Shown: positions 1-64,000 of the stretch, piece after piece
Layout: every line of letters starts with the position of its first letter
Position numbering within the stretch: position 1 is the stretch's first letter
DNA from: Marinifilum sp. N1E240
Lineage (GTDB): Bacteria > Bacteroidota > Bacteroidia > Bacteroidales > Marinifilaceae
Assembly (NCBI RefSeq): GCF_009295825.1
Contig: NZ_WHKF01000002.1
Span: 186,001 to 250,000 of the forward strand
Reading direction: 5' to 3'
DNA length: 64,000 nt
The notes under the pieces: generated by a model
What the model was told of the DNA's origin: nothing
The model's database searches: none
The model's input: the letters and a program-made list of their open reading frames with translations, nothing else
Made by a program: the position numbers and the translations under genes

Positions 1-344
1 AGAGGAATCAAAGCCCAGTTTCTTTTTCCAATTTTAACAGGTCCTTTTTTTACTTGAATAAATTCAGGAAGTTCACCTTTGAAAATATCTTTATCCATTT
101 CAAGTTTTAAAGAAGTTGAATTTTTGTTTGAATAGATAATTCCATTTAATTCATCAACAAAAAGTATTGGAACATCCAAACTACATCCCCAAAGTAGTCC
201 GTTGTCATTATTACAAATTTCTGTGGTTTCGTCCAATATTTTTTTAATCTCATCGGATGTATAGATCTGATTTGCTCCGATGGACATTTGAAAACTCGCT
301 ATTATTACAGAGAGTATCATCAGCAAATTTTTTGTGGTCTTCAT
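1..344 (-). CDS. Secreted protein of unknown function, C-terminus cut by window edge
   Basis: The minus-strand reading frame is open from an ATG at 344 to the window edge, giving about 114 residues without a stop. The protein opens with a signal peptide (MKTTKNLLMILSVIIASF), so it is probably exported. The visible mature part contains a segment with three nearby Asn and two Cys (EICNNDNGLLWGC, about residues 45-57) and alternating charged and hydrophobic stretches. I do not recognise the family. The next gene is divergent, about 350 bp away. Confidence 0.6.
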   Translation of the reverse strand, partial: MKTTKNLLMILSVIIASFQMSIGANQIYTSDEIKKILDETTEICNNDNGLLWGCSLDVPILFVDELNGIIYSNKNSTSLKLEMDKDIFKGELPEFIQVKKGPVKIGKRNWALIP

Positions 345-693
345 CTCGTTTTGGTTATTAATTCAATTCGTTACACGTATCTGTGATTATTATCACTTGT
401 TTGTAATATTGTTAGTAGGTTCAATGGTTATTGATCAGTTTTCATGCCAATAAGTGCAATGTGTTAATTAAGAGGAGCTTAGTAGGATGGCGGGTTGGAT
501 GTTTGATATTTTTATTGTTGTGTATCGTACAGTTTGTGTTCGCTTGTGAACATGAGTAGCAATCTGTAATTGAAAAGTATGAAATATTGCAAGAATTCAG
601 ATTATTCAGTATCTTAAAATATATTCATTATTAAATATGATGAATATTCGAAATGATGATATCTAAATTTAATAAACTATACATTGTAAAGAA
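345..693. other. Divergent intergenic region
   Basis: About 350 bp between two divergent genes. No open frame of useful length. The only structure seen is an imperfect dyad just before the antiporter gene: ATATTCAT at 621-628 and its reverse complement ATGAATAT at 640-647. It could be an operator, but nothing independent supports that. Confidence 0.4.
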
Positions 694-2712
694 ATGGGTG
701 AATCTGTGGAAATATTGATGGTTTTGACTGGATTTATTATTGTAGCTGTTGCTGCTAATAGAATTGCTACATATTTTCCTAAGGTGAAATTACCTGTTAT
801 TACAGGATTACTTTTTATTGGAATTTTATCAGGACCTTATATCTTGAATTTAATTCCATCGGAGTCAATTCCCAAATTGTATTTTTTAAATGAGGTATCG
901 CTTTCATTTATTGCTTTTGCAGCTGGTGCTGAATTGTATTTGAAAGATTTAAAGGGAAGAATGAGGAGTATCAAATGGATGACAATAGGACAGTTAGTGT
1001 TTACATTTGGTATAAGTGTTGCAGTCGTACTTTTAATTTCGGAGCGTATACAGTTTATGTCCGACATGTCATTTGAATTTAAAATGGCAATTGCATTGTT
1101 GATGGGAACTGTTTTTGTAACTCGTTCACCAGCATCGGCAATAGCGGTTATTAATGAGTTGAGAGCCAAAGGGCCATTTACGCAAACAGCAATTGGGGTT
1201 ACTGTGATTAAGGATGTTTTGGTTATCATATTATTTACCATTTGTTTTGCTGTAGCCGATGCTCTGATAACCAATGTGCCTTTTGATGTTTGGTTGGTTA
1301 TTATTTTAATGGGTGAACTTTGTTTATCTATTTTTTTAGGTTTTGTATTAGGACAGCTGATGAACTTTATTCTAGCTGTAAATATGATTACCAAACTTAA
1401 GGCATTGTTTATAGTTCTTTCAGGTTACAGTATCTATTTACTGGCGGCTTTAGTGCATAATAAAAGTTTGTTATGGTTTGGTTTTGATATTTATATTGAA
1501 CCTCTTTTAATTTGTATTCTTGGTAGTTTTGTTGTAGTGAATTTTGGAAAAAACAGACGTGAATTCAATAAGATTATTGAAATGATAGTCCCATTAATTT
1601 ACGTTTTGTTCTATACCTTAACAGGTGCTTCGGTTAAATTAGATATCTTACAAAATACATGGGCAGTTGCATTAATCTTTTTTGTAATAAGACTTGTAAG
1701 TATTGCAATTGGAGCCTATGTAGGAGGTGCTTTAGGAGGTAATCCTAATTATTATAATAAGATTTTTTGGATGCCATTTGTAACTCAAGCTGGTGTTGCC
1801 ATAGGATTGGTTTCTGTTATTGCTGCAAAGTATCCAGTTTGGGGAGCTCAGTTTTCTACCATTTTAATTGCAGTTATTGTGTTGAATGAAATAGTTGGAC
1901 CACCTTTATTTAAATGGTCTATATTACTGGTGGGCGAGAGTCATAAACAAAGAGAGTTGCAACACGAAAACAGGGTGAAAAAAGCATTGATTTTTGGATT
2001 GGAAGGTCAGTCGCTGGCACTAGCCAGGCAACTAACAGATCATGATTGGAAGGTGAAGTTGGTAACGCGGAGTAAAGATAAAGCCAATTTGGAATATCAA
2101 GGTGTTAGGGTGATTCATATTGAGGATTTTTCACTTAAACATTTGCAATCAATTGGTACAGAAGGTGCTGATGCTCTGGTGCTTTTAAATCAGGATGAGG
2201 ACAACTTAAAAATTTGTGAATTGGCTTATGAACATTTTGGAACCAGAGATGTTGTGGTAAGAGTTAATGAGCGTAATTTCATTAATAAATTTCATGAATT
2301 GGGTGCTTTAATCGTTGAGCCCTCTACGGTTATGGTAAGTCTAATGGACCATTTGGTTCGATCGCCAATAGCAACATCATTACTTTTAGGAATGGAAGAA
2401 AATCAGGATACAATTGATGTAGAAATGCAGAACCATGAATTGCATGGCACAGCGATTAGAGATTTACAAATTCCAACAGATCTCATAATTTTAGCAACAA
2501 AGAGGAATCAGAACACTTTAATTTCAACAGGATATACCCGTTTGCGACTAGGAGATGTTCTTACTGTTGTTGGTTCCATTTCTAGTATCGAAAAGTTTAG
2601 ATTGAAAATGGAAAATAACGAGGCTTCCGATTATAAGAAAATATGGTTTGCGGGTAAAACAATTTCTTTTAAGCGAAAGCCATTTCAATCCGATTCAGAA
2701 TCACCAGGTTAA
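694..2712 (+). CDS. CPA2-family cation:proton antiporter with RCK (TrkA-N/TrkA-C) domains
   Basis: A 672-residue inner-membrane protein. Residues about 5-415 form a run of hydrophobic helices typical of the Na+/H+ exchanger (KefB/NhaS-like) fold. Residues about 430-550 are a TrkA-N nucleotide-binding domain, with KALIFGLEGQSLALARQL as its Rossmann start, and about 560-650 a TrkA-C domain ending in a typical GDVLTVVG strand. The layout predicts monovalent cation/proton exchange gated by a nucleotide on the RCK module; the ion cannot be read from sequence. It stands alone on the plus strand, and its last 12 bp overlap the 3' end of the convergent TPR gene. Confidence 0.88.
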   Translation: MGESVEILMVLTGFIIVAVAANRIATYFPKVKLPVITGLLFIGILSGPYILNLIPSESIPKLYFLNEVSLSFIAFAAGAELYLKDLKGRMRSIKWMTIGQLVFTFGISVAVVLLISERIQFMSDMSFEFKMAIALLMGTVFVTRSPASAIAVINELRAKGPFTQTAIGVTVIKDVLVIILFTICFAVADALITNVPFDVWLVIILMGELCLSIFLGFVLGQLMNFILAVNMITKLKALFIVLSGYSIYLLAALVHNKSLLWFGFDIYIEPLLICILGSFVVVNFGKNRREFNKIIEMIVPLIYVLFYTLTGASVKLDILQNTWAVALIFFVIRLVSIAIGAYVGGALGGNPNYYNKIFWMPFVTQAGVAIGLVSVIAAKYPVWGAQFSTILIAVIVLNEIVGPPLFKWSILLVGESHKQRELQHENRVKKALIFGLEGQSLALARQLTDHDWKVKLVTRSKDKANLEYQGVRVIHIEDFSLKHLQSIGTEGADALVLLNQDEDNLKICELAYEHFGTRDVVVRVNERNFINKFHELGALIVEPSTVMVSLMDHLVRSPIATSLLLGMEENQDTIDVEMQNHELHGTAIRDLQIPTDLIILATKRNQNTLISTGYTRLRLGDVLTVVGSISSIEKFRLKMENNEASDYKKIWFAGKTISFKRKPFQSDSESPG

Positions 2713-3276
2713 AAATACAGTGGTCCAAAATGCTAAAGGAACAACTGTATTCCAAATAACCTCTTCTCTATGACGTGCTCGCATCATTCTTTCATTTTCA
2801 ACACGATATCTTAATTCCATCAGTTTTTCCTGATTTCTTTCAAATGCAATATCTCTTTCTTTTTGTATGTTGTCAAGGTAAATTATTGCTTCTCTGCTTT
2901 TGGATGGATTGGAGTTCATGACTTCGACTAAATCGTATTCTGCTGCATCCAGTTGATTGACGTGATAATATGCCATACCTCGTTGCAAACGTACTTCAGT
3001 TAAGTATGGTTTTTTATTTAATACATGATTAAAATCCAGAATCGCCTCGTTGTATTTTTTTAATTGCATTTTGGCGTAACCTCTATCCTGAAATATGGTG
3101 GGGTAGTAAGGCATGATATAAATTGCAGTATCTAAGTGAGGTATTGCTTGTTCATATTTTCCTTCAAGAATTAGCATTCTCCCTTTATCGTGATATTTCA
3201 TGTATCGCTCTACATTTTGTGCAAATATCGCGTAACAAAATAATAGGCTGAATATGAATAGAAACGATTTTTTCAT
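2701..3276 (-). CDS. Secreted TPR-repeat protein
   Basis: A 191-residue protein with a signal peptide ending in FAQ (about residues 1-19). Three tetratricopeptide repeats follow at about residues 24-125, with recognisable A-x-x-x-L/Y-A positions such as YEQAIPHLDTAIYIMPYYP and YNEAILDFNHVLNKKPYL. Next is a charged helix (about 135-170), and the C-terminus is hydrophobic (about 172-190) and may anchor the protein. TPRs mediate protein-protein contacts; no partner can be named. The stop codon lies inside the last codons of the convergent antiporter gene. Confidence 0.75.
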   Translation of the reverse strand: MKKSFLFIFSLLFCYAIFAQNVERYMKYHDKGRMLILEGKYEQAIPHLDTAIYIMPYYPTIFQDRGYAKMQLKKYNEAILDFNHVLNKKPYLTEVRLQRGMAYYHVNQLDAAEYDLVEVMNSNPSKSREAIIYLDNIQKERDIAFERNQEKLMELRYRVENERMMRARHREEVIWNTVVPLAFWTTVFLTW

Positions 3277-3339
3277 TGGTGTATTATTTACTTATTAAAC
3301 GATATGGAGTGTACATAAATTGTACCAAAAGTGCACAAA

Positions 3340-3370
3340 AAAACCCTTCTATATAAATTCGAAGGGTTTT
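3340..3370 (-). terminator. Rho-independent terminator after the Cys/Lys-rich gene
   Basis: A 9-bp stem (AAACCCTTC at 3341-3349, GAAGGGTTT at 3361-3369) with an 11-nt loop. On the minus strand a run of seven T follows the stem, 20 bp after the stop of the gene ending at 3390. Confidence 0.8.
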
Positions 3371-3389
3371 GTAAGTTATTTTGTTATCC

Positions 3390-3734
3390 TTATGATTTCT
3401 TGCAACATTCTTTCTGACAGTTTGCGTCGCATTTTTTCTTTGCACTTGCTTCTTTAGTACAAGCTTCTTTTTTGCACTCAGAACCACATTTTTTTGCTTT
3501 AGCAGTTTTCGAACACTCCTTTTTCGAGCAATCTTTTTTTGCTTTTTTACAGCAGGCTTTTTTTTCTGCTTTCGCTTCTTTTTTAACTTTTTTATCTTTC
3601 TTTTGTTCTTGATCCTGGTCGTTATCCTGAGTTAAAACAATATCGTTATCAGTAGTAATGGTAACAGGTTGAATAGCAATACTCACTGCACTAATCGCAA
3701 AAACAAATACAAGGCTAAATAATAATTTTTTCAT
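3390..3734 (-). CDS. Small secreted Lys/Cys-rich protein, possible metal binder
   Basis: A 114-residue protein with a clear signal peptide (MKKLLFSLVFVFAISAVSIA), then an acidic Asp/Gln stretch (about residues 28-44). The remaining 70 residues are almost entirely Lys, Ala, Glu and Cys: 11 Cys, several as CC or CxxxC, spaced by Lys. Such tails occur in exported metal-binding or metal-responsive proteins of Bacteroidetes, but the composition alone does not fix a function. The gene is divergent from the sensor kinase at 3916, with 181 bp between starts, which suggests but does not prove control by that two-component system. It has its own terminator. Confidence 0.7.
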   Translation of the reverse strand: MKKLLFSLVFVFAISAVSIAIQPVTITTDNDIVLTQDNDQDQEQKKDKKVKKEAKAEKKACCKKAKKDCSKKECSKTAKAKKCGSECKKEACTKEASAKKKCDANCQKECCKKS

Positions 3735-3862
3735 TGTTATAATTTTTAAATGTTAATTAATCCGTTTAGTTTTTTATTGAATTGTTTAGTAAAGAACGTA
3801 AAAGATCTTTTTATCTCTTGTTAATGAATTGTTAAAGCATAATTAACTTTTAAAAAATAAGC

Positions 3863-3870
3863 TAACTTTG
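3863..3870 (+). promoter_or_regulatory. Bacteroidetes -7 element before the sensor kinase
   Basis: TAACTTTG matches the primary sigma factor -7 consensus TAnnTTTG and lies 45 nt before the start at 3916. No good -33 TTTG at the usual spacing is visible. Confidence 0.45.
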
Positions 3871-3915
3871 AATTGTTAAAAATACCATAAAACATAGACA
3901 TTCAGACGATAATAC

Positions 3916-5184
3916 ATGATTGGTTCATTTAGAAATATAATTGACAAAATAAGTACTTATAGAATACAGATATTCATTGGAGTATCAGTTATTGTTCTCA
4001 TTTTATTGCTTTTAATTCAAATTAGATGGATTAGTAGAGCCAGAAGCTTAAATGAAGAACAGTTTAATCATAGAGTAGGTATGGCATTGCACGAGTCGGT
4101 TGACGAATTCACGAAAGATCGTCAAAGTTGTGAAGCCATGAGAGCCTACATGAATAAATCAAAGTTTGATGCTAACGACAGTGCTTTGCTTGAATCTGAA
4201 GTGGATAGATTGGATTCTATTATTAAGGAACAATTTCAAAATTATCAAATTCAATCGCCATATAATATTGAGGTTTTAACAACTGCAGATGAACAACCAA
4301 GAAGCAAGTGTTTTTATTATAGTTTAAGAAAAGCATTGAGTCATGATAAAGCTGTTCTTAATGTGTATTTTCAAAAGCGTGAACAAAGTTTGATGGATAG
4401 CATGGGCAGTATGTTTATTTTATCAATGATATTGATTTTAATTTTGTTTGCTTTTTTTAGTATTACAGTTTTCTCCTTAATAAAGGATAAGAAAATACTG
4501 GGGCGCACTACAGACTTAATTAATAATATAGCTCACGAATTTAAAACACCCATGGCAACTATTGCCTTGGCAGGAAAAATGTTGGGGCGTGAGAAAATTT
4601 ATTCCGATAGTAATCAGGTTGTTCATTATTCCAATATGATCTCTACTGAGAATAACAGATTAAAAAAACAGATCGATCAGTTACTTAAGCTTTCTTGTAT
4701 TGAGCGAGGAGAATTACAGATGAATTCGAACTCTTTTCATGCCCATTCTATTTTGGAGGAGTGTTCAGAAGCGCTTTCGGTTCGCATTTCGGAACGTGAA
4801 GGGACTATGATTTTTAACAAAAATGCCAAGAATGATTTAATTAAAGGAGATCAGGAATTAATTCAGAACGTAATGTTCAATTTATTGGATAATGCAATGA
4901 AATATTCTACAGAAAAGCCTGAAATCACAATAGAAACTAAAAATGTAAATGGAGATTTCCGAGTTTTCGTATCCGATAAAGGAATTGGAATGACCAAGGA
5001 AGAACAGAAACAAATATTTGAAAGATATTATCGTGCTCCAACTGGTGATCGTCACGATGTAAAAGGTTTTGGTATAGGATTATCGTATTCTCGGATGATA
5101 ATTGATGCACATAAAGGTTCAATAAATGTTTGGAGTAAACGAAATTTTGGAAGTACATTTACAGTAATTCTACCTCAAGCGTAA
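3916..5184 (+). CDS. Membrane sensor histidine kinase
   Basis: A 422-residue protein with one N-terminal membrane helix (about 16-37), a periplasmic sensor region of about 125 residues, and a second helix (about 165-190). The kinase core has the phospho-acceptor His in AHEFKTP (His207), the N box NVMFNLLDNAMKYS (about 319-332), the G1 box SDKGIGM (about 353-359) and the G2 box GFGIGLSYS (about 385-393). It should phosphorylate the OmpR-type regulator encoded 8 bp downstream. The periplasmic domain matches no sensor fold I recognise. The divergent secreted Cys/Lys-rich protein is a candidate target or signal partner (inference). Confidence 0.93.
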   Translation: MIGSFRNIIDKISTYRIQIFIGVSVIVLILLLLIQIRWISRARSLNEEQFNHRVGMALHESVDEFTKDRQSCEAMRAYMNKSKFDANDSALLESEVDRLDSIIKEQFQNYQIQSPYNIEVLTTADEQPRSKCFYYSLRKALSHDKAVLNVYFQKREQSLMDSMGSMFILSMILILILFAFFSITVFSLIKDKKILGRTTDLINNIAHEFKTPMATIALAGKMLGREKIYSDSNQVVHYSNMISTENNRLKKQIDQLLKLSCIERGELQMNSNSFHAHSILEECSEALSVRISEREGTMIFNKNAKNDLIKGDQELIQNVMFNLLDNAMKYSTEKPEITIETKNVNGDFRVFVSDKGIGMTKEEQKQIFERYYRAPTGDRHDVKGFGIGLSYSRMIIDAHKGSINVWSKRNFGSTFTVILPQA

Positions 5185-5192
5185 ATTTAAGT

Positions 5193-5891
5193 ATGAGTAA
5201 AAATTTATTTAGAAATATACTACTAGTCGAGGATGACCCTAATCTTGGACAAATATTACATGATTTTTTAGAGATGGAAGGATTCACTGTAACTCTTGCC
5301 AGAGATGGAGAAGAAGGGTTTGATGAATTCGCAAAATCTGAGTTTAATTTGTGTCTCTTGGATGTTATGCTTCCTAAACTCGATGGTTTTTCTTTGGGAA
5401 GAAAGATTCGAAAACTAAATGAAGATGTTCCAATTATTTTCCTTACAGCAAAATCCTTAAAGGAAGACAAGCTAAAAGGGTTTGATTTAGGAGGTGATGA
5501 TTACATTACCAAACCTTTTGATGAGGAAGAATTGGTGAGAAGGATTAATGCAGTATTAAAACGTTCGGGAGCTCAGGCGGAACCGTCCGAAATGCAATTT
5601 AAGTTGGGAAAATTCGATTACAATCATATCAATCTTACTTTAACTATTGATAGTAAAGAATCACGTATCACTCAAAAAGAGGGAGAAGTGCTGTATTTGT
5701 TATTGCAAAGCAAAAATAATGTACTACGAAGAGAGGATATTTTGGTTAAAGTTTGGGGCGAAAATGATTATTTTATGGGACGAAGTTTAGATGTGTTCAT
5801 TACTAAACTCCGCAAACACCTTAAGCCCGATCCTCAAGTTAAAATTGAGAATGTACATGGTGTTGGATTTATATTGTCGGATGATAATTAA
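5193..5891 (+). CDS. OmpR/PhoB-family response regulator
   Basis: A 232-residue protein. The receiver domain (about 8-122) has the acidic pair Asp14/Asp15, the phosphorylation site Asp57 (LLDVMLPKLDGF) and the conserved Lys in YITKPF. A winged-helix DNA-binding domain (about 135-230) contains RREDILVKVWG and the typical end VHGVGFIL. It starts 8 bp after the kinase stop, so the two form a kinase-regulator operon. Confidence 0.95.
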   Translation: MSKNLFRNILLVEDDPNLGQILHDFLEMEGFTVTLARDGEEGFDEFAKSEFNLCLLDVMLPKLDGFSLGRKIRKLNEDVPIIFLTAKSLKEDKLKGFDLGGDDYITKPFDEEELVRRINAVLKRSGAQAEPSEMQFKLGKFDYNHINLTLTIDSKESRITQKEGEVLYLLLQSKNNVLRREDILVKVWGENDYFMGRSLDVFITKLRKHLKPDPQVKIENVHGVGFILSDDN

Positions 5892-5925
5892 TTTTCTTTT
5901 TTAATATTTGTCGAAAGTAAAATAG

Positions 5926-5933
5926 TAATTTTG
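5926..5933 (+). promoter_or_regulatory. Bacteroidetes -7 element before yggS
   Basis: TAATTTTG, 29 nt before the start at 5963. A TTTG lies at 5907-5910, but the 15-nt spacer is shorter than the usual 19. Confidence 0.5.
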
Positions 5934-5962
5934 GGTTTTAAATTTCAAAAAATAATATTGGT

Positions 5963-6637
5963 ATGAGCATACCTCAAAAAATAAAGGAGATAGTAAATTC
6001 GATTCCTCAAAATGTAAAATTGGTGGCGGTTTCAAAGACTAAACCAAATGAAGATATCATGGAAGCATATGAGGGTGGATACAGAATATTTGGAGAAAAT
6101 AAACCTCAAGAGCTTACCAGAAAATATAATGAATTACCTAAGGATATTGAATGGCATATGATTGGTCATTTGCAAAGTAATAAGGTGAAATACATTGCTT
6201 CTTTTGTAAGTCTAATTCACGCTGTTGATAGTATAAAGCTTTTAAAAGAAATAAATAAACAAGCGCAAAAAAACAATAGAATTATCGATTGTTTATTTCA
6301 GTTTCATATTGCTGATGAACAAACAAAATTCGGATTTTCATTACCCGAAGCAGAGGAAGTAATAAATTCAGAAACTTTTAAAGGATTCGAGAATATTCGA
6401 ATAACTGGAGTTATGGGGATGGCTACATTTACGGATAATGAAGATCAAATAAAAAAGGAATTTCAAAACCTTAAATTCATATTTGATCAACTTAAGACGA
6501 AACATTTTCAAGATATTAATGAGTTTAAGGAGATTTCGATGGGTATGTCAGGAGATTACCGACTTGCCATTGAAGAGGGGAGTACTATGGTAAGAGTTGG
6601 AAGTACCATTTTTGGAGCTCGAAATTACACTGTATAA
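5963..6637 (+). CDS. yggS: YggS/PROSC-family pyridoxal-phosphate homeostasis protein
   Basis: A 224-residue single-domain alanine-racemase-like barrel. The PLP-binding lysine is Lys25 in VAVSKTKP, followed by the family signatures FGENKPQEL and WHMIGHLQSNKVKYI. The C-terminal SMGMSGDYRLAIEEGSTMVR and VGSTIFGAR match the phosphate-binding end of the fold. The family binds PLP in the cytoplasm and tunes vitamin B6 and amino-acid pools; no catalytic reaction is established. It has its own -7 element. Confidence 0.93.
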   Translation: MSIPQKIKEIVNSIPQNVKLVAVSKTKPNEDIMEAYEGGYRIFGENKPQELTRKYNELPKDIEWHMIGHLQSNKVKYIASFVSLIHAVDSIKLLKEINKQAQKNNRIIDCLFQFHIADEQTKFGFSLPEAEEVINSETFKGFENIRITGVMGMATFTDNEDQIKKEFQNLKFIFDQLKTKHFQDINEFKEISMGMSGDYRLAIEEGSTMVRVGSTIFGARNYTV

Positions 6638-6679
6638 TCTAAACTTTTTTGTTCGGATCGAATTTCTATTTTAAATCAT

Positions 6680-6687
6680 TATATTTG
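6680..6687 (+). promoter_or_regulatory. Bacteroidetes -7 element before the DHOD-like gene
   Basis: TATATTTG, 37 nt before the start at 6725. The nearest TTTG upstream (6648-6651) is 28 nt away, too far for a standard -33 element. Confidence 0.45.
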
Positions 6688-6724
6688 TTCGTCAACGTTT
6701 GAAATACAAAAAAATCAAAATACT

Positions 6725-7729
6725 ATGATAAATCTTGAAACCACTTATATGGGATTGCAATTAAAGAATCCTATAATTGTCAGTAGTTCAGGTCTTACTA
6801 ATTCGGTAAGAAAAATCAAAATTATTGAAGAAAAGGGAGCAGGAGCAGTTGTTCTTAAATCTTTGTTCGAAGAACAAATTACAAACGAAGCTCGCCACCT
6901 TATAGGAAAAGATCCTGCAAATGTAGGTTATCCTGAAGCCGAAGATTACATTCAAAATTACATTAAGGGCAATTCGGTTTCAAATTATTTGGCTTTGATT
7001 AAAGAGGCTAAAGAAGCTGTTTCGATTCCTGTAATTGCTAGTATCAACTGTGTTTCTTCATCTGATTGGACACAATTTGCAAAGGAAATTGAAAAGGCTG
7101 GTGCAGATGCAATTGAACTGAATGCTTTTATTGTACCGAACGATAGAAATATGAGTTCAACTGATTATGAGCAGTTGTATTACGATATTTTTAATGCAGT
7201 TAAAAAAGAGGTAAATATTCCGATATCGATGAAATTGGGTATTTATTTTACCAATTTGTTCTCATTGGCAAACCGTTTGAATGCTGATGGAGCCGATTCT
7301 TTGGTGTTGTTTAATAGATTTTACGAACCTGATATCGATATTAATGAAATGAAAATCACAAGTGCAGAGGTATTAAGTACTGCTGGTGATATTCGAAGAT
7401 CTTTACGTTGGGTTGGTATGTTATCTGATAAAATTAAAGGAATCGATATTTCTGCATCAACGGGTATTCATAGTGGTGAAGCTGCAATTAAGCAGTTGTT
7501 AGCTGGTGCTAAAACTATTCAAATTTGTTCTACGGTTTATGAGCATGGTTTCGATCAGGTAACAAAACTTCTTGAGGAGATTACAGCTTGGATGAATAAA
7601 AAGGAATTCAAATCAGTTGATGAATTTAGAGGTAAGTTGAGTTATGGAAATATTCCTGATTCAGCTTTATATGAAAGAGCGCAATTCATGAAATACTTTT
7701 CGAATAACGAAAAAGATGTAATGATATAA
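6725..7729 (+). CDS. Dihydroorotate dehydrogenase-like flavoprotein lacking the catalytic Cys
   Basis: A 334-residue TIM-barrel protein related to class-1 dihydroorotate dehydrogenases, with the start LETTYMGLQLKNPIIVSSSGLT and the FMN-phosphate region DISASTGIHSGEAAIKQLLAGA. In true class-1 enzymes the segment ELNxSCPN carries the catalytic Cys. Here the matching segment reads IELNAFIVPND, with no Cys. It therefore probably binds FMN but either acts on another substrate or uses another base. No pyrimidine genes are nearby. Annotation as pyrD would overstate the evidence. A strong terminator closes the gene. Confidence 0.8.
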   Translation: MINLETTYMGLQLKNPIIVSSSGLTNSVRKIKIIEEKGAGAVVLKSLFEEQITNEARHLIGKDPANVGYPEAEDYIQNYIKGNSVSNYLALIKEAKEAVSIPVIASINCVSSSDWTQFAKEIEKAGADAIELNAFIVPNDRNMSSTDYEQLYYDIFNAVKKEVNIPISMKLGIYFTNLFSLANRLNADGADSLVLFNRFYEPDIDINEMKITSAEVLSTAGDIRRSLRWVGMLSDKIKGIDISASTGIHSGEAAIKQLLAGAKTIQICSTVYEHGFDQVTKLLEEITAWMNKKEFKSVDEFRGKLSYGNIPDSALYERAQFMKYFSNNEKDVMI

Positions 7730-7733
7730 AAAC

Positions 7734-7765
7734 AAAAAGGCTGAATCATTTGATTCAGCCTTTTT
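7734..7765. terminator. Bidirectional hairpin terminator
   Basis: A 15-bp stem (7734-7748 with 7751-7765) flanked by A and T runs on both sides. It lies between the convergent DHOD-like gene and the HEAT-like gene and can serve both. Confidence 0.9.
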
Positions 7766-7769
7766 GTTT

Positions 7770-8291
7770 TTAAAATTGATCCAGAATGTGGATACATTCA
7801 TGAATCATACCTTTCACTTCTTCTGCTGCCACTGGAATGGCATCTTTTAATTTATCTTGTTGAAGTATTTTTTCATTTTCATTAATTTTGCTGGTGAAGT
7901 TTTCAATTACGGTGAATGCCTCAAAAGCTGTTTCAAAATTCGATTGGATTAAAATATCTACAAAAACAGACACGTAAGGAGTAAAATCAATACTCGATTG
8001 CCAGCAAATACCCGTAATCTCTTTTCTAATACTCGAATATTTTTCTTCTGTTATTGCCTTAACAAATATCTCATCTGCTTTTTTATCTTTAACATCAGCC
8101 AGAAATTTTAAGATAGTATCTTTAATTTCTTCGCTTGGTTGCTTTAACAGCAAATCAAATAAGATGACAATATCTTGTAATTGACCTTCTTCACGAAGTT
8201 GATTGATTGAATCGCTTACAACTTTCGCATCGCTTGATTGAAGTCCGGATATTATTTTGCTATGAAGTTCTTTTTTGTTTATCTCGCTCAT
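7770..8291 (-). CDS. Small alpha-helical HEAT-like protein of unknown function
   Basis: A 173-residue, highly charged, all-helical cytoplasmic protein without signal peptide or membrane helix. The helix spacing (DSINQLREEGQLQDIVILFD, then KDTILKFLADVKDKKADEIF, then SVFVDILIQSNFETAFEAF) looks like paired HEAT/ARM helices. Such proteins are conserved as hypotheticals in Bacteroidetes. No catalytic motif is visible. A -7 element lies about 30 nt upstream and the convergent terminator just downstream. Confidence 0.7.
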   Translation of the reverse strand: MSEINKKELHSKIISGLQSSDAKVVSDSINQLREEGQLQDIVILFDLLLKQPSEEIKDTILKFLADVKDKKADEIFVKAITEEKYSSIRKEITGICWQSSIDFTPYVSVFVDILIQSNFETAFEAFTVIENFTSKINENEKILQQDKLKDAIPVAAEEVKGMIHECIHILDQF

Positions 8292-8314
8292 AATTCACTC
8301 ATTTATTATCAATG

Positions 8315-8322
8315 CAAAATTA
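8315..8322 (-). promoter_or_regulatory. Bacteroidetes -7 element before the HEAT-like gene
   Basis: On the minus strand this reads TAATTTTG, 23 nt upstream of the start at 8291. No clear -33 element at standard spacing. Confidence 0.4.
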
Positions 8323-8498
8323 ATAAAATATACTATTACTAATGCATTCAATGAAATTTAACAGGTTTAAGTTTATTTAAAATGAATCATTATTTTAATG
8401 CAATATTTATTGACTTAAAACTGCTTATAATTGAGTTTTTATTGATAAAAAATCGTAATTTAATTTCCATTGATATTTATTAAGCTATTTACGTTTCT

Positions 8499-9350
8499 AT
8501 GAGAAAGATTTTATTGATATTTTTTATTTGGGGATTTTTAGGAGCATGCAATTGGATTTCATCAAAAAAAGGTGATAGTAAACTAACTTCGGAGAATATT
8601 GAGATGCAATTGATGAAAGAGAATACGGAGAAAATGAAGAAAATTTTCTTTGTACTTCCAAGTCCAATTGAGACGTCTTTATTGATTAAAAAAACAGGAA
8701 TACATTTTAGAGAAGACCTACTCAACAGTACAGATAATTTACCAAGTTACTCTACCAGTGCATCCAGATCTATCGCTTTGGGAATCTATTGCGCAGACTT
8801 GAGTTATGCAGGTTTAAATGAGCAATATCAAATTTCGATGGAGTATATAAATATTGCAACAAATTTAGCAGAATCTTTAGGAGTATTAAGAACTGTAGAG
8901 CCGGCAAAAATTAAGCTACTTGAAGAGAACTTGACCAATAAAGAATTAATTGTAGATATCATTTCTGAAATTTACATGGAATCAAGTGAACAGTTAAGAG
9001 AGCAGGATAGATACACTTTGGCTTCTTTAATGATGATTTCGGGATGGATAGAGAGTCTTTATTTGGCAACACAAAGTGTTAAAACGGATGAAGTTAAGCA
9101 TCAGATTTTAATAAAGAGAGTTTTAGAACAGAAGTTGTCACTTGAGAGTATCAAAAATGTATTGAGTGAGAATCAGACCGATGCTGTTGTTGAGCCAATT
9201 TATAAAGATATCTTGGAGCTTGAAAGGTTGTTTACAAAAACGATTAAGTCAGATAATGAAAATTTAGATTTTTATGAGCGTTACGATTTAATTGGTTTTG
9301 AACAAATATGTTTAAAAATTAAAGATATACGAAACTATATGGTTAATTGA
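8499..9350 (+). CDS. Lipoprotein of unknown function
   Basis: A 283-residue protein with a lipoprotein signal peptide and lipobox LGAC (Cys17), followed by Asn and Trp. The mature part is mostly helical and rich in Glu, Lys and Leu, without a recognised domain. Segments such as SYSTSASRSIALGIYCADLSYAG resemble hypothetical lipoproteins of Bacteroidales. The next gene, also exported, follows after a short gap, so the two are probably co-transcribed up to the terminator at 9824. Confidence 0.7.
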   Translation: MRKILLIFFIWGFLGACNWISSKKGDSKLTSENIEMQLMKENTEKMKKIFFVLPSPIETSLLIKKTGIHFREDLLNSTDNLPSYSTSASRSIALGIYCADLSYAGLNEQYQISMEYINIATNLAESLGVLRTVEPAKIKLLEENLTNKELIVDIISEIYMESSEQLREQDRYTLASLMMISGWIESLYLATQSVKTDEVKHQILIKRVLEQKLSLESIKNVLSENQTDAVVEPIYKDILELERLFTKTIKSDNENLDFYERYDLIGFEQICLKIKDIRNYMVN

Positions 9351-9386
9351 TCAATTGCATTGTCAAATTATTCTAATGTACAATTT

Positions 9387-9821
9387 ATGAGATTTAAATT
9401 TATACTTTTTATTCTAGCCGTACTTTTTAATGTTAATTTCGGGTTTTCACAATGCAAAGGGTTTGCAAAAACTGAATGTAAACCGCAGTTGGGGAGCTTT
9501 ATTCATGATGGAAATTACAATGGTGTAGTTCTTAATCTGGGAGAGGAAGTAGAGCTTCATAAAGCTTTTTTTAGCGGACAAAAATATAGAATGGTAGTTT
9601 GTCCGGAAGATCATTTACCGCCTGTACATTTTAAAATAATGAATTCTGATTTGGAAGTTATTTTCGATAATAAGGAAGAGGGATTTGTAGGATATTATGA
9701 TTTTGAATTGGATAAATCGGCAACACTAATCATATCATTAAAATTTATAAAAGAGAAGGATAAAGAATTTGATAGAAGCATAAATGGCTGTGTGGCTATG
9801 CTTTTTGGATTAGAAATGTAA
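9387..9821 (+). CDS. Small exported protein of unknown function
   Basis: A 144-residue protein from the ATG at 9387, which places a signal peptide (MRFKFILFILAVLFNVNFGF) at the N-terminus; an earlier in-frame TTG at 9360 would bury it. The mature part has Cys in CKGFAKTECKP and VVCPEDHLPPVHF, a probable beta-rich body and a final NGCVAMLFGLEM. No family recognised. It follows the lipoprotein gene and ends at a strong hairpin. Confidence 0.65.
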   Translation: MRFKFILFILAVLFNVNFGFSQCKGFAKTECKPQLGSFIHDGNYNGVVLNLGEEVELHKAFFSGQKYRMVVCPEDHLPPVHFKIMNSDLEVIFDNKEEGFVGYYDFELDKSATLIISLKFIKEKDKEFDRSINGCVAMLFGLEM

Positions 9822-9823
9822 AA

Positions 9824-9850
9824 AAAAGGTTCCCAATTTGGGAACCTTTT
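9824..9850. terminator. Bidirectional hairpin terminator
   Basis: A 12-bp perfect stem (9824-9835 with 9839-9850) with a 3-nt loop, between convergent genes. A-rich and T-rich flanks allow termination in both directions, including after uvrA. Confidence 0.9.
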
Positions 9851-9854
9851 CTAC

Positions 9855-12638
9855 TTATAATTTTTCCTTTAAGTATTTGCCTGTAAACGAATCATTGCAA
9901 AGTATTGTTTCTTCTGGTGTACCTTCAAAAACAATTTCACCTCCTTTGTTTCCTCCTTCAGGACCTAAATCAATAAGCCAATCGGCACTTTTTATTATTT
10001 CCATATTGTGTTCAATAATAATAAGCGTATGACCTCTTGCGATTAATGCATTAAAAGCGTCCATTAATTTGTGGATATCATGAAAATGCAATCCTGTTGT
10101 AGGTTCATCGAAAATAAACAAACATGGTTCGGCTTTTTCTTTTGCCAAAAAGGAAGCAAGTTTCACACGTTGACTCTCTCCACCACTTAGTGTACTCGAA
10201 GATTGACCTAATTTTACATATCCCAATCCAACATCTACAAGCGGTTGAAGGCGTTGAACAATTTTCTTTTCAGTTTTCCCTTTAGATAAACTGAAAAATT
10301 CTGTTGCTTCGTTAACAGTCATTTCCAAAACATCATGAATGTTCTTTTCTTGAAAACGAATGTTCAATATATCATCTTTAAATCTCTTGCCTTTGCAGCT
10401 TTCGCATTGCAAGTAAATGTCAGCCATAAACTGCATCTCGACCTTAATAATACCTTCTCCCTGACATTCATCACATCTTCCTCCATCGATATTAAAAGAA
10501 AAGTGCGAAGCTTTAAAACCGCTGTATTGAGCTGCTTTTTGGTCAGCGTATAGTTTTCTAATTTCGTCGTAAGCTTTAAGATAGGTTACCGGATTCGATC
10601 TTGAAGATTTACCAATTGGATTTTGATCGACAAATTCAATGTTTTTTACAAGTTGCAAATCTCCCTTTAATGCATCGAAATGACCACTTTTATCGGAATA
10701 ACCGCCGTAATGTTTCTTTAGTGCGGGGTAAAGAATTGTTTTTACCAATGAGGATTTACCGGAACCACTCACACCTGTTATCACGCTCATCACATTCAGA
10801 GGAAATTTAATATTCAATCCTTTAAGGTTATTTTCACGAGCACCAATAATTTCAATGTAATTGTTCCATTTCTTTCTTTTTTCGGGAACAGGAATCGATC
10901 TTTCCTGAGAAATATATTGTGAGGTTAAGCTCTCATTGGACTCTTTTAGTTCGTTCAAATTTCCTTCAAAAACAACTTCACCACCTAATCTACCAGCGTA
11001 AGGACCAATATCGATTACATGATCTGCTGCAAGTATAATGTCTTCGTCATGCTCAACCACGATTACAGTATTTCCTAAATCACGAAGCTGTTTAAGTACT
11101 TTTATTAATAGATCGGTATCTCTCGAGTGTAAACCAATACTTGGTTCATCTAAAATGTACAAAGAGCCAACCAAACTACTTCCGAGCGAAGTTGCCAAAT
11201 TTATTCGTTGCGATTCTCCACCAGACAAACTACTTGAGAGTCTATTCAAGGTTAGATAACCTAATCCAACATCAGATAAGAATTGTAATCTGTTATTAAT
11301 ATCAGTAAGTAAGCGCTTTGCTATTTGAGCTTCAGTTTCGGTCAATTTAAGATGGTTAAAGAAATCATTCAATTCACTAATTGGCATTAAAACCAAATCC
11401 TGAATGTTTTTATCTTGAATTTTAACGTATCCTGCTTCTTTTTTTAATCTTGTTCCTCTACAATCAGGGCAAGTTGTTTTTCCTCTATATCTGGAAAGCA
11501 TCACCCTGTATTGTATTTTGTATTGTTTAGATTCCAGATATTTGAAAAAAGCATTTAAGCCTTTAAAGTGTTTGTTACCTGTCCACAGTAGTAGCTTGTG
11601 CTCCTCACTTAATTCAAAATAGGGGCGATGAATTGGGAAATCGAATTTATCAGCAGCATAAACCAATTTATTCTTCCATTCTTGCATTTTTTCGCCTTTC
11701 CAGCAAACCACAGCATCATCGTAAATGCTCGTTGTTTTGTTAGGAATCACCAAATCTTCATCAATACCAATTACTTTACCAAAACCCTCGCATTTAGGAC
11801 AGGCTCCAACCGGATTGTTAAAGCTAAATGTGTGTACATTTGGATCTTCAAATACAATTCCATCGGCTTCAAAACGGTTTGAAAAATTATAGCTTACATC
11901 TCGAAATGAAATCAAGCATTCACCATTACCCTCGTAAAATGCAGTTTGTAAAGAATCAGCTATTCTATTTTGAGTGTCCTCGTCATCGGAAACTCGGATT
12001 CTGTCTATAACAATATGAATTGGCTCGTTATCGGGAAGAATTTCCGGAGCTTCTAAAGCGTCATGAATTTTATGAATTTGACCATTAATTTCAATTCTGG
12101 AGAATCCTTGTTTTGATAAAACTTCCAGTTGTTCTTTTTTGCTACGATCAGAATTCTGCATTTCTGCCAATATCATAACAGGGAGATCTTTCTTTTGCTT
12201 TAATATAAAATTTACAACATCGGTAATGGAATGACGTTTTACCAAAGCATTAGAAATTGGCGAATAGGTTTTACCAATTCGCGCAAAAAGTAACTTTAAA
12301 TAGTCATAAATTTCGGTTGATGTTCCAACAGTTGAACGTGGATTTCTCGTGTTTACCTTTTGCTCAATAGCGATAGCAGGAGGAATTCCTTTAATAAAAT
12401 CAACTTCAGGTTTGTCAATTCTACCCAAAAATTGTCTTGCATAGGCAGATAAACTCTCCACATATCTTCTTTGTCCTTCAGCATAAAGTGTGTCGAATGC
12501 TAAGGATGATTTACCAGAACCCGATAAACCAGTAATAACAATGAATTGATTCCTTGGAATCTTTAAATCAATGTTTTTCAAATTGTGCACTCGTGCACCT
12601 TTTATATGAATGTATTCTTCGCTTATCTTATCAGTCAT
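9855..12638 (-). CDS. uvrA: UvrABC excinuclease subunit A
   Basis: A 927-residue DNA-damage recognition ATPase of nucleotide excision repair. Two ABC-type ATPase halves are visible: Walker A GLSGSGKSS (about 37-45) and GVSGSGKSS (about 634-642), each with a later LSGGESQR signature and an ILDEP or IFDEP Walker B. The insertion-domain signature NPRSTVGTSTEIYDYL is present. The C-terminal zinc module (CDECQGEG and CESCKGKRF) is complete. In the N-terminal module only CPKC remains: the first CxxC found in E. coli after FSARF is replaced by ADGI. A well-spaced promoter lies upstream. Confidence 0.96.
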   Translation of the reverse strand: MTDKISEEYIHIKGARVHNLKNIDLKIPRNQFIVITGLSGSGKSSLAFDTLYAEGQRRYVESLSAYARQFLGRIDKPEVDFIKGIPPAIAIEQKVNTRNPRSTVGTSTEIYDYLKLLFARIGKTYSPISNALVKRHSITDVVNFILKQKKDLPVMILAEMQNSDRSKKEQLEVLSKQGFSRIEINGQIHKIHDALEAPEILPDNEPIHIVIDRIRVSDDEDTQNRIADSLQTAFYEGNGECLISFRDVSYNFSNRFEADGIVFEDPNVHTFSFNNPVGACPKCEGFGKVIGIDEDLVIPNKTTSIYDDAVVCWKGEKMQEWKNKLVYAADKFDFPIHRPYFELSEEHKLLLWTGNKHFKGLNAFFKYLESKQYKIQYRVMLSRYRGKTTCPDCRGTRLKKEAGYVKIQDKNIQDLVLMPISELNDFFNHLKLTETEAQIAKRLLTDINNRLQFLSDVGLGYLTLNRLSSSLSGGESQRINLATSLGSSLVGSLYILDEPSIGLHSRDTDLLIKVLKQLRDLGNTVIVVEHDEDIILAADHVIDIGPYAGRLGGEVVFEGNLNELKESNESLTSQYISQERSIPVPEKRKKWNNYIEIIGARENNLKGLNIKFPLNVMSVITGVSGSGKSSLVKTILYPALKKHYGGYSDKSGHFDALKGDLQLVKNIEFVDQNPIGKSSRSNPVTYLKAYDEIRKLYADQKAAQYSGFKASHFSFNIDGGRCDECQGEGIIKVEMQFMADIYLQCESCKGKRFKDDILNIRFQEKNIHDVLEMTVNEATEFFSLSKGKTEKKIVQRLQPLVDVGLGYVKLGQSSSTLSGGESQRVKLASFLAKEKAEPCLFIFDEPTTGLHFHDIHKLMDAFNALIARGHTLIIIEHNMEIIKSADWLIDLGPEGGNKGGEIVFEGTPEETILCNDSFTGKYLKEKL

Positions 12639-12693
12639 TTTTTAATTCTTTCGCAGAGTCGATTGTTGAATTATTGTCCTAAAATTGAATCTC

Positions 12694-12724
12694 CAAAGTT
12701 ATTTAACTTCTAAAGATTTTCAAA
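12694..12724 (-). promoter_or_regulatory. Bacteroidetes promoter (-33/-7) of uvrA
   Basis: On the minus strand TTTG (12721-12724), then 19 nt, then TAACTTTG (12694-12701). This fits the Bacteroidetes consensus TTTG-N19-TAnnTTTG exactly and lies 56 nt before the uvrA start. Confidence 0.7.
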
Positions 12725-12834
12725 TCTCAGGAAAAATTAGTTTATTGCATATTGTTACCCCGATTATGAACCACAAATAAAGGAGATATTGCTTATCGAT
12801 TAAAACTTTACACTGTTTAACAAAGTAAATAGCT

Positions 12835-13431
12835 GTGAATTTGAGAAAAAATAATCCTACCGATTATGATCTCGTTAAGCAATATATTGATGGTAATCAT
12901 GATAGTATTGACGTCCTAATCACCAGACACAAGGACAGAGTATACACCTATATCTATCTGATTGTTAAAAATCATATGCTTACTGAAGATCTGTTTCAGG
13001 ATACCTTTATAAAGGTAATCCGATCGTTGCGTTTGGGCAAATATCAGGATAATGGAAAATTTCTTGCCTGGGTATTACGCATTGCGCACAATTTGATCAT
13101 AGATCATTTCAGAAAAGAAAAGCAAAATAACACATTCTCAAAAGATGATTATGAGTTGGATATTTTTAATTCCAGCAAATTTTGTGATGAGAATTGCGAA
13201 GATGATTTGATTCGAAATCAAATCCACCAGGATATTAGAGATTTAGTAGAAGAATTGCCTCCCGATCAGCGAGAAGTTGTGATTCTTCGACATTATAAAG
13301 ATTTAAGTTTTAAAGAAATTGCCGATCAGACCGATGTTAGTATTAATACAGCATTAGGACGCATGCGTTATGCGCTTATTAATATGAGAAAAAGCATTGA
13401 TGATCGGAATATGAGTTTGACTTTTCAGTAG
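12835..13431 (+). CDS. ECF-type RNA polymerase sigma factor
   Basis: A 198-residue sigma-70-family factor with only regions 2 and 4. Region 2 (about 20-95) includes DLFQDTFIKVIRSL and LAWVLRIAHNLIIDHFRKEK. Region 4 (about 130-185) includes LPPDQREVVILRHYKDLSFK and the helix-turn-helix EIADQTDVSINTALGRMRYA. The start is a GTG; no in-frame ATG lies near, and a TTG two codons later is possible. No anti-sigma gene is adjacent, unlike typical SusCD-type loci. A hairpin terminator closes the gene. Confidence 0.93.
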   Translation: MNLRKNNPTDYDLVKQYIDGNHDSIDVLITRHKDRVYTYIYLIVKNHMLTEDLFQDTFIKVIRSLRLGKYQDNGKFLAWVLRIAHNLIIDHFRKEKQNNTFSKDDYELDIFNSSKFCDENCEDDLIRNQIHQDIRDLVEELPPDQREVVILRHYKDLSFKEIADQTDVSINTALGRMRYALINMRKSIDDRNMSLTFQ

Positions 13432-13455
13432 TCGATTATTTGATTTTTATTAGTT

Positions 13456-13484
13456 AGCCGGAAATTTATTTCCGGCTTTTTTTA
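13456..13484 (+). terminator. Rho-independent terminator after the sigma factor gene
   Basis: A 9-bp stem (AGCCGGAAA at 13456-13464, TTTCCGGCT at 13469-13477) followed by seven or more T. Confidence 0.9.
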
Positions 13485-13547
13485 TTTTGAAATACTAAAA
13501 AGTAGTATCGGGCGTTTTAGGTATAAATTAAACGGAAAAAAGTGCCT

Positions 13548-13787
13548 ATGAATGAAATTTATACTCTATTACAAAATGACATATTACAATCAACTGATGA
13601 AATGATATCTCTCATGGAAAAAATCTCAGGAACTTCTGTTTTTGATTCTATAGAATTAATTGACCTGTTGGATCGTTTTAAAATGAAACCATCTGGAGAA
13701 TTGATTCAAAAAATAAAATCATTTCACCAATCTACATGTAATGTGAATCTTAAAATCCCGGATATAGGGGAAGTATTAATGAATTAA
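13548..13787 (+). CDS. Small hypothetical protein
   Basis: A 79-residue helical, acidic protein from the ATG at 13548; a GTG two codons earlier is also possible. No signal peptide, membrane helix or recognised motif. The single Cys sits in HQSTCNVNLKIP near the C-terminus. Separate terminators bracket the gene, so it is an independent transcription unit, which supports its being real. Confidence 0.55.
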   Translation: MNEIYTLLQNDILQSTDEMISLMEKISGTSVFDSIELIDLLDRFKMKPSGELIQKIKSFHQSTCNVNLKIPDIGEVLMN

Positions 13788-13792
13788 GAAGG

Positions 13793-13822
13793 AATCGAGG
13801 CAATTTGTCTCGATTTTTTTTC
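13793..13822 (+). terminator. Rho-independent terminator
   Basis: Stem AATCGAG (13793-13799) with CTCGATT (13809-13815), extended by wobble pairs at the loop, then a long T run. Confidence 0.85.
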
Positions 13823-13891
13823 ATTTAAAATTTTGAAGAACTCAAATAATTATTGTAAATTGATATCAAAATGATATTAAAACGATAAGAT

Positions 13892-14746
13892 ATGAGACAA
13901 GAAAAATCTTTTACCGGAATATCCGGATTTTTAATGGTATTTGTAGTTCTTCTATTATTAGTGGGAGGTATTTTAGGAATGATGTATATAAAGCATCCAA
14001 TTTTTATATTGTCGTTTCTTTTGTTTTTATTCTGTATTCCAGGTTTTACAGTAGTAAACCCAAATCAATCGGCAGTTTTGGTTTTGTTTGGAGCTTATAA
14101 GGGAACAATTTTATCTAATGGGTTTTTCTGGGTAAATCCATTATTTGTAAAAAGAAAGATATCTTTACGTGCTCGAAATCTCGACAGTGATCCTATTAAA
14201 GTAAATGATAAAATTGGTAATCCTATCATGATTGGAGTTGTATTGGTTTGGAGAGTTAAGGATACCTACAAGGCAGCTTTTGATGTAAATGATTACGAAC
14301 ATTTTGTTTCGATTCAATCCGAAGCAGCCATTCGACACATGGCAGGCTCTTATCCATACGATAATTTTGAAGATGAGCAAGCTGAAATTACACTTCGTTC
14401 AGGAGGGAATGATGTAAGTGAGCTGTTAGAGAGTGAATTAACTGATCGTTTGGCAATTGCAGGAATCGAGGTAATGGAGGCAAGAATTAATTACTTGGCG
14501 TATGCCTCGGAAATTGCAGGAGCAATGCTTCGAAGACAACAGGCTACGGCAGTTGTAGCGGCAAGATTTAAGATTGTTGAGGGAGCGGTGAGTATGGTTG
14601 ATATGGCATTAGAAGAGTTGGCAGAAAAAGATATAGTAGATTTGGACGAAGATAAAAAAGCAACTATGGTTAGTAACTTAATGGTTGTACTTTGTTCCGA
14701 TAAGGATGCAACTCCTGTTCTGAATACGGGAAGTCTGTATCAATAA
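13892..14746 (+). CDS. SPFH/band-7 (prohibitin-like) membrane protein
   Basis: A 284-residue protein. Two close N-terminal hydrophobic segments (about 12-32 and 36-52) form a hairpin or pair of helices. The SPFH domain (about 53-215) follows, starting FTVVNPNQSAVLVLFGAYKG. The segment RRQQATAVVAARFKIVEGAV matches the heptad-like region that drives oligomer formation in this class. SPFH proteins build membrane microdomains or scaffold proteases. The next gene, a ribbon-helix-helix protein, starts 9 bp after the stop, a pairing I know from other genomes. Confidence 0.85.
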   Translation: MRQEKSFTGISGFLMVFVVLLLLVGGILGMMYIKHPIFILSFLLFLFCIPGFTVVNPNQSAVLVLFGAYKGTILSNGFFWVNPLFVKRKISLRARNLDSDPIKVNDKIGNPIMIGVVLVWRVKDTYKAAFDVNDYEHFVSIQSEAAIRHMAGSYPYDNFEDEQAEITLRSGGNDVSELLESELTDRLAIAGIEVMEARINYLAYASEIAGAMLRRQQATAVVAARFKIVEGAVSMVDMALEELAEKDIVDLDEDKKATMVSNLMVVLCSDKDATPVLNTGSLYQ

Positions 14747-14755
14747 TTGAAGGAT

Positions 14756-14941
14756 ATGACTAAAAAGAAATCATTTGTTCTGCGACTGAGTCCAGAAATG
14801 TATAAAAAGTTAGAAAAGTGGGCTGTTGATGAATTTCGAAGTACCAATGGACAGATCGAATGGATTCTTGATAAAGCCCTTAAAGAGGCGGGAAGAGCAA
14901 AAAATAAGGAATCAAGGGATTCTGATGAAACCGGAAAATAG
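14756..14941 (+). CDS. Arc-type ribbon-helix-helix DNA-binding protein
   Basis: A 61-residue protein whose core KKKSFVLRLSPEMYKKLEKW gives the beta-strand and first helix of an Arc/MetJ fold; EFRSTNGQIEWILDKALKE gives the second helix. The tail is charged and probably disordered. The ATG at 14756 is preceded by GAAGG, one of the few good Shine-Dalgarno sequences here, and is preferred over the in-frame TTG at 14747. It lies 9 bp after the SPFH gene, so it is co-transcribed; it could autoregulate the pair. Confidence 0.8.
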   Translation: MTKKKSFVLRLSPEMYKKLEKWAVDEFRSTNGQIEWILDKALKEAGRAKNKESRDSDETGK

Positions 14942-14942
14942 T

Positions 14943-14989
14943 TTAAGACATTAAAAAAGCCCTTTATAAGGGCTTTTTTAATGTCTTAA
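14943..14989. terminator. Very long bidirectional hairpin overlapping a coding end
   Basis: A near-perfect inverted repeat with arms of about 22 bp, core AAAAAAGCCCTT and AAGGGCTTTTTT. It follows the RHH gene on the plus strand. On the minus strand its left end is the terminator, while its right arm encodes the last residues (TLKKPL and stop) of the acetyltransferase gene. Confidence 0.88.
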
Positions 14990-15608
14990 GCATAATTGCT
15001 TTGTTGTTTTTTTCGCTGATTTCGAATCCCATCTTTTCCATGTATTTAAGATTTTGATTCGATTCGCAGTAGACTCTATCTATTTCATGCTTACTGAGTA
15101 AATTATTTAATTTTTTATATAAATAACTTCCGACCTTAAAATCTCGGTACTGAGGTAAAGCATAATCCAATTCAATTCGTAATTCATTTTCTTCCTGAGT
15201 TCCTATGAATATTCCAGCAACGGAAAGATCTCTTAGAACTAGCATAGCCAATTGGTTTGGTTGCTTTTTAAATGCAGGAAAAAAACTATTAATATCCTTT
15301 TTATAGAAGTCAAGAAAATGCATTAGCAATTCATCATTCTCTTTTATTTCCATAATTTTGAAATCTTCTTTACGAGAGTACATTTTTCGTAGATTGTACA
15401 AATTGGCACAGACAATTAGGAAGTTCATAATCCCTACAGGAAGTGCTCCAATTAAGAATCCGTATGCTGAGAATAATATAGCACCAGCTAAGTTGTACCA
15501 TCTTAATTTTATTATTGAGGTCATGGTTAACGACACCAAAACTAGTATTGAGGCTAAATACCCTATCCATTCCAAAACGGAAATGCCTAAAAAATTAAAT
15601 TCTAACAT
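14964..15608 (-). CDS. YgjV-like membrane domain fused to a GNAT acetyltransferase
   Basis: A 214-residue fusion. Residues about 10-75 contain three hydrophobic helices (EWIGYLASILVLVSLTM, YNLAGAILFSAYGFLIGALP and IMNFLIVCANLYNL) resembling the YgjV/PnuC-like inner-membrane family. Residues about 85-210 look like a GNAT domain: ELRIELDYALPQYRDFKVGS gives the acceptor strand and acetyl-CoA loop, RVYCESNQNLKYMEKMGFE the typical C-terminal part. It should be a membrane-tethered N-acetyltransferase; the substrate is unknown. The last codons lie inside the bidirectional terminator. Confidence 0.75.
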   Translation of the reverse strand: MLEFNFLGISVLEWIGYLASILVLVSLTMTSIIKLRWYNLAGAILFSAYGFLIGALPVGIMNFLIVCANLYNLRKMYSRKEDFKIMEIKENDELLMHFLDFYKKDINSFFPAFKKQPNQLAMLVLRDLSVAGIFIGTQEENELRIELDYALPQYRDFKVGSYLYKKLNNLLSKHEIDRVYCESNQNLKYMEKMGFEISEKNNKAIMLKTLKKPL

Positions 15609-15678
15609 AAATGTTTGATCTAGCGGTTTAAAAATAAAAGAGAGATCTCAAAATGGTTTGGAATGGTTGTTAAAAGTA

Positions 15679-15703
15679 GAAACCTTCCGTTTTCGAAAGG
15701 TTT
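15679..15703 (-). terminator. Possible terminator after the phosphofructokinase gene
   Basis: An imperfect hairpin (AAACCTT with AAGGTTT plus an inner CG pair), 26 bp beyond the stop on the minus strand. Only a weak T-rich tail follows. Confidence 0.45.
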
Positions 15704-15728
15704 CTCAAATGTAAGAAATATTATTTAA

Positions 15729-16931
15729 TTATAAACCTGTCATTAAGAACAAAGGTTGTAATTCAAAGCTATTGTATTTAGGACGTAGCCTGTCTACATT
15801 ATAATAGCGATCAACATCAACCAATTTTTTAGAGCTAGTAACAATATCAATAGGAGCATTATCGTATCTGCCATTTCGAAGTGTAATTAATCTGCCATGA
15901 ATTCCTTTGATAATAAGATCAAGAGCCAAATTTCCGAAAGCCATAGGAACTATGGAATCAATTGCATCGGGATCGCCACAACGGACCATATAGCCTAGCT
16001 TTTGATTAATAACATTAATTGGCTTTGAATTGTTGAATTTAGGTGATAGTAATTTCATTTGCTCTGAAACCCGATCGCCTATTCCTCCCAGTTTTTTATG
16101 TCCGTAATCATCCATTACATCGTCCTGGAAAATCATTTGCTCACCCGAAAATGCCGCACCTTCAGAAATCAGTACAACCGAATAACGACTTGGATTTGAG
16201 AATCGATCTTGAATCATCAATTCAGTTAATCGTTCAATGTCAAAATCATATTCTGGAATTACACAACGGTTTGCAGCGCCTGCAAGAGTAGGCAGAATTG
16301 CAGTGAAACCCGCATAGCGACCAAAAACTTCCAATACCAAGAGTCTTTCATGCGATCCTGCTGATGTTCTCAAGCTGTGGGTTAAAGATATTGTTCTGGT
16401 AATGCAGGTACTAAATCCAATACAATAATCCGTTCCTGGAACATCATTATCCATTGTTTTAGGAATGGCTATTACTTTAAATCCTTCTTGATATAAGCGA
16501 ACTCCATAGCTTAAAGTATCATCACCACCAATAGGAATTAGGAAATCAATATTTAAAAAATCCAGATTGGAAAGCACCTCTTCAGTTAGGTCATTTACAT
16601 CCTGATCGTATTTGTCTTTTAGGTGAGATGGAACTCTCTCTCTTGAAGTTTTTGATGGGTTTACTCTTGAAGTATGCAGAAATGTACCTCCCGTTCGTCC
16701 TATTTTATTAACGATTTCTTCCGTTAAAATTTCAAAATTTTCACTATTGTCTATTTTTTCATCCCGAACGATATCTATAAGTCCTCTCCAGCCTTTACGG
16801 ATGCCAATAACTTTATAGCCTTCTCGAATAGCTCTAATGGTTACAGCGCGAATTGCAGGATTTAATCCAGGTACGTCACCGCCACCGGTTAAGATACCTA
16901 TTATTCCTCTACATGAGTTTGATGTTTTCAT
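15729..16931 (-). CDS. 6-phosphofructokinase with pyrophosphate-type active-site residues
   Basis: A 400-residue PfkA-family enzyme from the ATG at 16931; an upstream GTG at 16970 adds 13 unlikely residues. It has the phosphate-donor loop GGGDVPGLNPAIR (16-28), GGDDT (Asp137-Asp138) and PKTMDND (Lys158). In E. coli ATP-PFK the matching positions are Gly104 and Gly124. Asp and Lys at these two sites are the signature of pyrophosphate-dependent PFKs, so diphosphate is the likely phosphoryl donor (inference). It is about 80 residues longer than E. coli PfkA. The enzyme works in glycolysis, and reversibly if PPi-linked. Confidence 0.9.
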   Translation of the reverse strand: MKTSNSCRGIIGILTGGGDVPGLNPAIRAVTIRAIREGYKVIGIRKGWRGLIDIVRDEKIDNSENFEILTEEIVNKIGRTGGTFLHTSRVNPSKTSRERVPSHLKDKYDQDVNDLTEEVLSNLDFLNIDFLIPIGGDDTLSYGVRLYQEGFKVIAIPKTMDNDVPGTDYCIGFSTCITRTISLTHSLRTSAGSHERLLVLEVFGRYAGFTAILPTLAGAANRCVIPEYDFDIERLTELMIQDRFSNPSRYSVVLISEGAAFSGEQMIFQDDVMDDYGHKKLGGIGDRVSEQMKLLSPKFNNSKPINVINQKLGYMVRCGDPDAIDSIVPMAFGNLALDLIIKGIHGRLITLRNGRYDNAPIDIVTSSKKLVDVDRYYNVDRLRPKYNSFELQPLFLMTGL

Positions 16932-17059
16932 AGCAATAATCTTTAGTGATTGATAAGAACGTAAAATCACTATAAGTTATCATTTTGTTAATGAAAATTC
17001 AAACAATAAGTTTGCGGATGAGTAACTTAGTTAGAGTATGAAGTCAATTAAGATTAATT

Positions 17060-17722
17060 CTAATTACTGAAACTATAAGAAATGATATTTGCACCCATTT
17101 CAAGTGCTTTGCGATGCTTTAATTCGGTATCATTGTGAACGGCAGTGTCTTCCCATCCATCACCTAAATCAGTTTCATAAGTGTAGAAACATACAAGTCT
17201 TCCTTTGTAAAACAGACCAAAACCTTGTGGAGCTTTACCATCATGTTCATGAATTTTTGGGAGTCCGTTTGGAAAATCATAAACTTGATGATAAATTGGA
17301 TGAGAGTAGGGAAGTTCAATTAATTTTTCATCGGGAAAAACTTTTTTTATTTCTCTTCGGAAATAGGCATTTAAACCATAATTATCATCAACATGGAGAA
17401 AACCACCTGCCATCAAATATTTTCTTAAATTAATAACTTCCTGATTGTTCAGAACTATGTTACCATGTCCAGTCAAATGCACAAAAGGGAAGGAGAACAA
17501 TTCGGGACTACCTACTTCAACCGTGGCAGGTTCTGCTTGAATATTTGCAATTTTATTGTAGTTGCAGAATTGAATTAAATTGGGTAGCGATCCTGGATTT
17601 GCATACCAATCGCCACCGCCGTTATATTTTAACAAACCAATTCTTACCGTTGTGTTTTGAGCAATTGATTCAATGCTAAACAACAAAAGAAAAAGTAGAG
17701 ATATGCGTTTTACTATTTGCAT
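17060..17722 (-). CDS. DUF4159 secreted protein
   Basis: A 220-residue protein with a signal peptide ending in SIAQ (about residues 1-22). The DUF4159 domain fills the rest: RIGLLKYNGGGDWYANP, the strand FVHLTGHGNI, LMAGGFLHVDDNYG, then SHPIYHQVYDFPNGLPK and LGDGWEDTAVHND. The fold resembles class-I glutamine-amidotransferase-like domains; the family has no established activity. It lies 1 bp after rsmE on the same strand, so both are probably on one message. Confidence 0.88.
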   Translation of the reverse strand: MQIVKRISLLFLLLFSIESIAQNTTVRIGLLKYNGGGDWYANPGSLPNLIQFCNYNKIANIQAEPATVEVGSPELFSFPFVHLTGHGNIVLNNQEVINLRKYLMAGGFLHVDDNYGLNAYFRREIKKVFPDEKLIELPYSHPIYHQVYDFPNGLPKIHEHDGKAPQGFGLFYKGRLVCFYTYETDLGDGWEDTAVHNDTELKHRKALEMGANIISYSFSN

Positions 17723-17723
17723 T

Positions 17724-18425
17724 TTAATAGTTTGAGAGGCTAACTATATTACATGCCACAACACCAGCAGTTTCCGTTCTTAATCTACTATCACCCAATG
17801 TAATTTCTTTAAAACCATTTTCTTTGGCTAATTCAACTTCTTCGGGACTAAAATCTCCCTCCGGTCCAATTAGGATAAGACATTTGGACTTTGGTTTACA
17901 GAGCTTTTTCAGGTGTGATTTATCACCATCGTAACAATGAGCGATAAATTTATCACCATTGAAATCTGACTTTATCAAATCCGAAAATTTTGTGAGCTCG
18001 TTCAGGATTGGATGATAAGCTTTTAAAGATTGCTTAACTGCCGAAGTAATTACCTTAAATAACCTGTCGTGCTTTATAATTTTACGCTCTGAATGTTTAC
18101 AAAGCAAGGGTGTAAATTCGCTTATTCCTATTTCTGTACACTTTTCCAGAAACCATTCTGTTCTATCAATGTTTTTGGTAGGAGCCAAAGCTATATGCAG
18201 ATCGTAGTCAAGTTTACCAAATTCAGTTTGCGTTTCGATGCATTCTATTGTGCACCTTTTGGGATGTGCATCGATAATTTTTGCTTTAAACAAGGATCCT
18301 TTTCCATCAATTAAATGGATGATATCATCTACATTTAATCTTAAAACACGAACACAATGTTTCGATTCAACTTCGTCAAGCTGATAATATTGATCTTGAA
18401 TATCTGGTGTATAAAATAAATTCAT
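17724..18425 (-). CDS. rsmE: 16S rRNA (uracil-1498-N3)-methyltransferase
   Basis: A 233-residue SPOUT-class methyltransferase that methylates U1498 of 16S rRNA using S-adenosylmethionine. An N-terminal PUA-like part (about 1-70) contains KHCVRVLRLNVDDIIHLIDG. The catalytic knot has TEWFLEKCTEIGISEFTPLL, then the SAM-binding ILIGPEGDFSPEEVELA and the family end LGDSRLRTETAGVVA. Size and motifs match the family fully. The gene precedes the DUF4159 gene with a 1-bp gap. Confidence 0.95.
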   Translation of the reverse strand: MNLFYTPDIQDQYYQLDEVESKHCVRVLRLNVDDIIHLIDGKGSLFKAKIIDAHPKRCTIECIETQTEFGKLDYDLHIALAPTKNIDRTEWFLEKCTEIGISEFTPLLCKHSERKIIKHDRLFKVITSAVKQSLKAYHPILNELTKFSDLIKSDFNGDKFIAHCYDGDKSHLKKLCKPKSKCLILIGPEGDFSPEEVELAKENGFKEITLGDSRLRTETAGVVACNIVSLSNY

Positions 18426-18451
18426 TTACTGTTTAATTATCTTTAGGGCTG

Positions 18452-18459
18452 CAAATTTA
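18452..18459 (-). promoter_or_regulatory. Bacteroidetes -7 element before rsmE
   Basis: On the minus strand this reads TAAATTTG, 26 nt before the rsmE start. No -33 TTTG at standard spacing. Confidence 0.45.
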
Positions 18460-18498
18460 GTTTTTGTATCGTTATTCTCTTTGCATATCGGTAAGTAT

Positions 18499-19698
18499 TT
18501 ACCAAATCATTTGATCTTGGAACTTAGCAGCTAGAATAAATGCAATTACAGAAAAGATTAATCCAAACATAAATATCGTGTAGGAAGTTCTTAAAAAGCG
18601 ATATTTCTTTCCCAATACTTTTCCCAGATAATACTGATCTTTAATCAAACTATCATACAATTCATCGTAATCAGTAATCATTCCCTTCAAAGCTTTTGAA
18701 TAGACTTCTAAATCCATATTGTGAAAGTTTCCGAAGAATAAAAGGTTAACCTTTTTCTTTTTCACATCTTCTTCGGTGAATTTACCATCGGTTACTATTG
18801 GGCGAGTAGCCATAACCGAATAGGTAATGGTAAACAAACAGACAATTAACAGAATTATACACGGAATAATAAAGTGTGGCACTTCGCCTATATTTTTAAA
18901 AATAAAAAAGATCGCTGAAATAATAATGGCATTAACAGAAATCATTAAGTTGGCTTTAGAATCAGCAATAGAACTTAAATTAATCTGATTTCGTGCCGTT
19001 ACCTTAAACATGGTTTCAATACCTCTTTGAGGAGCTTTAAGTTTTAAATTCTGACGCTCGAGTTTATTGACTATTTCGGTCAGTTTTTTAATTTCCTTGT
19101 CCTGATAATTCCCTACTTTTTCGACTACTTTTTGATAGTTAAGCTCCTTTTTCTTTCCAAAAACCTTTTTGCCATATTTTGTTTTGTATCGATGATCTTG
19201 TAAAAACTTTAAGGTTTGTTCCCAGTAGGATTTTGCTGGAATTTCATGATGATACAAATTGCCTTTTTCTTCACGAAGTTTCTCGGAACTCTTCATGTAA
19301 TTTTTTGATGCAAAATGATGTAAATCGGCATCACATAATGCATTACATACAGGTTCATTACACGGGATGTGAGGGATTTTAGTATGCAAGATAGCCTCTT
19401 CTATTTTGGCTATCTTATTTTCATCGTAATTATTATCGGTAAGAAATTTTCTGGCATTTTTTGCACTAATTTCCTCATGGGTTCTAAAATCTTCGTAATA
19501 GCCCGAATCATGAAACCAAGCAGCTAGAATCAAAATTTCAGTATCTTCCTCTGATAATTCAATTTCTGCCGCAATTTTGCCAGAATGCTTCACTACATTT
19601 TTTGTGTGTTCCAAATTGTGGTAGGTGAAAATAGGTCGGAAACTCTCTTCAATTAGGTTAGTAACGTATTTCTCAGCTTTTTGGATAATATTCATCAT
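18499..19698 (-). CDS. HD-domain protein with C-terminal Pycsar-effector (PycTM) membrane domain
   Basis: A 399-residue protein. The N-terminal HD phosphohydrolase domain keeps its metal ligands: His31 (YHNLEHT), His63-Asp64 (WFHDSGY), a His in LHTKIPHIP and the Asp of CDADLHHF. A coiled coil (about 195-225) follows. The C-terminus (about 230-399) has the signature RNQINLSSIADSKANLMIS and three hydrophobic helices (about 252-272, 282-303 and 374-395), matching the PycTM effector domain of pyrimidine-cyclase (Pycsar) defence. No cyclase gene is adjacent. It may be a nucleotide-controlled membrane effector or a housekeeping relative. Confidence 0.82.
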   Translation of the reverse strand: MMNIIQKAEKYVTNLIEESFRPIFTYHNLEHTKNVVKHSGKIAAEIELSEEDTEILILAAWFHDSGYYEDFRTHEEISAKNARKFLTDNNYDENKIAKIEEAILHTKIPHIPCNEPVCNALCDADLHHFASKNYMKSSEKLREEKGNLYHHEIPAKSYWEQTLKFLQDHRYKTKYGKKVFGKKKELNYQKVVEKVGNYQDKEIKKLTEIVNKLERQNLKLKAPQRGIETMFKVTARNQINLSSIADSKANLMISVNAIIISAIFFIFKNIGEVPHFIIPCIILLIVCLFTITYSVMATRPIVTDGKFTEEDVKKKKVNLLFFGNFHNMDLEVYSKALKGMITDYDELYDSLIKDQYYLGKVLGKKYRFLRTSYTIFMFGLIFSVIAFILAAKFQDQMIW

Positions 19699-19870
19699 TC
19701 GTTCTATTCTTTAAACTATCACCATGTATTTGATTGAATAAATATAATCATTAAAGCGGAAAAGATTTTATTAATTATATAGAAATGGCTGCCTGTACCT
19801 TTTTTATTGGGAATTGAGCCTTATTTATGTAATTTTATAATTCATTTTGGTTTGAACTCAACATTACGAT

Positions 19871-20803
19871 ATGTCAAATTTTTTTCGATTGATTATTATA
19901 GTATCTACTTTGGTTTTTATTCTTGAAGCATGTGGACAAACAGCGAATAAAGAAAAAATGATTTATCTTCTCGAAGACTTCGATGAATTTCCATATGACA
20001 TCTACAATCCTACAGAAAAATTTGTACTTAAAGATGCTTTAAGAGAAATTTCAGGATTGACCTATTATAATGCAAACTCTTTGCTTTGTATTAATGATGA
20101 AAAGGGAATTGTTTATAAGTATCATTTAAATAAAAAGGAAGTAACAAAGAAATATCATTTTGAGAAATCAGGAGATTATGAGGGGGTGGAAATGGTTGAT
20201 TCCTTGGTGTATGTTTTACGTTCCGATGGTAAAGTTTTTAAGATAAATAATTTAAGAGGGAAAAATACAAACACCATTAAAAGAAGCACAATATTAAATG
20301 CCGGTAACGATACGGAAGGATTAGGTTATGATGCTAGCAGTAATTCTTTATTAATAGCTTGTAAAGGAAATCCTGCAAGAGGGAATAAATATCTAGGGAA
20401 AAGAGTGATTTATAAATATTCTTTAGATAAGAATGAATTGATAGATACTCCATATCTATTTATCGACCAGGGGCAAATTCGAAAAATATTGGAATTTAAT
20501 GGTTATGCACGATTTTCGGTAAAATTATTTGAAAATTTGAATCCAGCAGAGGGAGATATTACTTTTCAACCATCGGCGGTAGCAGTGCATCCAATTACCA
20601 ATAATATTTACGTTTTGGGTTCTGTGGGCAAATTATTACTTGTTTTGAATTCAGAAGGAGAAATTCAGGCAGTGGTAAAGTTGAAACGTAAAATATTCAG
20701 ACAACCTGAAGGAATTTGTTTCGCCCCCGATGGGACAATGTTTATATCGAATGAAGGTAAAGGAAGTAAAGCGAATATATTGCAATTCAAATTCAATAAA
20801 TAG
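19871..20803 (+). CDS. SdiA-regulated (YjiK-like) lipoprotein
   Basis: A 310-residue protein with a lipoprotein signal peptide and Cys21 in the lipobox LEAC. The mature part is a beta-propeller-like protein with family landmarks LREISGLTYY, FEKSGDYEGVEMV, GNDTEGLGYD, FQPSAVAVHPITNNIYVL and FRQPEGICFAPDGTMFISNE. These match the SdiA-regulated/YjiK family, whose function is unknown. The next gene starts 29 bp on, so the two are probably co-transcribed. Confidence 0.82.
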   Translation: MSNFFRLIIIVSTLVFILEACGQTANKEKMIYLLEDFDEFPYDIYNPTEKFVLKDALREISGLTYYNANSLLCINDEKGIVYKYHLNKKEVTKKYHFEKSGDYEGVEMVDSLVYVLRSDGKVFKINNLRGKNTNTIKRSTILNAGNDTEGLGYDASSNSLLIACKGNPARGNKYLGKRVIYKYSLDKNELIDTPYLFIDQGQIRKILEFNGYARFSVKLFENLNPAEGDITFQPSAVAVHPITNNIYVLGSVGKLLLVLNSEGEIQAVVKLKRKIFRQPEGICFAPDGTMFISNEGKGSKANILQFKFNK

Positions 20804-20832
20804 TTTAGATCTTAAATAAATAGGTTAATTAT

Positions 20833-23800
20833 ATGAAGAGGATATTTTTACTTTTTGGAATGTTGATAACAGCAGTGATTGTTTATTCACAGGAATCATC
20901 TGTAGTTAAGGCTCCTAATCAAAATTTGTTGGATCATAGCATATTTTTTATTGGTGATTTGGGTGAAGCGAATAATGTAAAGGCTAACCTTTCAATGCTT
21001 CAGCTACAAATGAATGAGGTAGGTAAAAAGGGAACTCTTGTGTTTCTCGGAAATACCATTTCAAAGGAGTATGCAAAAGAAGAAATTGAAGACATTAATT
21101 TAGGTGATCAAAACCTTCTTGAATTGTTAGATATAGCTAAAGGATTTGAGGGAGAATTTGTTTTTATGCCTGGAGAGAAGGAATGGAATCAGGGGCACAA
21201 ACATGGTTGGGAAGCAATTCTAAATTTGGAAACTTATATTGAAGATTACATAGGAAAGGGAGATGTATTTTTACCATCGGGAGGTTGTCCAGGACCTGTT
21301 GAAATTGAATTAACGGATGATGTTGTCTTATTAGTTATCGATTCGCAATGGTGGTTGCATGCTGCGGATAAACCAGAAGCAGAATGTGGTCTTGAGAATT
21401 CTTCAGATTTCTTGATCATGATAAATGATGCCTTGAAAAGAAATAAAAATAAAAAAATTGTTTTCGCAGCTCATCACCCTATGTATAGTGCGGGAAAACA
21501 TGGAGGGAATTTTCCATTCCCAGGACCGGTAGCTTTGTATCGAAAACTTTTTGGAACACCTCAGGATTTTGCTTATCCATTTTACAAGCAAATGAGATAT
21601 ATGGGGCGCAAACTAAATGAGAGTTATGACAATATTATTTCAGTTTCTGCTCATGATAATAGTTTGCAGTTTACAGAGAAGGATCAATCGTTCTATGTTG
21701 TTTCTGGTTCAGGTAGTAAGTCTGATTATGTATCAAAAAAGAAAATGGATTTTGCTGTAAGTGAGATTGGTTTTTCTAAATTAAATTTCTATTCCAATAA
21801 TGAGGTATGGATTGAATTGTGGTCGGTAGGAGAGAATGGGAATGAAGCACCTAAAGCTATATTCAGGCAAAAATTGTACACTAAAAAGATACTGTCAAAA
21901 GAAGATTTGGCACACAAATATAAAAACATAGATTTTTCGGATAGTACAATTACCATTGCGGCTAGCGAAATGTATGAGACCGATAGCAAATCGAAAAGAA
22001 AATTACTTGGGAACAATTATCGAAAGGAATGGGCAACTCCAATAACGGTTCCGGTATTTGATATTGGTACTGAAAAGGGTGGTTTAAAAATATTAAAACG
22101 TGGTGGTGGTCAGCAAACTCGATCATTACGACTAGAAGCGAAAAATGGAAAACAGTACGTTTTAAGATCGGTAGAAAAATATACCGAAAAGGCTATTCCT
22201 CCGGGCTTACGAGGAACTTTTGCTGCTGAGATTGTGCAGGATGGAATATCTAATTCTTATCCTTATGCTGCTATTGCTGTTCCAAAATTAGCCAATGCGG
22301 CAGGCGTTTATCATACCAATCCAAAAATTGTTTATGTGCCTGATGATCCACGATTGGGAATTTATCAGGAAGATTTTAAAAATGAATTGTATTTGTACGA
22401 AGAACGTCCTAAAGGTGATATGAGCGATGAACCTTCGTTTGGTAATGCAAATGATGTTTGGGGAACCGACAAATTGATTGAAAGGAGATTGAAAGATGCG
22501 GAGGTTCAAATAGATGAAACTGCGGTTTTAAGAGCTCGATTATTCGATGTTTTTCTGAATGATTGGGATAGACATGATGATCAGTGGCGTTGGGCAATAT
22601 TTAATAAGGATGATAAAAAAATCGCCCGACCAATACCAAGAGATCGCGATCAGGTTTTCTTTTATAGTGATGGATCACTTACCTATTTAATGAGAAGAAA
22701 ATGGGCGATGCCGAAATTTCAGGTGTTCGATTCTATTGTTGAAAATGTTGTAGGACTTGGATTTAATGCCAGATATTTTGATCGTAATTTTTTACAGTCA
22801 AAAACCAAAAGTGATTGGTTAAAGATGGCTGAAGAATTAAAATTGAGCATTACCGATGAAATTATTGAAACCGCGATAAAAGATTTGCCTCAGGAAGTAT
22901 ATAAGATATCTGGTAAAGAGTTGGAAAGTAAACTTATTGCGAGAAGGGATCAATTGCCTAAACTAGCATCTGACTTTTATGACTTTTTGGCGAAAAGTGT
23001 AGATGTAGTTGGGACCAATGAAAATGAAGATTTTGATGCCAAATGGGATGAGGATGGAAATTTAAAGGTTGAGGTTCGAAGACTGAGTAAAAAAGGGAAG
23101 AAGAAAGAGAAGTTGTTTGAGCGTAAATTTTTAAAATCAGAAACCGAGGAGGTAAGAATTTACGGATTAAGTGGGAAAGATAAGTTTGATATTAAAGGAA
23201 AAAATATCAATGGAGTAAAGCTTAAAATTGTTGGAGGTAAGGGAAAGGATAAATACGATCTTGAAAATACCAAACGTCAAAATATAGCAATTTATGATAA
23301 GAGTAAGACAAAGGTAAAAGGTGATGGAGCTTTTAAGAATAAATTATCGAAAAACCCAAATGTTAATGTTTACAACAGAAAATCTTATAAATATGACATT
23401 GTAAGTCCTGCAGCAAACTTGAATTATGTGAGTGATGATGGTTTGATTCTGGGAGCAGGTGTAAATATCAAAAAGCAAAATTTTAGAAAAGAACCTTATG
23501 GTTCGATGCATAAATTCTTAGTGAATTATGCCTTTATGTATCCTTCGATTGAATTTAAATATTCAGGAGAGATGATAGATGTATTCAAAGGACTTGATTT
23601 GTTGACGAACATAAATTACAATACTCCTAATTTTCAGGGATATTATTATGGCTTAGGAAATGAAACCGAGAATCCTGAGAGCGATGATAATAAGTACAAC
23701 CGAATTCGAATGGGTAATACCGAAATTCAATTGCAATTGAGAAAACAAATTGGGGCTAAGCAGAGTATCTCATTCGGTCCGTTTTTTCAACAATTGGAAT

Positions 23801-24447
23801 TGAAAGCAACTGCTGACAGATTTGTTACCGACTTTACTAATCCAGATAATGATTTAAATCCGCTTACTGATTTTGATACAAGAAAATATGTTGGTGTTAG
23901 TGCGAATTACATATTAGATACTCGTGATAGTAAAGTAGTACCTTCAAGAGGTATCTATTGGAGCAATTCTTGGAAGTTTTACCGAGGTTTGGAGAAAAAC
24001 GATCACAATTTCCAAAAGATGGAAACTGACTTACGATTTTATGCTAGTTTAGGAAGACCACAACGTAGTATTATAGCACTTCGAGTTGGTGTGGCTCATA
24101 ATACGAGTGGATATTCATTTTACCAAGCTAATAAATTAGGATTAGGTTCAAATTTAAGAGGATATCGTCGGGACCGATTTGCAGGAGATGATATCGTTTA
24201 TCAGAATACCGATTACCGATTCCGTTTGGCTAAATTCAGATCTTATTTTTTTGGTGGAGAGATGGGTTTATTGGCATTCAATGATTTTGGAAGAGTATGG
24301 TTAGATGGTGAAGACTCAGACAAATGGCATCATGGATATGGTGGTGGCTTCTGGATTTCACCATTCAAATTAATGGTGATAACTGCCAATTATGGTATGT
24401 CTGAAGAGGAGAACATTTTCTCTTTAGAGTTTAAATACATGTTTTAA
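20833..24447 (+). CDS. Giant outer-membrane fusion: phosphoesterase-like, kinase-like, Omp85 barrel
   Basis: A 1204-residue protein with signal peptide (about 1-19). Residues about 33-340 resemble a calcineurin-type phosphoesterase: IFFIGDLGE, VFLGNTI, FAAHHPMYSAGKHGG and SVSAHDNS stand in for the usual GD, GN, GHH and GHxH motifs, with substitutions. Residues about 400-700 contain YVLRSVEKY (about 443) and FLNDWDRHDDQWRW (about 574-587), a pattern like the catalytic DRH of atypical kinases, then IPRDRDQVF. From about 870 on, beta-strands ending in FSLEFKYMF form a BamA/TamA (Omp85) barrel, with GLGSNLRGYRRDRF as the loop-6-like motif. The activity of each part is unproven. Confidence 0.8.
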   Translation: MKRIFLLFGMLITAVIVYSQESSVVKAPNQNLLDHSIFFIGDLGEANNVKANLSMLQLQMNEVGKKGTLVFLGNTISKEYAKEEIEDINLGDQNLLELLDIAKGFEGEFVFMPGEKEWNQGHKHGWEAILNLETYIEDYIGKGDVFLPSGGCPGPVEIELTDDVVLLVIDSQWWLHAADKPEAECGLENSSDFLIMINDALKRNKNKKIVFAAHHPMYSAGKHGGNFPFPGPVALYRKLFGTPQDFAYPFYKQMRYMGRKLNESYDNIISVSAHDNSLQFTEKDQSFYVVSGSGSKSDYVSKKKMDFAVSEIGFSKLNFYSNNEVWIELWSVGENGNEAPKAIFRQKLYTKKILSKEDLAHKYKNIDFSDSTITIAASEMYETDSKSKRKLLGNNYRKEWATPITVPVFDIGTEKGGLKILKRGGGQQTRSLRLEAKNGKQYVLRSVEKYTEKAIPPGLRGTFAAEIVQDGISNSYPYAAIAVPKLANAAGVYHTNPKIVYVPDDPRLGIYQEDFKNELYLYEERPKGDMSDEPSFGNANDVWGTDKLIERRLKDAEVQIDETAVLRARLFDVFLNDWDRHDDQWRWAIFNKDDKKIARPIPRDRDQVFFYSDGSLTYLMRRKWAMPKFQVFDSIVENVVGLGFNARYFDRNFLQSKTKSDWLKMAEELKLSITDEIIETAIKDLPQEVYKISGKELESKLIARRDQLPKLASDFYDFLAKSVDVVGTNENEDFDAKWDEDGNLKVEVRRLSKKGKKKEKLFERKFLKSETEEVRIYGLSGKDKFDIKGKNINGVKLKIVGGKGKDKYDLENTKRQNIAIYDKSKTKVKGDGAFKNKLSKNPNVNVYNRKSYKYDIVSPAANLNYVSDDGLILGAGVNIKKQNFRKEPYGSMHKFLVNYAFMYPSIEFKYSGEMIDVFKGLDLLTNINYNTPNFQGYYYGLGNETENPESDDNKYNRIRMGNTEIQLQLRKQIGAKQSISFGPFFQQLELKATADRFVTDFTNPDNDLNPLTDFDTRKYVGVSANYILDTRDSKVVPSRGIYWSNSWKFYRGLEKNDHNFQKMETDLRFYASLGRPQRSIIALRVGVAHNTSGYSFYQANKLGLGSNLRGYRRDRFAGDDIVYQNTDYRFRLAKFRSYFFGGEMGLLAFNDFGRVWLDGEDSDKWHHGYGGGFWISPFKLMVITANYGMSEEENIFSLEFKYMF

Positions 24448-24484
24448 TTAGACAATAAAAATAGGGCGGGAGTATGAATTTTTA

Positions 24485-24492
24485 TAATTTTG
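24485..24492 (+). promoter_or_regulatory. Bacteroidetes -7 element before topB
   Basis: TAATTTTG, 35 nt before the topB start. No standard -33 element is visible. Confidence 0.45.
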
Positions 24493-24527
24493 GCTCGTTG
24501 AATAATACAAAGGAAAATAAATAGCGA

Positions 24528-26891
24528 ATGAAAGTTTGTATTGCTGAGAAACCCAGTGTAGCAAGAGAAATAGCCTTAATATTAGGCGCTAAATCAAAGA
24601 GAGATGGTTATTTTGAAGGAAATGGATATCAAATATCCTGGACCTTTGGTCATTTGTGCACTCTAAAAGAACCACATGAATACGATTTGAACTGGAAATA
24701 TTGGCATTTAAATGATCTTCCTATAATACCTCCTAGATTCAGTATCCGCGTAATTCCTGACAAAGGAGTTCAAAAGCAATTCGATATTTTAGAAAAATTG
24801 ATTTCTGGTGCCGAAGAGGTTATAAATTGTGGTGATGCTGGAATAGAAGGAGAAGTGATTCAACGTTGGGTATTACATAAAGCAAAATGCAATGTGCCTA
24901 TAAAGCGATTGTGGATTTCATCGCTAACAGAGGAAGCCATTCGTGAAGGCTTTCAGAATTTGAGAGAAGGAAGTGATTTTGATAAACTCTATGCTGCAGG
25001 TTCTTCAAGAGCTATTGGGGATTGGTTATTAGGAATTAATGCAACCAGGCTGTACACACTAAAATATTCTAATGGTAAATCGGTTTTATCCATTGGTAGA
25101 GTGCAAACTCCAACTTTGGCACTAATAGTTAATCGCCAAAAGGAGATCGAAAACTTTAAGCCGCAAACTTACTGGGAGCTAAAAACGGTTTATCGCGAAG
25201 TTAGCTTTGCAGCTACACGAGGTCGATTTGATAAAAAAGAGGAAGGTGTTGCTTTCCTTGATCAGATAAAATCGGAGCCTTTCGAGATTGTTTCGCAAGT
25301 AAAAAAGAGTGGGAAAGAGCAGCCACCAAGGTTGTATGATTTGACTTCACTTCAGGTGGATTGCAATAGAAAATTAAATTTATCAGCAGAGGAAACTCTA
25401 AGAATTATTCAAAGTTTATATGAGAAGAAATTAACCACCTATCCTAGGGTAGATACAACCTATCTTTCTGATGATATTTACAAAAAGATTCCAGGCATTC
25501 TTCAAAAGTTAACACCCTACAAAGAATTTGTAGATCCTTTGTTAAAAGATAAAATCAGGAAATCGAAGAAGGTTTTTGATGATAAGAAAGTGACGGATCA
25601 CCATGCAATTATCCCAACGGGTGTGAATCCCTCGGGAATCAATTACGATGAAAAACAAGTGTATGACTTGGTTACCCGACGATTTATATCCGTATTTTAT
25701 CCCGATTGTAAGGTGAGTAATACCACTGTAATTGGTAAGGTAACCGATATCGATTTTAAAGCGACAGGAAAACAAATTGTTGATCCGGGATGGCGTGTAT
25801 TATATGCCAAGGATAGTAATGTTGGTGAAGGTGTGATTCTTCCTGCATTCGTAAAAGGGGAGAGTGGAGAACATGCTCCTGACTTGGCTGAGAAACAGAC
25901 CCAACCGCCAAAGTATTATTCAGAGGCAACATTATTGCGTGCCATGGAAACGGCAGGCAAACAGGTTGATGATGATGAGCTTCGTGATTTGATGAAGGAG
26001 AATGGAATTGGTCGTCCATCAACTCGTGCGAATATTATTGAAACACTCTTTAAGCGCCGATACATAAAGAAAGAGAAGAAGAGACTTGTAGCGACGGTTA
26101 CGGGTGTGCAATTGATTGATACCATTCAGAACGAACTGCTGAAATCAGCTGAGCTTACCGGACAATGGGAGAAGAAATTGAAGGATATTGAATTGGGGAA
26201 TTTTGAGGTAAACCAATTTATGGCGGAGCTGAAAAATATGGTTGTTGGAATTGTTTGGGACGTGAAATCCCGAAAAAATATCAGCCAGATAGAAGTGATT
26301 GACGAGGAGAAAGAAAAGGAAAAGAAGAAAACAGAAGCTACGAAGAAAAAAGCAGCTCCAGCCGAATTAGCATGCCCAAAATGTAAGGAAGGAAAAATTG
26401 TTAAAGGAAAATCGGTCTGGGGATGTACCAATTGGAAAAATGGATGTGAAATTAGGATTCCATTCGAATTTGCAGAGAAAAAGCTAACCGATAAGCAAGT
26501 AGAAGCACTTATTCTTAAAGGTAAAACACCTAAAATAAAAGGTTTTGTTGTTGATGGGATGAAAAAGAATGGAAATTTGGTCTTAGATCCTGATTTTTCG
26601 GTGAGTATACTAGAAGAGGAGAAAGAAGTTTGGACCTGTCCAATTTGTAAAAACGGAAGCATGCTGAAGGGGAATGCAGCCTATGGTTGCTCTAACTACA
26701 AGAATGGTTGTAAGTTTGTTATTCCATTTGTTTTTATGGAGAAGAAGCTTAGCGAAGCTCAAATAAAATCATTGGTTACTCAGCAAAAAACAGCTTTGAT
26801 TAAAGGTTTTACTGATGCTCAATCACAAGAAAAGGTCAATGGGAAATTAATAATTGACAACAATGGGCAAATTGTTTTTGGGAAACAGTAA
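24528..26891 (+). CDS. topB: DNA topoisomerase III (type IA)
   Basis: A 787-residue enzyme that relaxes or decatenates DNA through a covalent Tyr link. The Toprim domain has CIAEKPSVARE (catalytic Glu7) and NCGDAGIEGEVIQRW (about 100-114); the usual DPDREGE is altered in the way common in Bacteroidetes TopB. Other motifs are IGRVQTPTLALIV, TYPRVDTTYLSDDIY with nucleophile Tyr305, DHHAIIPTG and NGIGRPSTRANIIETL. Two C-terminal zinc-ribbon-like repeats carry CPKCKEGKIVKG and CPICKNGSMLKG, each followed by GCxNxKNGC. No conjugative genes are nearby, so this is the chromosomal copy. Confidence 0.93.
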   Translation: MKVCIAEKPSVAREIALILGAKSKRDGYFEGNGYQISWTFGHLCTLKEPHEYDLNWKYWHLNDLPIIPPRFSIRVIPDKGVQKQFDILEKLISGAEEVINCGDAGIEGEVIQRWVLHKAKCNVPIKRLWISSLTEEAIREGFQNLREGSDFDKLYAAGSSRAIGDWLLGINATRLYTLKYSNGKSVLSIGRVQTPTLALIVNRQKEIENFKPQTYWELKTVYREVSFAATRGRFDKKEEGVAFLDQIKSEPFEIVSQVKKSGKEQPPRLYDLTSLQVDCNRKLNLSAEETLRIIQSLYEKKLTTYPRVDTTYLSDDIYKKIPGILQKLTPYKEFVDPLLKDKIRKSKKVFDDKKVTDHHAIIPTGVNPSGINYDEKQVYDLVTRRFISVFYPDCKVSNTTVIGKVTDIDFKATGKQIVDPGWRVLYAKDSNVGEGVILPAFVKGESGEHAPDLAEKQTQPPKYYSEATLLRAMETAGKQVDDDELRDLMKENGIGRPSTRANIIETLFKRRYIKKEKKRLVATVTGVQLIDTIQNELLKSAELTGQWEKKLKDIELGNFEVNQFMAELKNMVVGIVWDVKSRKNISQIEVIDEEKEKEKKKTEATKKKAAPAELACPKCKEGKIVKGKSVWGCTNWKNGCEIRIPFEFAEKKLTDKQVEALILKGKTPKIKGFVVDGMKKNGNLVLDPDFSVSILEEEKEVWTCPICKNGSMLKGNAAYGCSNYKNGCKFVIPFVFMEKKLSEAQIKSLVTQQKTALIKGFTDAQSQEKVNGKLIIDNNGQIVFGKQ

Positions 26892-26965
26892 GTTCATTTA
26901 CCAGCTTAGGATTCTGACTATAGTTCAGATTCCTAATATAATGAGTAGTGTTAAACGTAAAAAAT

Positions 26966-26994
26966 TGAGATCCCGAACTAGAGTCGGGATCTCA
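26966..26994 (-). terminator. Hairpin terminator of the sixA gene
   Basis: An 11-bp perfect stem (26966-26976 with 26984-26994) with a 7-nt loop. On the minus strand T-rich sequence follows, just after the SixA-like gene; it may also stop topB. Confidence 0.8.
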
Positions 26995-27003
26995 AGATCA
27001 GAT

Positions 27004-27504
27004 TTAATCTTTATATTTTTTTGGATACTCGTATAAGGAAATCTTTCCGGTTCGTGCATCAATATCTTTCCAATTGTCAACATCGAATTCTACACCAATA
27101 ACGGTACATGTAGGAACATACTCGTAAAATTCTTCGCTTAAATTAAATGCTAGATATTCTATACTTGGGTTGTGTCCAACTACCATTATGCGCTCATTAT
27201 CTTTACCGTGTTGATCTAACATTCCTAAAAACTCATGCGTTGTAAAGCCATCATACAGTTCATCCATTTTAACAATGTTTTCCAAAGGGTAATTTAATAC
27301 TTTGGCAAATAAATTAGCTGTTTGTATGGCTCTGTTCGCTGTGCTTGAAAGTATTAAATCGGGTACTGCTTTCTTAAGTAGCAATTTGTTGGCAATTAGC
27401 TTAGAATCATTTATTCCACGATCTTTTAAATTTCGCTGGAAATCGGTGATATCATACCGAATTACTTCCGTTTTTGCGTGTCGAACCAGAAATAGGCGTT
27501 TCAT
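27004..27504 (-). CDS. SixA-type histidine phosphatase
   Basis: A 166-residue histidine-phosphatase-superfamily protein. The catalytic motif LVRHAKTE (His9) replaces the usual RHG with RHA, as in SixA proteins. STANRAIQTANLFA supplies the second Arg and VVGHNPSIEYLA the second His. SixA family members dephosphorylate phospho-His proteins in E. coli; the partner here is unknown. It starts 12 bp after ppk, so it shares an operon with polyphosphate kinase. Confidence 0.85.
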   Translation of the reverse strand: MKRLFLVRHAKTEVIRYDITDFQRNLKDRGINDSKLIANKLLLKKAVPDLILSSTANRAIQTANLFAKVLNYPLENIVKMDELYDGFTTHEFLGMLDQHGKDNERIMVVGHNPSIEYLAFNLSEEFYEYVPTCTVIGVEFDVDNWKDIDARTGKISLYEYPKKYKD

Positions 27505-27516
27505 AGTTTTGGTTTG

Positions 27517-29619
27517 TTATTCGTTAACCGATTGTTTTTCTTTTTGACTTGATTCTTTCTGTTTTAAGAACTCAGCAATTTCAATTTGAGATCTAACATC
27601 GGCATCGTGTTTGTTTCTTTTCAAAGGAATGTTGTCGAGCTTGCCATCTAAAATTCGTGCACTAACATTATCTGATAACTGAATGTTTAAAATATGAATC
27701 AACTCATTTTTAATTGATGGATCTGTAATTGGGAATGCACATTCGATTCTTCGCTGTAGATTTCGATTCATCCAGTCGGCTGAAGATAGATAAAGCAATT
27801 CCTCTCCTTCGTTATGGAAATAAAAGGCTCTGGCATGCTCTAAAAATTGATCTACAATACGAATGACTCTAATATTCTTAGAATATTTCTGATCTGGTTT
27901 TAAGCAGCAGATTCCTCTTAGAATCAAATCTATTTTCACGCCACTTTCACTTGCCTCGTACAATTTCTTGATCATTTCCCGTTCTTGCAGACCATTCATC
28001 TTCAAAATAATGTAGCCTTTACCGCCTTTTTTTACGTTTTCAATTTCTCTATCGATCAATCGAATCAATTCGCTCTTTAAATTGAACTGACCAATCAATA
28101 GCTTATTGAATTTGTAACCAGGTGTTTTATTTTCAAGATAATCAAACAGTTGTTTCAGGTCCTGAATAATTGCAGGATCGGCGGTGAAGAAACCATGGTC
28201 AGCATATACTTTAGCTGTTTTCTCGTTAAAGTTACCGGTGCTTAAAAAGGCATAATCAACTTTTTCACCTCTTCGTTTTACCAGGGCAATTTTGGCATGA
28301 ACTTTAAGTCCTGGTATGCTGTAAATAATTTTGACGCCAGCTTTTCGCATTTCTCTTGCTGAGCGAAGATTTGCTTCTTCGTCGAAACGAGCTTTTACCT
28401 CTACAAATACAGTAACTTTTTTACCATTGTGTGCAGCATTAATTAGTGCATTAACAACCGCAGAATTGTCTGCAACTCTGTATTGAGTAGCTTTTATTTC
28501 TTCCACTTTAGGATCGAGGGCAGCCTCGTTTAAAAAACGAATAACATACTTGTACGACTGGTACGGAAAATGTAGGATTCTATCCTTTTTGCGAATGGTT
28601 TTAAAAATAGATTTGGTTTCGCCTTTTAATTCTTCCACATTAAGTGGATGATAGGGTTCAAGTTCCAATTCCGGATGTTTCGGATTTGGAAATCCAAAGA
28701 AATCCTGAAAGTTGTGATATTTACCACCCTTAACCATATCGTTAGGTGTTAAATCAAACGAATCTTTTAAAAACTTAAGAAACCCTTTCGGGATTGATTC
28801 ATCAAACAGAAAGCGGGAAGGAGTACCTGTTTCGCGCTTTTTTAGGCTTCGCTCAATCATCTCGATTAAATCACCTGAGTATTCATCTTCAATCAATAAA
28901 TCGGCATCACGACTTAGTTTAAAACTAAAGCTAGAATCAATTTTATATCCTGGAAACAGAACTTTCATTCTTAGTTTAATAATGTCATCCAAAAACATGA
29001 TAAAATGTTTTCCATCCATTTCAGGCAATTCAATAAATCTCGGAAAATGATGACAAGGCACTTTGATGATTGCGTATCTTGCTCTTCGTTTTTTTAGTGT
29101 TCCTTCTTCCTCCTTTTTGCTACCTCGTTTGTATAATTTTACAGCCAGGTAAATGGAGTTGTTTTGTAAAAAAGGTTGAACCTGCTTTTTTAACAAAAGC
29201 ATTGGCTGTGCATGTGGCAGAAGATTCTCCAGAAAGAAATCTTTTACAAACTGATGATGCTCATCACATAATTTTTCATCCTGTAGAAGAATAATATTAT
29301 TTTCTTTTAATTCAGGAATGATATTATTCCTGAAAATGTCCCCAAACTGATTCTGTTGACGATCCACTTCGGTATTTATCTTTTTTAATATGATGTCCGG
29401 ATTCTCGCGCAAGTTTTTCTTGTCTTCGGGAGGCAATTCCGTAAAACGCTTGTACGTACCCACTCGCACCCGATAGAATTCATCAAGGTTAGAAGAATAA
29501 ATGGCAAGAAATTTAATTCTTTCGTATAATGGCAATTCCGGATTTTTAGCTACTTCAAGTACTCTATTGTTGAAAGATAGCCAGCTTAAATCTCGGTTAA
29601 GGAACTGATATTTTGACAT
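27517..29619 (-). CDS. ppk1: Polyphosphate kinase 1
   Basis: A 700-residue enzyme that makes inorganic polyphosphate from ATP. It starts with the family sequence FLNRDLSWLSFNNRVLE and SSNLDEFYRVRVG. The two phospholipase-D-like catalytic domains are clear: IKATQYRVADNSAVVNALI, VEVKARFDEEANLR, and GLKVHAKIAL with the probable phospho-His His441. The second half has LILRGICCLKP and LSSADWMNRNLQRR. Full length for PPK1. The adjacent SixA-like gene suggests linked phosphate-related regulation (inference). Confidence 0.96.
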   Translation of the reverse strand: MSKYQFLNRDLSWLSFNNRVLEVAKNPELPLYERIKFLAIYSSNLDEFYRVRVGTYKRFTELPPEDKKNLRENPDIILKKINTEVDRQQNQFGDIFRNNIIPELKENNIILLQDEKLCDEHHQFVKDFFLENLLPHAQPMLLLKKQVQPFLQNNSIYLAVKLYKRGSKKEEEGTLKKRRARYAIIKVPCHHFPRFIELPEMDGKHFIMFLDDIIKLRMKVLFPGYKIDSSFSFKLSRDADLLIEDEYSGDLIEMIERSLKKRETGTPSRFLFDESIPKGFLKFLKDSFDLTPNDMVKGGKYHNFQDFFGFPNPKHPELELEPYHPLNVEELKGETKSIFKTIRKKDRILHFPYQSYKYVIRFLNEAALDPKVEEIKATQYRVADNSAVVNALINAAHNGKKVTVFVEVKARFDEEANLRSAREMRKAGVKIIYSIPGLKVHAKIALVKRRGEKVDYAFLSTGNFNEKTAKVYADHGFFTADPAIIQDLKQLFDYLENKTPGYKFNKLLIGQFNLKSELIRLIDREIENVKKGGKGYIILKMNGLQEREMIKKLYEASESGVKIDLILRGICCLKPDQKYSKNIRVIRIVDQFLEHARAFYFHNEGEELLYLSSADWMNRNLQRRIECAFPITDPSIKNELIHILNIQLSDNVSARILDGKLDNIPLKRNKHDADVRSQIEIAEFLKQKESSQKEKQSVNE

Positions 29620-29756
29620 ATATTGATATTGCTAAGGAATGTAAATCTATGTCCTTAAAAATAGTCAATTTTTTGGTTCTTTTTGTTAAGATATCGTTTC
29701 GGATTTGTATTGCTATGTTACATTAAAAAGGTAATGATCTCTCATTTTGTTTCGTT

Positions 29757-29991
29757 GAGACAGCATTAATGCTATTTTTACTATTGTTGTTTTATAGATG
29801 TTTCGGTTCTGTTGAGATAGTATTGCTGCTGTTTTATTTTAGGTTTCGTTTTTTTTTGTTAAGACAGCATTAATGCTGTCTTTGCGCTGTTTTGTATTAT
29901 TGATATAGTATTAACGTAGTTTTTCGCGTAGTGATTTTGCAGTTTTTTTATGGTATTGGTTTTTTTGTTAAGACAGCATTAATGCTGTCTT
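29757..29991. repeat. Cluster of REP-like palindromes beside a RAYT gene
   Basis: The 380-bp gap between ppk1 and the RAYT gene holds about five copies of one element. Two are perfect 22-bp palindromes with core GACAGCATTAATGCTGTC (29861-29882 and 29970-29991). One is truncated (29757-29776), and two are degenerate (29813-29835 and about 29901-29921). Most copies follow a T-rich lead ending in GTTAAGA or GTTGAGA. Spacing is roughly 42-67 bp. This is the layout of REP/BIME elements next to their transposase. Confidence 0.85.
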
Positions 29992-30018
29992 TAGACTTAG
30001 TCAGATCTAATTAGATTA

Positions 30019-30573
30019 CTAAGCTCCAAATTTATCTTCTTTCCAGTTTTTGGGATTGTATCGAATGTAATTGCTAATTCTTTTGTAGGACTCTTTATCT
30101 TTAATAATGTGATCATAGAATCGAGATTGCCAGCCAAAGTTGGGATTGATTTTTCTTGATTCGAATGTTACCCGTCCTTTATACCATTGAATGATTCGTG
30201 AAATATTGATACTTTTCATTGGATTTCTTTCCGTACAGACGATATTAATGCCGTCTCTGTCTGCAATACCATCATCATCTTTTTTGAGAAAAGAATACGG
30301 ATCATCAATTTCAATTATACCGTGCATATGATTAGGCATGATTACATATTCGCCAATTTGAACATGAGGAAAACGATTGGGAATTTCTTTCCAATATTTT
30401 TGTGCCAATAGACCTATCTCATTCAGGTGTGAAACTCCACGCTTAACTTCTCCAAACAAGTGCTCTCTTCCCGATGTGCAAATGGTAATAAAATATTCTC
30501 CATTACTACCATAGTCCCACTTTTTTAAGCGGGCAGATTCGATCCGATATTTATTTTGAAATTTGGCGCTCAC
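30019..30573 (-). CDS. REP-associated tyrosine transposase (RAYT, Y1/HUH)
   Basis: A 184-residue single-strand DNA transposase of the IS200/RAYT class. It has YFITICTSGREHLFG at the start, the metal-binding HUH motif PNHMHGII (about 80-87), and the C-terminal helix SRFYDHIIKDKESYKRISNY, whose Tyr residues include the likely nucleophile. The start is GTG at 30573. It is flanked by palindromes that are its probable substrates. A related palindrome lies inside the gene at about 30237-30256, encoding an extra loop rich in Asp. It starts 6 bp after the upstream DUF2007-type gene. Confidence 0.88.
   Translation of the reverse strand: MSAKFQNKYRIESARLKKWDYGSNGEYFITICTSGREHLFGEVKRGVSHLNEIGLLAQKYWKEIPNRFPHVQIGEYVIMPNHMHGIIEIDDPYSFLKKDDDGIADRDGINIVCTERNPMKSINISRIIQWYKGRVTFESRKINPNFGWQSRFYDHIIKDKESYKRISNYIRYNPKNWKEDKFGA
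30237..30256. repeat. Imperfect REP-like palindrome inside the RAYT gene
   Basis: AGACGATATTAATGCCGTCT is an imperfect palindrome sharing the central ATTAATGC core with the intergenic REP elements. It is in frame within the transposase, in the Asp-rich loop region. Confidence 0.6.
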
Positions 30574-30579
30574 CTTAAT

Positions 30580-31296
30580 TTATACATAGGTAATTTTAAC
30601 TCCTGATTCTTTAAGAAATGAAATCAACTTTTCACTTTTTTTATTGTTTTTAAACTTGAAGTAAGGTTCAAAATTGTCATGAAGTACAAACCTAAATTTG
30701 ATATTTCTGTCTGTTTTGACAATGAAAACCTCTTTTATATCAGCAGGTAAAAATTCTTTTTCATTCATTTCTTTTGCTTTACGATATTTGCTGATTGTAT
30801 AAAAAAAGAGAAAAATACACATCGAAAATGTGATCGCCAGAATTAATCGTTCGGTAATCGTGTCATCCTCTAAATGATTCCAGAAACTAAAACCATTAGA
30901 AATGCCTAAAATTCCAAAAGTAGCAATGTTTAGCCCTATCATACCCGGATCGTTACGAAGACTAATTTTATAATCATCGAATAAGAGCTCACCATTTAAG
31001 GCTGGTTTTGCTTTTAGAGTGGTAAGAGTATAGTTTTTCTTGATAGGATTATCTTTGTTTTGATTGTTTTGAAATTCCTCAACAATGGTTTTGGCTTTAT
31101 CTATATCAGCACTTGAAATAATTAGCTTGATTGGATTTACACCTCCGGCAGTATAATGTGGCGTTATGGTTCCACTATACTCGTTTTGCAGAAAACAGGT
31201 AATACCCGCACTTTCCAACATGCTTTTTAGCAATTCCACTTCCCATCCGTTTCCCGAATAAATTTCTATTGGCCTAAACTCTTTTTCTGAATTCAT
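30580..31296 (-). CDS. DUF2007-type membrane protein
   Basis: A 238-residue protein. Residues about 8-75 match the DUF2007 putative signal-transducing domain (IEIYSGNGWEVELLKSMLES, then VNPIKLIISSADIDKAKTIV). Two hydrophobic helices follow (about 120-137 and 150-170), then a C-terminal part (about 180-238) with alternating strands that resembles a PH-like domain. No enzymatic motif. The RAYT gene follows 6 bp downstream and may have landed in this transcript. Confidence 0.7.
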   Translation of the reverse strand: MNSEKEFRPIEIYSGNGWEVELLKSMLESAGITCFLQNEYSGTITPHYTAGGVNPIKLIISSADIDKAKTIVEEFQNNQNKDNPIKKNYTLTTLKAKPALNGELLFDDYKISLRNDPGMIGLNIATFGILGISNGFSFWNHLEDDTITERLILAITFSMCIFLFFYTISKYRKAKEMNEKEFLPADIKEVFIVKTDRNIKFRFVLHDNFEPYFKFKNNKKSEKLISFLKESGVKITYV

Positions 31297-31470
31297 ATAT
31301 ACTTTTGAAATTTTATATGTTTTATAAATATAAGAGAATTTGAATTGATAAAAGAATAAATTATTAATCTTTTGTTAAGTTCTTGACGGATTTGTTGTTT
31401 ATGATTATACAACATTTAAGTTCTAGATTAAATGTATAATTAAAGCTATGCGAATCCCACAAAAACCCAC

Positions 31471-31478
31471 TACATTTG
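31471..31478 (+). promoter_or_regulatory. Bacteroidetes -7 element before the YwbE gene
   Basis: TACATTTG, 27 nt before the start at 31506. Confidence 0.5.
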
Positions 31479-31505
31479 TATTAGGGACTATTAAAAACCA
31501 AGATT

Positions 31506-31703
31506 ATGAACGAAGGAGATAAAAGAGCGAATATAAAGCCGGGTTTGCGTGTGAAAATTGTATTGAAAGCTGATCAGCGTAGCGGAAAGTTAACCGAAGG
31601 AATTGTGAAAGATTTGTTGACCAATTCGGCAGTTCATCCGCATGGTATTAAGGTGCGTTTGGAGGATGGACAGGTTGGTCGTGTTCAGGAAATAATCAAA
31701 TAA
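31506..31703 (+). CDS. YwbE-family small protein
   Basis: A 65-residue protein matching the YwbE family over its whole length: NIKPGLRVKIVLKADQRSGK, LTEGIVKDLLTNSAVHPHGI and VRLEDGQVGRVQEI. The fold should be a small beta-barrel; no function is established for the family. It stands alone, with a -7 element before it and a REP-like palindrome plus a terminator after it. Confidence 0.9.
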   Translation: MNEGDKRANIKPGLRVKIVLKADQRSGKLTEGIVKDLLTNSAVHPHGIKVRLEDGQVGRVQEIIK

Positions 31704-31718
31704 ATAATTATTGTATAG

Positions 31719-31738
31719 AGATGGCATTAATGCCATCT
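31719..31738. repeat. REP-like 20-bp palindrome
   Basis: AGATGGCATTAATGCCATCT is a perfect palindrome sharing the GCATTAATGC core with the elements at 29.7-30 kb. It lies just after the YwbE gene, 1.15 kb beyond the RAYT start. Confidence 0.75.
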
Positions 31739-31757
31739 GTACGATATTGTAAATGTG

Positions 31758-31785
31758 AAAGGCGCCTTTAAAGGGCGCCTTTTTA
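31758..31785. terminator. Bidirectional hairpin terminator
   Basis: Stem AAAGGCGCC (31758-31766) with GGCGCCTTT (31774-31782), followed by T residues, between convergent genes. Confidence 0.85.
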
Positions 31786-31796
31786 TTATGTGGTAA

Positions 31797-34700
31797 TTAG
31801 AGGTTAAATCTTTTTAGGAATTTTGTTTTCTTCGATCGTGGTGTGATAATATACGAATAAGGATTCTTTTTAAGCGGATCTTTAAATTCACGTTTGTCTT
31901 CCTTGGTATCGGTAATTATGGTATTGAATTCATTATCTGATGAGCGAACAAATAGCACACCATGGTGATATTCGAAATAGAACCAGGTCGATTTGTCAAT
32001 TTCCAGATACATCGTCAAGCGGTTACCGCTACGCTTTTTATCCAGTTCCACTTTTCCTTTAATGGTTTTGTTTATCTGTTTGCCATTGATATTACCAATA
32101 CCAATATCACCAATCGATTGGTAAGCTTTGGTTTCTTTATCCCAAATAAAATCGATGTTGTTGAAATAGATGCTATGTTTTAATTCATTTGGCAAATTCT
32201 TAAACATACCATTAGCATCGCGTGTAGCCATTGCCTTTTCTGCATTGTTTCTGCCCATTATTTCTGCAAGTTTTCTTGTGTAAACCTCTTTATTCGGTTT
32301 GCTGGTAGGTAAACTAGCTTCGCTGAAAGTTTTCTCCATTATTTTTAGAGCCTGATCGCTAAAGAAAAAGTCAATACCCAAAATCATATCGAGGGTAACG
32401 ATATTGCTGTTTAAATCATGCTCGATGTTACCAGAAGCAATTTGTTTTATTTGTCCAAGCTCAGCACCCAAATTAATTTTACCTTCCCCTTTTAGGTTGC
32501 AATTGTTTTGATAAAAGGTGATGAGACTACCTTGAGCATCACGATTCTTTAACTTGTTTTTCTCTGCAATTTGATAGGCATTCAATTTGTGATTATAGGT
32601 TAAGAAACCTTTAGCCTCGAGCAGAACATTATCGGTATAGAATATTCTTCTCGATAAAAATGAAGAGTAGATGTGAATGGAATCGTTGGTTAAGAAAAAT
32701 GAATTGTACAATTTCAATCTGTCATCATCAATCGCATGTAATTTCACAGGAATCAAAATATCCTTAGGATTGATAGTGCCTGAAAAATCAAGCCAATTGT
32801 CCTCAATTTCTTCGCAATTGTTTCGAATATGTGTTTGTCCATCGTAGAATAGAGATGAATCTCGAGCTAGTAATTTTACCTTTCCTTTGTAATCGAATTT
32901 TGGACTTAGGGTAAACGATTTTTCTTCGGTAATATTTCCTAAAGCAATGGTTTGTCCGGTTGAATCCACATCTATTACATCAAAGAACAGATTTTGTTCC
33001 TCTTCGTTTTCATCTACATAGGTGTAATTCCCCGATCCAGAGTACCTATTTTTCCCATGAACATTAATTGTTGCATCGAATAGTTTATGGAATTGGTTGA
33101 TGGTATCGGCAATTACTTCGGCATTTCTGAAGGTTTCGAGTAAACCACCTTTTGCAATTTTCAAATCTCCATGGTTTGGATACAGCTTGGCATCGGCAAT
33201 AGTTAGGTTTTTCACATATTTCGCATCAATGCTATGATTGATCGCACTGTATTTTGCCAATGGAGTAACAAAACTAAGCGAATCTTGTTTTGGATCGGTT
33301 GAAATGAATTGGTTTACGGATGCTGCAGCTAAATCTTCAATTTTATCTTGTTCCCACATGCTTGCAAGAACAGCTTCGTCTTCGGTGCCAAATTCAATAG
33401 TTTGCATATCCATATACCACTTAAAGTTATTGATATAACTCATGTACTGGTTGGCAGGAAATACACTAACATTATCCGCCGAAGTATTTACAAAAGAACC
33501 GCTACGAGTTATAAAATCGATATCGGCATTCACCGATTTGGTTTCAAATGCATATCCCGTTGTATCGGCATTCAGAATTCTAAAGCTAGCGGTGTCAGCT
33601 AAGATGTTCTTTTTGTTGTATGTAAAATATTTCGAATCGATTTCAGCATTCACGAGTTCCATATTTCCCGAACCCGTAATTCCTTCAGGTGTAATTTTAA
33701 TCGTACCAGCCAATGTTGCTAGTTCTTTGTACATATCCAGTGGTAAGGCGCTACTTTTCACATACATTTCATCCTTATAGGGGAACCACTCTGTATAGAT
33801 CTGTTCACCATTAATTTCAGGATTGTTCATTTTGGTATCTTGTTCTTTTAACTCAAAACTTTGTGCATTGGTGTGCATTTTTTCTGGTCTGAAAACAAAA
33901 TCGTTGGATTGAGTAATTGAGCTTAAATAATTTAAAGTACCACTTCCTCTAAGTCCTTTGTTTGATAGGAAAATAGTATCGGTAAACAATCCATTGCTGT
34001 ATGCTGGAAAACCATCATTGGAGGTCGTGTATTCAAATCCAAGTGAGTTATCTTCACGAATGGTTAATGTTTCGTCGAAAGTAGGGAAGATGCTATCGGA
34101 AACAAAAGTTCCTGTCAATTGTATATCTTCTCGGTCGAAATCGTTGATATTGTTAATGGTGTAAGGGTCGACTCTAAAGAAAAACTCATCTCTTTTGTAA
34201 ACACCATTCTGAATTTTTTTATCGTCGTAAAATACGTAACTGGAATCGGCACTATTGAATATTGGATATTCAGGAAAATCCTTATTTCCCGATTTGTTAT
34301 TTGGATCATCGATTAACAAATCACCGGTAATTTTTTCAATTACACTTCCCAACTGACTTGTGTAGCGTTTCCCAAATTTACTTAATGAGTCTACAGTAAC
34401 ATTCATTTGCAGGGAATCAATTAATTTCAAATCTACCTTAAAATTATCGTACGAGAATTGAAAATCTTTTCCATACATGTCAAGTAGTCCTGCCATTATT
34501 TTACCATCAAACTCAAAATCGCGGTTCTTTTTCAATACAATTTTCTGATACTTTGGGAAAATAACCACATTCTGAGAATCACTTACCGCTATTCTTCTTA
34601 CTCCATTAATTTGCAAATTGGAACTCCCTATGAAATAAATGGCGTCGGCTTCTTTATCGTCAGTTTGAGTGTTGAATTGTATTACATCATAATCTTGTCG

Positions 34701-36266
34701 CCCCATGCCCGATTTAATGTAGTCGGTAATACGTTTCTGTAAGGTAATTTCGTCGGTGCTTAAATTATAGGATACAAAGCCCTGAAAGGATAGTGAAAAC
34801 AGCTGTTGTCTGACCTGATTGACTGGTTTTTTAATGTAATCAGCATATTCTTGAGCGGTAAAGATTTCGGAATACAAATAGTCGGCAAATTTACGTAACA
34901 GGACCAATGGATTTTGCTGGTCCATACCTTGAATTCGCATAAATCGATTCATACTAAAGTAATTCATCGATTCGAAGTGAGCTTGTCGTTTGGTTGCGCC
35001 TTTCATGCTACCAAAGTGCATCATATTCTCATCAATTCTCCATATCAACATTCCAAAATCCATTATCAGGTTGTGATAGTTATTGAAATAAGGACTCTTG
35101 GAAACACCTTCTCCATCTCGGATTAAATTGAGTTCTTTTTTCTTAGGAAAGTATTTGAACAACAATCCTGGATGGTATATTTTACATGTATCAATAAGGA
35201 TTTCAATTTTGGTATCTTTCCCTGCTATTCTGTCCTTTTGAAATGTAAAGTGTTCCGAAGTTGCGATAAGGAAAAGGGTGTCATTCCTCGAAAGTTGAAT
35301 TTCTGATGGAGAAGTTTGACTGCCTTTACCAATAAATTTAGCTCCGTGAATTGAGATACCTCCTTTGTAATCGATATGCTCGAATAATTCGTTAATTTTG
35401 ATATTATTGTCGAAAGAGGAGAAGCGTGGATATAAAGCTCTTTCAGGATCTTTCACCGCATTTACTTTTTCGCGTAAACTTCCTTTAATGTTTTTGGCTG
35501 ATATTTTAGGGTTGAAATAATCTACTGTATCAACCTCAAAGTTTGATTTGTTGGTGTTGAGCTTGTAGGAATCGAAAACTGCATATTCCTGATCAATATT
35601 TTTTCCAGCGCGTTCCCAACTAACTTTTCCTTTTTCTCCAATCCATAGTTTTTCAAAAGGGTAGTAAATTCCTTTTGTATTATAAATTCGGGAAGTATCT
35701 CTTTGGGCAATACAATATAATTCAGCTGTATTAATTTGAATGCTTAATTTATCATCGAATTGATAGTTGTAAGAGGCATTTTTAACTTTCCATTGGGTAG
35801 AGTATGATTTATTTATGATACTGTCTTGCAGAAAATTTTGAGTTTGAATTAAGAAATCTTTGGTATTACTCAATTTAGATTTTCGATTTTGAACATGTTG
35901 AAGTAAACCATTGTGCCAACTCGAGAAATCTTTCGCACTTCTGTTCTGTTGTTGAAATAGTAGTAATGTTTTAAAGTAATTGTAAAAATCGGGGAAGGAG
36001 CGTGCTCTTTTAGCTCTCAACAAATCACTAATTTCATACACATTATTTCTTTCTTCGATATTGGATTGGAGCGCATTCCAAAATGGAGGGAATTGTTCTG
36101 CAAATTCTTTGTATTCTTTCTTCTTGCTAGGGTTATCCATAAACTCTAATATTTCCTTTTGGAATTGAATAGAATCACGTGTAAACGATTTAATGGATTG
36201 CGCAAAAATGGATTTAGTTGTAAAAACTACGATTAAGAAAATGAAATAGCGATATGAAATATGCAT
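31797..36266 (-). CDS. Very large secreted beta-rich protein of unknown function
   Basis: A 1489-residue protein from the ATG at 36266, which gives the signal peptide MHISYRYFIFLIVVFTTKSI ending FAQ; an earlier in-frame start would bury it. After a helical N-terminal part (about 25-170), the rest is a long series of beta-strand units, several opening with a Gly-x-Gly motif (RGSGTLNYLSS, TGSGNMELVNAEI, YSGSGNYTYVD, KGEGKINLG). These recall repetitive periplasmic or outer-membrane assembly proteins, but I do not recognise the family. There is no T9SS tail and no lipobox. prmA lies upstream on the same strand, 125 bp away. Confidence 0.75.
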   Translation of the reverse strand: MHISYRYFIFLIVVFTTKSIFAQSIKSFTRDSIQFQKEILEFMDNPSKKKEYKEFAEQFPPFWNALQSNIEERNNVYEISDLLRAKRARSFPDFYNYFKTLLLFQQQNRSAKDFSSWHNGLLQHVQNRKSKLSNTKDFLIQTQNFLQDSIINKSYSTQWKVKNASYNYQFDDKLSIQINTAELYCIAQRDTSRIYNTKGIYYPFEKLWIGEKGKVSWERAGKNIDQEYAVFDSYKLNTNKSNFEVDTVDYFNPKISAKNIKGSLREKVNAVKDPERALYPRFSSFDNNIKINELFEHIDYKGGISIHGAKFIGKGSQTSPSEIQLSRNDTLFLIATSEHFTFQKDRIAGKDTKIEILIDTCKIYHPGLLFKYFPKKKELNLIRDGEGVSKSPYFNNYHNLIMDFGMLIWRIDENMMHFGSMKGATKRQAHFESMNYFSMNRFMRIQGMDQQNPLVLLRKFADYLYSEIFTAQEYADYIKKPVNQVRQQLFSLSFQGFVSYNLSTDEITLQKRITDYIKSGMGRQDYDVIQFNTQTDDKEADAIYFIGSSNLQINGVRRIAVSDSQNVVIFPKYQKIVLKKNRDFEFDGKIMAGLLDMYGKDFQFSYDNFKVDLKLIDSLQMNVTVDSLSKFGKRYTSQLGSVIEKITGDLLIDDPNNKSGNKDFPEYPIFNSADSSYVFYDDKKIQNGVYKRDEFFFRVDPYTINNINDFDREDIQLTGTFVSDSIFPTFDETLTIREDNSLGFEYTTSNDGFPAYSNGLFTDTIFLSNKGLRGSGTLNYLSSITQSNDFVFRPEKMHTNAQSFELKEQDTKMNNPEINGEQIYTEWFPYKDEMYVKSSALPLDMYKELATLAGTIKITPEGITGSGNMELVNAEIDSKYFTYNKKNILADTASFRILNADTTGYAFETKSVNADIDFITRSGSFVNTSADNVSVFPANQYMSYINNFKWYMDMQTIEFGTEDEAVLASMWEQDKIEDLAAASVNQFISTDPKQDSLSFVTPLAKYSAINHSIDAKYVKNLTIADAKLYPNHGDLKIAKGGLLETFRNAEVIADTINQFHKLFDATINVHGKNRYSGSGNYTYVDENEEEQNLFFDVIDVDSTGQTIALGNITEEKSFTLSPKFDYKGKVKLLARDSSLFYDGQTHIRNNCEEIEDNWLDFSGTINPKDILIPVKLHAIDDDRLKLYNSFFLTNDSIHIYSSFLSRRIFYTDNVLLEAKGFLTYNHKLNAYQIAEKNKLKNRDAQGSLITFYQNNCNLKGEGKINLGAELGQIKQIASGNIEHDLNSNIVTLDMILGIDFFFSDQALKIMEKTFSEASLPTSKPNKEVYTRKLAEIMGRNNAEKAMATRDANGMFKNLPNELKHSIYFNNIDFIWDKETKAYQSIGDIGIGNINGKQINKTIKGKVELDKKRSGNRLTMYLEIDKSTWFYFEYHHGVLFVRSSDNEFNTIITDTKEDKREFKDPLKKNPYSYIITPRSKKTKFLKRFNL

Positions 36267-36335
36267 GATCGAGAGTTTTCGGTAAAGGAAAAGTATTAGG
36301 CAATTTAACAATTTTCACCGATTTTAAAGAAGAAA

Positions 36336-36378
36336 GTGCCAAGTTTAAAGAATAAGAACTATCCTTTACGCTTGGCAC
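36336..36378 (-). terminator. Weak long-loop hairpin after prmA
   Basis: GTGCCAAG (36336-36343) pairs with CTTGGCAC (36371-36378) across a 27-nt loop with some inner pairing. Only short T runs follow, so termination may be partial. Confidence 0.35.
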
Positions 36379-36391
36379 CTTATATTGTTAC

Positions 36392-37228
36392 TTAAGCTTT
36401 TTTGTATCGTACAGATACCCAGTTTTGATCTACTTTGTGATCAAGGTAAGTCATATTGTTGTTATCAGCTTCTTTCTGAATATGTGATAGATCTTCGGTA
36501 TAGAATCCACTCATAATCAAAATACCGTCCTTAGGTAGACAGGCAACATAGTGTTTCATATCATTTACCAAAATGTTTCTGTTGATATTCGCCAATACAA
36601 CATCGTAGGTTTTTCCTTCTAATAAAGCGGCGTCACCTAAAAATACGGATATGTTTTTGGTTCCGTTATTTTTAATATTTTCCAATGAATTCTTATACGG
36701 CCATTCGTCAATATCAATGGCATCCACTCTAATAGCATTTCTTTTCGAAGCTAAAATGGCAAGCAGACTAGTGCCACAACCCATATCTAATACTCTTTTG
36801 CCTTCAAGATCGGTTTCAAGAATATTTTGAACCATTAATGAAGTCGTGGAGTGATGTCCGGTTCCGAAAGACATTTTTGGATCAATAACGATATCGTAAG
36901 GAACTTTTGGAGTATCGGTATGGAAAGATGCTCGAATAACTACCTGATCGGAAATGATAACTGGCTGAAAGTTCGATTCCCAAACCGCATTCCAATCTTG
37001 AGATTCAATGGTTTTATGGGAATAAGTAAATTCGAAATTAGGTAGGTAATTAACCGTTAATTCTTCAACCTTTTGCATGTCGAAAAGAGGAGCTTGTATG
37101 TAAGCTTCAATGGTATCGTCAGTTTGGGTAAAGCTTTCAAAATCAATTTCACCCAATTCAGCAATTAGAATATCACCAATATCTTCAGAAAAAGGAGTAA
37201 TCTGGCACTTTAATTCAATGTAGTCCAT
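36392..37228 (-). CDS. prmA: Ribosomal protein L11 methyltransferase
   Basis: A 278-residue SAM-dependent enzyme that methylates ribosomal protein L11. The N-terminal L11-binding domain (about 1-75) is followed by the Rossmann-type catalytic domain: DPKMSFGTGHHSTT is the family signature before motif I (VLDMGCGTSLLAILASKRNA). VDAIDIDEWPYKNSLENI and VVLANINRNILVNDM complete the SAM site. Length and motifs match PrmA. It is separated from tpiA upstream by a strong terminator, so it has its own promoter. Confidence 0.95.
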   Translation of the reverse strand: MDYIELKCQITPFSEDIGDILIAELGEIDFESFTQTDDTIEAYIQAPLFDMQKVEELTVNYLPNFEFTYSHKTIESQDWNAVWESNFQPVIISDQVVIRASFHTDTPKVPYDIVIDPKMSFGTGHHSTTSLMVQNILETDLEGKRVLDMGCGTSLLAILASKRNAIRVDAIDIDEWPYKNSLENIKNNGTKNISVFLGDAALLEGKTYDVVLANINRNILVNDMKHYVACLPKDGILIMSGFYTEDLSHIQKEADNNNMTYLDHKVDQNWVSVRYKKA

Positions 37229-37283
37229 TAGTATGTTTTGTTTTGTATTTTTTCTGCCTGCAAGGTATGTTAAACCCCAGAAA

Positions 37284-37319
37284 AAACAAAAGCCGATACT
37301 AGTGTATCGGCTTTTGTTT
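37284..37319 (-). terminator. Strong hairpin terminator after tpiA
   Basis: A 16-bp perfect stem (37284-37299 with 37304-37319) with a 4-nt loop and T-rich flank, 16 bp after the tpiA stop. Confidence 0.9.
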
Positions 37320-37334
37320 TGTATTTATTTGCTA

Positions 37335-38090
37335 TTAAAAAGCAGTAATGATTCCCATGAAATCTTCAGCTGCTAAAGAAGCACCACCAATAAGACCACC
37401 GTCTACATCAGCATTGGCAAATAATTCTTTTGCATTTGAAGGCTTACAGCTACCACCGTAAAGGATAGAAGTGTTATTTGCAACTTCCTCACCGTATTGC
37501 TCAATTAAAGTTTTACGTATAAAAGCGTGCATTTCCTGTGCCTGATCCGAAGAAGCAGTTACACCAGTACCAATTGCCCAAACTGGCTCGTAAGCCAAAA
37601 CAACTTTACCGAATTCTTCAGCTGATAAGTGGAATACCCCTTCAGCGATTTGGCTTTTTACAACATCGAAATGTTTCTCAGCCTGACGCTCTTCCAAAAC
37701 TTCACCAATACAGAAAATTGGAGCTAATCCGTTTTCTAAAGTCAAGTTTACTTTTTTAACCAAAGTTTCGTTGGTTTCTCCGTAGTATGATCTTCTTTCA
37801 GAGTGACCTAAAATAACATATTTGCTACCTGTTGATTTAATCATAGCAGCAGAAGTTTCACCCGTGTAAGCACCGCTTTTTTCGTCAGCACAGTTTTGAG
37901 CTGCTACAGCGATTTTCTCACTTACAACCTTGTTTACTTCAGTTAAGTGAATAAAAGGAGTACCGATAACTACATCTACATCGTTGATTTCAGTGTTTTC
38001 AACAAGATCATTAATTTGTCCCGCCAACTCAATACCTTCTTCAAGGGTATTGTTCATTTTCCAGTTTCCTGCAACAATTTTTCTTCTCAT
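37335..38090 (-). CDS. tpiA: Triosephosphate isomerase
   Basis: A 251-residue enzyme interconverting dihydroxyacetone phosphate and glyceraldehyde 3-phosphate in glycolysis. It starts [15 protein letters not shown] (Lys and Asn of the active site), and has [13 protein letters not shown] with the catalytic His, [13 protein letters not shown] with the catalytic Glu and the mobile loop, and [12 protein letters not shown] with GGLIGGASL binding phosphate. The ATG at 38090 overlaps the stop of the preceding gene by 4 bp (ATGA), indicating translational coupling. Confidence 0.97.
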
Positions 38091-39340
38091 AATTGTAATC
38101 TGTTTTTTACTCTTGCTTTTCCACTGCTCAGTAGTATGAACAAACAAATCAGCAACAGTAAAGTTGATGTAATACTAATAAAAACTAGTTTGATATTTAA
38201 TTTTTGATGTTTTGTAATTGAATAGGCAGCTAAATTTCCTTTCAGCTCATCTGCTTTTGGGAAATCATTAAAATGCCATTTTCCTAAAATAGTTCCTTTG
38301 TGTAGCAATAATAATCCCGGATTTGATCTTACAATTGTTTTCAACTGAATTTCGTCAGTATTGTAAAAATCAAAAGGAAGCTCATTATCATTCTTGAACT
38401 CATTCATTTCACTCTGAGCCGAGGCGGTCAATCCTATTAATGGAATATCATTTTCGAGAGCATACATTGCTAAATCCTTAATTTTAGATAAGGCACTTTC
38501 ATCTATTTTCGAAAGTTCTTTGGATACTAACAGGAAGCTATAGCGTTCATCGGATAAAACCTGACTTGTAATATCACCTTCCATATGATTAGAAATGGAA
38601 AAATCGTGAATAGGAGGTGTGTATCCTTCTTTTAATAAAGTTTGTTCAGAATCAACAAACTTCCAGGTTGTATCTTGCCAAGGGTAGTTGGTTTCGTCGA
38701 ATTCTTTGACAACACCACCCTTTTCATATTTGAATAAGCTTCGATATTCATCGGCAGGCGCTCCTTCTGGAATAATCATTCCATCAGAAATATTGGCACC
38801 AATATGATAAGGTCTAAAATCGATAATTGGTAAATGGTGATAAGAATAAACTGAAATCCATACTGTGAAAACAGTTGCAAAACCAATTAATAAATTTTGT
38901 TCCCAAACAGGATACGTTTTTGTATCCTTCTTTCTACCAAAGAAAACGATTAAAGTAAGCCCAAGAATGATCAAGTTTTTGCCAAAGGTTTCCCAGTTAC
39001 TAAGTACCAAAGCATCTCCAAAGCATCCGCAATCGGTTACCGGATTTGTAATGGCAAGTACCAATGTTAGAGGAGTGAAAAACAACATGAAAAGCAGTGC
39101 CATCCATGAAGTAAATGCTTTTCGAGCATTAAAGAATAATGCCAAGCCAACCACAAATTCAACAGTTGATAGTAAAATGGCTAAAGGGAATGCAATCTCT
39201 TTAAATGAATCCATTCCAAATGCAACAAAATAATCGGAGAATTTAAATGTTGATCCCATTGGGTCAACTGCTTTAACAAATCCGCTAAAGATGAATACAA
39301 ATCCAACCAATAAGCGACTTATGAATTGCAATGCTCTCAT
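38087..39340 (-). CDS. DoxX/BT_3928-family membrane protein
   Basis: A 417-residue protein. Four hydrophobic helices in the first 150 residues form a DoxX-like domain, with [19 protein letters not shown] at the start and the conserved CGCFGDAL. The middle (about 185-370) is a large, probably periplasmic region with a thioredoxin-like flavour ([12 protein letters not shown], then [19 protein letters not shown]). A last helix lies at about 385-405. The family is conserved in Bacteroidetes next to tpiA; its function is unknown. It follows the DUF1599 gene by 11 bp. Confidence 0.88.
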
Positions 39341-39351
39341 TGGTTATTGAT

Positions 39352-39897
39352 TTATTGGGCGTTTTCAAATTCTATTTTAATTAAACCAAACACTGAGTAA
39401 TTAATCATATCGAAGTAATTGGCATCAATACCTTCTGAAATTAATGTTTTCCCTTGAAGATCTTCAATTTGTTTGGTTCTGTTGATTTTCATCAGGATAA
39501 GATCTGTATATGAACTTACTCTCATACTTCTCCAGGCTTCATCGTAATCGTGGTTTTTAGCTTCCATCAACTCTTTTGCCTGTAGAAAATACTTTTCGTA
39601 TAGCTCTAATGCTTTGTCGTTTGGCAGCTCCTCTTCGGATGTACCCAATTCCAGTTGGATAATCCCCATTATACCATAATTTACAATTGCTATAAATTCA
39701 GAACGAATATCTTCATCAATCTTACTTGTCCCTTTTGTTTCAATACTTCTAATGCGTTGTGCCTTAATGTAAATTTGATCGGTAATGGAACTTGGACGAA
39801 GAATTCTCCAGGCTGTTCCGTAATCATGCATTTTTTTAGTGAAGATATCGGTACAAATTTTAATAATTGAATTGTACTGCTGTTCTGTTTTGCTCAT
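39352..39897 (-). CDS. DUF1599 protein with internal duplication
   Basis: A 181-residue protein made of two similar halves. Each has a helix ending in a YD or YG motif followed by AWR (MHDYGTAWRILRPSSITD at about 23-40, and NHDYDEAWRSMRVSSYTD at about 115-132), then a basic helix and a final NY-G or NYSVFG helix. This matches DUF1599 (nucleotide-modification-like, function unproven). It is first in the DUF1599, DoxX, tpiA operon and divergent from folP. Confidence 0.88.
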   Translation of the reverse strand: MSKTEQQYNSIIKICTDIFTKKMHDYGTAWRILRPSSITDQIYIKAQRIRSIETKGTSKIDEDIRSEFIAIVNYGIMGIIQLELGTSEEELPNDKALELYEKYFLQAKELMEAKNHDYDEAWRSMRVSSYTDLILMKINRTKQIEDLQGKTLISEGIDANYFDMINYSVFGLIKIEFENAQ

Positions 39898-39961
39898 AGT
39901 GTGTTATAGAAAATTTCCCTGTAAAAGTAGTAAATTAAGGCTTAGCCTTGTTATTTTATTT

Positions 39962-39969
39962 TACTTTTG
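39962..39969 (+). promoter_or_regulatory. Bacteroidetes -7 element before folP
   Basis: TACTTTTG, 29 nt before the ATG at 39999. Its place inside the longer possible reading frame supports the ATG at 39999 as the true start. Confidence 0.5.
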
Positions 39970-39998
39970 CTTGGTTATTAGTTCAAAAAAAATCGGTT

Positions 39999-40871
39999 AT
40001 GCAAAATTACAAAACAAATTGTTTTAACAGCGATAATCTTACTATTAAGTGTGGTGATAATACAATTAATTTCCGAAACCCTTTGGTTATGGGAATTTTG
40101 AATCTAACACCTGATTCGTTTTACGATGGTGGAAGCTATTTGAATGAGGAGAATATCATTAAAAGAGCAAGCCAAATACTTGACGAAGGAGCCGATATTA
40201 TTGATCTGGGAGCTTATTCAACGCGACCTGGTGCAGCTGAAGTAAGTACAGCTGAGGAGTACAAAAGAATGGCGCCAGCGGTAAAATGCGTTCGCAAAGA
40301 ATTTCCAAAGGCAATTTTATCAATTGATACCTTTAGAGCTGAAATTGCATCTAAAATTGTTGAGGAATTTGGGGCTTGTATCATTAACGATATTTCGGGC
40401 GGAACATTGGATGAGTCAATGTATGAAACTGTCGCACGGTTGAAAGTTCCTTATATCATGATGCATATAAAAGGAACACCGCAAAATATGCAGAAAAATC
40501 CTGAATACGATGATTTAATGGGAGAGTTGATGGATTTTTTTGAAAAAAGAATTAAGAAGCTAAATTCATTGGGTTGTAAGGATATTATTTTAGATCCGGG
40601 TTTTGGGTTTGGAAAAACATTGGTTCACAATTATGAGATAGTGGCTCGCTTGAAAGAATTTAATATATTTAATCTTCCTGTTTTGATTGGTGTATCCAGA
40701 AAATCGATGATTTATAAGTTTCTGGGAGGTGATCCATCTACTAGTTTAAATGGGACAACGGCTTTAAATATGATTTCTTTGGAAAGAGGAGCTTCTATTC
40801 TTCGGGTCCACGATGTTAGGGAAGCTGTAGAATGTGTAAAACTTTACTCAAAGATCAAATCGCAATCATAA
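39999..40871 (+). CDS. folP: Dihydropteroate synthase
   Basis: A 290-residue folate-pathway enzyme joining p-aminobenzoate to dihydropterin pyrophosphate. Signatures: LVMGILNLTPDSFYDGG (Asn binding the diphosphate), GADIIDLGAYSTRPGA, ILSIDTFRAEIA, INDISGG, DIILDPGFGFGKT and GVSRKSMIYKFLG with the substrate Lys. I chose the ATG at 39999; a TTG at 39948 adds 17 residues with no match to the family and would place the -7 element inside the gene. cdaA follows 52 bp on with its own -7 element. Confidence 0.95.
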   Translation: MQNYKTNCFNSDNLTIKCGDNTINFRNPLVMGILNLTPDSFYDGGSYLNEENIIKRASQILDEGADIIDLGAYSTRPGAAEVSTAEEYKRMAPAVKCVRKEFPKAILSIDTFRAEIASKIVEEFGACIINDISGGTLDESMYETVARLKVPYIMMHIKGTPQNMQKNPEYDDLMGELMDFFEKRIKKLNSLGCKDIILDPGFGFGKTLVHNYEIVARLKEFNIFNLPVLIGVSRKSMIYKFLGGDPSTSLNGTTALNMISLERGASILRVHDVREAVECVKLYSKIKSQS

Positions 40872-40888
40872 AAGTTCCGATAAAATTG

Positions 40889-40896
40889 TAATTTTG
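40889..40896 (+). promoter_or_regulatory. Bacteroidetes -7 element before cdaA
   Basis: TAATTTTG, 27 nt before the cdaA start, giving cdaA a probable promoter apart from folP. Confidence 0.45.
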
Positions 40897-40923
40897 CTTA
40901 CAGACTGAATTTAATACAAAAAA

Positions 40924-41715
40924 ATGATCACTGCATTTATAACTCTGGGACTCTTCGATATTTTAGATATTTTGTTGGTTGCCCTTTTACTATATCAGGT
41001 TTACCTTTTAATAAGAGGTACAGTTGCTATTAATATTTTTGTTGGCTTATTTCTTTTTTACCTAATGTGGTTACTGGTTCGAGCTTTGAATATGGAATTG
41101 CTAAGTAGTATACTCGGGCAATTTATTGGGGTAGGTGTAATAGCTTTGATTATTGTATTCCAGCAGGAAATCAGAAAGTTTTTGTTACTTCTCGGTTCTC
41201 GCTACAATGTAAATCAGAAATTCAGTCTTGAAAATTGGTTTGCATTTGACGATAAAGGTGTTCGGGAAGAGGAAATTAAATCGATTGTTGCCGCATGTGA
41301 ACACATGTCGAAATCTAAAACTGGTGCATTGCTTGTGTTGGCGAAAAATACCGATTTACAATCTTATGCGGAAACCGGAAAATTGATTAATTCTAGAGTT
41401 TCTGGAACACTTTTAGAATCTATATTTTTTAAGAATTCACCGCTTCATGATGGCGCGGTTATCGTAGCAAATAATAGAATACTTGCGGCGCGTTGTATAC
41501 TTCCGGTTACCGATAGTAGTAATATACCTGGGAGTCTTGGATTAAGGCATAGAGCTGCTATTGGAATGAGTCAGGCTACAGATTCACATGTAATTACAGT
41601 TTCAGAAGAGACTGGGAATATTTCCTATATAATGGGTGGAAATATTAAAGTAAGAATAACTTGCGCTGAGTTAAGAACTTTTTTAGAAGGTGATTTTTCA
41701 GGCTTTATCGTTTAG
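40924..41715 (+). CDS. cdaA: Membrane diadenylate cyclase (c-di-AMP synthase)
   Basis: A 263-residue enzyme that condenses two ATP into cyclic di-AMP. Three hydrophobic helices span about residues 8-85. The DAC domain has the catalytic motifs DGA (Asp176, in NSPLHDGAVIV) and RHRAA (about 208-212, in GLRHRAAIG), and also ILAARCILPVT and VSEETG. Order, size and helix layout match CdaA/DacA. The epimerase gene starts 2 bp after the stop. c-di-AMP controls osmolyte and potassium balance in other bacteria. Confidence 0.95.
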   Translation: MITAFITLGLFDILDILLVALLLYQVYLLIRGTVAINIFVGLFLFYLMWLLVRALNMELLSSILGQFIGVGVIALIIVFQQEIRKFLLLLGSRYNVNQKFSLENWFAFDDKGVREEEIKSIVAACEHMSKSKTGALLVLAKNTDLQSYAETGKLINSRVSGTLLESIFFKNSPLHDGAVIVANNRILAARCILPVTDSSNIPGSLGLRHRAAIGMSQATDSHVITVSEETGNISYIMGGNIKVRITCAELRTFLEGDFSGFIV

Positions 41716-41717
41716 AA

Positions 41718-42578
41718 ATGAAAATTGCAATTTCAGGATATAATGGATTGGTTGGCTCTCATTTATGTGAATATTTTGAGAATGTAATTAATGCAGATAT
41801 CTTGAAGATTTCAAGACAACACCTATATTCAGATGCAAATCTACTTGGTAAATATTTGGAAGATGCAGATGTGATTATTCATCTTGCCGGCGCTCCGGTG
41901 GTTTCTGTTTGGACCAAAAAACAGATGAAAATCATTCGTGATAGTAGAATAAATACTACACGGAATTTACATGAGGCAATTTCAATAATGGAGAAGAAAC
42001 CTGAATTGTTTATTTGTGCCTCGGCGGTTGGAATCTATGATACAACATCATTAAACACAGAGATGCAGTTTAACTATTCAAATGATTTTTTAGGAAAGTT
42101 GTGTCAGGACTGGGAAAGAGAAGCAAGGAAAATTGAGAAAGATTGTGTTCGAACGGTAATTTTTCGATTGGGAGTAATTTTGAGTGATAAGGGCGGTATT
42201 TTAAAGAAAGTGCTACCTATATTTAGATTAGGACTTGGTGGAAAAGTTGGTACAGGAGAACAAGCATTTCCATATATTCACATAGCAGATTTGATGGAAG
42301 CTTTTCTATATGTGATAAAAGATAAAAATACGAAAGGAGTTTATAATCTGGTAGCTCCTGAAGCAAATACGAATGCTGATTTTACAAAAATATTAGCTAC
42401 ATGTCTTAAGCAATTCGCATTCATACCAGTTCCAGCGTTTATTTTAAAATTACTTTATAGAAAAGGGGCAGATGTTCTTTTAAAAGGACAAAAAGTGGTT
42501 CCGGAACGCTTGAAAACAGAGGGATTTCATTTTAAATATGTTACATTAGAAAGTGCTGTTAACTCTTTTTTGAGGTGA
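41718..42578 (+). CDS. TIGR01777-family NAD(P)-dependent epimerase
   Basis: A 286-residue extended short-chain dehydrogenase. It has an N-terminal dinucleotide site ISGYNGLVGSHLCEY, the family stretch DVIIHLAGAPVV and WTKKQMKIIRDSRINTT, and the region SAVGIYD where the usual SDR Tyr lies. The C-terminal part ends in the DUF1731 stretch (VLLKGQKVVPERLKTEGFHF). Substrate unknown. It starts 2 bp after cdaA, so it is co-translated with it. Confidence 0.9.
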   Translation: MKIAISGYNGLVGSHLCEYFENVINADILKISRQHLYSDANLLGKYLEDADVIIHLAGAPVVSVWTKKQMKIIRDSRINTTRNLHEAISIMEKKPELFICASAVGIYDTTSLNTEMQFNYSNDFLGKLCQDWEREARKIEKDCVRTVIFRLGVILSDKGGILKKVLPIFRLGLGGKVGTGEQAFPYIHIADLMEAFLYVIKDKNTKGVYNLVAPEANTNADFTKILATCLKQFAFIPVPAFILKLLYRKGADVLLKGQKVVPERLKTEGFHFKYVTLESAVNSFLR

Positions 42579-42733
42579 TAATCAGTAGTTTGTTAATACC
42601 CATTTTCGGAGAGTTGACCGATTTTTTAAGTATTTCTAAATAGCTTTCTGGTACGTTAATCACAATAGCATTGACATTTAGGATGTTTCGTTTTAATTTT
42701 GATTAAACAAACAATTTCATTGAGAAGTGTAAA

Positions 42734-42757
42734 ATGCCCTGCGAGGGTATTTTTTTT
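42734..42757 (+). terminator. Rho-independent terminator just before the hybrid kinase gene
   Basis: ATGCCCT (42734-42740), loop GCG, then AGGGTAT (42744-42750) with one G-T pair, followed by seven or more T. It is 155 bp after the epimerase stop and only 35 bp before the kinase start. Confidence 0.8.
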
Positions 42758-42792
42758 CTGTATGATTTCACTAAAGATTAAAGCAATTGTGT

Positions 42793-45255
42793 ATGGGATT
42801 GGATTTTACTCCAGAATTATTGATTGTTGACGATAGAATAGAGAACCTGGAACTGCTTCGGGCCTTATTGGGGAAGATGGATGTGAAATTAGAACTAATT
42901 CAGTCACCTTTAGAGGCTTTGCAAAAAGTAGAGAAAAAGGAATATGCCCTCATTATTCTAGATATTCAAATGCCTCAAATGGATGGTTTTTTGCTAGCTC
43001 AAAAAATTAGAGAGGGACGAATGAATATTGCAACTCCTATTATTTTTTTAACGGCTTTTTATTTAGATAAAGAAAGTGAACAAAGAGGCTACGAGGTTGG
43101 TTGTGTTGACTTTATTATGAAACCATTCAATTCAACGATATTAATAAATAAGATTAACATTTTTCTGGATTTATATAAGAATAAGAAAGAAAAAGAGATT
43201 CAAAATCAAGAATTGAACGTAGCTCTGCGTGACAAGGAGCTATTTGAGAATAAACTTAGAAATCTTGCAAGTAATTATAGAACAATTTTAGAAGGTCAGA
43301 GTGAGTTGATTTTAAGAATTAACAGTTCACAAATAATAGAATTTGCTAATAAAGCATTTTCGGATTTTTTTGATTATTCATTAGATGGTATTTCTAAAAA
43401 TGCAATTTCGGATATAAGTAGAGAATTATCTGATCAGTTTAAAATGACCATTGAACAGATGAATGGTAAAAAACAATCAATGATTGTAGAGCAACCATTA
43501 AAAAATCAGTTAAGTGAGTTGAAATGGATTGAATGGACCATTTTTAAGCAGGTAGATTTTGATGACATTCATTATTTAATTATTGGTCGTGATGTATCTC
43601 AAAGAAAATTAATTCGTGATTCTCTATTAAAGAAAGAGAAGATAATGCGAAAAACGGAAAAGCTTACCAAGCTTGGAAGTTTTGAATGGGATTCGTATAG
43701 CAAGATATTAAAAGGATCGGAAGGTTTTTATAAGCTGTATGAAGTTCTCGATAATGAGTTAACACCGGTGGAAGAGATGTTGAAAATGAAGGTGCATCCA
43801 GACGATTTGCATGCGATAGATCGAATGTTGTATCATCTTCCTAAAAAGAGTCAGAAATTGGAGTTTGAGCATAGAATTATTCTCTCGAACTCAAGTATAA
43901 AACATATTCGGGTTAAGCTGTATACGGAATACGATCCTGTTTCTGATATTCTTCATCTGCATGGATTAGTGAGTAATATTTCAAAGGAAAAAATATTGGA
44001 TGCGACCTTCAGAGAAAGCTTAAGTCTAGATAAGAATGCTTATCGGGATAAAGTTTTTTTAGAATTAAATGAAAAAAATGAGATAAATTTTATTAATGAT
44101 TTTGGTTGTGCATTCCTTGAATGTAATGATGTTCAAAAAACGAGGGGAATTAACTTTTTAAATTTTATTCCTAAGACAGATCAGCTTAAAGTTGCCAAAG
44201 TTTTAGATCAAAAGAGAAGGAAGAAGGATTTTGTTTTTGAGGTTATTACCATTCAAACCAAAAGTGAGAAGTTGAAAAAAGTGGTTTTTGGCGCCTATTC
44301 AATTCGTAATAATAATGAGGTTTCCATACGTGCAATATTGCATTGTTTGTCACAAGGCGATCTGCCAAAACAAAATAAAAAGCTAAATCAGGATGATTTA
44401 CTTGGCTTAAAGCGTAAGGAAAATGAGTTTAGTAAAAATACGGAAAAACTCATGGAGAGGGTGAATCAAGAATTGAAGGTTAATGAATTTCAACGTCAAT
44501 TATTATCCAAAAAGTCAGAATTGGAGTCACTAGGGAAAATGGCAGGATCGGTTGTACATGAGATAAACCAGCCATTAACAGGAATATCTATGATAATGGA
44601 TAATATTTTGCTTCGTTTATCTATGGATAATATTGATGAAGAGTATATTCGGGAAAAGTGCTCTCAGGTATTTCATGATATTGATAGAATTAAGAAATAC
44701 TTGTCGCAAATTGGAATTTTTAATTCTGCCCAAAAGGAAAATGCCATTGACTCGGTTGATGTGAATCATGTTGTTAAGGATGCTATTGATCTTATAAGGA
44801 AACAGTATAAGAACAGCAAGATTGATATCAAACTAAAAGTAAATCCAGAATCGCTTTACATCTGTGGCAATCGATATAAGTTGCAAAAGGTCATTGTTGA
44901 TATATTGAACAATTCATACGAATCAATTGGTGAGAAGTTAACCAAGGGTAAGAAAACAAATGATTATATCACAATAAAAACAGAATTGATCAATGAAGAG
45001 GTTGTTGTTGTAATTAAGGATAATGGACATGGAATTGATCCGGATAATCTGAATTATATTTTTGAGCCATTTTTCTCGACCAAACAAAATGGTATTGGTT
45101 CGGGTTTAGGTTTGTATGTAAGTAAAGATATAGTACAGAAAATGAATGGAAAAATTGCGGTGAAAAGTAAAAAGGATGAATATACCGAGATGAAACTGAT
45201 TTTTCCATTTGAGACAAAAACCGAGAAAAAAGAAGTATATTTTAAGGAAAATTAA
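42793..45255 (+). CDS. Receiver-PAS-histidine kinase (cytoplasmic)
   Basis: An 820-residue soluble sensor kinase from the ATG at 42793; an in-frame TTG lies two codons earlier. A receiver domain comes first (about 8-125, phospho-site Asp57 in IILDIQMPQMDGF, Lys in FIMKPFN), then a coiled coil. A PAS domain (about 165-270) with RTILEGQSELILRINS and a PAS/PAC-like region (about 290-400) follow, and possibly a third (about 415-520). The kinase core has His589 in VVHEINQPLTG, the N box ILNNSYES, DNGHGID and GSGLGLYV. It has no membrane helix. The sigma-54 activator gene starts 17 bp later and is the likely phosphate acceptor. Confidence 0.93.
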   Translation: MGLDFTPELLIVDDRIENLELLRALLGKMDVKLELIQSPLEALQKVEKKEYALIILDIQMPQMDGFLLAQKIREGRMNIATPIIFLTAFYLDKESEQRGYEVGCVDFIMKPFNSTILINKINIFLDLYKNKKEKEIQNQELNVALRDKELFENKLRNLASNYRTILEGQSELILRINSSQIIEFANKAFSDFFDYSLDGISKNAISDISRELSDQFKMTIEQMNGKKQSMIVEQPLKNQLSELKWIEWTIFKQVDFDDIHYLIIGRDVSQRKLIRDSLLKKEKIMRKTEKLTKLGSFEWDSYSKILKGSEGFYKLYEVLDNELTPVEEMLKMKVHPDDLHAIDRMLYHLPKKSQKLEFEHRIILSNSSIKHIRVKLYTEYDPVSDILHLHGLVSNISKEKILDATFRESLSLDKNAYRDKVFLELNEKNEINFINDFGCAFLECNDVQKTRGINFLNFIPKTDQLKVAKVLDQKRRKKDFVFEVITIQTKSEKLKKVVFGAYSIRNNNEVSIRAILHCLSQGDLPKQNKKLNQDDLLGLKRKENEFSKNTEKLMERVNQELKVNEFQRQLLSKKSELESLGKMAGSVVHEINQPLTGISMIMDNILLRLSMDNIDEEYIREKCSQVFHDIDRIKKYLSQIGIFNSAQKENAIDSVDVNHVVKDAIDLIRKQYKNSKIDIKLKVNPESLYICGNRYKLQKVIVDILNNSYESIGEKLTKGKKTNDYITIKTELINEEVVVVIKDNGHGIDPDNLNYIFEPFFSTKQNGIGSGLGLYVSKDIVQKMNGKIAVKSKKDEYTEMKLIFPFETKTEKKEVYFKEN

Positions 45256-45271
45256 AAGATAAATCCACCAA

Positions 45272-46651
45272 ATGATATCTGTTAGTAATCTTCGTATTTT
45301 AATATTAGACGATGAAAAGTTGGTTCGAGAGGAATTATCAGAATTCTTAATCGATCCAAATTTTCAGGTGTTTAAAGCAGGAACTCCTTCTGAAGCTTTC
45401 CAAATAATGGACAGAAATGAAGTTCATATTGCTGTTGTTGATGTGAATTTACCAGAGATGAGTGGATTGGATGTTCTTGAAAAGATAAAGAAAGAATACC
45501 CCGAGATTGAAGTAATCATGATTAGTGGGTATAGCGAAATGGATTCTGTAATACATTCTATGCGTCTTGGAGCATCGGATTTTTTCACAAAACCTTTTCG
45601 TTTACGTGATGTTGAGCATGCCATTGAACGAACTAAAAAGTTTGTAAACTTGAATAAAAGCCTTCAGGAAGTTAAGAGAAATTATTCTATTATTTCCAAA
45701 GAATTTTATGAGGCAATGGGGTATGAAATAGTTGGCGAAAGTCGACACATGAAGAACCTTATTAATTTAATTGGTAAGGTAGCAAAAACAGAAAATACTT
45801 CGGTATTAATAACAGGAGAAAGTGGAACAGGTAAAGAGCTTGTTGCAAGGGCAATTCATTACTTAAGTAATAGAAAAGAGAATTGCTTTTATGCTGTAAA
45901 TTGTAGTGCTATACCCGAAACACTTTTCGAAAGTGAGTTTTTTGGTCATACAAAAGGAGCTTTTACAGGAGCATCTGATACTAAAACAGGTTGGTTCGAG
46001 GCTGCTAATAAAGGAACATTATTTCTAGACGAGATTGGAGATATGCAATTGAACTTGCAAACCAAATTCTTAAGAGTATTAGAAGATCGAAAGATTAGAA
46101 AAGTTGGGTCGAATATTGAAATTCCTTTTGATACAAGAATTATTGCCGCTACAAATCAGAATTTAGAGGATTTAAGCACGGAAAAAGGGTTTCGTTTAGA
46201 TCTTTATCACAGAATTAGCTCTTTTGTAATTCATTTGGAGCCTCTCCGAAAGAGAAAAGAAGATATCCCTTTACTCATAGATTATTTTGTGAAATATTTT
46301 AATCGTATAATGGGGAAGAATATTAATGAAATTGATGAAACTGTAATTCGTAAATTGTTAGATTATGAGTTTCCTGGGAATGTTCGAGAGTTAAAAAATA
46401 TGGTTGAACGAGCTGTTATAATTTGTGATACCAATAAATTAAGTCTTTCACATTTTCAGCTTACAAATAATAAGGAATCTTCAGAGTATTATCATTTTCC
46501 AACCGAAGAAACTTTGGATCTTGAGATGGTGGAAAGGAACTGTATTATTAAGGCTTTAGAAAAAGCAAACAATAATAAATCAAAGGCAGCTGATCTTTTA
46601 AACATCACTTGGCAATCTCTCGATAGACGAATAAAAAAGCATAAAATATAA
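45272..46651 (+). CDS. NtrC-family sigma-54-dependent response regulator
   Basis: A 459-residue activator. The receiver (about 8-120) has Asp13/Asp14, the phospho-site Asp57 (VVDVNLPEMSG) and Lys in FFTKPFR. The AAA+ domain (about 150-380) has Walker A GESGTGKE (about 182-189), the sigma-54 contact loop GAFTGA (about 229-234), Walker B LFLDEIGDM, and FPGNVRELKN. A Fis-type helix-turn-helix ends the protein (NNNKSKAADLLNITWQSLDR). It forms an operon with the kinase, 16 bp apart. It must act through RpoN on targets, likely including the surface genes that follow (inference). Confidence 0.96.
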   Translation: MISVSNLRILILDDEKLVREELSEFLIDPNFQVFKAGTPSEAFQIMDRNEVHIAVVDVNLPEMSGLDVLEKIKKEYPEIEVIMISGYSEMDSVIHSMRLGASDFFTKPFRLRDVEHAIERTKKFVNLNKSLQEVKRNYSIISKEFYEAMGYEIVGESRHMKNLINLIGKVAKTENTSVLITGESGTGKELVARAIHYLSNRKENCFYAVNCSAIPETLFESEFFGHTKGAFTGASDTKTGWFEAANKGTLFLDEIGDMQLNLQTKFLRVLEDRKIRKVGSNIEIPFDTRIIAATNQNLEDLSTEKGFRLDLYHRISSFVIHLEPLRKRKEDIPLLIDYFVKYFNRIMGKNINEIDETVIRKLLDYEFPGNVRELKNMVERAVIICDTNKLSLSHFQLTNNKESSEYYHFPTEETLDLEMVERNCIIKALEKANNNKSKAADLLNITWQSLDRRIKKHKI

Positions 46652-46658
46652 AAATAGT

Positions 46659-46687
46659 AGCTCGGATAATTTCGAGCTTTTTTTTTG
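46659..46687 (+). terminator. Terminator of the kinase-regulator operon
   Basis: AGCTCG (46659-46664) pairs with CGAGCT (46673-46678) over an 8-nt loop, followed by nine T, starting 8 bp after the stop. Confidence 0.8.
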
Positions 46688-46765
46688 CCTCCATATTCGG
46701 ATATTCTATGTCAAATTTCAGATAATATTTTATTGAGCTAAGCAAAATGATGAGTTTAGAAAATG

Positions 46766-46793
46766 TTTCATTATCCGTTTTTTTCATTATCCG
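46766..46793. repeat. Tandem direct repeat, possible activator-binding site
   Basis: Two copies of TTTCATTATCCG (46766-46777 and 46782-46793), 16 bp apart start to start. Further TATCCG-like words lie nearby: CGGATA at about 46698 and TATCCG at about 46877. The 345-bp gap 46652-46997 otherwise holds no gene. Confidence 0.45.
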
Positions 46794-46959
46794 ATAGTGG
46801 ACAAAAAAGAAAAAAATCCTTATCTGCAAGTATAGCAATGGTTTCCGAAATTAGTTTTAGTTTTCTTAAAATAATATATCCGTAATCGGAGAATGTTAAA
46901 ATGTTGATAAAACTCACCCTTAGATATTAACTATCAATTAATCAATGGATTATAGTTTA

Positions 46960-46975
46960 TGGTACGACGATTGAA
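46960..46975 (+). promoter_or_regulatory. Sigma-54-like promoter before the pseudo-receiver gene
   Basis: TGGTACGACGATTGAA matches the sigma-54 layout TGGCACG-N4-TTGCA with correct spacing, but the -12 GC dinucleotide reads GA, which weakens it. It is 22 nt before the start at 46998, downstream of an NtrC-type activator gene and the TTTCATTATCCG repeats. Confidence 0.4.
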
Positions 46976-46997
46976 TAATGATGAAGCGTTGTAATGA

Positions 46998-47432
46998 ATG
47001 AATTCTATGGATGTTTTAATATTGGAAGGAAATACATTTAAAATACTTCCCTCATCAGGTAAGACTATGAATATCTTATTTATAAAGGAAAATAGATCAT
47101 TAATAGGTGAATTGAAAGAATATATTCACAGTTTGGATGCATTGGCATTTTTTGCAGATGATCCGATCGAGACTGAGATTATTCTAAATCAAACATCGAT
47201 AGATTTGGTTATTATTCCATTAAAAGCACTTTCTAATTTAGAAATGTTGAAGTATATCAACGATCATTTTAAGAATACAAAAGTTGTAATTACTGTTGAT
47301 CGTGAAGAACATAATTCAAAATTTGAAAACCGTAAAGCCTTATATACGAACTACGATTTATTGCAAAAGCAGTTGCGTTTGTTCGATTTAAAAAAAGCTA
47401 TTGGTTCGGGCTTGGACTATAGTCCGAACTAA
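46998..47432 (+). CDS. Degenerate receiver-like protein
   Basis: A 144-residue protein. From about residue 24 the pattern resembles a response-regulator receiver: NILFIKENRSLIGELKEYI would be strand 1 and helix 1, and IDLVIIPLKALSNLEMLKYI strand 3 and helix 3. The position of the phospho-accepting Asp is Pro (LVIIPLKAL), so it cannot be phosphorylated there. It has no DNA-binding domain. It may be a protein-interaction pseudo-receiver linked to the two-component pair upstream. Met24 is an alternative start. Confidence 0.65.
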   Translation: MNSMDVLILEGNTFKILPSSGKTMNILFIKENRSLIGELKEYIHSLDALAFFADDPIETEIILNQTSIDLVIIPLKALSNLEMLKYINDHFKNTKVVITVDREEHNSKFENRKALYTNYDLLQKQLRLFDLKKAIGSGLDYSPN

Positions 47433-47440
47433 TTCGCTCT

Positions 47441-47455
47441 ATTCACTTTAAAACC
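47441..47455 (+). promoter_or_regulatory. Shared leader motif ATTCACTTTAAAACC, copy 1
   Basis: The same 15 bases occur in front of the second curlin gene (58697-58711) and, less one base, in front of the first (56712-56725). Here it lies between the pseudo-receiver and Cro-like genes, followed by an ATG that opens only nine codons. Confidence 0.5.
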
Positions 47456-47585
47456 TGACCATGAATTGGTTAAAATTTGCAGAAGATTAGTTTGGTATTA
47501 GGAGCAGCTCTAACCTAGTTGCTCCTAACCAGATTAAAAATTAGAAACCTTAATCTCAATCATATTCAATTAAAAAACTATAGTT

Positions 47586-47774
47586 ATGAAGCAAGAAATT
47601 CACGAAGATTTGGTAAGAATTAAAGAAAGACTTAGAATTCTTGATGATAAGAAGAAAAAAGTTGCCAAAATTATTGGTATCACAGATGTCTATCTGTCTT
47701 ATATTCTTAACGGAAAGAGACCTTTGACGGCAAATGTGAAATCAAAACTTTTTGATTATTTAGGACTGAGCTAA
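47586..47774 (+). CDS. Small Cro/XRE-like helix-turn-helix protein
   Basis: A 62-residue protein. The central part KKKVAKIIGITDVYLSYILN, followed by GKRPLTANVKSKLFDYLGL, fits a Cro/C1-type helix-turn-helix, with helix 2 VAKIIGI and recognition helix VYLSYILN. There is no effector domain, so it may bind DNA as a dimer. A terminator follows, giving it a short transcript of its own. It sits between the sigma-54 regulators and the surface genes. Confidence 0.75.
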   Translation: MKQEIHEDLVRIKERLRILDDKKKKVAKIIGITDVYLSYILNGKRPLTANVKSKLFDYLGLS

Positions 47775-47806
47775 AAATTTTTTAAAAATGCCGTTTAACT
47801 TATATT

Positions 47807-47853
47807 AAAAATCAGGTGATAATTCAATAACTGAAACTATTACCTGATTTTTT
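47807..47853 (+). terminator. Rho-independent terminator after the Cro-like gene
   Basis: A 15-bp stem with one G-T pair (47807-47821 with 47838-47852), a 16-nt loop and a T run, 33 bp after the stop. Confidence 0.85.
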
Positions 47854-47965
47854 ACTTTGATAATTTTTGTAAGTGCTTGAGCTTTATTTCGTAAATTGTA
47901 TGTAAGCCATCTATCTCGATTCAATTAGAATTTAGCATTCTCATTAAAATCAAGTCCTACTGTAA

Positions 47966-50900
47966 ATGAAATTAAGAATATACATACTATTTGTAATTTT
48001 AATGTTTGTACCAAAATTTATTTTGGCACAAGGACAAGCTGGCGTTTGGTATTTTGGTGAAAATGCGGGATTAGATTTTAATGTTGATCCAGCAGCACCA
48101 CTTACAGATGGCAGTTTAGATACAGAGGAAGGATGTTCTACCGTTTGTAATGCACAAGGCGATTTATTATTCTATACCGATGGAATAACGGTATACAATA
48201 AGAATCATGCAACAATGGCGAATGGGGATAATTTAGATGGAAATGTATCTGCAACTCAATCATCAATAATTGTACAGCAACCTGGTAGTAGTGTATTGTA
48301 TTATATTTTTACCGTAGATGCCCATCAGAATGCCTTAAGAAATGGACTTCGATATTCAATTGTAGATATGTCTATGAATGGAGGTTTGGGAGCTGTTACT
48401 ACAAAAAACACAGTACTATATGGTAATGAGGTTTGTGAGAAAGTGACTGCGGTTAAGCATGCAAATGGTACCGATTTTTGGATTTTAATGCACCGCTGGG
48501 ACAGTAGAAACTTTCATGCATATTTACTAAGTGCTACAGGTGTTGGAGCAGCGGTTACAAGCACTGTAGGAGTTAGGCACAATAGCGATAGACGTTCTGC
48601 TATAGGTTATATGAAAACATCACCAAATGGCAATAAGTTGGCAGTAGCTATATTTACTCAAAATCGTGTAGAATTGTTTGATTTTGATTCTTCAACAGGA
48701 ACTGTTTCTAATCCAATTCAATTAAACAATTACACTTCGCCCTATGGTGTTGAATTTTCACCGTCAGGTGAATTGTTATATGTAAGTTTGTATACTCCAG
48801 GTGAATTATATCAATTTGATATATCATCGAATAATGAAGCTACTATTAATGCGTCTGCTCAATTGCTTGGTAGTGGATCATGGTTTTATGGAGCTCTACA
48901 ACTGGCACCGGATAATCGCATTTATTTGGCAAAAACAAATACATCCGGTACAACGGGTAGTTTGAATTTAGATGTAATTAATAATCCGGATGTAGGTGGT
49001 GCAGGAGCTAATTTTGCGGCTGATTCGAAAAATTTATCAGGTAGACGTTGTTGGCTAGGCTTACCAAATTTTGTAACTAGTATTTTTAGTTTGGAATTCG
49101 CCTATCAATTCGATTGTGAGGGAGACAATACTGAGTTTACAATAACTTCTGATTTAACCAATATTGCTAGTGCAACCTGGGATTTTGGTGATGGATCATC
49201 TCAGGTAACTAATACGAGTCCTTTTACGGTTAATCATGTTTTCCCTTCAGCAGGTTCATACAATGTGAACCTGGAAGTTAGTTTAATATCCGGTGGAACC
49301 GATAATATTACACAAACTGTTAATATACGCTCTCTGCCAACGGCAAACGATCAAAATCCAACAGTTTGGGAAGATACCCCAGGAAGTGGAGTTGCTAGTG
49401 GAGTTGATTTAACTTCGCTTGAAGGAGCTATTAATGGTGGTGCTGGTATAACTTATACATGGTTTTCGGATGCCGGCTTATCTGTTCCTGTGTCTGATCC
49501 AAGCAATGTGTCTTTAACAAATGGGCAACAATTTTGGGTTGAGATTAACGATGGTGTGTGTACGAATGTTGCTGTAGTTACTTACACTGTAAATTCTCAG
49601 CCTCAGGCAGTAGATCAGAACATTGTAATTTGTGAAGATAATTACAATACAGGAATAGCCTCAAATATTGATTTAACTCTACTTGAACCTGCTATTACGA
49701 ATAATAATGGTTTCCCGGTAAACTGGTTTCATGATGTTGCACTTACGCAACCTGTAAATAACCCAAATAACAGAACTGTAACTAACGGAGAAATTTTTTA
49801 TGCAGAAGTTGTAACTGGAACTGGATCAAGTGTGGCTATAGTGAGTTATACCGTAGAAACTTTACCTGAAGGAAATGATATTTCAATTCAGTTATGGGAA
49901 GATAGTTTTGGTAGTGGTACCGCATCAGGTGTAGATTTAACATCCTATGACAATATGGTTGGAGGTGGTAATCCTATTGTTTGGTATGAAGATCCAACTT
50001 TTACAACTTTGGTTACCAACCCAACTAATTTAACGGTTAACGATCAGGATATTTTTTATGCTTTTATTGATAATGGAACTTGTATAAATCGTGGTAGTGT
50101 TCAGTTTGTTGTTCGGTCGTCTCCAATTGCAAATGATTTAAATATTGATGTATGTGAAGATACACCAGGAAGTGGAACAGCTTCAGGAATTGATCTTACT
50201 TTACTGGAAGGAGCAATTAACGGAGGAACAAGTAGTACGGTAAGTTGGTTTAATGATGCCGCTCGAACTAATTCTGTTGCTGATCCAACAAATGTTACGG
50301 TAACTAACGGTCAACAACTTCATGTTTTGGTTGAAAGTGGTGGAGAATCCAATACCGCAATTGTAACTTATGCTGTACTGGCATTGCCAGTTGCAAACGA
50401 TCAAACAATTACTGAGTTTGAAGATGTAGCTGGATCAATGATTGCTTTGGCTGTGGATTTAACTTTTTACAACAATGTAATTGTCGGAGGACAAACGGTT
50501 ACGATTGATTGGTATTTAGATGCAGGACTGACAAATTTAGTTCCAATTCCCACATCTCATGATGTTACTGATGGTGATATTTTTTATGTATTGGTATCAA
50601 ATGGAACCTGCAGTAACGTGGCTACCATTCAATTTTCTGTTGTGAATACTCCAGTAGCTCGTGATGTTTTCCCTGAAGTTTGTGAAGATGTTGCAGGCAG
50701 TGGAGTTGCATTGGTAGATCTAACGCAACTCGAAAATCAAATAAATGAAGGGAATGGGGATGCTGTTTCCTGGTTTTTAGATTGGGCAACAGAGCCTAAT
50801 GGTTTACCAACTAACCCAATTGCTGATCCTATAAATGTTAGCACTACAGATGGAAATCGATACTTTGCAGCAGTAAATGATGGAACTAATACCAACGTTG

Positions 50901-52738
50901 CAGTTGTGACTTATATTGTAAGATCTCTTCCTGTAGCGCAAGACATAATTCAAGATGTTTGGGAAGATAGTTTTGGTACTGGATTAACTACTGGTATAAA
51001 TTTGACCAATTATAATTCTTTAATATCAAATACATCAGGTGTCAGTATAACATGGTATAACGATGTGGCTTTAACCAATTTGGTTTTAACTCCTAATAAT
51101 GTTAACGCTGTAAATAATGATGTTTTTTATGCTGATGTTCGAGATACTTTTTGTCAGGATGCTGGAAGTATCACTTTTAATGTCCGTCAACTTCCCGAGG
51201 CTAATGATCTACAAATTCAGCTTTGCGAGGATGTTCAGGGTAGTAGTTCGGTAAGTGGATATGATTTAAGTCAATTGGAACCATCAGTAAACAATGATCC
51301 CGGTACGGTTAAGGAGTGGTTTTTTGATGCCGCACTTAGTTTGCCAGTAACTACACTTACTAATATTGCTATAAGTAATGGTGATAGTTTTTTTGTAAGG
51401 GTTAGTTTTGGGGTGGAGAGTAATGTAGGGCAGATCGATTTTACGATAAGCTCACTTCCAATTACACAAAATAATTCTGTCGTTTTGTGTGAAGATGCAT
51501 TCAATTCAGGAGTAGTGAGTGGGGAAGACTTAAGTGTTTATGAAACAAATATTACAACATCTGTTGGTGCTAGTTTAATTTGGTATTCTGATGCAGCTTA
51601 TACCAATCCGTTAATTAACACTCAAAATATTCAGGTTCGTAATGGTGATATTTTTTATGCCAGAGTCTGGGATGGAACATGTGAGAATTTTGCTGAATTG
51701 GATTATTCCATAACTGCATTACCTGAAACAAGTACGGTTACTGAAAATGTTTGCGAGGAAAGCTTTGGGTCGTCTACTTTAAGCAATATCAATTTAGTTG
51801 ATTATGAGAGTCAAATTAGTAATGATCCTAATGCTACAATCCAATGGTTCGAGGATGATCAGCTAACAATATCAGTTATGGCTCCAAATTCGGTAACGGT
51901 TAGTAATCAAAACTCTTACTATGCAATGGTGACCAATAGTCTTTCGTGTGAAAATACGGCGAGATTAAATTTCTATGTAAATCCTCTACCTGTTGCAAAT
52001 GATATACTCATCGAACTTTGCGAAGATGAGCCTGGGGCAGGACAGGTTAACGAATATGACTTGACGAATTCCAATGGGGCAATATCTGATCCAAGTTCTA
52101 TTGTTTCTTGGTTTGAGGATGTTTCATTGCAACAAGCTGTATTTAATCCACAATCACACACCATTACGAATAATTTAATTCTTTATACGGAAGTGACAAA
52201 TGGAACTTGTTCAAATCAATCCGAAGTAAATTTTATAGTTTATGATGTGCCTCAATTTGATTTAGGTAGAGATACAACAATATTTTATACGGAAAGTAAA
52301 ATCTTATCTCCTTCAATTGATCTTAGATTTTTGCCAGGCACTTATTTATGGCAGGATGGAGCTACTTCTTCAACTTATGTGGTCACTGATGAGGGGAAGT
52401 ATACTCTGGGATATACAGATTTTAATGGTTGCGTGGGGTCAGATTCAATAATGGTATATGTTGATAGATATAGAATTTTTGTACCTAATGCTTTTACTCC
52501 AAATGGAGATGGATTGAATGATACTTTTGGACCTGTAATTACTGGTGATATTGCCGGTGAAAACATTGAAATGTATATCTACAATCGTTGGGGAGAGCAA
52601 ATATATGAATTTACTGATCTTGGCGAAGGATGGGATGGCACCTATAAAGGGAAATTGGCTAATACAGGGGTTTATGTTTGGACACTAATTGTTAACGGAA
52701 AAGCTAAACAAGATGGTTCTGTTTCTTTAATTCGATGA
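47966..52738 (+). CDS. T9SS type-B secreted repeat protein (putative adhesin)
   Basis: A 1590-residue secreted protein with a signal peptide ending in LAQ (about 1-22). Residues about 25-375 form a propeller-like domain starting GVWYFGENAGLDFN. A PKD domain (about 390-450) has ATWDFGDGSS and VNHVFPSAGSYNV. About 11 repeats of roughly 88 residues follow (about 455-1430); each has a CED or WED motif, GSGxASGxDLT and W-x-x-D. The end is a type-B gliding/T9SS sorting domain: FVPNAFTPNGDGLNDTFGP, then YNRWGEQIYEF, WDGTYKGK and GVYVWTL. The PorP/SprF partner starts 1 bp after the stop, as is typical for such cargo. Confidence 0.93.
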   Translation: MKLRIYILFVILMFVPKFILAQGQAGVWYFGENAGLDFNVDPAAPLTDGSLDTEEGCSTVCNAQGDLLFYTDGITVYNKNHATMANGDNLDGNVSATQSSIIVQQPGSSVLYYIFTVDAHQNALRNGLRYSIVDMSMNGGLGAVTTKNTVLYGNEVCEKVTAVKHANGTDFWILMHRWDSRNFHAYLLSATGVGAAVTSTVGVRHNSDRRSAIGYMKTSPNGNKLAVAIFTQNRVELFDFDSSTGTVSNPIQLNNYTSPYGVEFSPSGELLYVSLYTPGELYQFDISSNNEATINASAQLLGSGSWFYGALQLAPDNRIYLAKTNTSGTTGSLNLDVINNPDVGGAGANFAADSKNLSGRRCWLGLPNFVTSIFSLEFAYQFDCEGDNTEFTITSDLTNIASATWDFGDGSSQVTNTSPFTVNHVFPSAGSYNVNLEVSLISGGTDNITQTVNIRSLPTANDQNPTVWEDTPGSGVASGVDLTSLEGAINGGAGITYTWFSDAGLSVPVSDPSNVSLTNGQQFWVEINDGVCTNVAVVTYTVNSQPQAVDQNIVICEDNYNTGIASNIDLTLLEPAITNNNGFPVNWFHDVALTQPVNNPNNRTVTNGEIFYAEVVTGTGSSVAIVSYTVETLPEGNDISIQLWEDSFGSGTASGVDLTSYDNMVGGGNPIVWYEDPTFTTLVTNPTNLTVNDQDIFYAFIDNGTCINRGSVQFVVRSSPIANDLNIDVCEDTPGSGTASGIDLTLLEGAINGGTSSTVSWFNDAARTNSVADPTNVTVTNGQQLHVLVESGGESNTAIVTYAVLALPVANDQTITEFEDVAGSMIALAVDLTFYNNVIVGGQTVTIDWYLDAGLTNLVPIPTSHDVTDGDIFYVLVSNGTCSNVATIQFSVVNTPVARDVFPEVCEDVAGSGVALVDLTQLENQINEGNGDAVSWFLDWATEPNGLPTNPIADPINVSTTDGNRYFAAVNDGTNTNVAVVTYIVRSLPVAQDIIQDVWEDSFGTGLTTGINLTNYNSLISNTSGVSITWYNDVALTNLVLTPNNVNAVNNDVFYADVRDTFCQDAGSITFNVRQLPEANDLQIQLCEDVQGSSSVSGYDLSQLEPSVNNDPGTVKEWFFDAALSLPVTTLTNIAISNGDSFFVRVSFGVESNVGQIDFTISSLPITQNNSVVLCEDAFNSGVVSGEDLSVYETNITTSVGASLIWYSDAAYTNPLINTQNIQVRNGDIFYARVWDGTCENFAELDYSITALPETSTVTENVCEESFGSSTLSNINLVDYESQISNDPNATIQWFEDDQLTISVMAPNSVTVSNQNSYYAMVTNSLSCENTARLNFYVNPLPVANDILIELCEDEPGAGQVNEYDLTNSNGAISDPSSIVSWFEDVSLQQAVFNPQSHTITNNLILYTEVTNGTCSNQSEVNFIVYDVPQFDLGRDTTIFYTESKILSPSIDLRFLPGTYLWQDGATSSTYVVTDEGKYTLGYTDFNGCVGSDSIMVYVDRYRIFVPNAFTPNGDGLNDTFGPVITGDIAGENIEMYIYNRWGEQIYEFTDLGEGWDGTYKGKLANTGVYVWTLIVNGKAKQDGSVSLIR

Positions 52739-52739
52739 A

Positions 52740-53759
52740 ATGATAAAATGGAGACTCATTCATATAATTGTTTTAATGATGTTTGCAGGTATAGTGCAAG
52801 CACAGGATATTGAATTTTCACAGTTTTACGCGAACCGATTGTATTTGAACCCTGCACTCGCGGGTTCTGAATTTGCTTCGGTAGCCACATTATCTTACCG
52901 CAACCAATGGCCTCAAAATGACAGACCTTTTATTACTTACACTGCATCGTACGACCAGTATGTAGATGTTATTCGTGGAGGTTTGGGCTTGCTAATTGTT
53001 CAGGATAATCAAGGAAAAGGTGCAATAAAGACTACAATGGCTTCTGGTATTTACTCTTATTCTTTAAATATTAATAGAAATTTATCGGTAAATACTGGAT
53101 TTAAAGTAAGCTATGTTCAAAGAAAACTAGATTGGGAATCTCTTGTTTTTTCGGATATGATTGATCCTTTGTATGGAGTTATTTATCCCGGTAGAGAGAT
53201 TCAGCCAGATAATTTATCTCAATCTTATTTAGATTTTTCAGTTGGTCTTATAGCTAACTACAAGAATTATTATCTTGGGGTTGTAGCTGATCATATGTCG
53301 GAGCCCGATGAGGCCTTCGATTCAGAGAATAATACATCTAAATTACCCAGGAAGTATACAATTCATTCCGGAGCGTCTATACCTATTGGGTATTCGAGAG
53401 GATTGATGAATAGTGATATGACCATATCTCCCAATATTCTGTATCAAAGACAACAGGATTTTGAGCAAATTAATTATGGATTGTATTTGGCGCGAAATAA
53501 TTGGGTAGTAGGAGGTTGGTTCAGGCATAATCTTTCTTTTGATTTTGATGCTGTAGTTATTTTGCTGGGATATCAATCGGAGAGATTAAGAATAGGATAT
53601 TCATATGATTATGTGATTTCAAAACTTGTGAAAACCAATTCTGGGGCACATGAAATATCACTCACATTTGTGCTGGGTAAATCAAAAACTTCCTGTTCTG
53701 GTTCGCATTACTTCAGAAAGAAAAGAAGGATAAGAGCTATTAGATGTCCTAAGTTTTAA
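52740..53759 (+). CDS. PorP/SprF-family type IX secretion outer-membrane protein
   Basis: A 339-residue protein with a signal peptide ending in VQAQ and the family start DIEFSQFYANRLYLNPALAG. The body is an outer-membrane beta-barrel with strands such as VATLSYRNQWP, GGLGLLIVQDNQGKG, SVNTGFKVSYVQRKLDW and NWVVGGWFRHNLSFDFDA. PorP/SprF proteins hold or attach type-B cargo at the T9SS. It is coupled to the repeat protein (stop and start 1 bp apart), so it is probably specific to that protein. Confidence 0.93.
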   Translation: MIKWRLIHIIVLMMFAGIVQAQDIEFSQFYANRLYLNPALAGSEFASVATLSYRNQWPQNDRPFITYTASYDQYVDVIRGGLGLLIVQDNQGKGAIKTTMASGIYSYSLNINRNLSVNTGFKVSYVQRKLDWESLVFSDMIDPLYGVIYPGREIQPDNLSQSYLDFSVGLIANYKNYYLGVVADHMSEPDEAFDSENNTSKLPRKYTIHSGASIPIGYSRGLMNSDMTISPNILYQRQQDFEQINYGLYLARNNWVVGGWFRHNLSFDFDAVVILLGYQSERLRIGYSYDYVISKLVKTNSGAHEISLTFVLGKSKTSCSGSHYFRKKRRIRAIRCPKF

Positions 53760-53935
53760 TGGATAAAAAAAGTACAATCATCAAAGAATTAGATTTGTCT
53801 GTTTAACTTTATTTAACAGGTTAATAAAAGTTAAGATATCTTAAGAGTAGTGTATTGTGGTGTAAAAGTTTATGAATTTATAAATAGAAAGTATATATTT
53901 ATATAGTATTGATTGCTGATTTTATTGTGTTTGTG

Positions 53936-54448
53936 ATGGAGAGAAAATATTTTTTAGTCGGAGGAATTACACTTCTTATGTTTTTAATGAGTTTTGTGTC
54001 TGTAAAAGCGCAAAATTCAAAGAATGTTAATGATTCATTACGAACTTTAAATATTCTTAAAAAAACTTTAAATGAAACTGTGAATAACGTTAATAAAGCA
54101 GGCGACGAAAATTTAAATATTGAAATTGATGGAATGGTTATGGATGAAACTTTAACCAAGGTGGGACGTGATTTTTATGACATGTTCTATTCATCATGGG
54201 TTGCTCCAAAGAATGCAAAAAATTATACAATTAAAATAAAGGAAATGGTATTGCCTGGATTAGCAAATCAGGTTACAATTTTTGTGGATGATAATGAGGT
54301 TTTTAAACAGAAAATTCAACCACGTTATGATATCCTTGAGCAAATGTCAAAATATGCGAATCAAATGACTTTAAGATATTTAAACAATTATGAAAAAATG
54401 AAATCCCAGCTTGATGGAGATGATCAATCGGGAACAGGTATATTTTAA
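53936..54448 (+). CDS. csgE: Curli secretion chaperone CsgE
   Basis: A 170-residue protein from the ATG at 53936, giving a signal peptide ending SVKAQ; the in-frame TTG at 53909 would bury it. The mature protein matches CsgE: IEIDGMVMDETLTKVGRDFY, DMFYSSWVAP, YTIKIKEMVLPGLANQVTIF and VFKQKIQPRY. In E. coli CsgE caps the periplasmic side of the CsgG pore and keeps curlin unfolded. csgF follows 17 bp later. It is the first gene after a 176-bp gap that follows the PorP gene. Confidence 0.92.
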   Translation: MERKYFLVGGITLLMFLMSFVSVKAQNSKNVNDSLRTLNILKKTLNETVNNVNKAGDENLNIEIDGMVMDETLTKVGRDFYDMFYSSWVAPKNAKNYTIKIKEMVLPGLANQVTIFVDDNEVFKQKIQPRYDILEQMSKYANQMTLRYLNNYEKMKSQLDGDDQSGTGIF

Positions 54449-54465
54449 TCTTTAAAATTACAGGA

Positions 54466-54888
54466 ATGAATTTTTATAAAATAATATTAATGATATGTCT
54501 TTTTGCACTGCTAAAGCCTTTTAGTGTATGTGCTCAAGACTTTGTATATACTCCTATTAATTCTAATTTTGGAGGTAACATATACAATTACAATTGGTTG
54601 ATCAATTCAGCGAATCAACAAAATAAAATTGAAGATCCAACAGCCGAAGATGGGTATCAAACAGATCCGTTAGATGATTTTCAAGACAATCTTAACAGGC
54701 AAATTTTAAATCAACTATCAAGTCAGTTGGTAAATCAAATTTTCGGAGAAGGAGGCGATTTAGAAACTGGAACTTATAATTTGGGTAGTTATCAGGTAGA
54801 TATTTATGAAGATGCTAGTGGTGTAACTGTCAATATTCAAGATATCACAAATGGCAATTATACAAATGTCGTCATCCCAAGCTATTAA
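54466..54888 (+). CDS. csgF: Curli assembly factor CsgF
   Basis: A 140-residue protein with a signal peptide ending VCAQ. The conserved mature N-terminus DFVYTPINSNFGGNIYNYNW, followed by LINSANQQN, is the CsgF signature; in E. coli this part inserts into the CsgG channel and positions the curlin nucleator. The middle is Gln/Asn-rich (FQDNLNRQILNQLSSQLVNQ), and the end has GTYNLGSYQVDIYEDASGV. It lies between csgE and csgG in the usual order. Confidence 0.92.
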   Translation: MNFYKIILMICLFALLKPFSVCAQDFVYTPINSNFGGNIYNYNWLINSANQQNKIEDPTAEDGYQTDPLDDFQDNLNRQILNQLSSQLVNQIFGEGGDLETGTYNLGSYQVDIYEDASGVTVNIQDITNGNYTNVVIPSY

Positions 54889-54919
54889 TTACTCATATCA
54901 CTAATTTAAGCCTCTCTAC

Positions 54920-56374
54920 ATGAATAAAATTTTACCACTATACCTCTTACTACTTATATTAATCAGTGGTTGTGTTCCTTATTTTAATCAGCCTATAACA
55001 GAACAAAGAGCTGAAATTGGTGCTGAAACCCCTGCTAGAAAAAATTTGGTTGGATTACCAGAGCCTCGGGAAAAAATTGTTGCGGCTGTTTATAAGTTTC
55101 GTGATCAAACGGGTCAATATAAACCTTCAGAAACTGGTGCTAACTGGTCAACTGCAGTTACTCAGGGAACTACGTCTATTTTATTAAAGGCTATAGAAGA
55201 ATCAGGTTGGTTCATACCAATTGAACGTGAAGGGTTGTCTAATCTTTTAAATGAGCGTAAAATTATTAGATCGAGCCGTGCAAATTATGCTGGTCAGGAT
55301 AGTAAACAACAATTACTTCCACCGCTGTTATTTGCGGGAATTGTTCTGGAAGGTGGAGTTATTAGCTACGATGCTAATGTAATTACTGGTGGTGCTGGTT
55401 TAATGTATTTTTCGGCTGGTGGATCGGGTCAGTATAGACAAGACAGAGTTACTGTTTATTTAAGAGCCATTTCAACTAGTAATGGGCGTATTTTAAAAAC
55501 GGTCTATACTTCTAAAATGATTCTTTCTCAAAAATTGGATGCAAGTATTTTTAGATACGTGAAATTTAAGAGATTATTAGAGGCTGAAACTGGTTTTACC
55601 TATAATGAACCTTCCGAAATGGCTGTTAAGGAGGCTATAGAAAAGGCAGTAGAGTCTTTAATTATTGAAGGTGTTATCGAAGGTCTCTGGGATCTTAAGA
55701 ATCCAGAAGATGTTAATACGGATGTTATAACGAATTACGTTGAAGAAAAAGAAGACAATCAGGAATCCGATTTCTTCGATCAGTTAATTACTAAACGCCG
55801 TCGTAAATTTGGTTTAGGTTTTAATACCGGAGCTTGGCTTTATATGGGAGATTACAGTCATACTGAGATGGAAGTAATGGGAGGAGCATCCTTATTATAC
55901 GATTCGCAATCGTTTATGCAATATTCTCTTAATTTGAGTAGAGGAGATTTGGCAACTACACAACACTTTCAACGTACATATAATTCCTTGGATTTTACAG
56001 CAAAATATAGATTGTTACCTTATAAAGATTGGACTCCGTATCTCGAAGGAGGAGTTGGTCTATTCTCACAGCATGATAAATCATCCTATACTATTGATCT
56101 TTCTAATAAGATACATACACAAGCATTGTATGGTGCAGGAGTTGAATTTTTATTGAACGATCGTTTTGGTTTGAATTTCTCAATTCTCAATCATTATATT
56201 TTTAGTGATGAAATTGATGGATTGAAACAAGGAAACTTTAACGATTACTTTTGGGAAGGGAAAATTGGAATAAATTTCTATTTCGATAAACTATGGGATA
56301 GAAGTAAGAAAAAGAAAAACAGGAAAGAAAAGATAAGGAAAAAATCAAAGAAAGATTCTACGTCTACTAAATAA
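54920..56374 (+). CDS. csgG: Curli secretion channel CsgG with C-terminal barrel-like extension
   Basis: A 484-residue lipoprotein (lipobox SGC, Cys18). Residues about 20-265 match CsgG: GLPEPREKIVAAVYKFRDQT, SWSTAVTQG-like NWSTAVTQGTTSILLKAI, GWFIPIEREGLSNLLNERKI, LLFAGIVLEGGVISYDANV and QDRVTVYLRAISTSNGRI. E. coli CsgG is 277 residues with its signal. The extra 200 residues after a charged linker (about 270-295) contain repeated strands ending in aromatic residues (GLGFNTGAWLYMGDYSH, LDFTAKYRLLPYKDWTPYLE), like a small outer-membrane barrel. The very end is basic. It forms the outer-membrane pore for curlin export. Confidence 0.92.
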   Translation: MNKILPLYLLLLILISGCVPYFNQPITEQRAEIGAETPARKNLVGLPEPREKIVAAVYKFRDQTGQYKPSETGANWSTAVTQGTTSILLKAIEESGWFIPIEREGLSNLLNERKIIRSSRANYAGQDSKQQLLPPLLFAGIVLEGGVISYDANVITGGAGLMYFSAGGSGQYRQDRVTVYLRAISTSNGRILKTVYTSKMILSQKLDASIFRYVKFKRLLEAETGFTYNEPSEMAVKEAIEKAVESLIIEGVIEGLWDLKNPEDVNTDVITNYVEEKEDNQESDFFDQLITKRRRKFGLGFNTGAWLYMGDYSHTEMEVMGGASLLYDSQSFMQYSLNLSRGDLATTQHFQRTYNSLDFTAKYRLLPYKDWTPYLEGGVGLFSQHDKSSYTIDLSNKIHTQALYGAGVEFLLNDRFGLNFSILNHYIFSDEIDGLKQGNFNDYFWEGKIGINFYFDKLWDRSKKKKNRKEKIRKKSKKDSTSTK

Positions 56375-56391
56375 AATATTAACAAGATATG

Positions 56392-56424
56392 AACAGGTCG
56401 AATGCGAATTCGACCTGTTTTTTT
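56392..56424 (+). terminator. Terminator of the csgEFG operon
   Basis: An 11-bp stem (AACAGGTCGAA at 56392-56402 with TTCGACCTGTT at 56409-56419) followed by a T run, 18 bp after csgG. The rest of the gap to 56739 holds no gene and must carry the curlin promoter. Confidence 0.9.
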
Positions 56425-56711
56425 ATACCTGTAATTTATAGAGGATTTTGAGTGGTAAGAGTAGCAAATAAGCAGTTTCAAGCCTTTTGTTTAATTATAA
56501 TTAAATATTAGTCAGTCATTTATAAGCTTTGCTTATTTTGATCAAGAACTTTAATTTATTCATCAGTTAAAATTAAAGTTTAATGTAATCTAACCTTTTA
56601 TTTCGGAATGATCTCTTTAAATTAGGTATTGAATTCAAAACATAAATCATCAAATCGTAATTGCACAGTACACTAAATTAGTAAAAACAAATTGTCAGGG
56701 CAACCTGATTT

Positions 56712-56725
56712 ATTCACTTTAAACC
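56712..56725 (+). promoter_or_regulatory. Shared leader motif, copy 2 (before the first curlin gene)
   Basis: ATTCACTTTAAACC, ending 14 nt before the ATG at 56740. One base shorter than the copies at 47441 and 58697. Confidence 0.5.
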
Positions 56726-56739
56726 AAAAAATTCAAACC

Positions 56740-58380
56740 ATGAAAAAGATTTTATTTGTCTTTTTGACAGTTTTACTTACAGGAGCGGTTTCTTTCGCTC
56801 AAGTTAACCAATCAAGTGTGAATCAAATGGGAGTTGATAACTCTTCTTTAGTAACGCAAGTTGGTGTATTTAATATTAACGACATTTACCAGGATGGTTA
56901 TATGAACGAAGCTGAAGTTGACCAGCTTGGTTTCTTTAATGTATCCTTATTAGAACAAATTGGGGAAGGAAATGGATATTTTGCTACTCAGGTAATGTCG
57001 AATTTCTCTACAGCTCTTCAATTAGGTTGGAATAATCTAGCGGTAGTTGATCAGTTAGGAATGAACTCTTCTTATATTACTCAATTTTTTGGGGAAGATA
57101 ATGAGGCATATGTGACTCAAAGAGGTTTCTTTAATACATCTGATATTGACCAGTGGTTTAGTTATGCTGAAATTGCGGATGTATTCCAATATGGAATGTT
57201 TAATATGGCAAAAATCACTCAGTTTGGTGGTATGTACGATGAGGCAGTAGTTAGCCAGTATGGTATTGGTAATTACGCTAATATTCTTCAAGAAGGTACT
57301 TTTGCTAATTATGCACTTGTAGATCAAATGGGTGAATCAAATTATGCATTTGTTGATCAATGGCTAGGAGCTTTTAATTCTGTAGAGATTGATCAGTACG
57401 GATATATGAATGGTGCTTATGCAGATCAGTGGGGTGGAGAATCAAATCTAGCTCTTATTAGCCAAAAAGGAATGTATAATTTCGCTTCTACTTTCCAATT
57501 AGGTGGATGGTTGAATGGTATTTCAGTTAATCAAATGGGTAAAGGTAACGAAGCTTATGCTACTCAATATTTTGGTGATTTGAATACAACTATGATTGCA
57601 CAAAGAGGAAAGCGTAATTTAGCTGTTACTACTCAAGAAGGTGGTTTTGGTAACCTTATTGATGTGAAACAAAGAGGTAAAGAGAATATTGCTTCTGTTT
57701 ATCAACTTGAAGGTGCATTAAATTGGGCTTTTGTGAATCAAAGAGGAAAATATAACTATGCTGAGATTGATCAAATTGGTGGATTCTGGAATACAGCAGA
57801 CGTATACCAAAGAGGTAAAGGTAACGATGCTTGGGTAACTCAATTAGGTGGTGATTTTAACACTGCAGAAGTTGAGCAGTATGGTAAGAAGAATGATGCA
57901 ACAATAACTCAAGTTGATGGTGCATTTACTAACGCTTATATTGGTCAGGACGGTAAATTTAATGATGCTGAAATTTATCAAGAAGATAACTTTGGATCTT
58001 ATGCAGGTATTGCACAAATTGGTGAAGGTAATGACGCCTATATTGAGCAATTTGATAATGCATTCACATTTGCTGGTATTATTCAAATTGGTGATGATAA
58101 TGCAGCTGCAATTGGACAATATGATTCAGATGATAGTTATGCTTTAATTCAGCAATCAGGTAACAATAATGTTGCTTGGTCAGTTCAGGCTGATGGTGAA
58201 AACAATGTTGCATTAACTACTCAATTAGGAGCATACAACTACTCAGCTACTTTACAAGTTGGAAGTAACAATTACGTTGATGTTTATCAGAACGGATTTG
58301 GACATGGTTCAACAGTTACTCAGTTTGGTAACGGGAACTCTGCTGTTGTAAGTCAATATAATGCAGGAATGACTCCATAA
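56740..58380 (+). CDS. Giant curlin-repeat amyloid protein 1
   Basis: A 546-residue secreted protein from the ATG at 56740 (signal peptide MKKILFVFLTVLLTGAVSFA). Almost the whole mature part is curlin half-repeats of 11-12 residues, pattern A-x-V-x-Q-x-G-x-x-N, for example AEVDQLGFFNV and ASVYQLEGALN. I count about 46, or roughly 23 full repeats, where E. coli CsgA has five. In the middle, 11-residue units with QRGKxN alternate with 12-residue units with QLGGxFN. The C-terminal third is rich in Asp. It is the probable amyloid fibre subunit exported by CsgG. It is not certain which of the two curlins nucleates. Confidence 0.93.
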   Translation: MKKILFVFLTVLLTGAVSFAQVNQSSVNQMGVDNSSLVTQVGVFNINDIYQDGYMNEAEVDQLGFFNVSLLEQIGEGNGYFATQVMSNFSTALQLGWNNLAVVDQLGMNSSYITQFFGEDNEAYVTQRGFFNTSDIDQWFSYAEIADVFQYGMFNMAKITQFGGMYDEAVVSQYGIGNYANILQEGTFANYALVDQMGESNYAFVDQWLGAFNSVEIDQYGYMNGAYADQWGGESNLALISQKGMYNFASTFQLGGWLNGISVNQMGKGNEAYATQYFGDLNTTMIAQRGKRNLAVTTQEGGFGNLIDVKQRGKENIASVYQLEGALNWAFVNQRGKYNYAEIDQIGGFWNTADVYQRGKGNDAWVTQLGGDFNTAEVEQYGKKNDATITQVDGAFTNAYIGQDGKFNDAEIYQEDNFGSYAGIAQIGEGNDAYIEQFDNAFTFAGIIQIGDDNAAAIGQYDSDDSYALIQQSGNNNVAWSVQADGENNVALTTQLGAYNYSATLQVGSNNYVDVYQNGFGHGSTVTQFGNGNSAVVSQYNAGMTP

Positions 58381-58416
58381 TTTATGAATTGATTTGATTG
58401 ATTTATAATATTAATT

Positions 58417-58451
58417 ACCGCCAAATTGCTGGAATACCGCAATTTGGCGGT
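58417..58451 (+). terminator. Hairpin terminator after curlin 1
   Basis: A 13-bp perfect stem (58417-58429 with 58439-58451), followed by TCTTTT, 37 bp after the stop. The remaining 275 bp to the next gene hold no other gene and include the promoter and leader of curlin 2. Confidence 0.85.
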
Positions 58452-58696
58452 TCTTTTACATAGGTGAATTAAATACAATCAAATCATTTGTTTAAGTTTC
58501 CTTATTCTTTTTTAGATTCTATAAGAATTAGCTTCAAAAGAATATAGGTTAATCAATGCTTATTCAGGGTTCATGTAAAAATACGTGAATTTGGAAAGGT
58601 TTTTTCTTAATTTAGATAAAAGGATTTAATACAGGCTTTAGGTCGATATTAAATTTTCTCAGAGCTCTTTTACACTTTAATTAAGATTTTATTTCA

Positions 58697-58711
58697 ATTC
58701 ACTTTAAAACC
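58697..58711 (+). promoter_or_regulatory. Shared leader motif, copy 3 (before the second curlin gene)
   Basis: ATTCACTTTAAAACC, ending 16 nt before the ATG at 58728; identical to the copy at 47441-47455. Confidence 0.5.
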
Positions 58712-58727
58712 TTAAAAAAAATCAACC

Positions 58728-60566
58728 ATGAAAAAATTATTATTTCTAATAGTTGCCGTAGTATTTGCAGCATCATCTGCATTTGCTCAGGTAAACTATT
58801 CAACAGTAGACCAATTGGGTTGGGCAAATAATGCTAACGTAACCCAAGTGGGATGGTTCAACATGAGTGATGTTGACCAAATAGGATTAGCAAATGGAGC
58901 AACCGTTGATCAATTGGGATTTGCTAATATTTCGTATGTCGATCAATTATTTGTTGGTAATAATGCCAACGTTACTCAAGCTGGAATTTTGAATGTATCT
59001 TATGTAGATCAGGTAGGATTCTTTAATTCAGCTGTTGTTGATCAGATGGGATTGCATAACATTTCCAGAGTATTACAACTTGGACTTGGGAATAGTGCAA
59101 TGGTTGATCAGGATGGTTTATTTAATATGTCTCATGTGAATCAATTTTTAGCTGGTAATTCAGCTACAGTTTCTCAATGGGGAGTATTAAATGTATCATA
59201 TGTTGATCAATTGGGATTTTTTAATTCTGCTTTTGTAAGCCAAGCAGGACTTCATAATATTGCACGTACTCTACAAATGGGTGCATGGAATATGGCTGCT
59301 ACGGCTCAGTTGGGTTTCTTTAACATGTCCTCTATTACTCAGTATGATTTCTTAAATTATGCAACGGTAATGCAAATGGGATTAGCTAACTATTCAACTG
59401 TATTACAAGCGAACCATAACAATATTGCTATGGTAAATCAAATGGGACGTTACAATTCAAGTGATGTACTTCAGTTAGGAGCTTTAAGTTCTGCATCAGT
59501 ATACCAAATGGGAAGATGGAACTCAGCTACAATTACTCAGATTTTACCTATTTTCACATCTGCTGACATCATACAACATGGTCGTGCAAATCGTGCAAGT
59601 ATTTACCAAAGAAGAGGTGCAAATAATTCTGCATTTATCAATCAATGGGGATTAAGAAATAATGCGAGAGCTACTCAATTGGGTGGTCAATTTAACAATG
59701 CAACTATTTCTCAATTGTATGCATTCAATAGAGCTAATACAATGCAGATTGGTGGATTTAGTAATGTTGCGAACATTCACCAAAATGGTATTTGGAATAT
59801 GGCATCAACTTTCCAAAGAGGTGGCGTAGATAATGAAGCGTTTATCATGCAAAATGGTCGTGCGAATCGTGCACGTACAGTACAAATTGGTGGAGACCAC
59901 AATGTATCCAGAACAAATCAAATAGGTACTCGTAATTATGCTTTTGTTGAGCAAATTTTTGAATCAGGTGGTGATGTTGAAGTATTCCAAAAAGGTGATT
60001 TGCACTTTGCTGATGTAACTCAGAAGTTTGGTACAAAAGATAAAGCTACAGTTAAACAATTTGGAGATCGTCAAACTGCATATATTTCGCAATTGTACGG
60101 AACTAAGAATAAAGCAAAGATCACTCAAAAAGATCATGGAAATACTGCTATTATCGACCAGTTAGGTGGTAAGAAAAATAAAGCTGATATTTTCCAAAAA
60201 GGGGAACACAATTTCTCATTTGTAGGTCAGTTTGGTGGCAAGAAATCAGAAGCATTTGTTGAGCAAAGAGGTGATGACAATAGAGGTTGGGTATTCCAAT
60301 TTGATCAAGAAGAAAGTTTGGCTGATATCATGCAGAATGGTGATGACAACGTTGCAGTAATTGCACAAATGGATGGTGCAAGAAATGTAGCTACAATTAT
60401 TCAAACAGGTGATGACAATACAGGTTTAACTTATCAGTTTGGTGATGATAATTCATCATTACTACACCAAATTGGTAACGATCACTTTGGTCAAGTTATT
60501 CAAAATGGTGCAAGTAACTTCGCTGTAACACAGCAAGGAAATGCAGGTGTTGTATTTGGACCATGA
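58728..60566 (+). CDS. Giant curlin-repeat amyloid protein 2
   Basis: A 612-residue secreted protein with signal peptide MKKLLFLIVAVVFAASSAFA. The mature part is about 50 curlin half-repeats of 11-12 residues (STVDQLGWANN, ANVTQVGWFNM, SDVDQIGLANG). The first two-thirds are hydrophobic and nearly uncharged, with phased Gln and Asn. From about residue 390 the exposed positions become rich in Lys, Asp and Glu (ADVTQKFGTKDK, AKITQKDHGNT). It should form cross-beta fibres via CsgG. It has its own leader and terminator, so it is expressed separately from curlin 1. Confidence 0.93.
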   Translation: MKKLLFLIVAVVFAASSAFAQVNYSTVDQLGWANNANVTQVGWFNMSDVDQIGLANGATVDQLGFANISYVDQLFVGNNANVTQAGILNVSYVDQVGFFNSAVVDQMGLHNISRVLQLGLGNSAMVDQDGLFNMSHVNQFLAGNSATVSQWGVLNVSYVDQLGFFNSAFVSQAGLHNIARTLQMGAWNMAATAQLGFFNMSSITQYDFLNYATVMQMGLANYSTVLQANHNNIAMVNQMGRYNSSDVLQLGALSSASVYQMGRWNSATITQILPIFTSADIIQHGRANRASIYQRRGANNSAFINQWGLRNNARATQLGGQFNNATISQLYAFNRANTMQIGGFSNVANIHQNGIWNMASTFQRGGVDNEAFIMQNGRANRARTVQIGGDHNVSRTNQIGTRNYAFVEQIFESGGDVEVFQKGDLHFADVTQKFGTKDKATVKQFGDRQTAYISQLYGTKNKAKITQKDHGNTAIIDQLGGKKNKADIFQKGEHNFSFVGQFGGKKSEAFVEQRGDDNRGWVFQFDQEESLADIMQNGDDNVAVIAQMDGARNVATIIQTGDDNTGLTYQFGDDNSSLLHQIGNDHFGQVIQNGASNFAVTQQGNAGVVFGP

Positions 60567-60589
60567 TTTTAAGAAATTATCAGAAAATT

Positions 60590-60617
60590 AATTCCCGCAT
60601 TATGCGGGAATTTTTTA
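60590..60617 (+). terminator. Terminator after curlin 2
   Basis: A 10-bp stem (60590-60599 with 60603-60612) with a 3-nt loop and a T run, 24 bp after the stop. Confidence 0.9.
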
Positions 60618-60814
60618 CTGATTCAGTCATCACAAAATCACTCTTGTCTTCTATTTGAGAATACATTTGTTTTGTTCTGTTCTTTTGTTTTTCTAGTAAA
60701 GTTATTAGGCAAAATTATAATATAGAAGACCAACTTCTTAGACATTTGAATTAGTTCGATCAATTTGCCATAAAAGTGTTGGATTTATTATTTGATACTA
60801 TATTTTCAAAATGA

Positions 60815-61105
60815 GATTTATCCTTTTGGAAAACGGCAATTATCCAACAGGTTGGTGTTGAGAACATTTTTAAAGGTGATGCGGGTGTTTGTAATTATTT
60901 GTTTGGCGTAATATCCAAAAATGATTCACATTCTGATTATCTGTTAAGTGCAACCAACATTTCCTCTAGCGTTCGCTATTATGGCGATAACAATTCATTG
61001 CAACAAGAAGTTATTGGGAATAATAAGAGCTTTGAAATTATACACGTTGGAAACGATAACGAACGATATCAAATTGATACTGGATTTTTTGCCTTAAGAT
61101 ATTAA
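60815..61105 (+). pseudogene. Remnant or frameshifted small curlin-like gene
   Basis: An open frame of 96 codons plus stop has no usable start: the only start-like codon is a TTG at 60899, and an in-frame TGA lies at 60812-60814. It contains curlin-like pieces: AIIQQVGVENI (before the TTG), SLQQEVIGNN and EIIHVGNDN. An ATG at 60811 (MRFILLENG) is in another frame and would need a frameshift near the TTTT run at about 60824. It looks like a broken minor-curlin or nucleator gene. A terminator follows, so it was once a transcription unit. Confidence 0.5.
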
Positions 61106-61179
61106 TTATCTCAAGTTGAAAATGGTATAAATATTATAATAAAAAGTGGTTTGTGAATACAGAACAGGTTTAAATTGTT

Positions 61180-61208
61180 AGGGATGTCTGAAAGGACATC
61201 CCTTTTTA
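61180..61208 (+). terminator. Rho-independent terminator after the curlin remnant
   Basis: A 9-bp stem (61180-61188 with 61195-61203), loop TGAAAG, then a T run, 75 bp after the remnant stop. Confidence 0.9.
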
Positions 61209-61557
61209 TTTTAATATATTTTATAGAAATTAAAATAAATTTTAAACTATTTATAATATTTTAACGAATTATATGTTGATTTTAAGTTAACTATTAGATA
61301 CATTTAATATGTGTTAATTAGAACACTAAGAACAAATAGAATTTATTTAATGGTTTTTATAAGATATTAGAAGAAAACTAATTTTAGCAACTAAATCCCT
61401 AAGGAAATTATAAGCTAATAAATATATGGAGTTTTGTTACTGCATTTAATTTATTAACAAATGAGTTTATCACTATATGAAGTTAATTGCTCAATATTTG
61501 GTTGTTTTCCATGGAGATAATCAGTAAATTAAGAAAAATTAAAATAGCTACTGGAAT
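61209..61557. other. AT-rich gap before the TolB-like lipoprotein gene
   Basis: About 350 bp, very AT-rich, with no open frame of note. It must hold the promoter of the next gene; I see no -7 element with a matching -33. Confidence 0.4.
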
Positions 61558-63081
61558 ATGAAGAAATTCTACACACTCTTTAGGCTTATGCTGGTTTGTG
61601 CATTGCCAATTTTTTTATCCTCTTGCAATGAGAGTACCGTCGACCCCGAATTATTTGGCTCAATTAGTGGTACAGTTAAAACATCAGTTGGTGGTTTGCC
61701 GCTTGAGGGTGTTACAATTACAACAAGCCCTGGTACAGAATCGAAGACAACAGATGTTGATGGGAATTTTGATATAGGTGATGTTCCCGTTGGAGATTAT
61801 TCCGTCACAGCTAAAAAAGAAGATTATTCATCGGAAAATATCAATATCAGTGTTCGTGAAAATAAGGAAGTAGTTATGGATATTGTGATGCAGGTTGCGC
61901 CACCAGATTCAGAAGCTCCAGATGAACCTATTTATTCTTCTCCTGAAGATAAAAAGGAGGATGAACAAACCACAGTGAAATTGGTCTGGAATAATGGAGA
62001 AACTGAAGTTGGAGATACCTTAAGATTTGATGTGATCTTATTTGAAGGATCTGATGATTTTGTAGGAACGAAAGTCGCTTCTAATATTTTAGATACAACA
62101 TTCACTGTAACTAATTTGAAATTCGAAACCTCTTATGAATGGAGAATTGTAGCTCGAAATAAGAGTTTAGATGAAACAGAGGGTAGATTATGGAAATTTA
62201 AGACAGAAGATTTTCCCTTAAATGGTTATTTATTTGTAAAAGATAGCTTGGATAGTCGTGATATTTATTCATGGGATTTACAGGAAAATCATTTGATTCG
62301 TTTAACCAATCAGGGTGGAAGTGAGGTGCAACCTAGAATATCTCCAAATGAGAAAAGTATTGCTTATTCTTCTAACGAATCAGGAGTATATCAGATATAT
62401 ACAATGGATACGAAAGGAGAGAATGTAACACAGGTCACGAGTCAGCCCATCGCAGGATATCATAACGATGGTATTGGTTATACTTGGTCTCCAGATGGAG
62501 ATCAATTACTTTATGGACATTATGGAGATTTATATTCCATAAACTATAATGGAACTGGAGAATCAAAAATTGCTGACGCTCCTGTTGGGCGTCATTTTAA
62601 GCAATGTGATTGGAGTGACCATTTTAATTATTCCACACAAGAAAAAATTGCTGTTTTAACTCAAGGTGAGATGCCATATGATAATGAAATTTATTTAATG
62701 GATCCTGATGGCTCTAATATGTTCTTATTGGTTGATAATTTAGAGGGAACTTTATCAAGTCCACATTTTTCGCCCGATGGTAGTAAGATAATTTTTTCAC
62801 TTGACAGTTTGTACGAAGATGATAACGGGAGACAGTTGGATGCAAAAATTTATAGTATTAATGTGGACGGAACCAACTTAACTAATCTGACCGGAACGAA
62901 TAAAACTGCTGGAACGAATGATTTGCAGGCAAGATATTCAGAAACTGGAGGCAAAATTATTTTTATGAATGTTGCTAATGATGGAGAAGGAGTAAAATCG
63001 GTATGGGCTATGGATACCGATGGAAGTAATAGAGAGAAATTAATACATAATGGAGAAATGCCAGATTGGTATAATCCTTAA
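61558..63081 (+). CDS. Lipoprotein with carboxypeptidase-like, Fn3-like and TolB-like propeller domains
   Basis: A 507-residue lipoprotein (lipobox LSSC, Cys23). Residues about 35-120 are a carboxypeptidase-regulatory-like beta-sandwich (ISGTVKTSVGGLPLEGVTI, TTDVDGNFDIGDVPVGDYSV). Residues about 125-220 look like a fibronectin-III-type domain ending SYEWRIVARNKS. Residues about 225-505 are PD40/TolB-like propeller blades: QPRISPNEKSIAYSSNESG, YTWSPDGDQLLYG, SPHFSPDGSKIIFSL and YSETGGKIIFMN. It is probably surface- or periplasm-anchored and binds protein or glycan. It is the last gene of the surface island; a direct tie to curli is not shown. Confidence 0.88.
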   Translation: MKKFYTLFRLMLVCALPIFLSSCNESTVDPELFGSISGTVKTSVGGLPLEGVTITTSPGTESKTTDVDGNFDIGDVPVGDYSVTAKKEDYSSENINISVRENKEVVMDIVMQVAPPDSEAPDEPIYSSPEDKKEDEQTTVKLVWNNGETEVGDTLRFDVILFEGSDDFVGTKVASNILDTTFTVTNLKFETSYEWRIVARNKSLDETEGRLWKFKTEDFPLNGYLFVKDSLDSRDIYSWDLQENHLIRLTNQGGSEVQPRISPNEKSIAYSSNESGVYQIYTMDTKGENVTQVTSQPIAGYHNDGIGYTWSPDGDQLLYGHYGDLYSINYNGTGESKIADAPVGRHFKQCDWSDHFNYSTQEKIAVLTQGEMPYDNEIYLMDPDGSNMFLLVDNLEGTLSSPHFSPDGSKIIFSLDSLYEDDNGRQLDAKIYSINVDGTNLTNLTGTNKTAGTNDLQARYSETGGKIIFMNVANDGEGVKSVWAMDTDGSNREKLIHNGEMPDWYNP

Positions 63082-63104
63082 GTTGTAAATACCATTAAAG
63101 AAGC

Positions 63105-63134
63105 AAGCATCTGTTTTGAACAGGTGCTTTTTTG
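63105..63134 (+). terminator. Rho-independent terminator after the TolB-like gene
   Basis: AAGCATCTGTT (63105-63115) pairs with AACAGGTGCTT (63119-63129) with one G-T pair, then a T run. Confidence 0.8.
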
Positions 63135-63145
63135 TTGATATAAAA

Positions 63146-63171
63146 AAAGCTCTCCATAATTGGAGAGCTTT
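63146..63171 (-). terminator. Rho-independent terminator after rplS
   Basis: An 11-bp stem (AAAGCTCTCCA at 63146-63156 with TGGAGAGCTTT at 63161-63171); on the minus strand a T run follows. Confidence 0.85.
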
Positions 63172-63189
63172 GATATTTTTTTGTAAGAC

Positions 63190-63537
63190 TTAGAATCTTC
63201 TTTCTTTGATTCTGGCTTTCTTACCAGTAAGCTCGCGAAGGTAGTAGATTCTAGCTCTTCTAACACGACCTCTTTTGTTTACTTCAATTTTTTCAATGAA
63301 TGGAGAGCTGATTGGAATGATTCTTTCTACACCAACGTTACCAGACATTTTTCTGATGGTAAAAGTTTTAGTTGTACCTGATCCTTTAACTTGAATCACA
63401 ACACCTCTAAATACCTGAGTTCTTTCTTTGTTTCCCTCTTTAATTTTGTAAGAAACACTAATAGTATCACCTGAGATAAATTCAGGAATTTCGATACCTG
63501 TAGCAAAAGCCTCTTCTGCAATTTTAATTAAATCCAT
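63190..63537 (-). CDS. rplS: 50S ribosomal protein L19
   Basis: A 115-residue ribosomal protein. It matches L19 throughout: [80 protein letters not shown] and [11 protein letters not shown] at the basic C-terminus. L19 sits at the 30S-50S interface. It stands alone here, without the trmD-rimM-rpsP neighbours seen in proteobacteria. Confidence 0.97.
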
Positions 63538-63619
63538 TGTTCTAATGTATTAAGGTTCACGGACGCAATGTAAACATATTTAACTATTTCCATGTCAGAG
63601 ATTACGCACGAATTCGCCG

Positions 63620-63627
63620 CAAAATTA
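63620..63627 (-). promoter_or_regulatory. Bacteroidetes -7 element before rplS
   Basis: On the minus strand TAATTTTG, 82 nt before the rplS start, implying a leader of about 75 nt. Within it GTTTAC and GTGAAC (about 63548-63568) could form a 6-bp hairpin. Confidence 0.4.
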
Positions 63628-63735
63628 ATAAAAATATTTAACTTGAAAATCTTTTAAGTGACTTTTTTCTGATTCATTGTAATGTTAGCTCTTTTAGCTA
63701 CCAATGTAATTCACAATGAGGAATTTTAAAGCGAA

Positions 63736-63763
63736 AAAAAAGGAGCTTTGAAGCCCCTTTTTT
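63736..63763 (-). terminator. Terminator after the dipeptidase gene
   Basis: On the minus strand AAAGGGGCTT pairs with AAGCTCCTTT with one mismatch, followed by eight T, about 16 bp beyond the stop. Confidence 0.75.
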
Positions 63764-63778
63764 AGAATTGATATTTTT

Positions 63779-64000
63779 CTAGTGAGCAGCGCCACTAACT
63801 TTTAGTTTATCACCGGTACTCTTAACAATAGTCTCGTAGAACTTTTTGCTATAACCAGGTTGTTTCATTTTAGGATTTTGTTGGTTGCCATCTTTTTCTT
63901 TGATATTACCATCCATGAACTTTGCAAAAAGATATCCATAGAAATCTCGCCACTCATTGGTTAGATTATCACCTTGATTACAAGAGAAATCAGTTAAGAA
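63779..64000 (-). CDS. C-terminal end of a probable C69-family dipeptidase
   Basis: Only the last 73 residues are in the window; the start lies beyond the right edge. The stretch FLTDFSCNQGDNLTNEWRDF, followed by YGYLFAKFMDGNIKE, and the end QPGYSKKFYETIVKSTGDKL resemble the C-terminus of Bacteroidetes C69 (PepD-like) dipeptidases, where a Lys-Phe/Tyr-x-Asp-Gly motif and a final TGDxLKV are common. The N-terminal catalytic Cys cannot be seen. The gene ends at a terminator. Confidence 0.55.
   Translation of the reverse strand, partial: FLTDFSCNQGDNLTNEWRDFYGYLFAKFMDGNIKEKDGNQQNPKMKQPGYSKKFYETIVKSTGDKLKVSGAAH

Follow-up and report, generated by a model that had tools for sequence, protein, structure and literature searches.

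The locus raises the question whether the palindromes that surround a gene of the RAYT type are the REP family of this RAYT, how gene and palindromes came to their site and whether they delimit a mobile unit. The locus lies within the window, i.e. the whole stretch of 64,000 nucleotides that was analysed. We consider it probable, at roughly three in four, that it holds a single-copy RAYT with its own REPs, which was gained in a common ancestor with Marinifilum and inherited at the same site. This figure concerns mainly identity and history, and less present activity. The locus is an ordinary case of this known type of tamed transposase gene and leaves existing knowledge of RAYTs unchanged. Its value lies in comparison: RAYT-REP evolution can be followed cleanly at one fixed site next to ppk, with relatives that lack RAYT, with REPs that are confined to the locus in one genus but dispersed in its sister genus, and with turnover of in-frame REPs and decay of the RAYT gene.

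The RAYT gene and its palindromes

The features of the locus are the following, in order of position:

27517-29619, minus strand: resident neighbour (synteny in relatives), which from its sequence we take to be ppk, polyphosphate kinase
29759-29776, no strand: REP copy with 2 mismatches, from the search with GACAGCATTAATGCTGTC
29787-29836, no strand: weak, possible decayed repeat unit (64% identity over a T-rich 50-mer)
29861-29882, no strand: perfect 22-bp REP palindrome, with exact GACAGCATTAATGCTGTC at 29863-29880
29970-29991, no strand: perfect 22-bp REP palindrome, with exact GACAGCATTAATGCTGTC at 29972-29989
30019-30573, minus strand: Y1 transposase gene of the RAYT / TnpA-REP type, encoding 184 aa from a GTG start (motifs, Pfam, fold)
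30238-30255, minus strand: degraded REP GACGATATTAATGCCGTC inside the RAYT gene, in frame, read as DGINIV, residues 107-112
30580-31296, minus strand: resident neighbouring DUF2007 gene, located 6 bp upstream from the start of RAYT
31506-31703, plus strand: YwbE-family gene, resident neighbour (family search, synteny)
31719-31738, no strand: variant REP, perfect 20-bp palindrome AGATGGCATTAATGCCATCT, between YwbE and the next gene

In the case of the RAYT gene, the reading frame is intact and carries NHMH at residue 81, WQ at residue 148 and YIRYNP at residue 169, and thus the HuH pair and a single catalytic tyrosine in Y---NP context. Its identity as a RAYT, assigned originally from the sequence, was corroborated by a match to Pfam Y1_Tnp (23.3 bits, just above the cut-off of 23), by an AlphaFold model and by the fold matches of this model in Foldseek. 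The score against the NCBIfam equivalog NF047646 (REP_Tyr_transpos) was 52.8 bits, which is under the curated cut-off of 80 bits. The model has a mean pLDDT of 84.5, with residues 102-106 and 108-115 below 50, and the REP-derived residues 107-112 lie in this low-confidence loop. The top Foldseek rows were IS608, ISDra2 and 4er8, the latter being a RAYT bound to a REP hairpin. Among the 30 matches with E<=0.001, 4er8 (E 9.5e-07) had the lowest rmsd (2.7) and the highest query TM-score (0.58), and it was also the sole match in a sequence search of solved structures (E 0.043).

The E. coli TnpA-REP of 4er8 resembles the window RAYT in fold and catalytic motifs, but differs by an identity of only 18%, by another REP sequence and by having no REP-carrying insertion loop. 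The IS200/IS605 transposases (IS608, ISDra2) have the Y1 HuH fold in common with it; however, the window protein has Y---NP and not the Y---Q of class 1 (class motifs as given in PMC6006769), and it is encoded by one gene at a fixed syntenic site instead of insertion-sequence copies.

Regarding the palindromes, the two perfect copies were described correctly as lying just downstream of the RAYT gene. With up to 3 mismatches, GACAGCATTAATGCTGTC was matched three times in the window, each time between the 3' end of the RAYT gene and ppk, as compared to 0 matches in 100 shuffles. Of three decayed copies claimed in addition, the one at 29759 holds with its two mismatches, whereas those at 29816 (the T-rich 50-mer) and 29902 (by eye) are weak. 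The variant copy on the far side is indeed perfect over 20 bp and has no common unit with the other REP copies; the further copy within the RAYT gene is likewise present, in frame and degraded, with one wobble pair and one mismatched pair (by eye). Both perfect copies have GTTAA feet. The window palindromes lack a GT[AG]G foot and do not show the GTAG-type tetranucleotide at the hairpin foot that is described for GTAG-tagged REPs in PMC3733652.

Neighbouring genes in relatives with and without RAYT

It had originally been stated that the palindromes bracket RAYT, the DUF2007 gene and YwbE, and a comparison with the sites of relatives had been suggested. This comparison revealed syntenic sites without RAYT in five genomes (G026, G034, G027, G049 and G050). 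In the first three, ppk, the DUF2007-like gene or genes, YwbE and the following large gene stand in this order without RAYT, and these palindromes are absent too. G049 and G050 keep the order ppk, YwbE, large gene, again without RAYT; the DUF2007-like match beside ppk is weak in both (E 5.9e-6 and 3.4e-6, respectively), and tblastn did not show it. As for G005, its large gene adjoins ppk, and YwbE was not seen in the stretch examined. Because the same gene order is found in RAYT-less relatives, DUF2007, YwbE and ppk are resident and the palindromes bracket no mobile unit. A mobile unit made up of RAYT, DUF2007 and YwbE would agree with the palindromes found on either side in the window, but with DUF2007-like gene, YwbE and large gene syntenic with ppk where both RAYT and palindromes are missing, it is rejected, and we assign it practically no probability. 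As a separate observation, the DUF2007-like gene beside ppk gives two or three tandem matches at L144, L145, L147 and L148, and a single one in the window.

A ppk tree with 22 rows places G026 as the closest outgroup of the window plus Marinifilum, with a support of 84/71. As this nearest outgroup is RAYT-less, a gain of RAYT in the ancestor of the window and Marinifilum fits; gain over loss is what we infer, with loss in G026 as the alternative at this support. The gap between ppk and the DUF2007-like gene in G026 measures 163 bp and resembles the window on the ppk side only (by eye), and the site is no base-perfect empty site. In the RAYT tree (38 rows), the window groups with nine Marinifilum rows at a modest support of 85/77, and the smallest well-supported set that contains the window comprises 14 rows. 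Identity is 62-64% for RAYT, as compared to 88% for ppk.

On the other side, in the gap that separates YwbE from the gene after it, relatives hold other inverted repeats where the window has its 31719 copy: ATCCAAGGCATTGCCTTGGAT at L143, GGCGC-type inverted repeats at L151 and L149 (with GTAG/CTAC ends at L151, by eye), and plain inverted repeats in G026 and G049. The right flank of the window copy, TGTACGATA, recurs beside copies at L170 and L145 (by eye). REP-like repeats in this gap (window 31704-31796; L143 3465-3802; L151 2511-2565) differ by genus, as if it were a landing site.

Copies of the palindrome class in the window genome and the family

In the window genome (4.98 Mb), the 18-mer GACAGCATTAATGCTGTC was found with up to 3 mismatches at 3 places, all at this locus (0, 0 and 2 mismatches). 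Since the backwards control of the 18-mer gave 4 places at the same tolerance, the loose-match number by itself proves nothing, and only exactness and clustering speak. The exact class GAYRGCATNNATGCYRTC occurred at 3 places, all at the locus, with a control of 0, and the 12-mer core GGCATTAATGCC with 1 mismatch occurred at 10 places versus 8 for the control, which is background. Neither the 18-mer search nor the exact-class search found a REP copy outside the locus in this genome. As every copy lies at one locus, the palindromes are no dispersed repeat here; the many dispersed copies expected of a REP are absent from the window genome, and relatives have 2-14 copies. The genome-wide count, for which the original prediction had named a lack of other copies as evidence against itself, thus came out negative within the genome, but the related genomes carry more weight.

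Across the family, 56 genomes were searched for the palindrome class. The GAYRGCATNNATGCYRTC class, referred to in the following as the A class, was found in six of them: the window genome (3 copies) and the Marinifilum genomes G036 (6), G037 (8), G038 (2), G039 (2) and G040 (14). All six have RAYT or its remains beside ppk. The class was not found in the other 50 genomes, 20 of which hold another RAYT-like match (26 of the 56 have a RAYT-like match of some kind), and in these 20 no RAYT-like match was closer than 2 kb to a ppk match (coordinates, by eye). Cognate palindromes therefore occur near the gene with a co-occurrence of 6/6 versus 0/50. Together with the many unrelated sites, this co-occurrence in six genomes supports the palindromes as the REP family of this RAYT.

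The palindromes could instead be ordinary transcription terminators or regulatory sites that have nothing to do with RAYT. They do lie at gene ends, and the plain inverted repeats in the YwbE gap of several relatives are likely terminators. Against this, the class is present at many unrelated sites in precisely those six genomes that carry this RAYT lineage, and it is found in frame inside the RAYT gene itself. An origin unrelated to RAYT is rejected by co-occurrence, unrelated sites and in-frame copies, and we regard it as very improbable.

Among 21 dispersed copies read in 20 regions of G036-G040, a set that leaves out the copies at the RAYT locus and several of those in G040 (e.g. C83, C105), a GT[AG]G foot was present on one side in 14 and missing in 7; GTA-type feet on both sides were seen in 10 of the 21. 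Regarding distance to the nearest RAYT match, the 35 A-class copies divide into 6 within a match, 4 within 2 kb and 25 further away. The GACGC class (41 sites in 17 of the 56 genomes) divides into 15, 13 and 13, and the C class of the window's own genome (16 copies) into 1, 5 and 10. One class clusters strongly near RAYT, the others less so, and with 25 of 35 A-class copies at a distance of over 2 kb from a RAYT match, insertion near home is not general. One genome that is 68% complete (G018) has five GACGC-class palindromes and no RAYT-like match.

The window genome contains five RAYT-like matches including the present one, two of them partial. Two of the others have their own palindromes: for one it is the GGACATGCCATGGCATGTCC class, which occurs at 16 places when 1 mismatch is allowed and has a copy in frame in its RAYT; for the other it is the GTAGAGACGCAATGCATTGCGTCTCTAC class, with 9 places at up to 3 mismatches. 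At L013 (own genome, G000:C11, 1282-2271), a second RAYT is surrounded by CGTACGGWCAYGMCATG-type palindromes, which include a copy in frame in its gene and are dispersed over 16 places.

Palindromes inside RAYT genes, decay and known systems

The in-gene copy of the window corresponds to copies that relatives carry, also in frame, in the same loop of the protein. At the ppk-side RAYT, one degraded copy each is found in the window and in G038, and two copies in G036, G037 and G040 (72, 75 and 72 nt apart), with arms of 9 and two unpaired bases. In G039 the in-gene palindrome is of another type, GACAAGGCATTGCCTTGTC. In M. breve (L056), where RAYT also lies beside ppk, the gene contains the GACAAGGCATTGCCTTGTC type and is followed closely by the A class. 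A REP in frame between HuH and Y, a trait of subclass 2.4, is thus present, degraded in the window and perfect or near-perfect in relatives. A wider scan began with 65 loci and was narrowed to 47 distinct frames with both motifs, the rest being without one motif or duplicates. A palindrome with arms of at least 9 between HuH and Y was found in 21 of the 47 frames, as compared to 24 of 4700 mononucleotide shuffles. The other 26, including the window gene, have none there, and four loci have a palindrome elsewhere in the open frame.

At one syntenic site the loop content thus differs, and M. breve keeps the old type after its gene. Rather than a passive scar, the REP in this surface loop might be the RAYT's own substrate or identity tag, so that loop exchange would switch the REP family that the locus spreads. 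We consider this reading improbable.

The syntenic RAYT is broken by a frameshift or stops in four of the six Marinifilum loci (G036, G038, G039 and G040), and open in G037, in M. breve (188 codons) and in the window. As several genomes are drafts, a single frameshift may be a sequencing error. Between the window and G037, pN was 0.21 and pS 0.78 (156 codons, loop omitted), a weak test since dS is saturated and the values average over a long history.

These findings bear on a further explanation, that the window RAYT has ceased to act on REPs, its palindromes being products of local tandem duplication in the course of decay and the gene being either in the process of loss or retained for a different function. 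Consistent with such a relic are the genome without a copy elsewhere, the placement of the copies in a tandem array that is rich in T and has units of 50 nt, the decayed feet, the degraded in-gene copy and the broken genes in four of six loci of relatives. However, two perfect palindromes are retained, the reading frame of the window RAYT is unbroken and has every motif, and pN is well under pS, within the limits given above. Altogether we judge a relic to be unlikely.

Under the preferred reading of a RAYT with its own REPs, the single-copy gene would have inserted between the DUF2007 gene and ppk in the ancestor shared with Marinifilum and then been inherited at the same site. Judging from fold and motifs, the protein most likely binds the hairpin of the palindrome in single-stranded DNA, and the bound hairpin would be cut at its foot and rejoined by means of the HuH pair and the tyrosine. 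Such events may occasionally have copied or moved REPs, with some landing near the RAYT gene or inside it. REPs are left only at this locus in the window genome, and the five Marinifilum genomes have 2-14 copies of the class.

Among known systems, the nearest is subclass 2.4 within TnpA-REP/RAYT class 2 of the TnpA-Y1 family, as described in PMC6006769. Common features are the Y1 HuH fold, Y---NP, WQ, a length of about 190 aa, a variable insert of in-frame REPs between HuH and Y, a Bacteroidetes host and double-foot REPs, the latter seen here in relatives. In contrast to the subclass consensus of NH[IFV]H and YIxNNP, the window has NHMH and YIRYNP, one residue off each, and WQ agrees; unlike those of the subclass, the window REPs are without GT[AG]G foot and confined to the locus. 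Because two motifs are off by one residue, subclass 2.4 is the nearest and the RAYT is not filed there. Rickettsia palindromic elements (RPEs) likewise lie in frame in coding sequences, but the gene that carries the palindrome in the present case is that of the transposase (RPEs: PMC3733652).

The original prediction had presented a RAYT-REP pair in Bacteroidetes as notable. RAYTs from Bacteroidetes that have REPs beside and within the gene are already described in PMC6006769, and PMC3733652 reports REPs inside genes of several species besides the RPEs in Rickettsia genes; the locus is therefore a further example. No paper on Marinifilum REPs was found in the open-licence literature. The additions made here are the RAYT-less sites, the co-occurrence in six genomes against none of 50, and the gene decay in Marinifilum.

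Several other loci drew attention in passing. At the Chloroflexota-type loci L070 (2803-3700) and L076 (2816-3321), an identical 30-bp palindrome, CGTAGGGGCGTTCGGCCGAACGCCCCTACG, lies on both sides of RAYT, and at L070 inside the RAYT gene too. A 50-nt near-perfect inverted repeat is in frame in a Flavobacteriales RAYT gene (L049, 3275-3324), and at L040 (1757-1887) the GGGCGTATGSCATACGCCC palindrome occurs three times within one RAYT frame.
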